A stretch of DNA of 49,540 nt from an uncultured Flavobacteriaceae bacterium (GTDB taxonomy: Bacteria; Bacteroidota; Bacteroidia; Flavobacteriales; Flavobacteriaceae). How positions within the stretch are numbered: the first letter of the stretch is position 1; every line of letters starts with the position of its first letter. The stretch covers positions 1 through 49,540 of the forward strand of contig CAJQKN010000042.1 of NCBI GenBank assembly GCA_905478905.1. Direction: 5' to 3'. Shown in pieces: positions 1-49,540 of this stretch. Both the position numbers and the translations under genes were made by a program. Below the pieces are notes generated by a model, which worked only from the letters and a program-made list of their open reading frames with translations, was not told the DNA's origin and ran no database searches.

Positions 1-1676
1 GTATCGCCTTGGCTTACAATCGCAATGATTCTCCCTTTACGGGACTTGATTTCTTGAATATTGGAAACTACTTTTTCGTAATAACCTTTTTTTGTTGCAA
101 TAACTACTACAGGCATTTCTTCATCAATTAAAGCAATTGGACCGTGTTTCATTTCTGCTGCAGGATAGCCTTCAGCGTGGATGTAGGAGATTTCTTTCAG
201 TTTTAAAGCGCCCTCTAGTGCAACAGGAAAATTGTATCCACGCCCTAGATAAATGCAGTTGCTAGAAGTTTCAAAAGAAGCAGCAACCTCTTCTATGTAG
301 GATTGAGACGCAAAAATAGATTCAACCTTATTCGGTAGATCTTCCAATTCAGTTACATATTCTTGGTATTGAGAACGAGACAAGGTTCCGTTAGCTTTTC
401 CTAAATACAAACCAATTAGGGCGATTACTGTTATTTGTGTAGTAAATGCTTTGGTCGAAGCTACGCCAATCTCGGGGCCTGCATGGGTATAACAGCCTGT
501 ATTGGTAATTCGCGAAATTGTAGACCCAACAACATTACAAATACCATAGACAAAAGCTCCTTTTTCTTTGGCAATATTTATGGCAGCAATGGTATCTGCT
601 GTTTCGCCCGATTGGGAAATAGCAATTACAACATCGTCTGGGTAAATAATGGGATTTCTATAACGAAATTCAGAGGCATACTCTACCTCAACAGGAATTC
701 GGGTAAAATCTTCAATCAAATATTCGGCGACTAAACCGGCATGCCAAGAAGTGCCACAGGCAACAATCAGAATTCGTTTTGCTTTGAGGAAGCGGTTCTC
801 GTGCTCCCGTAAACTCGAAAGGGTAATTACCCCTTCTTGAGAAAGCAGCCGTCCTCTAAGTGTGTCTTTGATGGCATTAGGTTGCTCGAAAATCTCTTTG
901 AGCATAAAATGATCGTAGCCTCCTTTTTGGATGTTCTCTAGGCTTAATTTAAGCTTCTCAACATAAGGTTCAACCTCAAGATCATCTTGAATTTTATGGA
1001 TTTTGATGGACTTGTTTCGGCGGATAATTGCCAAATGTTCTTCTTCTAAATAAATAACATTTTTGGTGTATTCAACAAATGGGGTCGCATCTGAAGCTAC
1101 AAAAAACTCGTCTTCTCCTATCCCAATGGCCAAAGGGCTTCCTAGACGAGCAGCAACAAGTTCGTTGGGTTTTCTTCGATCAAAAACAACTATAGCGTAG
1201 GCACCAACCACCTGCGAAAGAGCAATCTGAATCGCTTTCCCTAATTTAACGTTTTCTTTGTCTTGTACATCCTGAATCAAATTGATCAAAACTTCTGTAT
1301 CGGTATCTGATTGGAAGGTGAAACCTCGGTGCTGGAGTTCCTTTTTCAAGGAAGAGTAATTTTCAATGATTCCATTGTGAACAATCACCAGATTCCCGGA
1401 ATTGGACGTTTGTGGGTGTGCATTTACATCGTTTGGTACACCGTGTGTTGCCCACCTAGTGTGCCCAAGGGCCAAAGTGGCTTCTTGTTCAGGCTGTTTA
1501 GCAATAAGCGCTTCAAGGTCGCTTACCTTTCCTTTTGTTTTTAAGGTATGTAAAGCACTACCATTGAAAATTGACATTCCGGTAGAATCGTATCCTCGGT
1601 ATTCCAAACGTTTCAAACCTTTGATTACAATGGGTTGGGCTTGCTTATTTCCAATATAGGCGACAATTCCACACAT
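1..1676 (-). CDS. glmS: Glutamine--fructose-6-phosphate aminotransferase (isomerizing), 3' end truncated by window edge
   Basis: Reverse complement from 1676 reads MCGIVAYIG..., the N-terminal Cys glutaminase signature of GlmS; frame stays open to the window edge (about 558 codons). Absent from the ORF track because it is partial. Confidence 0.95.
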   Translation of the reverse strand, partial: MCGIVAYIGNKQAQPIVIKGLKRLEYRGYDSTGMSIFNGSALHTLKTKGKVSDLEALIAKQPEQEATLALGHTRWATHGVPNDVNAHPQTSNSGNLVIVHNGIIENYSSLKKELQHRGFTFQSDTDTEVLINLIQDVQDKENVKLGKAIQIALSQVVGAYAIVVFDRRKPNELVAARLGSPLAIGIGEDEFFVASDATPFVEYTKNVIYLEEEHLAIIRRNKSIKIHKIQDDLEVEPYVEKLKLSLENIQKGGYDHFMLKEIFEQPNAIKDTLRGRLLSQEGVITLSSLREHENRFLKAKRILIVACGTSWHAGLVAEYLIEDFTRIPVEVEYASEFRYRNPIIYPDDVVIAISQSGETADTIAAINIAKEKGAFVYGICNVVGSTISRITNTGCYTHAGPEIGVASTKAFTTQITVIALIGLYLGKANGTLSRSQYQEYVTELEDLPNKVESIFASQSYIEEVAASFETSSNCIYLGRGYNFPVALEGALKLKEISYIHAEGYPAAEMKHGPIALIDEEMPVVVIATKKGYYEKVVSNIQEIKSRKGRIIAIVSQGD

Positions 1677-1685
1677 ATGATATAA

Positions 1686-3509
1686 TTAATTGGAGAGATC
1701 TGTATAAATTATTTCAAGTTTTAGACGTTTATCCAGGAATTCTTCGGGTGGGTTAGGACCAATCAAAACGGTTCCCAGTGGATTGTTTAAGGCACCCAAT
1801 GGATACTCGACTTGTTCCATTTCACTTCCAATGATTGCCTTCGTTGTGACAAACATATTAATGTCGGAGGTAACAACCAATCCAAGGGGATTGTTCTCAA
1901 CCAAATCATCACCAGTAGAGCGAATTAAATCAGAGATATGCTGGGTGATGCGAAACTTGTATCGGAAAGGAATACCATCTTTGTACTCTAATATACCGCT
2001 ATGTATTGTCTTATTTTCCAAAGCAACTCTACCTGTTGTTGGGTCGGAAAAATAGTCTGGCAAAGGCATGTTGTCCTCTAATTTGTATAAGTATAATCGC
2101 TCAGCGATTCGGTCATTTTCAGACCAATTGCTTGTAATGGTAGGGTCTACATAAAAGATTAAATTGGCTTCATTAATCAATATGTTTGTTGTTCTCATGT
2201 CTTCAAGAACTTGTGTGGTTTCATCCTGATCAAACAAACGAATTGTTCCTCTAGTTCCCATAGCACCTTTAAGCAGCATCTTCTCCTGAGGAGAAACAGT
2301 GGCATTCGAATTATTGGAGGGATAATTTTTTAAATGATTAATTCGCACACCCCCTAGACTTATAATTTGGGTGTTTTGAGCAACATCTATTGTATCATCC
2401 GTAAGATCATCTTCTGTGCCTTGATCGTTATAGACGTCATAGTCATATGCTATTGTAATCCTGGCACCAACAAGGTTAAGCAAAAGGTACAGATCGTCTG
2501 ATGGACTTTCCATACGAACATTAATCCCTTTGACATGATTCGTGAAGTTGTTGTTGTTTGCAAGAGGATCATTTCCCTCTTCATCAATTATTTTTTCTTG
2601 AAAAAAAGATGGGTCTAAAGGAACTCTTATACGAGGAGAAAGTCGTGTTTCTACTCGGGTGGTTTCATCTATATCTGTTGTTTCTGGGTCGTCTTCGGTA
2701 AAATTAAATCGTACTTCCTCAAAGTTCAATTGTATGGGTGCATCGTGTAACGTAGCGGCAGTAAAGCCTTCTTCATAAAAATCTCTTCCAGAAAAATAAG
2801 TACTGGCTGATTCAAAGTTATTGTTGGGGTCGAGCGTATTGAAAAAATAGTTCAGCTCGGTTACCTTGAGATTAAATGTTGCCTCCCTATTTCCAAATAT
2901 TGAATCAATTTCATACACTTTGTTGGCGGCCTCATAGGTAGCATTATCTGTGTCGACATCGTCATTTATACCATCGCCATCAGAATCCCGATCCAATGGG
3001 TTAGTCCCTCCCTGAGTTTCAGCTAAATCCGTTAATCCATCCCCATCAGAGTCACTATCGCTAGAAGCTGGATCAACATCAAAAGCGTTAATCACTCCAT
3101 CGTTGTCATCATCTAATTGGTTGTTTAAAAATGGGATTTCAAGGTAAACAGCCGTTACACGCTCGTTTTCATTAATTACCTTAATGTTGGTTGAATCTCC
3201 AGCTTCTTCTGCTTCCTGAGTATAGGTTCCAAAACGCGCATTGTTGGTTATGGATAGTTGAGTGGTGAAGTTGGCTTCTCTGCGTCCAAGAAAGCCAAAA
3301 TCATGCATCCCAAAATGAACAGTGGTTAATTGATCCGATTGAACATCGGTCAAGGGGTCAATCGATACATAAACTGGAAATTCGCGTGATTCAGTATTAA
3401 ATTGATCCGTATCAATTAGATCTACACCAACAGTGTTAAATTCGGGATTACAGGCAGATATGAGGACGGCAAGGATTCCTAAACGGAATGTCTTTTGAAA
3501 GATTTCCAT
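1686..3509 (-). CDS. DUF4270-family lipoprotein with internal thrombospondin type 3-like Ca-binding repeats
   Basis: ORF 1686..3575; likely start is the internal Met at 3509 (MEIFQKTFRLGILAVLISACNPEF, signal peptide plus lipobox). Central DxDxDG-type repeats (DDDNDGVINAFDVDP...DSDGDGLTDLAETQGGTNPLDRDSDGDGINDDVDTDN). Confidence 0.8.
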   Translation of the reverse strand: MEIFQKTFRLGILAVLISACNPEFNTVGVDLIDTDQFNTESREFPVYVSIDPLTDVQSDQLTTVHFGMHDFGFLGRREANFTTQLSITNNARFGTYTQEAEEAGDSTNIKVINENERVTAVYLEIPFLNNQLDDDNDGVINAFDVDPASSDSDSDGDGLTDLAETQGGTNPLDRDSDGDGINDDVDTDNATYEAANKVYEIDSIFGNREATFNLKVTELNYFFNTLDPNNNFESASTYFSGRDFYEEGFTAATLHDAPIQLNFEEVRFNFTEDDPETTDIDETTRVETRLSPRIRVPLDPSFFQEKIIDEEGNDPLANNNNFTNHVKGINVRMESPSDDLYLLLNLVGARITIAYDYDVYNDQGTEDDLTDDTIDVAQNTQIISLGGVRINHLKNYPSNNSNATVSPQEKMLLKGAMGTRGTIRLFDQDETTQVLEDMRTTNILINEANLIFYVDPTITSNWSENDRIAERLYLYKLEDNMPLPDYFSDPTTGRVALENKTIHSGILEYKDGIPFRYKFRITQHISDLIRSTGDDLVENNPLGLVVTSDINMFVTTKAIIGSEMEQVEYPLGALNNPLGTVLIGPNPPEEFLDKRLKLEIIYTDLSN

Positions 3510-3516
3510 GGGTGTA

Positions 3517-4317
3517 TTAAAGGAAATTAGTATTAAAGAAATCGACGTGAGCAGTCTCCTCTTTGCTCTCTGCAAAAGATAAGGTAGGCTTGGTGCTTGC
3601 TTCGATTTGTTGTGTCAATTCAGTTGAAAATTTGTCGCCTGCCATCACCAATCCATCAGAATGATCTATGGCTAATTGCATCAATTGATCATAGCCAGGC
3701 GTTGCCAAAGAAGATAAATCTGTTGTTATTTGATCAAATGCAATTTTATCTCTCAGGTTGGGATCAAGGGTTCCTCCCATATCTTCTGGATAGATAGAGG
3801 TAACAATTTTGCTGTGCTCAAAAATTGGGTCTTGTGAAAAATAGGTTTTCATATAAAGCGGGAAAAGTGCAGTAAACCACCCGTGAAGATGGATTATGTC
3901 TGGTGACCAGTTCAGTTTTTTTACTGTTTCAATAACTCCTTTGGTAAAGAAAATCATACGTTCGTCATTGTCTGGAAACAAAGCACCCTCTTTATCGTGC
4001 AACATTTCTTTACGCTTAAAATACTCTTCGTTGTCGATAAAGTAAACTTGCATGCGCTCTTTTGGAATAGAAGCAACTTTAATAATCAAAGGCATGTCCA
4101 TGTCGTTTATGACAAGATTCATTCCAGAAAGCCGGATGACCTCATGCAATTGATGACGACGTTCATTGATCAATCCATAACGCGGCATGAAAATTCGTGT
4201 TTGTCCACCAGCGTCATTAATTTGCTTTGGGATTTTAAACGAATTAATAGATCGTTCTGTTTGAGGAAGATAGGGTATGACTTCTGAAGAAATTACAAGT
4301 ACTTTTTTATTTTGCAT
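3517..4317 (-). CDS. Glycogen/starch synthase catalytic (GT5 N-terminal) domain protein, short form
   Basis: MQNKKVLVISSEVIPYLPQTERS...DIIHLHGWFTALFPLYMKTYF resembles the GlgA N-terminal Rossmann domain; only 266 aa. Confidence 0.8.
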   Translation of the reverse strand: MQNKKVLVISSEVIPYLPQTERSINSFKIPKQINDAGGQTRIFMPRYGLINERRHQLHEVIRLSGMNLVINDMDMPLIIKVASIPKERMQVYFIDNEEYFKRKEMLHDKEGALFPDNDERMIFFTKGVIETVKKLNWSPDIIHLHGWFTALFPLYMKTYFSQDPIFEHSKIVTSIYPEDMGGTLDPNLRDKIAFDQITTDLSSLATPGYDQLMQLAIDHSDGLVMAGDKFSTELTQQIEASTKPTLSFAESKEETAHVDFFNTNFL

Positions 4318-4418
4318 AAAATCGTGTTAGCCTTCTATTGCGAAAGTTTAGCAAAATTACGAAAAATCTTCCGATCATTAGAAAAAACAGTACTTTTAGC
4401 GTGTTAATCTTTTCCTAA

Positions 4419-5261
4419 ATGAAGGTTTTTAAAGAACAGTTCGCTCTGAACAATTACCTCAAAACAAAAACTGTTGATTCCATCGGCCTTGTTCCCACTA
4501 TGGGTGCCTTACATTTTGGGCATCTTACCCTCGTAGAAAAAGCAATGAATGAAAATAATTGTGTAATTGTGTCCATTTTCGTGAATCCAACACAATTTGA
4601 TGACATTTCCGATTTAAATGCCTATCCCAAAACACTGGAAGAAGATCTTCAGAAATTGGCTCCTTATGGAGATAAAATTCTTGTATATGCACCAGACGTA
4701 AGGGATGTTTATCCCGGAACAGCCACCTCTTCCAATCGGTATACTTTTGGATTGCTCGAAACCACCATGGAAGGAAAAAAACGAGCAGGACATTTTCAAG
4801 GAGTAGCAACAATTGTCCATAAATTATTGGCTGGATTTAATCCCACTCGGGCGTATTTTGGTGAAAAAGACTATCAACAATTGTGCATTATTCATCAGTT
4901 AGTTGCGCAAGAGCAACTTCCGGTGACAATTGTTAGTTGCCCAATCATCCGAGAAAAAGATGGCTTAGCGATGAGTTCGAGAAATAGGCGACTAAATCAA
5001 AAAGAACGTTCGCAAGCCCCCCTAATATATGCAACGCTTAAAAGATCAATCGCATTAAAAACCAGTTCATCACTCGAGGAAATCAATCATATTGTCACCT
5101 CTACCTTTGAACAAAATCCGGCCTTTAAATTGGATTATTTCTGTATTGCAGACGCCCGCTCTTTGCAACCCATAACAACGATTAAACCCGACCAAACTGC
5201 CCGTGCGTTTATTGCAGTGAAATTGGGAGACGTTAGGTTAATTGACAACGTCAATTTTTAA
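4419..5261 (+). CDS. panC: Pantoate--beta-alanine ligase
   Basis: LVPTMGALHFGHLTLV, VSIFVNPTQF, YFGEKDYQQL and MSSRNRRL motifs. Confidence 0.96.
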   Translation: MKVFKEQFALNNYLKTKTVDSIGLVPTMGALHFGHLTLVEKAMNENNCVIVSIFVNPTQFDDISDLNAYPKTLEEDLQKLAPYGDKILVYAPDVRDVYPGTATSSNRYTFGLLETTMEGKKRAGHFQGVATIVHKLLAGFNPTRAYFGEKDYQQLCIIHQLVAQEQLPVTIVSCPIIREKDGLAMSSRNRRLNQKERSQAPLIYATLKRSIALKTSSSLEEINHIVTSTFEQNPAFKLDYFCIADARSLQPITTIKPDQTARAFIAVKLGDVRLIDNVNF

Positions 5262-5273
5262 TATCTTTGCCGC

Positions 5274-5624
5274 ATGCAAATTGAAGTTTTAAAATCTAAA
5301 ATACATCGCGTTACCGTTACTGGAGCCGATTTAAATTATATCGGAAGCATAACCATTGATCGTGAATTGATGGATGCTGCCAACCTTATTGCGGGAGAAA
5401 AGGTACAGATTGTCAATGTCAACAATGGAGAACGCCTTGAGACCTACGTTATCGAAGGCGAACGTAACTCTGGCGAAATAACCTTGAATGGTCCGGCTGC
5501 ACGAAAGGTTCAAAAAGGTGATATCATCATCATTATTAGCTATTGTAGCCTCCCGTTTGAAGAGGCAAAAGAAATGACCCCATTACTTGTTTTTCCTGAT
5601 GAATCAAATAACTTGCTTCATTAG
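5274..5624 (+). CDS. panD: Aspartate 1-decarboxylase
   Basis: 116 aa; [29 protein letters not shown] (self-cleavage GS region); adjacent to panC. Confidence 0.96.
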
Positions 5625-5626
5625 GT

Positions 5627-6595
5627 TTGAAAAAAACAACGCAAAACAAAATAGTCAAAACCATCATCCCTTTATTAATTGGGATTTTGTTTATCTATTT
5701 ATCCTTAAAAAACACCACCGAACAAGACCGAACTGCCATTTACAATTCAATTAAAGATGCCCACTATGGATACATCTTTTTGTCGTTGATTTTGGGCTTA
5801 TTGAGTCATCTTTCTCGAGCATATCGTTGGAATTTTATGCTCAATCCATTGGGCTACAAGCCCAGGCTAATCAATAATATCTTGGCGATCTTCATAACCT
5901 ATATTGCCAACCTTGGCGTACCGCGATCTGGAGAGTTTTTCCGCGCAACCGTCATGCAAACCTATGAGAAGATTCCTTTTGAAAAAAGTTTTGGAACCAT
6001 TATAGCAGAACGTACGGTTGACTTGTTTATGTTGTTAATCACGATTGGGCTTGCCCTTTTATTGGAATCTGATTTAATCTATTCCATGCTAGAAGAACGC
6101 TCGGTGAATCCTTGGTCAATTCTCCTGATTGCTTTCTTTGTGACTGGTTTTATTTATGTTGCATTTTTACAATTGAAAAAAACTAATCATCCATTTGCTC
6201 AAAAAATATTCTCTCTGTTAAAAGGATTGTCTGAGGGCTTTTTAACCCTTGTTCGAATGGAAAAAAAGTGGGCCTATCTTTTCCATACAGTTTTTATTTG
6301 GACAATGTATATCGCTATGTTTTACATCATCAAACTATCCTTACCCGAAACCCAGTCCTTGGGTTTTGAAGCCATTTTGATTGGGTTTATTGTTGGCGCT
6401 TTAGCCATTTCGGCCACCAATGGCGGAATAGGTATTTACCCTTTTTCGGTTTCCTTGGTTTTGATCAGTTATGGCATCTCCAAAGAATCCAGTCTAGCCT
6501 TTGGCTGGATCATGTGGTCGGCCCAAACAATCATGGTCTTGTTTTTTGGAAGTTTATCTTTCTTTTTACTGCCACTTGTAAATCGTAAAAACTAA
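5627..6595 (+). CDS. Lysylphosphatidylglycerol synthase transmembrane-type (UPF0104/AglD-like) membrane protein
   Basis: 322 aa polytopic membrane protein (SHLSRAYRWNFMLNPLGY..., TNGGIGIYPFSVSLVL); TTG start 3 nt after panD. Confidence 0.8.
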   Translation: MKKTTQNKIVKTIIPLLIGILFIYLSLKNTTEQDRTAIYNSIKDAHYGYIFLSLILGLLSHLSRAYRWNFMLNPLGYKPRLINNILAIFITYIANLGVPRSGEFFRATVMQTYEKIPFEKSFGTIIAERTVDLFMLLITIGLALLLESDLIYSMLEERSVNPWSILLIAFFVTGFIYVAFLQLKKTNHPFAQKIFSLLKGLSEGFLTLVRMEKKWAYLFHTVFIWTMYIAMFYIIKLSLPETQSLGFEAILIGFIVGALAISATNGGIGIYPFSVSLVLISYGISKESSLAFGWIMWSAQTIMVLFFGSLSFFLLPLVNRKN

Positions 6596-6641
6596 GGTTC
6601 ATTTTATTTTGACAGCCCGATAGGCTTCGTTAATTTTAAGC

Positions 6642-8003
6642 ATGAGTAAAGTAAAAAAAGCTTTTTTTTGTCAAAAGTGTGGAAATCAACATGCTAAATG
6701 GCAGGGGCAGTGCTCTGCCTGTAAAGAATGGAACACCTTGGTGGAGGAAATCATCGAAAAACCTGCTGCGAAAGGCTGGGAAGCCCCTCAGAAAAAAGAC
6801 ACACTAGTCGCCCAACCCATTCCCATTACTCAAATCGAAACCCAAAGTGAAAAACGCTTAAGTTGCCGCGACGAAGAACTCAACAGGGTGTTGGGTGGTG
6901 GATTGGTCCCCGGTTCAGTTACTCTCTTAGGAGGAGAACCTGGAATTGGAAAATCAACCTTACTGCTTCAAATATCTCTTTTACTACAACAAAAAGTCCT
7001 TTATGTTTCGGGAGAAGAAAGCCAACGACAAATAAAACTGCGTGCAGATCGAATTGATGCAAGCAATGAAAATTGCTATGTCCTCAGCGAAACCGGGACC
7101 CAAAAAATATTTCATCAAATAAACGAACTTGTCCCTGATGTAGTCATTATTGACTCCATACAAACCCTTCAGACAAGCCATATTGAAAGTAGTCCCGGAA
7201 GCGTGTCCCAAATTAAAGAATGTACTTCTGAACTGATTCAATTTGCCAAAAAAACACATACACCGGTTATCCTGGTTGGACATATCACCAAAGATGGAAA
7301 CATTGCTGGACCCAAAGTCTTGGAGCACATGGTCGACACCGTCTTGCATTTTGAGGGGGATCACAACCATATTTATCGCATTTTACGGGCCCAGAAAAAC
7401 CGTTTCGGTTCAACTGCAGAAATTGGCATATACGAAATGTTATCGAGTGGTTTACGCGGAGTGAATAACCCCAGCGAATTATTACTTTCTCAAAATCAGA
7501 CTGAAATGAGTGGGCACGCCATTGCCAGTACAATGGAGGGAATTCGTCCTCTCATGCTAGAGGTACAAGCGCTGGTTAGTACTGCTGTTTATGGAACACC
7601 TCAGCGAAGCACAACCGGCTTTAATGCCAAACGTTTAAATATGTTGTTGGCTGTTTTAGAAAAACGCGCTGGTTTCCAATTGGGAGCCAAAGATGTTTTT
7701 CTCAATATAACAGGTGGAATAAGTAGTGAAGATCCCGCGCTTGATCTAGCAGTGGTGGGCGCTATACTGTCCAGTCATCACGATATTGCCTTAGAAAAAA
7801 ATACCTGCTTTGCCGCAGAAATTGGTCTTTCTGGAGAATTGCGTCCTGTACCCAAACTGGATCAACGCATTCGAGAAGCAGAAAAACTTGGTTTTGAGAC
7901 AATTATAACAGCAAAATTCAAACAAGATGATTTTCCAAAAACCGGAATTAGAATAGTTATGTTAAGTAAAATAGAAGAGGTCGTTGATCATTTATTCGGC
8001 TAA
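6642..8003 (+). CDS. radA: DNA repair protein RadA
   Basis: N-terminal zinc finger CQKCGNQHAKWQGQCSAC, Walker A GGEPGIGKST, KNRFG motif. Confidence 0.96.
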   Translation: MSKVKKAFFCQKCGNQHAKWQGQCSACKEWNTLVEEIIEKPAAKGWEAPQKKDTLVAQPIPITQIETQSEKRLSCRDEELNRVLGGGLVPGSVTLLGGEPGIGKSTLLLQISLLLQQKVLYVSGEESQRQIKLRADRIDASNENCYVLSETGTQKIFHQINELVPDVVIIDSIQTLQTSHIESSPGSVSQIKECTSELIQFAKKTHTPVILVGHITKDGNIAGPKVLEHMVDTVLHFEGDHNHIYRILRAQKNRFGSTAEIGIYEMLSSGLRGVNNPSELLLSQNQTEMSGHAIASTMEGIRPLMLEVQALVSTAVYGTPQRSTTGFNAKRLNMLLAVLEKRAGFQLGAKDVFLNITGGISSEDPALDLAVVGAILSSHHDIALEKNTCFAAEIGLSGELRPVPKLDQRIREAEKLGFETIITAKFKQDDFPKTGIRIVMLSKIEEVVDHLFG

Positions 8004-8052
8004 AAAAATTACCTTTCAAAAACTAAAATTTGTCTTAAATACTTTTTGTGTT

Positions 8053-9393
8053 ATGGAAAAAATCATCCAATCCTTTTTAAATGAAGTCGGTCAGCGCAAT
8101 CAAAATGAACCTGAATTTATGCAGGCCGTGACAGAAGTTGCTGAAACAGTAATTCCGTATATCGTGAAAAACGATATTTATTACGGTCAAAACATCTTGA
8201 TGCGTATGGTAGAGCCTGAACGCGTTGTTTCGTTCCGAGTAGCATGGATCGACGACGAAGAAGAAATTCAAGTCAACCGTGGATATCGAATTCAAATGAA
8301 TTCCGCCATTGGTCCCTACAAAGGTGGGCTGCGCTTTCACCCATCAGTAAACCTTAGTGTGTTAAAGTTTTTAGCCTTTGAACAAGTTTTTAAAAACAGT
8401 CTAACCACCCTACCCATGGGCGGAGGAAAAGGAGGTTCAGATTTCAACCCAAAAGGTAGGTCTGATACTGAAGTTATGCGTTTCTGCCAAAGTTTTATGA
8501 CCGAGCTTTTTCGCCATATTGGCCCAAACAGAGATATCCCTGCGGGAGATATTGGAGTTGGAAGTCGTGAAATCGGTTATTTGTTTGGACAATACAAACG
8601 CTTAAAAACTGAATTTACCGGAGTTCTTACTGGAAAAGGGGTGAGCTGGGGAGGATCTTTGATCCGTCCCGAAGCAACTGGCTATGGAACCGTTTACTTT
8701 TGTCAGAAAATGCTCGCCACAAAGGACGACAGTTTTAAAGGCAAGAAAGTGGTCATTTCTGGATCTGGAAATGTAGCCCAATATGCCGCAGAAAAAGTCA
8801 TTCAGTTGGGTGGAACGGTCTTAACTCTTTCCGATTCTTCTGGTTTTATTTACGACAAAGAAGGCATTACAGCAGAAAAACTGAACCATATTATGGAATT
8901 GAAAAACGTTCAACGGGAACGTATTCACAAATATCTTGAGAAATACCCTTCGGCTGAATACCATAAAGGGAAAACCCCTTGGGGAATTGCCTGCGATGTT
9001 GCACTACCCTGTGCTACTCAAAACGAACTCTTCCTAGAAGATGCCAAACAATTGGTTGCCAATGGCTGTATTTGTGTAGGCGAGGGAGCCAATATGCCCA
9101 CCTCCCCTGAAGCGATTCACCATTTCACCGAAAAGAAAATTTTGTTTGCTCCTGGAAAAGCTTCCAACGCTGGAGGGGTTGCTGTTTCTGGTCTTGAAAT
9201 GGCGCAAAATTCATTGCGCTACAGCTGGTCAAGAGAGGAAGTAGACGGTAAACTTCAAAACATCATGGGAGATATTCATCAATCTTGTGTAGATTACGGA
9301 ACAGAAAATGGATATACCAACTATGTTAAAGGAGCTAATATTGCCGGATTTGTAAAGGTAGCAGACGCCATGCTAGCGCAAGGTGTAGTCTAA
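8053..9393 (+). CDS. gdhA: NADP-specific glutamate dehydrogenase
   Basis: ORF track 7984..9393; likely start is the internal ATG at 8053 (MEKIIQSFLNEVGQRNQNEPEF). PYKGGLRFHPSVN and LPMGGGKGGSDFNPKG are GDH signatures. Confidence 0.94.
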   Translation: MEKIIQSFLNEVGQRNQNEPEFMQAVTEVAETVIPYIVKNDIYYGQNILMRMVEPERVVSFRVAWIDDEEEIQVNRGYRIQMNSAIGPYKGGLRFHPSVNLSVLKFLAFEQVFKNSLTTLPMGGGKGGSDFNPKGRSDTEVMRFCQSFMTELFRHIGPNRDIPAGDIGVGSREIGYLFGQYKRLKTEFTGVLTGKGVSWGGSLIRPEATGYGTVYFCQKMLATKDDSFKGKKVVISGSGNVAQYAAEKVIQLGGTVLTLSDSSGFIYDKEGITAEKLNHIMELKNVQRERIHKYLEKYPSAEYHKGKTPWGIACDVALPCATQNELFLEDAKQLVANGCICVGEGANMPTSPEAIHHFTEKKILFAPGKASNAGGVAVSGLEMAQNSLRYSWSREEVDGKLQNIMGDIHQSCVDYGTENGYTNYVKGANIAGFVKVADAMLAQGVV

Positions 9394-9402
9394 TTCCTTA
9401 CT

Positions 9403-10122
9403 ATGTTGATCCAAACAAAAGCGATTGTTCTCCATACGCTGAAATACAATGATACAAGTCTAATTGCGCATTGTTATACTGAGGCCTTAGGAAAACAATC
9501 GTTTTTGTTAAAAGGGATTTTGAGTGCAAGGAAGGGTGGCATTAGAAAGGCATATTTTCTTCCAATGACACAGTTGGAAATTCAGTTTCAACACAAAAAC
9601 AAAGGAGGCTTAAACTTTCTCAAAGAAGTTAAAATTCTGCATCCCTATCAGCAATTATACACTGATATTAAAAAAAATGCCCTCGTTTTATTTCTCTCCG
9701 AAATCATCTATAAAAGTCTAAAAGAAGAAGAAACAAATCCCTTGCTCTATGAGTTTCTCGAAAACGCTTTCTTGTGGTTAGACTCCAACGAAGATATTGC
9801 CAATTTTCATTTACTCTTTTTGCTCAAACTTTCACAATTTTTAGGATTTTACCCCCATTTAGATCAAGAAAACGGACCGTACTTTAATTTGGAAAGCGGC
9901 TGTTTTACATCATCAACCCCCCTAGAAAAACACATCAAAGGCAATAGCGCTCAACTCTTAAAAGAGTTGTTGGGCATGAATTTTGCTGGAATCAAAAGGC
10001 CAAAAATTAATCAACATACCAGACGTGAACTTCTCGAGGCAATGGTTAACTATTTTGAATTACATTTGCTTGGGTTTTCAAAACCGAAATCCCTATCCAT
10101 ATTACATGACGTTTTTGACTAA
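9403..10122 (+). CDS. recO: DNA repair protein RecO
   Basis: MLIQTKAIVLHTLKYNDTSLIAHCYTEALGKQSFLLKG typical RecO N-terminus. Confidence 0.9.
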   Translation: MLIQTKAIVLHTLKYNDTSLIAHCYTEALGKQSFLLKGILSARKGGIRKAYFLPMTQLEIQFQHKNKGGLNFLKEVKILHPYQQLYTDIKKNALVLFLSEIIYKSLKEEETNPLLYEFLENAFLWLDSNEDIANFHLLFLLKLSQFLGFYPHLDQENGPYFNLESGCFTSSTPLEKHIKGNSAQLLKELLGMNFAGIKRPKINQHTRRELLEAMVNYFELHLLGFSKPKSLSILHDVFD

Positions 10123-12595
10123 AACCTCCATTATTTTTCTCCTCATGTGCTCCCTTTTTTGCCAAACACTTTTTGGCCAGAAAGTGAAGGTCATTGATGC
10201 CCTTACACAGCAACCCTTGGAAGAGGTTTTTATTGTGAGTCAAGACAATAAACGCTATAGTACTAGTGATAAAGAAGGTTCTTTTGACTTAACCGATTTT
10301 GAAGCTTCTGACCGCTTGTCCATTAAAATGATGGGGTATGAATCCCTTGTTTTATCCCAAAAAGAAATCAAAAGGAGAAGCTACGTTATTGCCTTGTTTT
10401 TGGATGAAAAAAAATTATCTGAAATTATTTTATCGGTCGCGCGAACAGCCACTCAATCCAAAAAAATTGCCGAAAAGGTTAGCATCATTAACAAAGCTAG
10501 CATCAAAAAATTTTCACCGCGAACTGGGGCAGAGTTATTACAAATTGCGCCAAGTGTTCGATTGCAACAGTCTCAAGCGGGGGGTGGGAGTCCTGTCCTA
10601 AGAGGGTTCGAGGCTAACCGCGTTTTATTAGTGGTAGACGGTGTGCGACTCAACAATGCCATTTATCGTTCTGGCCATCTACAAAATGCCATTACGATTG
10701 ACCCCAATAGCATTGAGCGAGTTGAAGTTATTTATGGTTCTTCTTCTGTTGGCTATGGCTCTGATGCCCTTGGAGGTGTGGTTCATTACTATACCAAAAC
10801 CCCTAAAATAAATAACGAAAAACGATTCAATAGCGAGATTTCTTCCCGCTATGCAAGTGCGCAAAAGGCCTTGAATTACCACCTAGAAACAGAAGTGAGT
10901 TTTAACAAATGGGCCAGTTATACCAGTGTGAGTTTTTCCAACTTTGGTGATGTTAGCATGGGAAAAAATCGCCAACATGGATATGAGGACTGGGGCTTGG
11001 TTCCTAACTATTCTGCCAATACTGAAACAGCGTTTTTTGTCGGCCCAAGCGTAAATCCAAACCCGAATATTCAAAAAAATAGCGGCTATTCACAATGGGA
11101 TATTCTTCAAAAAGTAGCGGTAACTCTCCCCATGGAATCTCAGTTTTTATTGAACATCCATTATTCAACCTCATCTAACATCCCTCGCTTTGATAAACTT
11201 AACGAATATCGAAATGGATCCCTGCGATTTGCTGAATGGAACTATGGCCCTCAAGGACGACTTTTGATTTCACCCCAGCTCAAACTTTTCCCAAAGAAAA
11301 GATTCCTTTATAAAGGAACAGTTACAACTGCCTTCCAACAGGTTGAAGAGTCGAGAATACAACGACGCTTTAACAGTCTAAATCGTGAAACCCAACAAGA
11401 AAAGGTCAAGGTGTATAGCATTAATGGCGATTTTGAATTTGCCAAAAGAGGAGTATCAAGTTTTGCATACGGTTTTGAATTGATCCGCAATAATATCTCC
11501 TCAAGGGCAATTTCTCATGGACTTGTCGTTGAGAATGGAACTGTTATTGGACTTCAAAACCCACAACCCATTCCCAGCCGCTACCCTTCGGGTGGGAGTG
11601 TCTATTCAACTGCTGCGCTATACGGGAACTACCGATTGGATATTAACCCAAAAACTACCTTTGCTCTAGGAACAAGATATACCGCAACCCGTTTGGAGGC
11701 CTCCTGGGAAGAACAGGCTTTAATTGATTCTCGCCTCAATCGTGTAGATGCTAAAAATGATGCCTTAACAGGAAGCCTATCCCTCTCCTATCGTCCACAA
11801 AAACCATGGAGAATGAGTCTTTTATTTTCAAGCGGATTTAGAGCGCCCAATGTCGATGACCTGGGAAAAATTCGAGAAAACAACGGAACACTCTTGGTCC
11901 CAAACCCAAGCCTACAACCCGAATTTGTATATAATATTGACGGTGGAATTTCTTTTGTACCAAAAAATAATCGGCTAAACCTTAATCTTCGGTTTTACAA
12001 CTCCTCCCTGCGAGATTATATTGGACGAATGCCCTATAACATTCGTGGTGATAGCTCAACCCAAGAAGAAAGTACAGTCATTTTTATCAAGGAAGTTGTA
12101 ACAACCCTAGCCAATGCAAATATTGGAAATGCACGTATTTACGGCCTTTCTTTTGAGGGAAAATGGAAGCTTACCGAGTCTCTAACTGCTGCGGCAAATC
12201 TTACTTATACAGATGCCTCTGAGAATCGATTGATTGGTCCACTTCCCTCTATTCTTCCTTTATTTGGGGGAGCTGATTTAAGCTACGAGAAAGAAGCTTT
12301 GAGTCTTCGTTTGCGCATGCAACACAATGGAGCAAAAAATCCAGAAGATTACAGTTTAGGAGGTGAAGATGGTCTAGAAGAAACACCTGTGGTGTTTAAT
12401 GATGGAACAACAATCACCTATGCTGGATCGCCCAAATGGACGACTTTTTCTCTGTATAGCACCTACCAATTTCCCAATGGTGTAGGAATAAATATTGCTT
12501 TAGAAAATATTTTTGACACACATTACCGCAGCTTTGCTTCAGGAATTTCTGCTCCGGGAAGAAGTTTAAACCTAGGGGTAAATTTAGATTTCTAA
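10106..12595 (+). CDS. TonB-dependent receptor (hemoglobin/haem-receptor-like) with N-terminal carboxypeptidase-like domain
   Basis: ORF 9983..12595; likely start ATG 10106 (MTFLTKTSIIFLLMCSLFCQTLFGQ signal peptide), overlapping the recO 3' end by 17 nt. Plug domain GGGSPVLRGFEANRVLLVVDGVRLNN...YGSDALGGVV. Confidence 0.88.
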   Translation: MTFLTKTSIIFLLMCSLFCQTLFGQKVKVIDALTQQPLEEVFIVSQDNKRYSTSDKEGSFDLTDFEASDRLSIKMMGYESLVLSQKEIKRRSYVIALFLDEKKLSEIILSVARTATQSKKIAEKVSIINKASIKKFSPRTGAELLQIAPSVRLQQSQAGGGSPVLRGFEANRVLLVVDGVRLNNAIYRSGHLQNAITIDPNSIERVEVIYGSSSVGYGSDALGGVVHYYTKTPKINNEKRFNSEISSRYASAQKALNYHLETEVSFNKWASYTSVSFSNFGDVSMGKNRQHGYEDWGLVPNYSANTETAFFVGPSVNPNPNIQKNSGYSQWDILQKVAVTLPMESQFLLNIHYSTSSNIPRFDKLNEYRNGSLRFAEWNYGPQGRLLISPQLKLFPKKRFLYKGTVTTAFQQVEESRIQRRFNSLNRETQQEKVKVYSINGDFEFAKRGVSSFAYGFELIRNNISSRAISHGLVVENGTVIGLQNPQPIPSRYPSGGSVYSTAALYGNYRLDINPKTTFALGTRYTATRLEASWEEQALIDSRLNRVDAKNDALTGSLSLSYRPQKPWRMSLLFSSGFRAPNVDDLGKIRENNGTLLVPNPSLQPEFVYNIDGGISFVPKNNRLNLNLRFYNSSLRDYIGRMPYNIRGDSSTQEESTVIFIKEVVTTLANANIGNARIYGLSFEGKWKLTESLTAAANLTYTDASENRLIGPLPSILPLFGGADLSYEKEALSLRLRMQHNGAKNPEDYSLGGEDGLEETPVVFNDGTTITYAGSPKWTTFSLYSTYQFPNGVGINIALENIFDTHYRSFASGISAPGRSLNLGVNLDF

Positions 12596-13197
12596 TGTGT
12601 TTTCGCCTTCAAGGCTTCTTTCCCTCCCTTTTCCCACTCTGCTTTTAAAACACTTAAAACCACGCTGTCTCTTCTTCCTTCCCCCGCTCGGCAATTACTT
12701 CGCAGGGTTCCTTCCATAACACAACCTAATGCGAGCATAGCCTCTATACTTCTTTGGTTTCGTGCATCAGCGCGAAACTCTACTCGTTCAATTCCTAAAA
12801 CCTCAAAAGCATGACTTAGCAAAAGTAATTTACATTGTCGGTTTAAACCTGTTCGCTGAAATGCTTTTCCATACCATGTAAAACCGATGCTGATACGTTT
12901 ATGGTAAAAATTAATGTCATAAAAACGGGTACAGCCTGCAACTTCTTCGCTTTGTTTGTCAAAAACCAAAAAAGGATATGCTTTGCCAATCGCTCGATCT
13001 GCTAGAGCATTAGATATGTAGGCTTTCAACTGATGTCCTCCCGCTGCAGTTTGAAGTGAATATTCCCATAATGAGGGTTCATTCTCGGAAAAGTACAGTA
13101 AACTTTCAACATCATTTTCGGTTAATGGACGCAGTAGAGCCCTTTCATTTTCAAGAATTAATTGACTAGAAAAATCAAATGACATAGAATAATACAT
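12592..13197 (-). CDS. GNAT-family N-acetyltransferase (RimJ/RimL-like)
   Basis: ENERALLRPLTENDVESLLYFSENEP...GIERVEFRADARNQRSIEAMLALGCVMEGTLRSN; likely start MSFDFSSQ a few codons into the ORF. Confidence 0.85.
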   Translation of the reverse strand: MYYSMSFDFSSQLILENERALLRPLTENDVESLLYFSENEPSLWEYSLQTAAGGHQLKAYISNALADRAIGKAYPFLVFDKQSEEVAGCTRFYDINFYHKRISIGFTWYGKAFQRTGLNRQCKLLLLSHAFEVLGIERVEFRADARNQRSIEAMLALGCVMEGTLRSNCRAGEGRRDSVVLSVLKAEWEKGGKEALKAKTH

Positions 13198-13264
13198 TTG
13201 TTGTTAATTAGTTAAAGCATAAATGTATAAAATTCCTTATTTTCGCAGCTTTAGATCAATCCCT

Positions 13265-16200
13265 ATGGGCTTTAAGGAACATAAGCAACTCAATCTCGCT
13301 GCTGTAGCACAAGATATCCTTTCTTTTTGGGAGGAAGAATCAATTTTTGAAAAGAGTGTAAGTACCCGTGAGGGACAACCTCCTTATGTCTTTTATGAAG
13401 GGCCTCCCTCGGCCAATGGAATGCCGGGTATTCATCATGTCATGGCCCGGGCAATTAAAGATATTTTTTGTCGCTATAAAACCCAAAAAGGCTTCCAGGT
13501 GAAGCGAAAAGCCGGGTGGGATACCCATGGATTGCCTGTGGAATTAGGCGTTGAAAAAGAGCTTGGGATTACCAAAGATGCCATTGGAAAAAGCATTAGT
13601 GTTGAGGACTATAACGAAGCCTGTAAAAACGCTGTGATGCGCTATACAGACGTATGGAATAAATTAACCCAAGAAATGGGGTATTGGGTGGATATGGAAG
13701 ATCCATACATAACCTATAAATCAAAATATATAGAATCGGTTTGGTGGCTGTTAAAACAGATTTACGATAAAGATCTATTGTATAAAGGCTACACCATTCA
13801 ACCTTATTCGCCAAAAGCAGGAACTGGATTAAGTTCCCACGAACTAAATCAACCCGGGACCTATCAAGATGTAACTGACACGACCGTCACGGCCATGTTC
13901 AAGACCATCGCCAATAGCTTACCTTCTGTCCTAAAAGGAGAAGAAGAATTGTATATTTTGGCATGGACGACCACCCCATGGACTCTTCCTTCCAATACAG
14001 CCTTAACGGTTGGAAAGAAAATTGATTATGTGGTTGTGCACACCTACAACCAATATACCTTCCTTCCCATAAAAGTTCTCTTGGCCAAAGCCTTGGTTGG
14101 AAAACAATTTTCAGGGAAATATACAGCGGTAGAAGACCAAACGCTTTTAGCTGACTACTCCGCTGATGCTAAAAAAATTCCTTTTTATATTTCAACTGAA
14201 ATCAAGGGAGAGGCTCTCATAGGAATTAGATACGAACAATTATGGCATGAAGCACCGCTACCTCTTGAGCAGCCAGAAAACGCTTTTAGGGTTATTGCGG
14301 GAGACTTTGTTACTACCGAAGATGGAACAGGAATTGTACATACTGCACCTACTTTTGGAGCAGATGACGCTCAGGTAGCCAAAGAGGCTACTCCGCCCAT
14401 TCCTCCTTTACTGGTCAAAGACGCCAATGACAACAAGGTTCCACTAGTCGATTTACAAGGGAAATTCTATGCTGGCTTACCCAATATTGGTGGGAAATAT
14501 GTAAAAAACGAATATTATCCTGAAGGAGAGGCCCCTGAAAAATCTGTGGATGTGGAAATTGCCATTCGCTTGAAAGAAGAAAATCGAGCATTTAAAGTGG
14601 AAAAATATGTTCATTCCTATCCTAACTGCTGGCGTACCGACAAGCCCATTTTATATTACCCTCTTGACTCGTGGTTTGTAAAAGTCACCGATGTTCGTGA
14701 TAAAATGGTTGAGCACAATAATAAAATTAACTGGAAACCAAAATCAACTGGAGAAGGTCGCTTTGGTAATTGGCTCGCCAATGCCAACGACTGGAACCTG
14801 TCTCGTTCCCGTTTTTGGGGAATTCCACTTCCTATTTGGCGAACAGAAGACGGTAAAGAGACTCGTATCTTTGGATCAGTAGAAGAATTAATGATCGCTA
14901 TTGAAGAGGCTGTTTCTGCTGGTTTTATGCAAGAAAATCCCTTCAAGGAATTTGAAGTAGGTAATATGTCTGAGGAAAATTACGCCTCTATCGACCTGCA
15001 TAAAAATAGTGTTGACCCCATCGTGCTTTGCAGTCCCAGTGGACAACCCATGAAGCGCGAAAGTGACCTTATCGACGTATGGTTTGACTCGGGAGCAATG
15101 CCCTATGCTCAATGGCATTATCCTTTTGAAAACAAAGCGAAAATAGACCAAAACGAAGCCTTCCCCGCCGACTATATCGCCGAAGGTGTCGACCAAACAA
15201 GAGGTTGGTTTTATACCCTTCACGCCATTGGCACCCTGGTATTTGACTCAATCGCTTACAAAAATGTTGTATCCAATGGACTTGTCTTAGATAAAAATGG
15301 ACAGAAAATGTCCAAGCGTTTAGGCAATGCTGCCGATCCCTTTGAGACCTTACAAAAATATGGAGCCGATGCCACCCGTTGGTACATGATTTCAAATGCA
15401 AACCCTTGGGATAATTTAAAGTTTGACCTTGACGGAATTGCAGAGGTTTCTCGAAAGTTTTTTGGTACGCTGCACAATACCTATTCGTTTTTTACCCTTT
15501 ACGCCAACATCGATGGCTTTAGCTACAAAGAGGCCACAATTCCAGTTAATGAACGTGCCGAATTAGATCAATGGATCATCTCTGAACTAAACCGATTGAT
15601 TCTAGAGGTAGATGAAGCCTATAACGATTATGAACCTACCAAAGCCTCGCGTGCAATTTCTGAATTTGTACAAGAGATTTTAAGTAATTGGTATGTCCGT
15701 CTTTCCAGAAGAAGATTCTGGAAAGGAGAATATGCACTGGATAAAATTGCTGCCTACCAAACCCTGTTCGACTGTTTATTGACGATCAGTAAATTAATGG
15801 CTCCTATCGCTCCTTTTTATGCCGATCGTTTGTACAGAGATTTATGTGATGCTACAGAAGTAGAATTGTTTGCCTCTGTTCACTTGGCCAACTTCCCTTC
15901 TGCAAAAGAGCAATTGCGAAATCCTGGACTAGAAGACCGCATGGGCAAGGCAAGAACCATTTCCTCCCTTGCACTTTCTTTGCGCAAGAAAGAACAGATT
16001 AAAGTGCGTCAACCCCTTCAAAAAATAATGATCCCAGTGCGCAATGCAAACGAAAAAGAAGCTATTGAGCGTGTTGCTAATCTGATTCAATCTGAAATCA
16101 ATGTGAAATCCATTGAATTACTTGATGATGCAAGTGACATCTTGGTCAAAGAACTTAAACCAAATTTTAAAGTGCTAGGACCACGCTTTGGAAAAAATAT

Positions 16201-16666
16201 GAAGGCGGTTGTAAGCATCATTAATGGTCTAAACGAAGAACAACTCAAAAGCTTAGAAGCCAATCAAACCATAGCAGTAAATATTGGTGGTGAAACCGTC
16301 TACCTTGAACCCAACGATGTTGTAATTCAATCGAAAGACATTGAAGGCTGGCTGGTTGCAAACGGAAACGGGATGACTGTAGCACTCGACATTCAACTCG
16401 ACAATGCCTTAATCGAAGAAGGAATTGCTCGGGAAATGGTCAACCGTATTCAAAACCTAAGAAAAGATGCCGGTTTTGAAGTGACTGATAAAATTGTTTT
16501 ATATTTGAGAGAGGACAAGCAACTTGAAAAAGTGTTTGAAAATCATTTGGCCTATATCCAGCAAGAAACATTGACTGAAAAAGTTGTAATTGAAAAAGAA
16601 TTAAGCACTGGTGAAAGCATTATATTTGATGAAATAAACACAATTGTAAACATAGAAAAAGTATAA
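13265..16666 (+). CDS. ileS: Isoleucine--tRNA ligase
   Basis: ORF 13223..16666; likely start MGFKEHKQLNLAAVAQDILSFW at 13265. GPPSANGMPGIHHVMARAIKD, GWDTHGLPVE and KMSKRLGN signatures. Confidence 0.96.
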   Translation: MGFKEHKQLNLAAVAQDILSFWEEESIFEKSVSTREGQPPYVFYEGPPSANGMPGIHHVMARAIKDIFCRYKTQKGFQVKRKAGWDTHGLPVELGVEKELGITKDAIGKSISVEDYNEACKNAVMRYTDVWNKLTQEMGYWVDMEDPYITYKSKYIESVWWLLKQIYDKDLLYKGYTIQPYSPKAGTGLSSHELNQPGTYQDVTDTTVTAMFKTIANSLPSVLKGEEELYILAWTTTPWTLPSNTALTVGKKIDYVVVHTYNQYTFLPIKVLLAKALVGKQFSGKYTAVEDQTLLADYSADAKKIPFYISTEIKGEALIGIRYEQLWHEAPLPLEQPENAFRVIAGDFVTTEDGTGIVHTAPTFGADDAQVAKEATPPIPPLLVKDANDNKVPLVDLQGKFYAGLPNIGGKYVKNEYYPEGEAPEKSVDVEIAIRLKEENRAFKVEKYVHSYPNCWRTDKPILYYPLDSWFVKVTDVRDKMVEHNNKINWKPKSTGEGRFGNWLANANDWNLSRSRFWGIPLPIWRTEDGKETRIFGSVEELMIAIEEAVSAGFMQENPFKEFEVGNMSEENYASIDLHKNSVDPIVLCSPSGQPMKRESDLIDVWFDSGAMPYAQWHYPFENKAKIDQNEAFPADYIAEGVDQTRGWFYTLHAIGTLVFDSIAYKNVVSNGLVLDKNGQKMSKRLGNAADPFETLQKYGADATRWYMISNANPWDNLKFDLDGIAEVSRKFFGTLHNTYSFFTLYANIDGFSYKEATIPVNERAELDQWIISELNRLILEVDEAYNDYEPTKASRAISEFVQEILSNWYVRLSRRRFWKGEYALDKIAAYQTLFDCLLTISKLMAPIAPFYADRLYRDLCDATEVELFASVHLANFPSAKEQLRNPGLEDRMGKARTISSLALSLRKKEQIKVRQPLQKIMIPVRNANEKEAIERVANLIQSEINVKSIELLDDASDILVKELKPNFKVLGPRFGKNMKAVVSIINGLNEEQLKSLEANQTIAVNIGGETVYLEPNDVVIQSKDIEGWLVANGNGMTVALDIQLDNALIEEGIAREMVNRIQNLRKDAGFEVTDKIVLYLREDKQLEKVFENHLAYIQQETLTEKVVIEKELSTGESIIFDEINTIVNIEKV

Positions 16667-16668
16667 TT

Positions 16669-17052
16669 ATGGGAACAGTAGTAAAAAATCGATATTCCGA
16701 TAAGGACCTTGAAGAATTTAAGGTACTAATCGAAGAGAAAATTTTAAAAGCAAAAGAAGACCTTGATTTGCTTAAGAGTTCATATATGAACAATGGAAAC
16801 AATGGAACCGAAGATACTTCGCCAACTTTTAAAGCGTTTGAAGAAGGTTCTGAGACCATGTCGAAAGAAGCTAATACCCAATTGGCCCTTCGTCAAGAAA
16901 AATTTATTCGCGATCTCAAAAATGCATTGATGCGTATCGAAAATAAAACCTATGGTGTTTGCCGTGTAACGGGAAAGTTAATCCAAAAACAGCGGTTAAT
17001 TTTAGTGCCACACGCAACCTTGAGTATTGAAGCTAAAAACATGCAGAAATAG
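16669..17052 (+). CDS. TraR/DksA-family transcriptional regulator (degenerate zinc finger, Bacteroidetes type)
   Basis: 127 aa; ALMRIENKTYGVCRVTGKLIQKQRLILVPHATLSIEAK. Confidence 0.88.
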   Translation: MGTVVKNRYSDKDLEEFKVLIEEKILKAKEDLDLLKSSYMNNGNNGTEDTSPTFKAFEEGSETMSKEANTQLALRQEKFIRDLKNALMRIENKTYGVCRVTGKLIQKQRLILVPHATLSIEAKNMQK

Positions 17053-17672
17053 TCTTTCTTCGTCTCCTTTTTACTTGCTTAATTTTAGTGCCTGTTTATG
17101 GGCAACAACGTCAAAGTTATCGTTGGAAAGTGGCTGCTCTGGAACAAATTTCGCTTAGCCTTCCATTTGCCAACTCAATTTCTGTGCTTGCAACTAAAAC
17201 CAACTTTGTGGAAGTGGTTTACAAAACAGAAGGAGAATACCAAAAAGCTGTCGTCTTAAGTCGTTTCATTGACGAAAACACAGTGCGCATAGAAGAACAA
17301 TTGAACCCAAGTTTTTATCCTTTTCAAGATAAATTAAGTGCACACAAAGTGATGGCAACTACGCTTAAAATAAGCTACCCCGAAAAGTCCTCGCTTTCTT
17401 TAATGGCCAACTCTGCTAGGGTAGACTTAGATGGCTTATTCCCACAACTCGCCATCCAATTGGACGAGGGTTCACTTTACCTAAACAGCTCTTTTTCTCG
17501 TGGGAAGGTTAAAACCAATTCTGCCCATATTTATGCAGAAGAGTTAGAAAATCCTGTATTTGCCTTTTCCAAAAAAGGGAAAATTACAGGCCAAACAACG
17601 GCTAAACAAAACGCAACACTTATACTAGAAAGTAAGCGTGGAAATATTTTCATCAATTCAAATAGAAAATAA
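17049..17672 (+). CDS. Secreted hypothetical protein (possible beta-helix/DUF4097-like); start codon uncertain
   Basis: ORF track starts at GTG 17088, but in-frame upstream codons encode a signal-peptide-like stretch, IVFLRLLFTCLILVPVYGQQRQSY, from ATA 17049, with an in-frame stop only at 17034. No ATG is available in that frame. Confidence 0.6.
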   Translation: MVFLRLLFTCLILVPVYGQQRQSYRWKVAALEQISLSLPFANSISVLATKTNFVEVVYKTEGEYQKAVVLSRFIDENTVRIEEQLNPSFYPFQDKLSAHKVMATTLKISYPEKSSLSLMANSARVDLDGLFPQLAIQLDEGSLYLNSSFSRGKVKTNSAHIYAEELENPVFAFSKKGKITGQTTAKQNATLILESKRGNIFINSNRK

Positions 17673-17696
17673 CTACTTTTGAACTTTCTTGATTCA

Positions 17697-18341
17697 ATGA
17701 AATTTAAACTTCCCAAAATAACACTGCAAAGTTCCGTTCTATTGATCTTTCTTCTTGTAGGACTGGATCAAGTCTCGAAATTTTACATTAAACTCAACTA
17801 CCCACTTTCTGTTTACGGTCAGCCCGCCATTGTTGATTGGGGGTTTTTTAAACTCTTATTCATTGAAAACAAAGGAATGGCCTGGGGAACTAAAATAAAT
17901 GACATCATTCCCTTTCTCGATGAGGATCTTGCCAAGTTACTATTGACTCTATTTCGTTTGGTCGCAATTGGCTTTCTTGGATTCTGGTTGCGTTCCTTAT
18001 TGAAAAAAGAAAGTTCTCAATTACTTCGTTGGGCATTGTGTCTCATTTTTGCTGGTGCAATTGGCAACTTGATTGATTCTCTTTTTTACGGTGTACTATT
18101 TTCTCATAGCTACGGCCAAGTAGCCACATTATTTCCTGAAGAAGGCTATGCTCCTTTCTTCTATGGTCATGTGGTCGATATGCTTCAGTTTCCCTTGGTT
18201 TCATGGACCTGGCCTAACTGGTTGCCTTTGATTGGCGGCGAAGAATATACCTTCTTCGAATATGTATTCAATGTGGCCGACAGCTGCATTAGCACTGGAG
18301 TTGCTATTTTACTTTTATTCAACAAAAAGATTTTTGGTTAG
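17697..18341 (+). CDS. lspA: Lipoprotein signal peptidase
   Basis: ORF 17679..18341; LVGLDQVSKFYIK, GAIGNLIDSLFYG and VFNVADSCI motifs. ATG 17697 preferred, because a -7 element TACTTTTG overlaps the TTG at 17679. Confidence 0.92.
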   Translation: MKFKLPKITLQSSVLLIFLLVGLDQVSKFYIKLNYPLSVYGQPAIVDWGFFKLLFIENKGMAWGTKINDIIPFLDEDLAKLLLTLFRLVAIGFLGFWLRSLLKKESSQLLRWALCLIFAGAIGNLIDSLFYGVLFSHSYGQVATLFPEEGYAPFFYGHVVDMLQFPLVSWTWPNWLPLIGGEEYTFFEYVFNVADSCISTGVAILLLFNKKIFG

Positions 18342-18898
18342 CGAAAAGTATAGACCCGATCGGGTGTAACACAATAATCAAGACTAACATCAGTAACTTC
18401 TTTTGGAATGCTTTTTTCTGGTGAAAAAAAGGACAGACCAATTTTGATACAACTGGGTTTGCATGCTGCCAAGAATCGATCATAATAGCCTTTGCCATAA
18501 CCAATACGATTCCCGCTTTCATCAAAAGCGAGAAGCGGTACAAAAACAACATCCAGTTGTTCAGGGAGTAATTCAATCCCATCTTGTGGCTCTGGAATTC
18601 CCCATCGGTTGGGCTTAATCAGTGTAGAATCGGTCAATACGATATGTTTCAACTCATGTTCAGTTTGCATGCGAGGAACAATCACTTGTTTGTCTTTGCC
18701 CTGCAAAATGGTTAATATATACTCCGTGTCTACTTCTCCCAATAAGCGGCTGCTTAAAAAAAGGTGAAAATAGCTGTATTCCCAAAGTGGTAAAGCCAGT
18801 ACTTGGTTTGCTATGGCTAGACTATAGGACGCATTGAGATCGTCCTCAATGGATCTGCGTTTGTCCTTATAATATTGCCGAAGCTTTTTTTTATCCAT
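18338..18898 (-). CDS. 5-formyltetrahydrofolate cyclo-ligase
   Basis: ORF 18338..18973; likely start at 18898 (MDKKKLRQYYKDKRRSIE). Conserved NRIGYGKGYYDRFL. Confidence 0.93.
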   Translation of the reverse strand: MDKKKLRQYYKDKRRSIEDDLNASYSLAIANQVLALPLWEYSYFHLFLSSRLLGEVDTEYILTILQGKDKQVIVPRMQTEHELKHIVLTDSTLIKPNRWGIPEPQDGIELLPEQLDVVFVPLLAFDESGNRIGYGKGYYDRFLAACKPSCIKIGLSFFSPEKSIPKEVTDVSLDYCVTPDRVYTFR

Positions 18899-18906
18899 GA
18901 CATGAA

Positions 18907-18936
18907 TTGTGCTCACAAAGAAAAGCATTATTTTTG
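18907..18936 (+). promoter_or_regulatory. Bacteroidetes-type promoter for uvrC: TTG-N19-TATTTTTG
   Basis: TTG 18907-18909, 19-nt spacer, TATTTTTG 18929-18936; matches the published Bacteroidetes/Flavobacterium consensus TTG-N17-23-TAnnTTTG. Confidence 0.6.
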
Positions 18937-18956
18937 GGTTAGAACCTCCTTTATTT

Positions 18957-20759
18957 ATGGAACAGGATGACATTTCGTTACAGGTTAAAACCCTACCCTC
19001 TAGTCCTGGAGTGTATCAGTATTTTGACGACAAAGGAACCATTATATATGTGGGTAAAGCTAAAAACCTCAAGAAAAGAGTGCGTTCATACTTTACAAAA
19101 ACCCATGACAATCAAAAAACGCGAATTCTTGTCAAAAAAATTGTCCGCATAGAACACATTGTTGTTGCTAGTGAGATGGACGCTTTATTGTTAGAAAACA
19201 ACCTCATCAAAAAATACAAACCCCGCTACAATGTTTTGTTAAAAGACGACAAAACCTATCCGTGGATTTGTATTAAAAAAGAACGTTTCCCACGCATTTT
19301 TGTTACCCGTAAAGTCTTCAAAGATGGTTCAGAATATTTTGGTCCTTACACCAACATCAAAACGGTGTATACCCTCTTGGAATTGATTCGAGGGATTTAT
19401 CCGCTGCGTAATTGTAGATTTGATCTTTCCCAAGAAAAGGTAGAGGCCAAAAAATATAAAGTTTGTTTGGAATATCATATGGGAAATTGTCACGCCCCTT
19501 GTGAAGATAAAGTAAGTGAAGCAGAATACGACGAAAATATAAAGGCCATTCGTTCAATCATTAAAGGTAATTTTAAAGATTCATTACAGAATTTTAAAAC
19601 TCAAATGAATCGGCTCGCAGAAAAATTGGAGTTTGAGGCAGCACAAAAAATCAAAGAGAAGCTAGATGTCCTTGAAAACTACCAATCCAAATCGACCATT
19701 GTAAACCCAAAAATCTCCAATGTAGATGTTTTTTCTGTGATCACCGACGAGGCCTATGGCTATGTAAATTTTTTACAATTATCGCATGGGTCAATTATTC
19801 GGTCACACACCATTGAGATCAAAAAGAAATTAGACGAAACGCCCGAAGAATTGTTGTCTTTGGCCATCATCGAAATTCGTCAACGCTTCCATTCTCAATC
19901 TCCAGAAGTATATCTCCCCTTTCCAATTGATTTAGGAAAACAAATAAAAGTAACTGTACCCCAGTTGGGTGATAAAAAACATCTCGTTGAATTGTCAGAA
20001 CGCAATGCCAAGTACTTTCGTATGGAGCGCTTTAAGCAAATGCAGATTGTGGATCCAGACCGGCATACCAATCGTTTGATGACACAAATGAAAGCCGATT
20101 TACGCCTGTCTGAAGAACCTAGGCATATCGAATGTTTTGACAACTCAAATCTACAGGGATCCAATCCTGTTGCTGCCTGTGTGGTTTTTCGCAACGGGAA
20201 ACCCCATAAAAAAGATTACCGGCACTACAACATCAAAACCGTTGAAGGCCCCGATGATTTTGCCTCTATGGAAGAGGTCGTTTTTCGACGCTATAAGCGT
20301 TTAATGGATGAGGGGCAATCTCTGCCACAACTCATCATCATTGACGGAGGAAAAGGACAGTTGTCTTCCGCTCTAAAAAGTTTAGACCTTTTAGGTTTGA
20401 GAGGGAAAATTGCCATCATAGGTATAGCCAAACGTTTAGAGGAAATTTATTTCCCAGAAGACCCTATTCCGCTCTATCTAGATAAAAAATCGGAGAGTTT
20501 AAAGGTCATACAATTCTTGCGCAATGAAGCCCATCGTTTTGGGATTACACTTCACCGAAACAAACGCAGTAAAGGCGCAATTAAATCTGGCCTAGACGCT
20601 ATCCCTGGCATTGGCCCTAAAACCAAAGAGACTTTAATCCGTAAATTCAAATCGTTCAAGCGTATCAAAGAAACACCCATGAACGAACTAATGAAGGTTC
20701 TTGGTGACAAGAAAGGAAAACAGCTTTTCGATTATTTACAGCAAAATAATAACAGTTAA
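18957..20759 (+). CDS. uvrC: Excinuclease ABC subunit C
   Basis: ORF 18909..20759; likely start MEQDDISLQVKTLPSSPGVYQYFDDKGTIIYVGKAKNLKKRV at 18957 (GIY-YIG-type domain). Confidence 0.96.
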   Translation: MEQDDISLQVKTLPSSPGVYQYFDDKGTIIYVGKAKNLKKRVRSYFTKTHDNQKTRILVKKIVRIEHIVVASEMDALLLENNLIKKYKPRYNVLLKDDKTYPWICIKKERFPRIFVTRKVFKDGSEYFGPYTNIKTVYTLLELIRGIYPLRNCRFDLSQEKVEAKKYKVCLEYHMGNCHAPCEDKVSEAEYDENIKAIRSIIKGNFKDSLQNFKTQMNRLAEKLEFEAAQKIKEKLDVLENYQSKSTIVNPKISNVDVFSVITDEAYGYVNFLQLSHGSIIRSHTIEIKKKLDETPEELLSLAIIEIRQRFHSQSPEVYLPFPIDLGKQIKVTVPQLGDKKHLVELSERNAKYFRMERFKQMQIVDPDRHTNRLMTQMKADLRLSEEPRHIECFDNSNLQGSNPVAACVVFRNGKPHKKDYRHYNIKTVEGPDDFASMEEVVFRRYKRLMDEGQSLPQLIIIDGGKGQLSSALKSLDLLGLRGKIAIIGIAKRLEEIYFPEDPIPLYLDKKSESLKVIQFLRNEAHRFGITLHRNKRSKGAIKSGLDAIPGIGPKTKETLIRKFKSFKRIKETPMNELMKVLGDKKGKQLFDYLQQNNNS

Positions 20760-20821
20760 TTAAAGTTTAAAGCATTGGATAGCTTCTGAAGTTTAATTAA
20801 ATTGCCCGCTAGAGTATTCCG

Positions 20822-21625
20822 ATGAAAAATACATTTCTATATATTTTACTCCTATTTCCTGCTTGCTACAACTTTGCGCAAGACAATAGCCTGCTTCCAA
20901 AAGACGAGCCATTGGAAGCGTTTGGAGATGGAGAATGGTTTGAGTTTCGAATTCATTATGGCTTTTTTAATGCAAGTCGCGTTACCCTTGAATTAAACGC
21001 AGATACCTTAAATCAAGTACCTGTTTTTCATGCCAAAGGATATGGAAGGACAACTGGTTTTGCCCGCCTCTTTTTTAAAGTAGAAGATCATTATCAAAGT
21101 TATTTTGGTCAACAAGATGGTTTACCGCGAAAGTTTATTCGTGACATCAATGAAGGGGGCTATACCAAAGATGTTGAAATTCATTTTGATCACGATAGTA
21201 AAATCGCGAAAGTGAATGACAAAAAGAAAAAACAAAAAGCCGAACACAGCATCAATGACAATGTTCAGGACCTCATTTCTGCATTCTATTACTTGCGTAA
21301 TTTTTATGACACTTCTCAATTAAAAAAAGGAAAAGACATTTTCCTCAATATGTTTTTTGACAATGAAAACTACCTCTTCAAATTACGCTATTTGGGAAAA
21401 GAAATAGTCAAAACCAAATTTGGAGACGTGCGTTGTATTAAACTTCGTCCCTATGTCCAAAGTGGACGAGTGTTTAGCGAGCAAGAAAGTGTTACCCTTT
21501 GGGTGAGTGACGACGCCAATAAAATTCCCGTAAAAATGCGGGCTGACCTTCGTGTAGGGTCTATTGACTGTGACTTAGAAAATTTTAAAAATCTACAACA
21601 TCCCTTCGAAATAGCTGTACAATAA
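20822..21625 (+). CDS. DUF3108 domain-containing secreted protein
   Basis: FGDGEWFEFRIHYGFFNASRVTLELN...GKDIFLNMFFDNENYLFKLRYLGKEIVKTKFGDVRCIKLRP. Confidence 0.82.
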   Translation: MKNTFLYILLLFPACYNFAQDNSLLPKDEPLEAFGDGEWFEFRIHYGFFNASRVTLELNADTLNQVPVFHAKGYGRTTGFARLFFKVEDHYQSYFGQQDGLPRKFIRDINEGGYTKDVEIHFDHDSKIAKVNDKKKKQKAEHSINDNVQDLISAFYYLRNFYDTSQLKKGKDIFLNMFFDNENYLFKLRYLGKEIVKTKFGDVRCIKLRPYVQSGRVFSEQESVTLWVSDDANKIPVKMRADLRVGSIDCDLENFKNLQHPFEIAVQ

Positions 21626-21699
21626 CTGTTGTTAACTTTTGTAATAAAAGCGTTAAAAGGCTTTCGTTCCCTTTAAAAGTTTGCGAAATTTGTCACCAT

Positions 21700-22965
21700 A
21701 TGCGAATACCTCTTTTTTCTCTTTTAATGTCTCTCTTTTGCCTGTTCAGCTGTAGTGATGACTCAAAAAACAAATCGATTGAAGCAGATGCTGCTGCTGT
21801 CGTTGAAATCGAACCAGACATCCGCTATGGGTTCGACTACAATCAATATACGGTAAAGGAGTTAAAAATCAAACGTGGAGATACCTTTGGAGCTATTCTA
21901 GAACGCAATGGTATTGATTATCCGCAAGTATATGAAGTGCTTCAAAAAATTAAAGGGAAGGTCAATGTCCGAAAACTTCAGCTGGGAAAACCTTATACGC
22001 TTCTATTTAGCAAAAACGATAGTATTGCTTCACCAAAAGCGTTTATCTATCACCCAGATAACCTAGGCTATAGTGTCATTCAACTAAGGGACAGCATTTA
22101 CGGGGAACAAGTCAACAAACCAATTCGTTCAGTAGAATTACAGGCCACAGGGGTCATTCAAAGTTCCCTCTACGAAACCATGCAAAACAGTGGATATAAT
22201 GTCAACCTCACTTATTTTCTCTCCGATGTTTATGCCTGGACGATTGACTTTACCCGCTTAGACAAAGGAGATCGGTTTAAGGTTATTTATACCGAGAAAT
22301 TTGTAGATGACAGTATCTCAGTAGGAATAGACAAAATAAAAGCCGCCTATTTCGAACACCGTGGAAAAGGGTTATATGCATACGAATTTGAAACCGATAG
22401 CATCAAAGGTATCGTTGATTATTTCGATGAAAATGCCAAAAACTTACGTCGCGCTTTTCTTAAGTCTCCTGTCAAATTTAGTCGTATCTCTTCGCGCTAT
22501 AATCTCAAGAGAAGAATTGCCTACTACGGGAGAGTAAAACCCCATAAAGGAACCGACTATGCCGCGCCCGTGGGAACACCTATCATGGCGACTGCAAATG
22601 GTCGAATCGAGAAAGCTAGCTACACAAAAGGCAACGGAAACTATGTCAAAGTGAAGCACAACGCAACCTATTCAACCCAATACCTGCACATGAAAAGACG
22701 AAAAGTAAAAGTGGGGCAATATGTAAAGCAAGGAGATGTTATTGGATGGGTTGGAATGACGGGAAATACCTCGGGTCCTCATGTTTGCTATCGCTTTTGG
22801 AAAAACGGACGACAAGTAGATCCATTCAAACAAAAACTACCTGAAGCAAAACCAATTTCTAAGGAATTGAAAAAACAATTTTTTGCTCATATAGAACCTA
22901 TATCAAATGAACTTGAATGTCTATCTTTTGAAAATGAAAAGTCGACAACCCTAGCAATGAACTAA
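21700..22965 (+). CDS. M23-family peptidoglycan DD-metallopeptidase
   Basis: HKGTDYAAPVGTPIMATANGRI...GNTSGPHVCYRFWKNGRQVDP: LytM HxxxD/HxH motifs; N-terminal lipobox-like LFSCSDD. Confidence 0.93.
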   Translation: MRIPLFSLLMSLFCLFSCSDDSKNKSIEADAAAVVEIEPDIRYGFDYNQYTVKELKIKRGDTFGAILERNGIDYPQVYEVLQKIKGKVNVRKLQLGKPYTLLFSKNDSIASPKAFIYHPDNLGYSVIQLRDSIYGEQVNKPIRSVELQATGVIQSSLYETMQNSGYNVNLTYFLSDVYAWTIDFTRLDKGDRFKVIYTEKFVDDSISVGIDKIKAAYFEHRGKGLYAYEFETDSIKGIVDYFDENAKNLRRAFLKSPVKFSRISSRYNLKRRIAYYGRVKPHKGTDYAAPVGTPIMATANGRIEKASYTKGNGNYVKVKHNATYSTQYLHMKRRKVKVGQYVKQGDVIGWVGMTGNTSGPHVCYRFWKNGRQVDPFKQKLPEAKPISKELKKQFFAHIEPISNELECLSFENEKSTTLAMN

Positions 22966-22968
22966 ACC

Positions 22969-24609
22969 ATGGCATTACCAAATATCAATCCCACAAGCAC
23001 CCAAAGCTGGAAAAAGCTTAGGGCTCATTTTGAAGAAATAAAAGATATTTCTCTTCAAAAGCATTTTGCTGAAAATCCCAATCGTTTTGAGGAATTCTCT
23101 ATTGTGTGGGAAGATTTCTTAGTCGACTACTCCAAAAACCGCCTTACGAAAGAAACCCTTAATTTGTTGGAAGAACTCGCCAATGAGATTGGTTTAAAAG
23201 AAGCCATGGAGGCCTATTTTCAAGGAGAAGTCATTAATCAAACCGAGAAACGAGCTGTACTGCACACTGCTCTTCGTGTACCTGAAGAAACACAAATCTA
23301 TCTTGACGGATTGGATGTTGTCCCAGAAATTCATGCGATTAATGCCAAAATAAAATCATTTTGTAATCAAGTCATCTCAGGAGAGCACAAAGGTTTTAGT
23401 GGTAAATCCATTACCCATGTGGTCAATATCGGTATAGGAGGGTCTGACCTAGGCCCTGCCATGGTGACCGAAGCTCTCGCCTTTTATAAAAACCACCTCA
23501 ACGTTCAATTTGTCTCCAATGTAGAAGGAGATCATGTACGAGAAGTCATTAAAACCCTTGATCCTGAAACAACCCTGTTTGTGATTGTTTCTAAAACATT
23601 TACCACCCAAGAAACTTTGAGCAATTCAAGCACGATACGCAAATGGTTTTTAATGCATGCACCCGAAGAAGCTATTGCAAAACACTTTGTGGCCGTCTCA
23701 ACCAATGAAGAAAAAATTGTTGCATTTGGTATTCATCCAGATAATGTTTTCCCAATGAAAGATTGGGTGGGGGGAAGATTTTCCTTGTGGAGTGCAGTAG
23801 GCCTAAGCATTGCTTTGGCTGTTGGTCCAGATCATTTTAACGCCTTACTTCGCGGGGCGCATAAAATGGACCAACATTTTAAAAACACTCCTTTTCAAGA
23901 AAATATTCCCGTAGTCCTTTCTTTACTAAGCATTTGGTACAACAACTTCTGGAAAGCCGAGAGTGAGGCCATTATTCCTTACACCCAATACCTGCGAAAC
24001 CTTCCGGCCTATTTACAACAAGGCATTATGGAAAGCAATGGAAAAGGGGTTGATCGCAATGGCGAGAAAGTAAATTACCAAACTGGAACAATTATTTGGG
24101 GAGGATCTGGAACCAATGCGCAACACGCTTTTTTCCAACACATTCATCAAGGGACAAAATTAATCCCTGCCGATTTTATCGGATTTAAAACATCACTCTA
24201 TGGGGAACAAGATCATCAAAATAAATTGATGGCCAACTTTATTGCTCAAACCGAGGCATTGATGCGCGGAAAAACTTTAGATGAGGCCACGGATGAGTTG
24301 AAAGCCAAAGGTATTCCCGCTGAGGAAATCAAGCGTCTTGCTCCTTTTAAAGTGTTTGAAGGAAACAAGCCAACCAATACGCTTTTAATTGACCAACTAA
24401 GCCCAGAAAGCATTGGGAAGTTGATCGCCATGTATGAACAAAAGATTTTCGTTCAAGGTGTGCTTTGGAACATTTTTAGCTACGATCAATGGGGTGTTGA
24501 ATTAGGAAAACAACTTGCCAATACCGTTTTGGAAGATATTTCGAGCGATACTATTACTCCCCACGATCAATCGACGACTGCATTACTAAAGCATCTAAAA
24601 GCGCTGTAA
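22969..24609 (+). CDS. pgi: Glucose-6-phosphate isomerase
   Basis: [35 protein letters not shown] and GQLA-like C-terminus. Confidence 0.96.
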
Positions 24610-24621
24610 ATCCCTTCTCTT

Positions 24622-26313
24622 TTAGGAAGAAAAACGAATGTCTTTTATCCGCAGCTGAAGCGATACTTGTCCGTTCCATTCGTTTTGATCAATGGTATAC
24701 AATACATCAAATGGGTCCCCTTTTGAAATGGCTTCGATATGGTGACCTAGGCCAAATCCAATACCAATTATTGGGCCCTGCGTTGTTTGAATAGATAAGC
24801 GTAAATGACTACTATCTTTTCCAACAAGCTTGCTTCCGCCACTATCCATACAGTTGTGACTACAAAATACAGGTCGCATATTCTTTGGACCAAAAGGAGC
24901 CATTTGTTCGATGATACGAAACAACTTTGCATCAATCTGGTCTATGGGAAGTTCTAGGTCGTACAAGGCTGTTGGCGTTTTTTGTTCTTGGAGAATGGTA
25001 TTCGCAACTACAGTTTCAAAAGCCTGTTTAAAACTGGCTAACTGATTTTTATGTAGCGTTAGGCCTGCAGCGTATTTATGCCCACCAAACTGAATCATAT
25101 GCTCTTTACATGCCTCTAATGCTTGATAAACGTTGAATCCTTTGACCGAACGTACTGAACCAACATAAGTCTCTTTAGCCCGTGTTAAAACCACTGTTGG
25201 ACGATAATGTGTTTCTATAACACGTGAGGCTACAATTCCTACGACTCCCTTGTGCCATTTGTCTTGATAAACAACCGTAGCTGGGAAATTACACTCATTC
25301 CTTTCTTCTATTTGAACTAGAGCTTCTTTTGTGATTTGTTCATCGGTAGATCTTCTGTTGGCATTAAAAGCTTCTATTTGAAGAGCCAACTCTTGCACTT
25401 CATCAGGATTATTACTCATTAAAAGACTTGCCGCTTTTAGGGCGTGATCCATTCGACCAGCAGCGTTTATTCTAGGGGCTACTTTAAACACCAAATCAGT
25501 AATCTCAACAGGCTTCTTCAACATTCCCAAAAACGCTTTAATTCCTGGACGAGGATTTTTTCGGACTTGGTCTAAACCGAAAAAACTTAAGGTTCGGTTT
25601 TCTCCGACCATCGGAACAATATCTGCTGCTATGGCTGTAACCACTAAATCAAGGTAAGGATATAAAATAGCGTTGTCTAAAGATCTGTTCTTGACCAAGG
25701 CTTGAATTAATTTAAACCCAATTCCACAACCACATAATTCATCGAAAGGATAGGAACAATCTAATCGTTTTGGGTCCAACAATGCTACAGCAGCAGGAAG
25801 TGTTTCTCCTGGTAAATGATGGTCACAAATGATAAAATCTATTCCTTTCTCTTTGGCGTACGAAACTTTTTCAATAGCCTTTACTCCACAATCCAGGGCA
25901 ACAATAAGGGATATTCCCCGACTAGCTGCATGGTCAATTCCTTGATAAGAAATACCATATCCTTCTTTATAACGATCTGGAATATAGGGTGTGACTTGAT
26001 TTGTAAGGCTCTTTAAAAAAGAGGTCATTAAAGCAACCGATGTGGTTCCATCTACATCATAATCGCCATAAACCATTATTTTTTCTTCTGTATCAACGGC
26101 CCTATTGATTCGATCAACAGCATGGTCCATGTCTTGCATCAGAAAAGGATCGTGTAGGTCTTCCCACTTTGGACGAAAGAAATCTTTAACTTCATCATAT
26201 GTATCCATTCCTCTTTGGACCAAAAGAGTGGCAACAACTGAGGAAACACCAACTTCCTTTTGGAGTAAAGTGACCTTGGATTTATCAGGAAGGGGCAAGG
26301 GTTGCCAGCGCAT
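24622..26313 (-). CDS. recJ: Single-stranded-DNA-specific exonuclease RecJ
   Basis: DHH phosphoesterase motifs VYGDYDVDGTTS, FIICDHHLPGE and APRINAAGRMDHA. Confidence 0.95.
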   Translation of the reverse strand: MRWQPLPLPDKSKVTLLQKEVGVSSVVATLLVQRGMDTYDEVKDFFRPKWEDLHDPFLMQDMDHAVDRINRAVDTEEKIMVYGDYDVDGTTSVALMTSFLKSLTNQVTPYIPDRYKEGYGISYQGIDHAASRGISLIVALDCGVKAIEKVSYAKEKGIDFIICDHHLPGETLPAAVALLDPKRLDCSYPFDELCGCGIGFKLIQALVKNRSLDNAILYPYLDLVVTAIAADIVPMVGENRTLSFFGLDQVRKNPRPGIKAFLGMLKKPVEITDLVFKVAPRINAAGRMDHALKAASLLMSNNPDEVQELALQIEAFNANRRSTDEQITKEALVQIEERNECNFPATVVYQDKWHKGVVGIVASRVIETHYRPTVVLTRAKETYVGSVRSVKGFNVYQALEACKEHMIQFGGHKYAAGLTLHKNQLASFKQAFETVVANTILQEQKTPTALYDLELPIDQIDAKLFRIIEQMAPFGPKNMRPVFCSHNCMDSGGSKLVGKDSSHLRLSIQTTQGPIIGIGFGLGHHIEAISKGDPFDVLYTIDQNEWNGQVSLQLRIKDIRFSS

Positions 26314-26314
26314 A

Positions 26315-26992
26315 TTACTTTTTTGATTTTCCGCTTAGACAAAGAACAAACTCCCCTTTAGGAGGCTTTTGTTCAAAATGAATTATGGCCTCTTGCAAGC
26401 TTCCTCTAAAGGTCTCTTCGTGTAATTTGGTCAATTCCCGAGAGATGGAAATTTGACGCAGCTCCCCGCAAAGTTCTTTAAACTGATTAAGGGTTTTCAG
26501 TAATTTATGAGGGGATTCGTATAATATAACCGTTCGTTCCTCCTCAGCGATTTTTTCCATTCGGGTTTGGCGTCCCTTTTTAGGAGGTAAAAACGCTTCA
26601 AAAATAAAGCGGTCGTTGGGCAAACCACTTTGAACCAAAGCTGGGACAAAGGCTGTTGCCCCAGGCAAACATTCCACAGGAAGTTGATTTAGGATTGCTT
26701 CTCGCACCAACAAATACCCCGGATCGGAAATGGCTGGCGTACCTGCATCAGAAATCAAGGCAATTGTTTTCCCGTTTTTCAATTGAGTAATTATCCTAGG
26801 AACTGTACTGTGCTCATTGTGCATATGGTGGCTTTGTAATGGCGCAGTAATATCAAAATGCTTCATTAACTTCCCGCTGGTACGAGTGTCTTCAGCCAAA
26901 ATAAGATCTACAGACTGCAAAACCTCTATCGCCCTAAGGGTAATGTCTTTTAAATTCCCAATAGGGGTTGGTATGAGATAGAGTTTTGTCAT
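26315..26992 (-). CDS. rsmI: 16S rRNA (cytidine(1402)-2'-O)-methyltransferase
   Basis: LYLIPTPIGNLKDITLRAIEVLQSVDLILAEDTRTS...ISDAGTPAISDPGYLLV. Confidence 0.95.
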   Translation of the reverse strand: MTKLYLIPTPIGNLKDITLRAIEVLQSVDLILAEDTRTSGKLMKHFDITAPLQSHHMHNEHSTVPRIITQLKNGKTIALISDAGTPAISDPGYLLVREAILNQLPVECLPGATAFVPALVQSGLPNDRFIFEAFLPPKKGRQTRMEKIAEEERTVILYESPHKLLKTLNQFKELCGELRQISISRELTKLHEETFRGSLQEAIIHFEQKPPKGEFVLCLSGKSKK

Positions 26993-27349
26993 TTAACTTC
27001 TTACATGATCTTTGTAAAGATAAGAGGTAAGTAAGAGTATAACGGCAAAGATTGAACCAATATATTCACCATCTTGAATATAAAGGTGGGCAATCGTGGC
27101 TAAAATAAAATCAAAAAATAAACCTGCATAGGCCCATTCAACAAGACGTTTCATCTGATTATTGAGAATAACCAAAACAGCAAGGATTTTTGCTGTAGCG
27201 ATATAATAGATGAGATAGACAGGATAGCCAAGGGCAATGAATTCATGTGTGACCTCATCGTAATTAAAAAAATACTTGCCAGCACTTGCTAGCATCATGA
27301 ATGAAATTAAGAGGGTTGACCCCCAATAGAGTGTAGGTTTAAATCTCAT
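26993..27349 (-). CDS. DoxX-like family membrane protein
   Basis: 118 aa, four hydrophobic segments, FIALGYPVYLIYYIATAKILAVLVIL. Confidence 0.75.
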   Translation of the reverse strand: MRFKPTLYWGSTLLISFMMLASAGKYFFNYDEVTHEFIALGYPVYLIYYIATAKILAVLVILNNQMKRLVEWAYAGLFFDFILATIAHLYIQDGEYIGSIFAVILLLTSYLYKDHVRS

Positions 27350-27354
27350 TTTGT

Positions 27355-27945
27355 TTAAAAATTAGTTTCTATACATTTTAAAAAGCGTGTCTCAAACTCT
27401 TCCTTTCCTTCCCAGTTGTTGTAATCGGGCTTTATCATTTCTTGAATAAACAGCTGGGCTTCTTCCCAGTCGGAATAGGTTTGCACTTGCGAGAGAACAC
27501 GTTGATAATCTTCAGCACTCCCTTCAAATAGATTTTTGATGAATGCTAATCGATCGTTTAGCCCAATTTGTATTCCTTTTCCTAGAAAATCATTCAGGTT
27601 TTTGGGGAGACTGTTGTCAGGAATGGTTTTTGGCGAAGCTGGCTTTTCCTCTTCCTTTTTAATGAAAACAGGATTGGTTACGCTAGCAAAAAGGTCCTCA
27701 ATCGCTGCAGATTCTTGCTCTAATGGCATTTCTGTCACCATTTCGTTAATGGTTTCCATTAGAGGAGCGACTTCTGCTTGAGGGGTATCTGTTGATGTTT
27801 CTTGACCTTCGAGATGCTCGATTAAAATTAATTGCTTGTAGAGCTGTTGCACTTTTTCAAGCAATTCTTGTGTATTTAGGGAATCATTTTGCCCTAAAAT
27901 TTCATGAGCAAGTCGAATTAACTCTTTTTTAATGGGATTAAGCAT
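27355..27945 (-). CDS. Conserved hypothetical protein (Bacteroidetes)
   Basis: 196 aa continuous ORF in a tight minus-strand gene string; acidic middle, C-terminal [23 protein letters not shown]. Confidence 0.65.
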
Positions 27946-28030
27946 GGAACGATTCTTAAGAACAAATTGTTTTGATACCTTTGTTATAATGAGGGGAGAA
28001 AAAATTACCCTTCACGGTGAAATTACAAAA

Positions 28031-28651
28031 ATGTTTTTAGAAAATACAGTAAATCAAAATGAACAATTCGGCTGGATCGAAGTAATTTGTGGTTCTATGT
28101 TTTCAGGAAAAACCGAAGAATTGATCCGCCGTCTAAAACGTGCCCAAATAGCAAAACAAAAGGTCGAGATTTTTAAACCAGCCATTGATAATCGCTTTGA
28201 TGATGAATTGGTAACATCTCATGACCAGAATCAAATTCATTCTACCCCAGTCCCAGCTGCCGCAAACATTCCTTTGTTGGTCAATGACTGTGATGTTGTT
28301 GGTATAGATGAAACACAATTTTTTGATGATGAAATTGTACAAGTCTGCAATGATTTGGCTAACCGTGGGATACGCGTAATTGTTGCTGGACTAGACATGG
28401 ATTTTAAAGGAAATCCTTTTGGCCCCATGCCCGCTTTAATGGCCACAGCTGAGTATGTTACCAAGGTTCATGCGGTGTGTACAAAAACGGGGAACCTAGC
28501 CCAGTACAGTTTTCGTAAATCGCCAGATGATACTTTGGTCGTCTTGGGGGAAAAAGAAGCCTATGAGCCCTTAAGCCGCGCTGCTTTTTTCAAGCTAAAT
28601 AATCAAAAAAACGCTGCGAAAAAAAACATTCATCTTCCTAAAAAAAAATAA
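28031..28651 (+). CDS. tdk: Thymidine kinase
   Basis: ORF 27932..28651; likely start [34 protein letters not shown] at 28031; DEAQ-like [11 protein letters not shown]. Confidence 0.94.
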
Positions 28652-28654
28652 AAC

Positions 28655-29743
28655 GTGACGCAACTTCACCTCGATTTAAAAAAGCTCACCCATAATTTTA
28701 CGACCCTTAAAGGACGACTAAAAGCCACAACTAAAATTATGGCAGTGGTGAAAGCAGATGCCTATGGCCTTGGAGCTATTGCCCTGTCCAAGCATTTAAT
28801 TTCTTTGGGAACAGATTGGCTTGCCGTTGCCTATGCACAAGAAGGTATAACCCTTCGCAAGGCTGGGATAGACTGTCCCATCGTTGTGTTTTACCCACAA
28901 TTTGAACGTATCGACTCAATCATCAATAACAATCTAGAACCCGCCTTGTTTAGCACCGCTTTTATCGAAGCATTTGCTACTGCTTTAAAACAAAAAAAAA
29001 GGATGAATTACCCTGTTCATCTCAAATGCAATACTGGTTTGAACAGAATTGGACTGTCTGCTTCTGAAGTAGACGATTTCCTCACAAAAAAGAATGACTA
29101 TCCTTTTAGGTTAAAAAGTGTGTATTCCCATCTTGGGGCATCAGAAGACCCGCGACCCAATACCTTCACACAAAAGCAAATCACTTCCTTTTTGGCCATC
29201 AAAAAGAAAGTAGAAAAAACCTTCACCAATCCTCCGCTTTTTCATCTTTTAAATACCTCAGGGGTTTTTAATTATCCCGAATTTCAAATGGATTTGGTCA
29301 GAATAGGTATAGGATTATATGGCTTTGCCAACCGAGCTGAATGGGATCAATTACTTCAGCCAATAGCAAACTTATCGTCAAGGGTTGTACAAATTCATTT
29401 GGTGCAAAAAGGGGAAAGTGTAGGCTATAATCAAGGTTGGATTGCACAAAAAGAAAGCCGTATTGGTGTTCTCCCCTTGGGACATGCCGACGGGATTAGC
29501 CGTCAATTTGGCAAAGGTGTTGGTGGTGTTTGGATCAATGGAAAACGTGCACCAATTGTTGGTAATGTCTGCATGGATATGTTGATGGTAGACCTTACTG
29601 AAATTGACTGCGAACCCTTGGATCCTGCTATGCTGTTTGACCACTTACATACGGCACATGAGTTTGCTGAACAAGCCGGGACAATTTCATATGAATTATT
29701 AACTTCATTATCTCCTCGTATTCAGCGTGTTATTAATAACTAA
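28655..29743 (+). CDS. alr: Alanine racemase
   Basis: KIMAVVKADAYGLGAI (PLP-Lys motif), NTGLNRIG, GNVCMDMLMVDLT; GTG start. Confidence 0.94.
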   Translation: MTQLHLDLKKLTHNFTTLKGRLKATTKIMAVVKADAYGLGAIALSKHLISLGTDWLAVAYAQEGITLRKAGIDCPIVVFYPQFERIDSIINNNLEPALFSTAFIEAFATALKQKKRMNYPVHLKCNTGLNRIGLSASEVDDFLTKKNDYPFRLKSVYSHLGASEDPRPNTFTQKQITSFLAIKKKVEKTFTNPPLFHLLNTSGVFNYPEFQMDLVRIGIGLYGFANRAEWDQLLQPIANLSSRVVQIHLVQKGESVGYNQGWIAQKESRIGVLPLGHADGISRQFGKGVGGVWINGKRAPIVGNVCMDMLMVDLTEIDCEPLDPAMLFDHLHTAHEFAEQAGTISYELLTSLSPRIQRVINN

Positions 29744-29838
29744 GCAAATTTATAACATTTTGTTTGTTTTTTGATAATTCGTTTTTTCATCTTGTTGGGG
29801 GAAAGATTAATGACTACTTTAGCCGAAAATTAAACCAT

Positions 29839-30834
29839 ATGAAAATTGCTGTTGTGGGAGCTACCGGCATGGTTGGCCAAGTAATGCTAAAAGTATTGGC
29901 GGAAAGAAATTTCCCTTTAACTGAATTAATCCCCGTTGCCTCTGAACGATCGGTGGGAAAGAAAGTGTCCTACAAAGGAAATGAATATACCGTTGTTGGT
30001 TTACAAACCGCGGTTGACATGAAAGCAGATGTTGCGCTCTTTTCTGCTGGGGGAGAAACCTCCTTGGCTTGGGCACCCAAATTTGCCGCTGCAGGAACAA
30101 CAGTAATCGATAATTCCTCGGCTTGGCGAATGGATCCCTCCAAAAAACTGATTGTCCCTGAAATCAATGCGGCTGAGCTTACGGCAGATGATAAGATTAT
30201 TGCCAATCCCAACTGTTCTACCATTCAAATGTTGGTAGCATTAGCGCCATTACAAGTCAATTTTGGCATTGACCGCTTGGTGATTTCTACCTATCAATCC
30301 ATTACTGGAACTGGAGTTACTGCAGTACAACAACTGGAAAACGAATACGCTGGCGAAAAGGGTGAAATGGCCTATCCCTATCCTATTCATCGTAATGCAT
30401 TACCACATTGTGATGTCTTTCAAGAAAATGGCTACACCAAAGAAGAAATGAAATTGGTGAAAGAAACCCATAAGATCTTGGGTGACGACAACATTCGAAT
30501 TACCGCAACTGCCATTCGCATCCCTGTAGTTGGTGGTCATAGTGAATCTGTCAATGTTGAATTAAAAGCTCCCACTACAGTTGCAGACATTAGACAATTA
30601 CTTCACAACAGTCCGGGTGTAGTTGTACAAGATAATCCAGAAACCAACACCTACCCAATGCCTATATATGCTGAAGGAAAAGACGATGTTTTTGTCGGAA
30701 GAATTCGTCAAGATTTTTCTCAAGAAAACACCTTTAACCTTTGGATTGTTTCAGACAATTTGCGTAAAGGAGCCGCTACAAACACCGTTCAAATTGCCGA
30801 ATATCTTGTCGAAAAAGGACTTCTAGGCCAGTAG
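29839..30834 (+). CDS. asd: Aspartate-semialdehyde dehydrogenase
   Basis: ORF 29764..30834; likely start [20 protein letters not shown] at 29839; [13 protein letters not shown] active site. Confidence 0.95.
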
Positions 30835-30872
30835 TATTATTTTTTTGTACATTACAGAAACTAAAATCTGAA

Positions 30873-33014
30873 ATGATGAAAAAAATTTTTATTTTAGGAT
30901 TAGCATGTATGACTATTTCCTGCCAAGATTCAGGGCAATTGATCTATCCTGATTCTCCTAAAAAAGCTGTAGTTGATACTTATTTTGACACCGAAGTTGT
31001 TGACAACTACCGTTGGCTTGAGGATGACCTAAGCGAAGAAACGGCAAATTGGGTTGGAGCACAAAACGATCTTACTTTCAAAGAACTGGATAAAATTCCA
31101 TTCCGAAATGAACTCAAAAGACGTTTGGAAGAATTGTGGAATTATGAAAAAATTGGTTCTCCTTTTAAAGAGGGTGAATACACCTATTTTTATAAAAACG
31201 AAGGACTACAAAACCAATATGTCGTTTATAGGTACAAGGAAAATAAAGACAATGTGGAGGTTTTCTTAGATCCCAATCGCTTCGCTGAAGACGGCACCAC
31301 ATCTCTGGCGGGGTTAAGTTTTTCTCAAGATGGCAGTTTGGCGGCCTATTCAATTTCTGAAGGAGGAAGCGATTGGCGTAAGCTTATTACAATCAATACA
31401 GCGACAAAAGAAATTATTGAAGATACCTTAAAGAACATAAAGTTTAGTGGGGTTAGTTGGCTTAAAAATGAAGGTTTCTTTTACTCTAGCTATGACAAGC
31501 CTGAAGGAAGTGAGCTTTCCCAAAAAACCGATCAACATAAATTATATTTCCATCAATTGGGAACACCACAAACGGAAGACGACTTAATTTTTGGGGGAAC
31601 TGCTGAAGAAAAAAACCGCTATGTGGGAGCCCAAGTCACCGATGATGGTAATTTCTTGTTGATTTCGGCAGCCATTTCAACTTCTGGAAACAAACTTTAT
31701 TTCAAAGATCTACGTGATGCCAACAGTCCTTTGCAACTTATTGCCGATAATTATACCTATGATCACTACCTGTTGGACAGCAAAGGATCAACACTGTTTA
31801 TTGTAACCAATCACCAAGCTCCCAACCAAAAATTAGTCCAAGTGGACGTAAACAATCCCAAAATAGACCATTGGGTAGATCTTATCCCGCAAACTGAAAA
31901 TGTATTGAGTATTTCAAGCGGAGGGGGTTATTTCTTCGCGGAGTATATGGTGGATGCACTTTCAAAAGTTTTTCAATATGATCAAAACGGAACCCTCATA
32001 GGAGAAGTTCTTTTACCCGGACTAGGGAGCGCTGGTAGTTTTGGAGGAAAAAAAGAAGATACTGTTTTGTATTATAGTTTTACCAATTATGCAACGCCTG
32101 GTGTTATTTATCAATTTGATCCAGCTACCCAAAAAAGCACAATGTATTGGGAACCGCCCATTGATTATTCGGCTGCGGATTATGAGTCGAAACAGGTCTT
32201 TTATACCTCAAAAGACGGCACTAAAATCCCAATGATAATCACCCATAAAAAAGGCCTAAAATTAACCGGTAAAAATCCAACTATCCTCTATGGATACGGT
32301 GGTTTCAATATTAGCCTTACTCCCTCTTTTAGCATTGTTAATGCAGTTTGGATGGAACAAGGTGGTATTTATGCTGTTCCCAACCTTAGAGGAGGTGGAG
32401 AATATGGTAAAGAGTGGCACAAAGCAGGAACTAAAATGCAAAAACAAAATGTATTTGATGACTTTATTGCTGCTGCAGAATATTTGATTTCAGAGAAGTA
32501 CACCTCTTCCGATTATTTGGCCATTCGAGGTGGGTCCAACGGCGGTTTATTGGTTGGCGCTACAATGACCCAGCGTCCAGATTTAATGCAAGTAGCACTC
32601 CCTGCTGTTGGTGTTTTGGACATGTTGCGTTATCATACTTTTACTGCAGGTGCTGGTTGGGCTTATGATTATGGAACTGCTGAAGACTCTAAAGAAATGT
32701 TTAACTATTTAAAGGGATATTCCCCCGTTCACAATGTCAAAAAAGGGGTGAATTATCCGGCAACCTTAATCACAACTAGTGATCATGATGATCGAGTGGT
32801 TCCCGCACATTCTTTTAAATTTGCTGCAGAATTACAAGACAATTATCAAGGTGAAAATCCCATTCTAATCCGTATAGAAACCAATGCTGGTCACGGAGCT
32901 GGAACGCCAGTAAACAAGCGCATTGAACAGGCGGCAGACATCTATGGGTTTACCCTTTACAATATGGGCTTTAAGGTATTGCCCGAAAAGACAACCAAAA
33001 AAATAAAAGGATAA
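30873..33014 (+). CDS. S9-family prolyl oligopeptidase
   Basis: NYRWLEDD N-terminus, [19 protein letters not shown] catalytic Ser motif, [19 protein letters not shown]-terminal lipobox-like TISCQDS. Confidence 0.94.
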
Positions 33015-33019
33015 TAAAA

Positions 33020-33096
33020 GAACTGTGTGAAAAAGTTATTTATTTGTCATCCTGAACTCGTTTCAGCTTATGATACATAACTTTTTCACACAGCTC
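33020..33096. terminator. Long inverted repeat, probable bidirectional terminator between convergent genes
   Basis: GAACTGTGTGAAAAAGTTAT (33020-33039) pairs with ATAACTTTTTCACACAGCTC (33077-33096), 19/20 positions, with A-tract upstream and T-tract downstream; 37-nt loop. Confidence 0.75.
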
Positions 33097-33101
33097 TTTT
33101 T

Positions 33102-34442
33102 TTAATTTTCCATCTCAAACGACTCCATAAACTTGGTCGTATACTCTCCCTTGATATAGTCAGGATGATCCATCAATTGACGATGAAAAGGAATGGTTGT
33201 TTTAATCCCTTCAATAACAAATTCATCTAACGCACGCCTCATTTTATTGATGGCCTCTTCTCTGGTTTGAGCCGTTGTAATCAATTTGGCGATCATGGAA
33301 TCGTAATAGGGAGGTATAGTATAACCTGAATATACATGTGTGTCCAAACGAACTCCATGTCCTCCTGGAATGTGAAGGTTGGTTATTTTTCCTGGTGAAG
33401 GGCGAAAATCGTTGTAGGGGTCTTCTGCATTAATCCTACATTCAATGGAATGCATTTTTGGCAAATAGTGTTTTCCAGAAATTGGAATCCCTGCAGCCAC
33501 AGAAATTTGTTCACGAATGAGATCAAAGTCAATCACCTGTTCAGTAATTGGGTGTTCAACTTGGATGCGTGTATTCATCTCCATGAAGAAAAAATTTCGA
33601 TGCTTATCGACCAAGAACTCAACAGTTCCAGCTCCTTCATATTGAATGAATTCTGCTGCTTTAACGGCAGCTTCACCCATGCGTTCTCTCAACTCATCGG
33701 TCATGAAAGGTGATGGGGTTTCCTCGGTTAATTTTTGGTGGCGGCGTTGAACAGAACAGTCGCGCTCAGACAAATGACATGCTTTCCCAAAACTATCTCC
33801 AACTATTTGGATTTCTATATGACGTGGTTCTTCAATCAGTTTTTCGAGATACATCCCGTCATTACCAAACGATGCTGCTGCTTCTTGTCGCGCGCTTTCC
33901 CATGCTTTTTCGAGTTCTTCCTCTTTCCAAACAGCACGCATCCCTTTTCCTCCACCACCAGCTGTGGCTTTAAGCATGACTGGATAACCAGCTTCAGCAG
34001 CCAACTTTTGGGTTTCTTCAAAGTCTTTTAAAATCCCCTCTGATCCAGGAATTGTTGGAACTCCTGCGGCTTTCATGGTTGCTTTGGCAGAGGCCTTATC
34101 TCCCATCTTATTAATCATTTCACTAGAAGCACCTATGAATTTTATGTCATGCTCTGAGCACATTTTTGAAAACTTGGCGTTTTCAGATAAAAATCCATAG
34201 CCTGGATGAATGGCATCGGCATTAGTGATTTCTGCTGCGGCGATTATATTGGCCATTTTTAAATACGACTCTGCACTTGAAGGTGGACCAATACATACCG
34301 CTTCATCAGCAAACTTTACATGCAAACTCTCTGCATCTGCAGTAGAATAAACAGCAACCGATTTAATTCCCATCTCTTTGCAGGTTCGAATAATGCGTAA
34401 GGCGATTTCACCCCTATTGGCAATCAATATTTTTTTAAACAT
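33102..34442 (-). CDS. accC: Acetyl-CoA carboxylase biotin carboxylase subunit
   Basis: [53 protein letters not shown]. Confidence 0.96.
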
Positions 34443-34457
34443 AAAAATGAATTTGGT

Positions 34458-34946
34458 TTAAGACGGGTCAATCAAGAATAAAGGCTGCTCAAATTCAACT
34501 GGCGAAGAATCGTCAATCAATATTTTAACGATTTTACCGCTAATTTCAGATTCTATTTCGTTGAAAAGTTTCATCGCTTCAATCACACACAAAACATCTC
34601 CCTCGTTTACTTGTTGTCCTACCTCAACAAACAAGGGCTTGTCTGGAGCAGGTTTGCGATAAAATGTTCCAATAATAGGTGATTTAATGGTAATGTATTT
34701 ATCAGATTCCTCTGTTTCTATTGCTTGAGCAGCAACGGGTGCAGCCGGAACTGGCGCAACTGGGGGTGCAGCTGGCATTACAGATGCTACAGGCGGAAGT
34801 TGTTGTAGGTAGTTTGCTGGATCAGTGGCGACTTTCTCCTCTCCAGTTTTGATTGTGATCTTGACATCGTCCATTTCTAGGCTTACCTCTGATGCGCCTG
34901 ATTTGGCCACAAACTTGATTAGATTTTGAATTTCTTTAATATCCAT
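34458..34946 (-). CDS. accB: Acetyl-CoA carboxylase biotin carboxyl carrier protein
   Basis: Ala/Pro-rich linker and biotinyl motif [14 protein letters not shown]. Confidence 0.96.
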
Positions 34947-35004
34947 TATACTATGATTTTAATTTTTATCGTCGTTAATCGACCTTGTTTGGTTTGAGTT
35001 TAAA

Positions 35005-35262
35005 TTATATGCCACAGCATCGAATCGCCAAAACCTGACTCGTTGACGTGGTATTGGTGTTATGGGTAATAAAAAATTTAATGCTACTTCGGCGGGCTAG
35101 ATGCTTAATTGTTCTCGAGGCCTCCTGCCACATTTGCGAGCAGAGCTGACCAACTGTTTTAGCTGTTATCCCAAGGTTTTGTATGACTACCTTTTGTTTT
35201 GACAGATAACTTCCAACTGCAAAAACACCTACTTTGGTTGTTGTTGAGCGATCCCAATTCAT
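35005..35262 (-). CDS. Short ORF of unknown coding status (85 aa) upstream of accB
   Basis: ORF present; no recognisable domain. May instead be part of an accB leader. Confidence 0.25.
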   Translation of the reverse strand: MNWDRSTTTKVGVFAVGSYLSKQKVVIQNLGITAKTVGQLCSQMWQEASRTIKHLARRSSIKFFITHNTNTTSTSQVLAIRCCGI

Positions 35263-35335
35263 TGATTTTTTGTCTTTTCCATGAACGATTTGCTAAGTGA
35301 AGATAACCGTTTTTTGTTCCAAACAAAACCTTTTA

Positions 35336-35365
35336 TATGAAAAATGCTCCCCAAATGGAGAGCAT
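35336..35365 (-). terminator. Intrinsic terminator downstream of rpmF
   Basis: Minus strand ATGCTCTCC-ATTT-GGGGAGCAT followed by TTTTTC; 9 bp stem (one G-U). Confidence 0.65.
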
Positions 35366-35388
35366 ATATTCTATTATAAAGGTAGAAT

Positions 35389-35586
35389 TTAAGCAGTTGC
35401 TTCTTCTGCGCTATCGATTAAAACTCTTCCTTTGTAAAATAATTTTCCTTCGTGCCAGTGAGCACGGTGATATAGATGAGCTTCTCCTGTGGTTTTGTCA
35501 ACCGCAATTTGAGAATGAGCCGCCTTTACGTGAGTTCTTCTTTTATCTCTTCTGGTTTTGGATATTTTCCGTTTAGGATGTGCCAT
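35389..35586 (-). CDS. rpmF: 50S ribosomal protein L32
   Basis: [22 protein letters not shown]...CxxC-less L32 typical of Bacteroidetes. Confidence 0.96.
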
Positions 35587-35603
35587 TTTAGTCCTGTTTT
35601 ATG

Positions 35604-36122
35604 TTATAATAAATCTTTTAATTTATCCCATCGAGGGTCGTTACTGTCTAACTTTTCCTCTTTGGGTTGTAATTCTTCTAGTCGTTTTAATAGAGTTGAA
35701 TCAAGTGAACCGTCCAATACACCCGGATGAACTTTTTTAACGGGTACCGCCAACACTATCATTTCGTAAATGGGTTGTGCAACACTAACTTGATAACTAC
35801 CATGCGGTAGAATTAAAAATTCATCATGGTCATCATCGAAATCTTCGCCAAATTTTACGATCCAGTCAAGGCTTGTTTTGATGGAGTAATCAAATTCTTC
35901 ATTTGATACATCACAGGTCAATCCAACGGTGCCTTTGGCCGTAAATTTTAAATTCATCATGCTGGGTTTCTTCTCAAAAAGCAAATTAACTTTTATCGAA
36001 GCAGCATTAAAATCACTAAATTCAAATTCGTTAAAGAACGTTGTATCAATGTCAAAATCAAAGGAATGCTGACCTTCTCTAAGCCCAACAAAAGGGATGA
36101 CAAATTCGGTCAATGCTTCCAT
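35604..36122 (-). CDS. DUF177 (YceD-like) protein
   Basis: Immediately upstream of rpmF; FTAKGTVGLTCDVSNEEFDYSI and C-terminal DPRWDKLKDLL. Confidence 0.88.
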   Translation of the reverse strand: MEALTEFVIPFVGLREGQHSFDFDIDTTFFNEFEFSDFNAASIKVNLLFEKKPSMMNLKFTAKGTVGLTCDVSNEEFDYSIKTSLDWIVKFGEDFDDDHDEFLILPHGSYQVSVAQPIYEMIVLAVPVKKVHPGVLDGSLDSTLLKRLEELQPKEEKLDSNDPRWDKLKDLL

Positions 36123-36195
36123 GTTCTTGTCAATGAGGGGGCAAATTTACAAAAAATATTTTTCTAAACTGCTTTTACCCATAGTTTTGTTGTCT

Positions 36196-37218
36196 TTAAT
36201 CAATGCTGTATTCTGCATGGCTTTTGCGATTGAAAAAGATTTCTCGCGCCATAAAGAAAGCCTCTTTGAAAGAAGTTGTTTCGGCAACCCCTTTTCCAGC
36301 TATATCAAAGGCTGTCCCGTGGTCTGGAGAAGTGCGTACTTTATCGAGCCCAGCGGTAAAATTAACTCCCTTTCCAAAGGTAAGAGTTTTGAATGGGATC
36401 AAGCCTTGGTCGTGATAGGTTGCTAAAACAGCATCAAACTTACTGGGCAGTTCTGTCCCAAAGAAACTATCGGCAGCATAGGGGCCAAAAACCAAGGTTC
36501 CCATGGTGTAAATTTCTTTTAATGTGGGTCGAAGTACTGTGTCATCTTCCTTTCCAATTACGCCATTGTCGCCAGTATGTGGATTAATCCCTAACAAAGC
36601 AATTTTAGGTTGTGCAATCCCAAAATCGAGCTGTAATGATGCTTTCATCATGGCAACTTTTTTCTTGATCAACTCGGGGGTTATGGCTTGTGCCACTTCG
36701 CTAACGGGGATATGATCGGTCAACAAACCCACCTTTAGTTGGTCGGCAACCATAAACATAAGGCTTTCACCCTTGAGTTCTTTGGCCAAATAATCGGTAT
36801 GCCCAGGAAAAGTATATGCCTCTGATTGAATGTTGTGCTTATTGAGTGGAGCTGTTACCAAAACATCAACCTCTCCTTTCATTAATGCGAGGGTTGCCGC
36901 TTTAAAAGAAGCCAAGGCTACAGCTCCCCCTTCGGGTGTTTCCTCTCCAAAAGAAGTAATGAAAGGCTGTTTGAGAACCTCAACAATATTGAGTTGATTA
37001 TTACTGCTTTTGTTGCCCAAAACAAAAGGGGCGAAAGAGGTTTGTAAGTTGAAATGCTTCCGTTGAAAAGCAAGTAATTTGGTGCTGGCAAAGACAATAG
37101 GTGTGAAAAAATCGAACATGCGTTTGTCTTCAAACATTTTCAAGATGATTTCGATCCCTACACCATTTGGATCCCCAATGGAAATACCCACTTTAATTTT
37201 TCCTTCTCTTCCTTCCAT
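36196..37218 (-). CDS. pdxA: 4-hydroxythreonine-4-phosphate dehydrogenase
   Basis: ORF 36196..37248; likely start MEGREGKIKVGISIGDPNGVGIEI at 37218; PGHTDYLAKEL, GINPHTGDNG, DQGLIPFK. Confidence 0.95.
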   Translation of the reverse strand: MEGREGKIKVGISIGDPNGVGIEIILKMFEDKRMFDFFTPIVFASTKLLAFQRKHFNLQTSFAPFVLGNKSSNNQLNIVEVLKQPFITSFGEETPEGGAVALASFKAATLALMKGEVDVLVTAPLNKHNIQSEAYTFPGHTDYLAKELKGESLMFMVADQLKVGLLTDHIPVSEVAQAITPELIKKKVAMMKASLQLDFGIAQPKIALLGINPHTGDNGVIGKEDDTVLRPTLKEIYTMGTLVFGPYAADSFFGTELPSKFDAVLATYHDQGLIPFKTLTFGKGVNFTAGLDKVRTSPDHGTAFDIAGKGVAETTSFKEAFFMAREIFFNRKSHAEYSID

Positions 37219-37271
37219 TGCCTGAATATTTGCTACTTTTGAAGACAAAGTTAAACAATATCAACGAGCTT

Positions 37272-37859
37272 ATGTTTACAGGAATTATAGAAGATTTTGG
37301 AACCATTACAAAACTAGAAAAGGAAGATGAAAATTTACACATCAGCCTAGAAAGCTCTATTGCCTCAGAATTAAAAATCGACCAAAGTGTCGCCCACAAT
37401 GGGGTGTGTCTAACCGTCGTTAAAATTGATGGTAATCAATATACCGTTACAGCAATCAAAGAAACTATCGACAAAACCAACCTTTCTAAATGGCAGGTGG
37501 GAGATAAAATCAACCTAGAGCGTGCCATGAAACTAGGTGCTCGCCTCGACGGCCATATTGTGCAAGGTCATGTCGATCAAATAGGACTATGCACTTTGGT
37601 CAAAGAAGAGGGAGGAAGCTGGGTTTTCTCCTTTGAATACGATCCTTCACAAAAGAACATTACCATTGAAAAAGGATCGATCACAGTCAATGGAACTAGT
37701 TTAACAGTAATAAATTCTGGAACAAACACCTTTTCTGTTGCCATTATTCCCTACACCTATGAACACACTAATTTTCACACCTTTAAAAAAGGGACCGTTG
37801 TGAATCTTGAATTTGATGTAGTTGGGAAATACATTACTAAAATGCAACAACTTCAATAA
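37272..37859 (+). CDS. ribE: Riboflavin synthase (alpha chain)
   Basis: ORF 37218..37859; start MFTGIIEDFGTITKL at 37272; two lumazine-binding repeats, GARLDGHIVQGHVDQIG. Confidence 0.95.
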   Translation: MFTGIIEDFGTITKLEKEDENLHISLESSIASELKIDQSVAHNGVCLTVVKIDGNQYTVTAIKETIDKTNLSKWQVGDKINLERAMKLGARLDGHIVQGHVDQIGLCTLVKEEGGSWVFSFEYDPSQKNITIEKGSITVNGTSLTVINSGTNTFSVAIIPYTYEHTNFHTFKKGTVVNLEFDVVGKYITKMQQLQ

Positions 37860-37896
37860 AAGATTATTCCCTATCTTGTAGACAAACTATATTTAG

Positions 37897-39165
37897 ATGG
37901 AAATTCTTGAATTAACAACACTACTGCTGATCCTTGCGTCGACTTTTTCCCTGATTAATTTACGCCTGTTAAAACTTCCCATGACCATTGGGTTAATGAT
38001 TCTTGCCATTGCGCTGTCTTTAGCTGTTTTGGGGATCGGGTTGATTTTTCCCTCCTTTTTAGAGGGAGCTACCAGCTTGACAAAAGAATTTGACTTTAGT
38101 GAATTACTGGTTAATGTAATGCTTCCCTTTTTGCTTTTTGCTGGAGCTATAGGGGTCAATGTACACGAATTATTAAAAGACCGTTTAACCATTTTATTCC
38201 TCGCTTCTTTTGGGGTGATTTTCTCCACTTTTACTGTAGGGACTGGTTTACACTGGTTGGTACAGCAACCCTTTTTTGGCATATCAGAACTAGGATTAAC
38301 TTATGTAGACTGCTTGCTTTTTGGAGCATTAATTGCGCCTACAGACCCTATTGCCGTTCTAGCCATGGTCAAGAAAATGAATCTCTCATCGATTACTGAA
38401 ACTCGAATTGCTGGAGAATCTTTATTCAACGACGGTATAGGTGTGGTGGTTTTCCTGACCCTGTTATCCATAAAAATTGGTGGTGCCGAAAACGTAACCG
38501 CTGCTAGTGTAGCTTCTTTATTTGCTACTGAAGTGATTGGTGGTGTAGCCTTGGGAGCGATAATGGGTTATTTAGGACTCCAACTATTAAAATATATTGA
38601 GAACGAACACACCGAATTAGAGGTCCTTGTGACCCTTTCGCTTGTCCTTTTACTACCTATTATTTCACATCATTTTCATTTTTCTGCCGTACTTGGAATA
38701 GTCGTTATGGGATTGTTCCTCAATCAAAATATCGATACTGATAAAAATGAAGTTGGGGTTCAAAAAGCCATGGGGGACTATGTATATAAATTTTGGCATC
38801 TCTTGGATGAAACCCTAAATGCGGTACTTTTTATCTTGATAGGGCTTGAAATCATTCCATTGTTTGGAGACTTTAAACCCAATTATATGTTCATAATTCT
38901 CCTAGTCATTGCCTTAGTTGTGGCATCGCGATGGATCGGAGTAAGCGTACCTATTGGGATCCTCTCCCTCAAGAAAAAGTTTGAGCCCAAGACCGCATTA
39001 ATTATTACCTGGGGAGGACTTCGTGGAGGACTTAGTATCGCCCTGGCCTTAAACCTTCCCGATGCAATGGGTGATGCCAAAGGATTGATTCTAATTTTGA
39101 CTTATGCTGTGGTCTTATTCACCATTTTAGTACAAGGCTTAACCCTCAAAAAAATTGTTGACTAG
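37897..39165 (+). CDS. Cation:proton antiporter (Na+/H+, NhaP/CPA1 type)
   Basis: Polytopic; ALIAPTDPIAVLAMVKK, AGESLFNDGIGVVVFL, TWGGLRGGLSIALAL. Confidence 0.92.
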   Translation: MEILELTTLLLILASTFSLINLRLLKLPMTIGLMILAIALSLAVLGIGLIFPSFLEGATSLTKEFDFSELLVNVMLPFLLFAGAIGVNVHELLKDRLTILFLASFGVIFSTFTVGTGLHWLVQQPFFGISELGLTYVDCLLFGALIAPTDPIAVLAMVKKMNLSSITETRIAGESLFNDGIGVVVFLTLLSIKIGGAENVTAASVASLFATEVIGGVALGAIMGYLGLQLLKYIENEHTELEVLVTLSLVLLLPIISHHFHFSAVLGIVVMGLFLNQNIDTDKNEVGVQKAMGDYVYKFWHLLDETLNAVLFILIGLEIIPLFGDFKPNYMFIILLVIALVVASRWIGVSVPIGILSLKKKFEPKTALIITWGGLRGGLSIALALNLPDAMGDAKGLILILTYAVVLFTILVQGLTLKKIVD

Positions 39166-39168
39166 CTT

Positions 39169-39198
39169 TTCAATACTTGACTTTTTCTGCTAAATTTG
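39169..39198 (+). promoter_or_regulatory. Candidate promoter (TTC-N19-TAAATTTG) for the 39.2-39.4 kb small unit
   Basis: TAAATTTG at 39191-39198 matches TAnnTTTG exactly; -33 is imperfect (TTC 39169-39171). Confidence 0.45.
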
Positions 39199-39245
39199 TA
39201 TTGAGTATTTCGCACTGTGACAACAGTGATGTTTAATCTAATGTA

Positions 39246-39323
39246 GAAAGGAGGTGTCTTATGTCTTATGAACAACATTTGGGGAGTAACGGACAAAAGA
39301 TGCCTTTTAACCAGGCATTTTAA
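39246..39323 (+). CDS. Candidate 20-aa small ORF with 12-nt extended Shine-Dalgarno: MSYEQHLGSNGQKMPFNQAF
   Basis: AGAAAGGAGGTG (39246-39257) followed by TCTT and ATG at 39261; stop TAA ends at 39323. Below the length cut-off of the ORF track. Confidence 0.5.
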   Translation, partial: ERRCLMSYEQHLGSNGQKMPFNQAF

Positions 39324-39346
39324 TCCTACTCCTTATCTAATTAGAT

Positions 39347-39375
39347 AAAAGCAGGCCGATGGGCCTGCTTTTTTT
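39347..39375 (+). terminator. Strong intrinsic terminator
   Basis: GCAGGCC (39351-39357)-GATG-GGCCTGC (39362-39368) with flanking AAAA and a 7-T tract. Confidence 0.85.
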
Positions 39376-39412
39376 GCCTTTTCGCGTAATTTTAACTCAT
39401 AATCTTGTTGCA

Positions 39413-40354
39413 ATGAAAAATATCCCACGTGTAGATTTAACTGATTTTTTATCTAAAGATTCCTCAAGAAAAAAGACCTTTGTCAAAACCCTAGGAGAGG
39501 CCTTTGAAAACATAGGTTTTGTCATTCTACAAGGGCATTTCTTAACGGCTGCGCAAACAGATTTACTTTATAAAGAAATCAAATGCTTTTTTGATTTAAC
39601 CGAAGCGCAAAAACAAGCCTATGAAGTTGAAGGCCATGCAGGACAAAGGGGATACACCTCATTTGGAAAAGAAAGCGCTAAAGGCAGAACCGAAGGAGAT
39701 CTAAAAGAGTTCTGGCATTTTGGGCAATATCGAAAAAAAGAAAACGGTCCTGTTTATCCAGAAAATATTGTTGTTAAAGAAAGTGATGCTTTCAATGCCA
39801 TCGGAAAAGAAGTTTTTCAAACCTTAGAAAAAACGGGGCAGTCGATTCTTCAAGCCATTGCCCTTCACCTCAAATTAGAAGAAACGTATTTTGATGAATA
39901 TATCGCCTATGGGAATTCGATCCTACGTGCGATTCACTATCCCCCTATTAAAAATGTACCAAAAAATGCTGTGCGTGCTGCAGCTCACGGTGATATTAAC
40001 CTTATCACCCTCTTAATGGGTGCTCAAGGAAAAGGCTTGCAGGTAATGAGCAGAGAAGGAGAATGGATTGATGCTGTTGCAGAAGAGGGAGAGCTAATCA
40101 TCAATATGGGTGATATGATGGCACGCTTAACCAACAATAAATTAAAATCCACCCTTCATCAAGTTGTCAACCCTCCCAAAGAATTATGGGGGAGCTCGCG
40201 TTACTCTGTTCCGTTCTTTATGCATCCCAGTGCTGAGATGCCCTTGAATTGTCTTGAAGATTGTGTCAGTGACATTACTCCAAAAGTCTATGAAGATTGT
40301 ACTGCTGGAGAATTTTTAGAAGAACGCCTAAAAGAACTAGGCTTAAAAAAATAA
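39413..40354 (+). CDS. 2-oxoglutarate/Fe(II)-dependent oxygenase, isopenicillin N synthase family
   Basis: ORF 39359..40354; likely start MKNIPRVDLTDFLS at 39413 (39359 falls in the terminator). AAHGDINLITLLMGAQGKGLQV and RYSVPFFMHP match the HxD...H / RxS motifs. Confidence 0.9.
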   Translation: MKNIPRVDLTDFLSKDSSRKKTFVKTLGEAFENIGFVILQGHFLTAAQTDLLYKEIKCFFDLTEAQKQAYEVEGHAGQRGYTSFGKESAKGRTEGDLKEFWHFGQYRKKENGPVYPENIVVKESDAFNAIGKEVFQTLEKTGQSILQAIALHLKLEETYFDEYIAYGNSILRAIHYPPIKNVPKNAVRAAAHGDINLITLLMGAQGKGLQVMSREGEWIDAVAEEGELIINMGDMMARLTNNKLKSTLHQVVNPPKELWGSSRYSVPFFMHPSAEMPLNCLEDCVSDITPKVYEDCTAGEFLEERLKELGLKK

Positions 40355-40357
40355 ACC

Positions 40358-40789
40358 ATGGAAACAACAGAACTTCTATTTACGATTGCCAATACAGCCA
40401 TCCTTCTTGCCTGGATTCCTTTATTGGTTGCGCCAAAATGGTCTTTTACAAAGCAAATGCTGGCCTTCCCCTATGTGCCCTTTGTTTTGAGCTTTTTTTA
40501 CCTTTTTTTTCTTATCAGTGATGGAGGTCTTGGCGAAGCCGATTTTTCAAGTCTAGAAGGTATTCTTGTCCTCTTCCATAACGCCACACCAGAGGCAGCA
40601 GCGGCTGGCTGGATGCACTACCTCGCATTTGATTATTGGGTGGGATGCTGGATGCTGCGCGATGCACAAAAGAAAGCTATTCCTCACCTTTTAATCATCA
40701 TTCCCCTCCTATGCACCTTTATGTTGGGGCCAGTAGGTATTATGCTTTACGTTGTCTTTTCCCAAATTCGATTGGCCCTAAAAAAATAA
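40358..40789 (+). CDS. ABA4-like (DUF4281) membrane protein
   Basis: 143 aa, four TM segments, WMHYLAFDYWVGCWMLRDA and LGPVGIMLY typical of ABA4-like family. Confidence 0.8.
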   Translation: METTELLFTIANTAILLAWIPLLVAPKWSFTKQMLAFPYVPFVLSFFYLFFLISDGGLGEADFSSLEGILVLFHNATPEAAAAGWMHYLAFDYWVGCWMLRDAQKKAIPHLLIIIPLLCTFMLGPVGIMLYVVFSQIRLALKK

Positions 40790-40843
40790 AATACACCGCA
40801 TTCAATAATGTTTATAAATTCATGAAAATTATCGGGGAGAAAG

Positions 40844-41014
40844 TTAATTGCTCTCCTCTTTTTTTGAAAGCAAAAGCGCTATAAGAATTCCGATTAATCC
40901 AAAGAAAAAACCCAAGAGAAAGCCCTGTAAATGTGGCCTATTTTTCTGTTCGGCAATATATGCACCAATGGCTCCTATTACGACACCTAAAGCAATGGCT
41001 ATGTATAGATTCAT
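40844..41014 (-). CDS. Small membrane protein (56 aa), not in ORF track
   Basis: Reverse complement reads MNLYIAIALGVVIGAIGAYIAEQKNRPHLQGFLLGFFFGLIGILIALLLSKKEESN*; two TM helices; starts 3 nt after the stop of the upstream TonB receptor. Confidence 0.65.
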   Translation of the reverse strand: MNLYIAIALGVVIGAIGAYIAEQKNRPHLQGFLLGFFFGLIGILIALLLSKKEESN

Positions 41015-41017
41015 AGG

Positions 41018-43468
41018 TTAAAAAATATACGAGAATTCTAAACGAATATTGCGTCCTGTCTCCCCTGCAAAATAGCGCAAACGGTTCAAATAATTACGGT
41101 AATCCACATCGAATATATTTTCCGTGACCAATCTCACTTCAATGTTGTTTTTGATTCGTGTTTCAAGCGATAAATGCATGAGATGAAACGCTTTGGGAGG
41201 AGAACTAATGTCGATGATTCGTTCGGTTAATACTCCGTTTTCAATAAAGGTATAAGAAAAGTTATAATCGGGGAATTGTGTCTGTCGAGCTTGATATTGA
41301 CTACTGAGGCGAAGCGACAAAGGACGCTTTTTAAACATTTGGAAAAAAATTTCTTGCGATATATTTAATGGAGGGGTGTCGATTAAAGGCTCTCCAGTTG
41401 TTGACTGGGCACTTACCCATGCGGCTGTCGCTTGGTAAGCTAGATGCTTGCCAAATGAAATACTTAAATCAGCGTCTATTCCCAGCAGATTTACTTGATC
41501 TAGCTGAGTATATTCACGCATTAAAAAGGCGCTGTTTCTGGCTTGATCAAAACCTTGTTCGCTGGGCTGAAGAAGAATATAATCTTTTACTCTACTGTAA
41601 TATCCTGAAAGGGTGTATGTAAAGCGATCATTCTTTTTGGCTATGGAGAACACCCCTTTTATGGCGCGCTCTTGAGAAAGGCGTAAGTCTCCTTGCTCTA
41701 TGGTAGCAAGTGCGTGATGCAGACCATCGCTAAAGAGTTCAGAAGGGTTAGGGGATCGCGTGATAAAGCCTAAATTTAAATAAGCATTGGTTTGTTTCCC
41801 CAGCCACTGCTTTATTCCCGCCGAAGCTGAAAAATTTCCAAACTTTTTGATCTGACGGGTAAGATAGTTACTTGCGTTCCCGGTTGAGATAATGGTATGA
41901 GCAAAATCATCATTGTACTCACGTGCATTCCAGTCGGCAATACGATAATATTTTTGAGCATCGATATAATCATAATCAAAACGCAGGCCTACTTCTGCCG
42001 AAAAATTGTTGGACGGTGCATATTCACTTATGGTATAAATTCCAAATTTATACCGAAGATAATCAGGAATTAAACGGCGCACTCCAGTATTTGGATCAAC
42101 AAAATTGTCTTGTAATTGAGCCGATAAACCACTTTGCCACCTTAGGCTATTTTCTTGTTTAGACCTAAAATTAAAAAGCATATCATGGCTAAGTAATTCA
42201 ATATCTAGGGCAGCACGATTGTTTGCCTCTCCGCGACGAACATCAAATTCTTTGCGATTATTTGCCTGAAAGCTATATTGTATATCCCACTTTGCTTGAT
42301 TGGTCATTCGTCGGTCATAACGCACACTTAAGCCGTGATGAACTGTACTTTGCTTTGGGTTGTTAATCGATCGTGTCCAGGGTTTTTCAAAAAGTGGTTG
42401 GGTACTTTCAATCGATCGTGCTAAATCGCCAACTGTTCCGATATGGGCCGCGGCTAAAATTCCTGCTTCTTTTTGAAAAAAACTATAGTTAAATCGCCAT
42501 TCTTGCGTAATGGTGTTACGTCCAAAATAAACTTTTGCGTGTTGCTCTCTATTGCCTGTATTTGAAAGTATATGATTTGGGTTTTTTAAGTCACCGGTGT
42601 TTTTTAAAGAGGTGTTTCCACCAAAATAAGTGCCATTCGTAAAGGTTTTAGTTATATCTGTCAAAAGATAACCTCCTTTTCCTTGATGAACATATCCCGA
42701 GGAAATGCTTCCCAACAAACTGTCGCTCAAGGGATATTTTTGAGGGATGAGTTGAATAATTCCGCCCAAGGCATCTCCTCCAAACTGGAGGGCTGTTGCC
42801 CCTTTAATCAACTGAACTTGATCAGCGCCATTAATATCAATACTAGGGGCATGATCGGCACCCCACTCATGATCTTGCAAGCGAATCCCGTCATTGATGA
42901 TTGCTATCCTCGATCCTGTAACTCCATGAACCATGGGTTTTACAATAGCATTACCCGTTTTTATGCTCGACACTCCAGCAAGTTGTGCAAGGGCATCTCC
43001 TAGATTCTGAGAATGAAATCGCTTTAATTCTTCTTTTGATAAGCTGCTTTCAATCCCTGTTTTAGTTGTTTTTTTTTGGCCTTGATCGGTGATGATGATC
43101 TCTTCTAGTTCGTTGAGATGATGCTCTAGATAAAATTTTTTTAAGATGGAAGACGGTTGGGTGTTTTTAGTCGTAATTGGACTACAATCAGGATGTTCCA
43201 ATAAGAGGGTATAGCCTTGTTGACAAAGTGCTGGAAAGACAAAGGTCCCGTTTGCTTTTGTTTGCACTTTGCGGTCGTTTTCCAATAAGGTAATTGTTAC
43301 CCCTTGTAATGGAATATTATCATGTAAGTCATAAACCACTCCAAAGATAGATTCATTGCAATCTTGGGCAGTTGCATGATATGCTAGGCATAGTAAACAA
43401 AAAAATGTGAGCTGTCTAATCAAAAGTAAAATTAAAAAGTGGCGATTCACTTGAAAGAATCGCCACAT
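41018..43468 (-). CDS. TonB-dependent receptor with carboxypeptidase-like domain (metal-type uptake suspected)
   Basis: GVVYDLHDNIPLQGVTITLLEN N-terminal domain; plug KPMVHGVTGSRIAIINDGIRLQDHEWGADHAPSIDINGADQVQLIKGATALQFGGDALGG; C-terminal beta-barrel FSYIF. Confidence 0.9.
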   Translation of the reverse strand: MWRFFQVNRHFLILLLIRQLTFFCLLCLAYHATAQDCNESIFGVVYDLHDNIPLQGVTITLLENDRKVQTKANGTFVFPALCQQGYTLLLEHPDCSPITTKNTQPSSILKKFYLEHHLNELEEIIITDQGQKKTTKTGIESSLSKEELKRFHSQNLGDALAQLAGVSSIKTGNAIVKPMVHGVTGSRIAIINDGIRLQDHEWGADHAPSIDINGADQVQLIKGATALQFGGDALGGIIQLIPQKYPLSDSLLGSISSGYVHQGKGGYLLTDITKTFTNGTYFGGNTSLKNTGDLKNPNHILSNTGNREQHAKVYFGRNTITQEWRFNYSFFQKEAGILAAAHIGTVGDLARSIESTQPLFEKPWTRSINNPKQSTVHHGLSVRYDRRMTNQAKWDIQYSFQANNRKEFDVRRGEANNRAALDIELLSHDMLFNFRSKQENSLRWQSGLSAQLQDNFVDPNTGVRRLIPDYLRYKFGIYTISEYAPSNNFSAEVGLRFDYDYIDAQKYYRIADWNAREYNDDFAHTIISTGNASNYLTRQIKKFGNFSASAGIKQWLGKQTNAYLNLGFITRSPNPSELFSDGLHHALATIEQGDLRLSQERAIKGVFSIAKKNDRFTYTLSGYYSRVKDYILLQPSEQGFDQARNSAFLMREYTQLDQVNLLGIDADLSISFGKHLAYQATAAWVSAQSTTGEPLIDTPPLNISQEIFFQMFKKRPLSLRLSSQYQARQTQFPDYNFSYTFIENGVLTERIIDISSPPKAFHLMHLSLETRIKNNIEVRLVTENIFDVDYRNYLNRLRYFAGETGRNIRLEFSYIF

Positions 43469-43479
43469 ATGATTTCGTG

Positions 43480-44043
43480 TTACTCAACTGTAACTGGAAA
43501 ACTTATCTCAACATCAGTAGCACCTCCTATTGCGCCTCGAGTTGACCCAGCTTTGTTGTTAGGCTCGTGAATTAAATAAAGGCGAACAGAGCCTGAACTT
43601 ACATCAGCAGTAGTCCATTGCGTTTTTAAGTTGATGCTAACCCCATCATTATCCTCAACATCATTGCTAGCTGGAGAAATAGACACATTAGCAGTTGCTA
43701 TTTCGTAAAAAATAAAATGCTCATCAGCTTCTTCAATAACCTCTTCTGTAATGTCTTCTATATCGGAGGCATCTGAAGCGTCAAAAAAGTGAACACTAAC
43801 CGCATAGCTAGCATTTGCTGTTAAACCAATTGAAGGGATGGCCTCTCCATCATTCCAAGTGTAATTTGTTGTGGTATTATCACTAGCGGTTACTCTAAGC
43901 GTAACACGGTTGATAACTTCCTCCTCGTTGATCTCTTCTGGAGAATCTTTTTTACACTGGTTAAAAATGAGAAGTACTAAAATGGCAAATATCAATTTAC
44001 GCCAAAACCCTTGGCGGGGGGAATTATATATAACTGTTTTCAT
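43480..44043 (-). CDS. Hypothetical lipoprotein
   Basis: Signal peptide with lipobox LIFNQCKKDS; 12 nt upstream of the TonB receptor. Confidence 0.75.
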   Translation of the reverse strand: MKTVIYNSPRQGFWRKLIFAILVLLIFNQCKKDSPEEINEEEVINRVTLRVTASDNTTTNYTWNDGEAIPSIGLTANASYAVSVHFFDASDASDIEDITEEVIEEADEHFIFYEIATANVSISPASNDVEDNDGVSINLKTQWTTADVSSGSVRLYLIHEPNNKAGSTRGAIGGATDVEISFPVTVE

Positions 44044-44079
44044 TGGTATAAAATTTATTGTAAAACGTAAAAGTGTGAA

Positions 44080-44412
44080 CTATAGGTTAAACAATAAAGA
44101 AGGTGGTCCCCGTAAATTGATCTGATCAATTTCAGTGCTTACATACAGATGGGTATGTTTTTCTGTTTTGATTGCCTTTGCCATATTGGCAAAAAAGCTT
44201 GTCGGCGCAAGAAAGGCAAGGGTAAAAGGAGTTGTAAAAGTAAAGGTCAGTGAACAACTCAATTCAGTCTCATGAAAGTGCGTTGTCGTTTGAGAACAAA
44301 TGCGCTCCTTATCGTGATTATCAACGAGATGCATCCATTGATGGATGCTGGGAAGAATAAATGTTCCCAACAAACAAAATGAAATTAGTAAAGCACCTAA
44401 TCGTGTTTTCAT
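44080..44412 (-). CDS. Hypothetical His-containing secreted/membrane protein (110 aa)
   Basis: MKTRLGALLISFCLLGTFILPSIHQWMHLVDNHDKERICSQTTTHFHETELSCS...; His/Cys clusters; same strand and spacing as downstream lipoprotein and receptor. Confidence 0.65.
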   Translation of the reverse strand: MKTRLGALLISFCLLGTFILPSIHQWMHLVDNHDKERICSQTTTHFHETELSCSLTFTFTTPFTLAFLAPTSFFANMAKAIKTEKHTHLYVSTEIDQINLRGPPSLLFNL

Positions 44413-44535
44413 GGTACATATTTACGTAAAATTTAGGAAAGATCGAGATCTTAGAACATAATTGTACCTATTTTAACTCTGCTGACAATTCGTCCGCTTT
44501 GTTGTTTTGGCTTGATTATCGTACTTTGAACGACT

Positions 44536-46275
44536 ATGAAAGAAAAAAAGAAAGTTTCCTTTAAATGGGCATTTCGAGAATATATATGGCCAAGAAGAAA
44601 AGTTGTTTCCATAGGTCTTTTCCTAATCATTGTCCGCAGCCTCTCTGGCCTGGTACTCCCCTATGCCAGTAAAGCCTTAATCGATGATGTGATCCCTTCA
44701 AAAGACACTCAAGCCTTGAGCTATTTACTCATTGCCGTTGGTATTGCCCTTTTATTTCAGTCCATCAGTTCCTTTTCACTTACCCGCATCTTGAGTGTAG
44801 AAGCTCAGCATTTGATTTCTGTACTTAGGGCAAATGTGCAAAAGAAATTATTAAAATTACCTATTCGTTTTTTTGACAACCAAAAAGCAGGAGCCCTTGT
44901 ATCGCGTGTAATGACAGATGTAGAAGGCGTGCGCAATTTGGTGGGAACCGGTCTGGTTCAACTCATCGGAGGATCAATTACAGCTGTAATTTCATTGGTC
45001 ATCTTAATCAAGATCAATGGTTGGATGACGCTGTTCGTTTTGCTCCCTGTTGGTGTTTTTGCTGTCATCGCCTTAAAAGCTTTTGGCTACATTCGACCCA
45101 TTTTCCGCGATCGTGGAAAAATCAATGCTGAAGTAACCGGCCGTTTAACCGAAACCTTAAATGGAATTCGTGTCATTAAAGGGTTCAATGCTGAAGAACA
45201 AGAACAGAAAACCTTTGAAAAAGGTGTGGAGCGATTGTTTTTAAACGTAAAGAAAAGCCTTACTGCCACGGCCTTTATGACCAGTGCTTCTACCTTTTTG
45301 TTGGGAATTGCCTCGGCAGGAATCATGGGAATTGGCGGATATTTTATCATGCAAGGGAACATGACCTATGGCGAATTTGTTTCCTTTACCTTATTCCTTG
45401 GGTTTATGATTGCCCCTATCGTTCAAATGAGCAATATTGGCAGTCAACTAACAGAGGCTTTTGCTGGCCTAGACCGTACCCAAGAATTGATGGACGCACC
45501 AGAAGAAGACGATCCCTCCATAAGAACTAATCACCTTAAACAGGTAAATGGGGATATTATTTTTGAGAATGTTTCTTTTGCCTATGAAGCCAATAAAGAA
45601 GTTTTGCATTCCGTTTCTTTTACGGCAAAAAAAGGAAGTGTTATTGCGCTAGTTGGTTCGTCAGGCTCTGGAAAATCGACCATTGCTGGTTTGGCCTCAG
45701 GCTTTTTAACCCCCAACAAAGGGACCGTTTCAATTGATGGACAAGATTTGTCAAAAATCAATCTTCGTAGTTTTCGCAAGCATTTAGGGGTGGTCTTACA
45801 AGACGATTTTTTATACGAAGGCACCATTAAAGAGAATATTTTATTCCCTCGCCCAGAGGCTTCAGATGAAGAGGTTCTTGCAGCAGCAGAGGGAGCTTAT
45901 GTTACTGAGTTCACCGATCGATTTGATGAGGGCTTGGATACCCTGATCGGTGAAAGAGGGGTGAAATTATCTGGAGGACAACGCCAACGCATTTCCATTG
46001 CACGAGCATTGTTGGCTCAACCCGCCATGGTTATTTTAGATGAAGCAACCTCAAACCTCGACACCGAAAGCGAACGCTATATTCAAGATAGTTTAAGCAT
46101 TCTAATGAAAGACCGAACTACATTGGTCATTGCGCACCGCTTAAGCACCATTCAAAAAGCTGATCAGATTTTGGTCATCGAAAAGGGTGAAATTGTGGAA
46201 AAAGGCAAACATCAAGAATTACTGGACAAACAAGGCCGATACTTTGAATTGTATACCTATCAGAGCCGAATGTAA
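44536..46275 (+). CDS. ABC transporter, fused permease/ATP-binding (exporter type)
   Basis: Walker A GSSGSGKST, signature LSGGQRQRISIARALL, Walker B MVILDEATSNLD. Confidence 0.95.
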   Translation: MKEKKKVSFKWAFREYIWPRRKVVSIGLFLIIVRSLSGLVLPYASKALIDDVIPSKDTQALSYLLIAVGIALLFQSISSFSLTRILSVEAQHLISVLRANVQKKLLKLPIRFFDNQKAGALVSRVMTDVEGVRNLVGTGLVQLIGGSITAVISLVILIKINGWMTLFVLLPVGVFAVIALKAFGYIRPIFRDRGKINAEVTGRLTETLNGIRVIKGFNAEEQEQKTFEKGVERLFLNVKKSLTATAFMTSASTFLLGIASAGIMGIGGYFIMQGNMTYGEFVSFTLFLGFMIAPIVQMSNIGSQLTEAFAGLDRTQELMDAPEEDDPSIRTNHLKQVNGDIIFENVSFAYEANKEVLHSVSFTAKKGSVIALVGSSGSGKSTIAGLASGFLTPNKGTVSIDGQDLSKINLRSFRKHLGVVLQDDFLYEGTIKENILFPRPEASDEEVLAAAEGAYVTEFTDRFDEGLDTLIGERGVKLSGGQRQRISIARALLAQPAMVILDEATSNLDTESERYIQDSLSILMKDRTTLVIAHRLSTIQKADQILVIEKGEIVEKGKHQELLDKQGRYFELYTYQSRM

Positions 46276-46360
46276 TAAGGAAAAATCAAACAAATCTTTG
46301 ATTCGTCAAAAAAAATTATACATTTAGAGGTGTTTAAGCAATTCACTTATACTGATTCCT

Positions 46361-47005
46361 ATGCAAAAATTTCAACTCTTATTGCTTGTTTTTCTCCTGC
46401 CTTTTGCTGTAATCGCGCAAGTGTATTCTTTCGCAGACGGAGAAAAAACACATCGGGTTTTTCTGGATGAAAATTACCTGATAGAAACCGTTTTTAAAAC
46501 CGATGATGGATTCTTTGTTCTTTCCAGAGGAGGCTTTTATACCTCAGACAACGGGTCCTATAATGTGCAATTCGAATTCAATTCAAATTTTGAAAAAGAT
46601 CGTTTGTCCACCAAAAAATACGACCACAAAGAAAACTGGAAAGACATCTCTTTCCCCAACCAAAATCTAGAAGGAAAATGGCTAATGGCCGGGCGAGTAA
46701 AACCAGAAGGCGAGCAGCGTCGAGACATTACCAGTTCAAGAAAAACAATGAAAATTTTACTCAACGGTTATTTTCAATGGATTGCTTTCGATACTGCTAA
46801 CATGAGTTTTAAGGGCTCTGGAGGAGGAACCTACACTGCCAAAGAAGGTGCTTATGTAGAAACCTTGGACTATTTTTCACGCGATCCGGAAAAAGTAGGG
46901 AAAATCCTTCCCTTCGAATACAAACAAAAACAAAACGATTGGTACCACAAAGGGTACACGAGTAAGGGTGCACCAATGCACGAAATTTGGCACAAAAGAA
47001 ATTAA
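46361..47005 (+). CDS. Secreted hypothetical protein
   Basis: 214 aa with signal peptide MQKFQLLLLVFLLPFAVIAQ; no recognised domain. Confidence 0.7.
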   Translation: MQKFQLLLLVFLLPFAVIAQVYSFADGEKTHRVFLDENYLIETVFKTDDGFFVLSRGGFYTSDNGSYNVQFEFNSNFEKDRLSTKKYDHKENWKDISFPNQNLEGKWLMAGRVKPEGEQRRDITSSRKTMKILLNGYFQWIAFDTANMSFKGSGGGTYTAKEGAYVETLDYFSRDPEKVGKILPFEYKQKQNDWYHKGYTSKGAPMHEIWHKRN

Positions 47006-47026
47006 TTGATATCCGAATAAATTATT

Positions 47027-49540
47027 ATGAAAAAATTCATTTTTAGTCTGCTTGCCCTAGTGATAACAACCACTTCCTGGGCACAAAAAAAAGAAGATAA
47101 AGACTTGCCTCTTGAGGCGACTAGGGTTGTAACGATCTCGACAGACCAAGGAACTTGGCTATCGTTGGATGTTCATCCAGATGGCTCTTCAATTGTATTT
47201 GATCTCTTAGGTGACTTATATGAACTCCCCATTAATGGAGGAAAGGCTATACGCCTTACCGAAGGTCTCGCCTTTGACTCTCAGCCAAAATATTCCCCCG
47301 ACGGTAACTCCATTCTCTTTTTGTCTGACCGAAGTGGAGGGAATAATGTATGGATCATAGACCGAGAAAAAGAAGACACTATTCAACTCACCAAAGGGAA
47401 TACCTCCAAAATGCAATCAGCAGATTGGTCTCCAGACGGGAATTATGTTGCTGTAAGTAAAGGAACCCGTAATTTTAAACTACACCTCTATCACAAAGAG
47501 GGCGGAGGGGGAACCCAGCTGATTGAAAAACCCGACAACCTAAAAGTATCTGAACCAACTTTTAGTGCCAACGGAAGACATATTTGGTTTTCACAACGCA
47601 CAGGTGCTTGGCAATACAACGCGCGCTTTCCACAGTACCAATTAGCTACTTATGACCGTGAAGATGGAAAAAAAGAAGTAATGACTTCTCGCTATGGTTC
47701 TGCCTTTTCTCCAACACTTTCTCCAGACGGTAAATGGTTGGTCTACGGAAGTCGCTACAATGACCAAACCGGTTTAGTAAAACGCAACCTTATCACACAA
47801 GAAGAAAGCTGGTTGGCCTACCCAGTACAACATGACGAACAAGAATCCATTGCTCCTTTAGGCGTTTTACCGGCCATGTCATTCACACCTGATAGCAACG
47901 AAATCGTTGCTTCTTATGGCGGAAAAATATACCGCGTACCTATTGCTGGAGGAGAAGCAAAAAACATTCCTTTTCAAATCAATGAAGAAGTGGTGCTTGG
48001 GCCACAATTAAAATTTGATTATCCAATTGAAGACTCCCCAACTTTTGATATAAATCAAATCAGAGATGCGCAGGTTTCACCCGATGGAACTGCTATCGTT
48101 TTTACTGCTTTGAACAAACTTTATTGGATGAGTTTCAAGGACAAGCAGCCCAAACGCCTCACTTCTTTTTCCTTCACAGAAGCCATGCCCACATGGAATC
48201 CAAATGGACGTGAAGTGGCCTTTGTGAGCTGGGACGAAAAACAAGGAGGACACGTTTATAAGGTGAGAATAGATAAGGTTTCTTCGCCTGTCAAATTAAC
48301 GATAGAGCCCGCAGTATACACCCAACCTGCTTGGGGTACTTCCAACAAAATTGCCGTCTTTAAAGGCGCAGCTCAGCAATTTAAAAATGCTGATGGGCCG
48401 CGTGCATTTCAGCAAAAATCAAACTTGGTCTGGCTCAATACAACTGCAGCTGGGAAAAGCAACTTGATAAGCAAAGCCAGTGGCCTTTCAAATCCGCACT
48501 TTGCTCAAAATGACGACAGAATCTACCTGAACTCTTCCGATGGTTTGATCTCAATGCGATGGGATGGAACAGACCGTAAAAAACACTTGCAAGTAGACGG
48601 AATTACGGTCTATGGCTCTTCCTACGATGAAAATCATTTGTTGGCGGATTCCCCCACAGCTCCAGCAAAAAAACCAGCTAAAGCAACGACTATTTTGCGG
48701 GCTCCAAAAGGAGACTACGCCTTGGCTCAAATTAACAATGATGTCTATGTGGTAACCATTCCGTATGTTGGCGCAGAGGGAGCTAAAATCAACGTTAAAG
48801 ACGCTTCAAAGGCGGCTTTCCCTTCCCGCAAGCTGACCAAGTTTGGCGGACAATTTCCTTCATGGAATAGCAGTGGGAATATAGTCTATTGGACCCTAGG
48901 AAAAACGCTTTTCCGCTATGATATTGCGGCGGCAAAAGCTAACGAAAATGCGCAAAAAGAAGAAAAAGAAGCTAAAAAAGCCGCTAAAAAAGAGAAAAAG
49001 GAAAAAGACGAACCCGATGAAGCCGTCGCTTCTGCTGAAACAGACGAAGAGGAAGAGGACGACTCCATCGAAGATTATCAAGCAAAAGAATTGGACCTTA
49101 TTGTTAAAGCAAATCGTGCTATTGCAAAAGGAACACTTGTTTTACAGAATGCAACCTTGATTACCATGAAAGGCGATGAAATCATTCAAAATGGAACGGT
49201 TGTCATTACCAATAACCGCATTACTGCCGTTGGTACAGCAAATGAAATTGAGGTTCCTGCAGGAGCAAAAATCATGGACCTCAAAGGCAAATATATTGTC
49301 CCCGGCTTTGTCGATACACATGCACATATGTGGCCCGCTTGGGGCTTACATAAAAACCATGTTTGGGTCTATGCCGCAAACTTGGCCTATGGTGTAACCA
49401 CTACCCGTGACCCGCAAACTGCAACCACTGACGTCTTGACCTATGCCGACATGGTAGAGGCCGGACAAATTCCAGGACCACGTATCTACTCAACTGGACC
49501 TGGGGTTGGATACTGGGGCTATAATATAAAAAGTCTTGAC
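47027..49540 (+). CDS. PD40/TolB-like beta-propeller plus amidohydrolase protein, 3' end truncated by window edge
   Basis: MKKFIFSLLALVITTTSWAQ signal peptide; repeated YSPDGNSILFLSDRSGG / WSPDGNYVAV propeller motifs; C-terminal LKGKYIVPGFVDTHAHMW amidohydrolase metal motif. Absent from ORF track because it is partial. Confidence 0.92.
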   Translation, partial: MKKFIFSLLALVITTTSWAQKKEDKDLPLEATRVVTISTDQGTWLSLDVHPDGSSIVFDLLGDLYELPINGGKAIRLTEGLAFDSQPKYSPDGNSILFLSDRSGGNNVWIIDREKEDTIQLTKGNTSKMQSADWSPDGNYVAVSKGTRNFKLHLYHKEGGGGTQLIEKPDNLKVSEPTFSANGRHIWFSQRTGAWQYNARFPQYQLATYDREDGKKEVMTSRYGSAFSPTLSPDGKWLVYGSRYNDQTGLVKRNLITQEESWLAYPVQHDEQESIAPLGVLPAMSFTPDSNEIVASYGGKIYRVPIAGGEAKNIPFQINEEVVLGPQLKFDYPIEDSPTFDINQIRDAQVSPDGTAIVFTALNKLYWMSFKDKQPKRLTSFSFTEAMPTWNPNGREVAFVSWDEKQGGHVYKVRIDKVSSPVKLTIEPAVYTQPAWGTSNKIAVFKGAAQQFKNADGPRAFQQKSNLVWLNTTAAGKSNLISKASGLSNPHFAQNDDRIYLNSSDGLISMRWDGTDRKKHLQVDGITVYGSSYDENHLLADSPTAPAKKPAKATTILRAPKGDYALAQINNDVYVVTIPYVGAEGAKINVKDASKAAFPSRKLTKFGGQFPSWNSSGNIVYWTLGKTLFRYDIAAAKANENAQKEEKEAKKAAKKEKKEKDEPDEAVASAETDEEEEDDSIEDYQAKELDLIVKANRAIAKGTLVLQNATLITMKGDEIIQNGTVVITNNRITAVGTANEIEVPAGAKIMDLKGKYIVPGFVDTHAHMWPAWGLHKNHVWVYAANLAYGVTTTRDPQTATTDVLTYADMVEAGQIPGPRIYSTGPGVGYWGYNIKSLD

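Follow-up and report, generated by a model that had tools for sequence, protein, structure and literature searches.

In most Flavobacteriales exactly one gene, rpsU, carries an extended Shine-Dalgarno (SD) sequence, and SD control was concluded to be limited to this gene (McNutt et al., 2023; PMC9976891). In Flavobacterium johnsoniae, mutation or depletion of bS21 led to increased translation of strong-SD reporters, and the autoregulation of rpsU by bS21-lacking ribosomes in Flavobacteriales involves a very long SD for nearly the whole 16S rRNA tail, in a group where SDs are otherwise avoided (PMC9976891). The element described here resembles rpsU in this very long SD and in its SD-avoiding hosts. 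Unlike rpsU, whose leader is short in these genomes, it encodes no ribosomal protein but a 20-residue peptide, and it is a stand-alone structured RNA with an internal mimic of the 16S tail. We infer that an unannotated ORF of 20 codons would evade a survey of that type.

The Downstream-peptide/yfr6 RNAs of marine cyanobacteria also combine a structured RNA with a short conserved ORF in marine bacteria; there, the structure comprises the 5'UTR only and no SD for the 16S tail has been described (Weinberg et al., 2010; PMC2864571). Searches of Rfam at gathering and at relaxed thresholds returned no family for our element, and weak matches to snoU109 and L20_leader were discarded as chance hits driven by the terminator. 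No description of such a gene was found in the literature, as covered by open-licence papers. Type I toxin mRNAs combine a short ORF with long-range pairing and an SD that an internal anti-SD can mask. The element resembles them in all three respects and differs in its polar peptide and in an SD fitted to the whole 16S tail.

The element lies in the window, i.e., the whole stretch of 49,540 nucleotides that was analysed, which belongs to a genome of 1.7 Mb in 164 contigs. Comparative evidence, obtained from carriers that are nearly all metagenome-assembled genomes (MAGs) or single-cell genomes, gives good support to its interpretation as an undescribed conserved gene, a short structured mRNA with a small ORF (sORF) and an SD fitted to the whole 16S tail.

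Layout, distribution and genomic neighbourhood

The initial annotation had proposed at this site a self-contained, undescribed small-RNA/small-protein unit with an extended SD. This proposal was borne out, given that the unit is conserved and independent of its neighbours, its stems covary and its SD matches the 16S tail over 14 nucleotides. The -7 element, the hairpin at 39213, the ATG at 39261 with its 20-codon ORF, the hairpin at 39300, the palindrome and the terminator were all present in the sequence. Two features had been overlooked, the invariant loop of the terminator and the mimic of the 16S tail within the RNA; this mimic, in the 3'UTR, is new here. The features are the following:

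39191-39198, + strand: promoter -7 element TAAATTTG of Bacteroidota type (from sequence; TAnnTTTG at near-constant distance upstream of H1 in 46/57 homologues)
39213-39228, + strand: 5' hairpin H1, CACUGU-GACA-ACAGUG, with invariant loop GACA (three pairs changed on both sides, 57 homologues)
39244-39257, + strand: extended SD UAGAAAGGAGGUGU, complement of the 16S rRNA 3' tail ACACCUCCUUUCUA (duplex energy; 14/14 positions in 43/57)
39261-39323, + strand: sORF of 20 codons, MSYEQHLGSNGQKMPFNQAF, ATG at 39261 (ATG, length, in-frame indels, column-shuffle test)
39280-39286, + strand: 5' strand of helix P3, an SD-like stretch within the ORF whose partner is the 3'UTR mimic at 39329-39335 (4/7 pairs changed on both sides)
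39300-39318, + strand: hairpin H3 over the final codons, variable among clades (predicted in individual folds; the region aligns poorly)
39329-39339, + strand: 16S-tail mimic CTCCTTATCTA in the 3'UTR (homologue alignment, pair counts)
39333-39348: palindrome TTATCTAATTAGATAA (from sequence; not a conserved part)
39347-39375, + strand: intrinsic terminator, invariant loop GAUG (39358-39361) closed by C-G (six covarying pairs)

One position required correction. The 12-nt purine run AGAAAGGAGGTG is present, at 39245-39256 instead of 39246-39257; for any one 12-mer, about 0.006 occurrences are expected in the window (2 x 49540 / 4^12). The perfect palindrome exists as described and is confined to the nearest relatives; the sequence conserved at this place is TCCTTATCTA. 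A tiny upstream ORF (ATG TTT AAT CTA ATG TAG) was dropped since its ATG alternates with AAG among homologues. The predicted fold of the 178-nt RNA was far more stable than those of shuffled sequences (z of -5.2), with 0/200 shuffles as good.

Conservation had been posed as a requirement for the unit, and it extends well beyond the strain of origin. By blastn, 17 of 100 genomes (the own genome counted) matched the element, and blastn together with a later covariance model placed it in 16 of 18 same-genus relatives. Eight further genera, whose genomes are all small (1.3-2.2 Mb), also gave matches to the covariance model at E < 1e-6. When GTDB representatives were scanned with the DNA pattern TGACAAYRGN{17,18}AGARAGGAGGT, 76 loci were obtained, 69 of them genuine and all from Flavobacteriia-type MAGs or single-cell genomes, including MAGs labelled Crocinitomicaceae or Cryomorphaceae by their depositors. 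The other seven (Desulfovibrio, two Lachnospiraceae, a planctomycete, Geobacter, Paenibacillus and Propioniciclava) were rejected as chance matches without terminator and short ORF, as were three matches on viral contigs that had no ATG, terminator or promoter. Order- and phylum-wide model searches of a sample of genomes gave no convincing carrier outside the family.

Compared with four nearest relatives, the element was 93-97% identical, while third codon positions of the adjacent antiporter gene were 39-55% and the flanks 45-68% identical in the same four genomes, which indicates strong selection on the whole unit. The element is dispensable, since it was missing from two near-complete genomes of the same genus (G009 and G012; loci L160 and L162) that kept rpsU with its extended SD and in which the antiporter is followed by a different gene on the opposite strand. 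Given that MAGs and single-cell genomes make up nearly the whole set, some absences may be assembly gaps. Most carriers have a single stable locus per genome. Two MAGs contained two differing element sequences each (L086/L131 and L137/L146), mostly at contig ends, reflecting either a strain mixture or two copies. A divergent clade (L094, L109, L121, L123, L129 and L149), whose MAGs are labelled either Crocinitomicaceae/Cryomorphaceae or Flavobacteriales, has the element elsewhere in the genome, flanked by an exchanger gene transcribed divergently and by a convergent gene, with a different peptide (MSIEKNSKELIGLLVPFVHLF type) and a closer mimic of the 16S tail; TAnnTTTG is absent from its usual place in this clade.

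In most carriers ribE-antiporter stands upstream, and the antiporter was missing in L011, L084, L102 and others that retained the element. Downstream, the window and many relatives have an oxygenase gene on the same strand, whose place is taken in many carriers by unrelated or convergent genes. As the neighbours vary on both sides while the element stays, it is an independent unit, probably transcribed on its own, and does not serve as a leader for the oxygenase gene.

Shine-Dalgarno sequence, RNA helices and the 16S-tail mimic

The 3' end of 16S rRNA, read from same-genus genomes and not from the own assembly, is ...GGAACACCTCCTTTCTAGAG. That this tail would complement the purine run had been predicted, and UAGAAAGGAGGUGU indeed pairs with ACACCUCCUUUCUA of the same-genus 16S rRNA over 14 nucleotides with an energy of -22.5 kcal/mol. 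SDs of rpsU type were defined by an SD-ASD energy below -13 kcal/mol with 9-13 consecutive pairs, and the value for the SD of rpsU in the own genome was -18.3 kcal/mol, weaker than that of the element. In 43 of 57 dereplicated homologues all 14 positions were retained, and in 57/57 the pairing with the tail reached -17.0 kcal/mol or stronger. With a mean identity of 0.96 among the 57 homologues, the SD is the best conserved part of the element. The gap between GGAGG and ATG was 6 nt in 85 of 94 homologues and 5 nt in the other nine. Translation of the element through SD-ASD pairing is probable.

When 11 relatives were scanned for GARAGGAGGTN{4,9}ATG, 22 matches emerged: 10 rpsU sites (eight translated as bS21 and two further ones with an identical motif in genome G013), eight copies of the element, and four without a common product. 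Hence rpsU and the element were the only recurrent genes with an extended SD in these genomes. In G013, a second rpsU-like sequence with identical extended SD (G013:C2:811607; L034, L035 and L187) lies near a contig end and is spread over two frames with a stop, due to either an assembly duplication or a pseudogene. The own genome has a second GAAAGGAGGT..ATG, which was discarded because it lies within a dehydrogenase-like coding sequence.

Covariation of the stems, suggested as a check, was found for H1, P3 and the terminator in the 57 distinct homologues. In the model composed of H1, P1, P3 and terminator, 93.3% of the cells were paired, against 40-52% in slid controls, and 14 pairs had changes on both sides. 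The covariation score was 0.305 vs. 0.174 for shuffles (0/500 reached 0.305), and slid versions did not exceed 0.10; relatedness among the sequences is not taken out by the shuffles, but it is retained in the slid controls. Within H1, CUGU-GACA-ACAG was near-constant and the outer pairs covaried; H1 may be a protein-binding site. In the terminator 99.8% of the cells were paired, and the loop GAUG with its closing C-G pair was identical in 57/57 homologues despite the covariation of the stem, which may reflect a stable tetraloop or a contact with protein or RNA. A pseudoknot between the H1 loop GACA and the UGUC after the SD was rejected, given that the latter reads UAUC in L018 and UGC in L011 with the loop unchanged.

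Helix P3 joins the SD-like stretch of the ORF (UUAAGGA, CUAAGGAG) to the 3'UTR mimic. Double changes affected four of its seven pairs, with compensatory combinations such as AAGAAG/CUUCUU (L121), AAAGAG/CUCUUU (L109) and AAGAAU/AUUCUU (L049). In P1, the UCUA of the mimic pairs with UAGA at 39244-39247. Wobble pairs of P3 and the terminator are G-U on the plus strand and would be C-A on the other, which identifies the plus-strand RNA as the structured one. As counterpart of 16S CACCUCCUUUCUA, most carriers have UCCUUAUCUA and the divergent MSI clade has CACUCCUUUCUAA; the mimic core is TCCTTATCTA in most homologues and CACTCCTTTCTAA in the divergent clade.

The CUCCUUA of the mimic, which pairs with the ORF in P3, can alternatively pair with the SD. 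The SD:mimic helix was pairable in 91% of the cells, and predicted ensembles divided the mimic between SD and ORF, with medians of 0.43 and 0.43. For the SD, the free 16S tail is a stronger partner (-22.5 kcal/mol) than the mimic (-16.7 kcal/mol). Pair counts in the homologues gave wobble changes and no double changes for SD:mimic, a consequence of the fact that the SD never varies, and this pairing may be a by-product of P3. The mimic starts 1-8 nt past the stop codon in 54/57 homologues; judging from ribosome size, a terminating ribosome should cover it.

Coding evidence for the 20-codon ORF

Homologues of the ORF start with ATG in 94 of 95 cases, the exception being L092 (near 7290), which has AGG instead (TTAGGTCTT) with the remainder intact, either a sequencing error or a loss of the ORF. 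The length was 19-21 codons in 87/94, and the stops were TAA (79), TAG (10) and TGA (5). Within the ORF, indel lengths are divisible by three; in the leader, the spacer and the 3'UTR other length differences occur too. Stops occurred in the +1 frame of 54/57 and in the +2 frame of 57/57 sequences, and the entropy was highest at codon position 3 and lowest at position 2. In a column-shuffle coding test, the observed amino-acid similarity was matched in 0/3000 shuffles (11/3000 without stop penalty). M1, Y3, L7, Q12, I/V14, P15 and L/F20 were the best-conserved residues, and the C-terminal half of the ORF was among the least conserved parts of the element (mean identity of 0.44). The ORF is unrelated to bS21, and rpsU is located elsewhere.

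Codon conservation and dN/dS had been named as checks of this ORF; frame, length and column shuffles spoke for coding, but pN/pS in close pairs (0.75) lay within the range of the shuffled null (0.85 +/- 0.15). The latter result implies that the peptide sequence is weakly constrained beyond the RNA; a constraint on the RNA is superimposed on the coding signal.

Proposed mechanism and alternative explanations

We favour, with moderate confidence, the reading of the element as an mRNA for a micropeptide, equipped with a translational switch and licensed by ribosomes whose anti-SD is exposed. This structured, monocistronic mRNA, about 170 nt long, would be transcribed from its own promoter to its own terminator, and its product would be a polar, conserved micropeptide some 20 residues in length. 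The start site would be accessed via up to 14 nt of pairing with the 16S 3' tail. In Bacteroidia this tail sits in a bS21/bS18/bS6 pocket, so the start site should serve mainly free-tail ribosomes, e.g., those lacking bS21, as with rpsU. With the mimic on the SD-like stretch of the ORF the SD would be open, with the mimic on the SD it would be closed, and a translating or terminating ribosome would melt or cover the mimic. Licensing by free-tail ribosomes and a switch by the mimic are both plausible. Points that weigh against this reading are the pN/pS of close pairs, the SD:mimic helix free of double changes, the absence of the element from G009 and G012, and a dependence on bS21 that is extrapolated from rpsU of another genus.

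The RNA itself might instead be the product, acting as a decoy or timer for 30S subunits: its full-tail SD would catch those with a free tail (bS21-lacking or immature 30S), and its ORF would mainly load and release ribosomes. Such a role would agree with an SD more conserved than any other part, a C-terminal ORF half among the least conserved, a weakly constrained peptide in close pairs and conserved long helices, but we consider it rather unlikely, because the reading frame, ORF length, stops and residue skeleton (Y3, L7, Q12, P15) are retained and a pure decoy needs none of them. The presence of the same rare SD in rpsU and in the element, and a possible duplex between the mimic and the SD of rpsU (in the own genome, about -10.7 kcal/mol), would fit a trans-acting sRNA that tunes bS21 synthesis. 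This is improbable, however, as the mimic pairs more strongly with its own SD in cis (-16.7 kcal/mol), rpsU is bound far better by the 16S tail (-18.3 kcal/mol), and changes in the mimic track the ORF strand in cis.

Two further explanations are very unlikely. The short ORF, maskable SD and long-range 5'-3' pairing would suit a type I toxin mRNA, which we regard as highly improbable: the peptides are mostly polar (mean GRAVY of -0.41, range -1.45 to 0.76) rather than hydrophobic and membrane-spanning, a scan of the minus strand of the element revealed no conserved ORF, and most carriers have one stable locus. That the element could be a cis-acting leader-peptide attenuator of the oxygenase gene, which lies downstream in the same orientation in the window and in many relatives, is scarcely credible even though ORF and terminator look attenuator-like. 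Synteny contradicts it: no regulated gene is conserved on the same strand downstream across carriers, and the terminator is equally conserved in carriers where an unrelated or a convergent gene comes next.

A more specific and tentative reading is that the element acts as a sensor of ribosome composition, in which a stand-alone RNA with a whole-tail SD and a tail mimic is opened only by free-tail ribosomes, and the peptide or the RNA acts on ribosome supply. If so, specialized bS21-lacking ribosomes would for the first time have a target that is not a ribosomal protein gene. Flavobacteriia mostly do without SD pairing, rpsU being the typical single exception in published surveys, and a second such gene, conserved, unannotated and with a still longer SD, points to another target of bS21-lacking ribosomes. 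The element adds a conserved micropeptide and structured RNA family to widespread ocean bacteria, as a gene of streamlined marine Flavobacteriia that bS21-lacking ribosomes may switch on.
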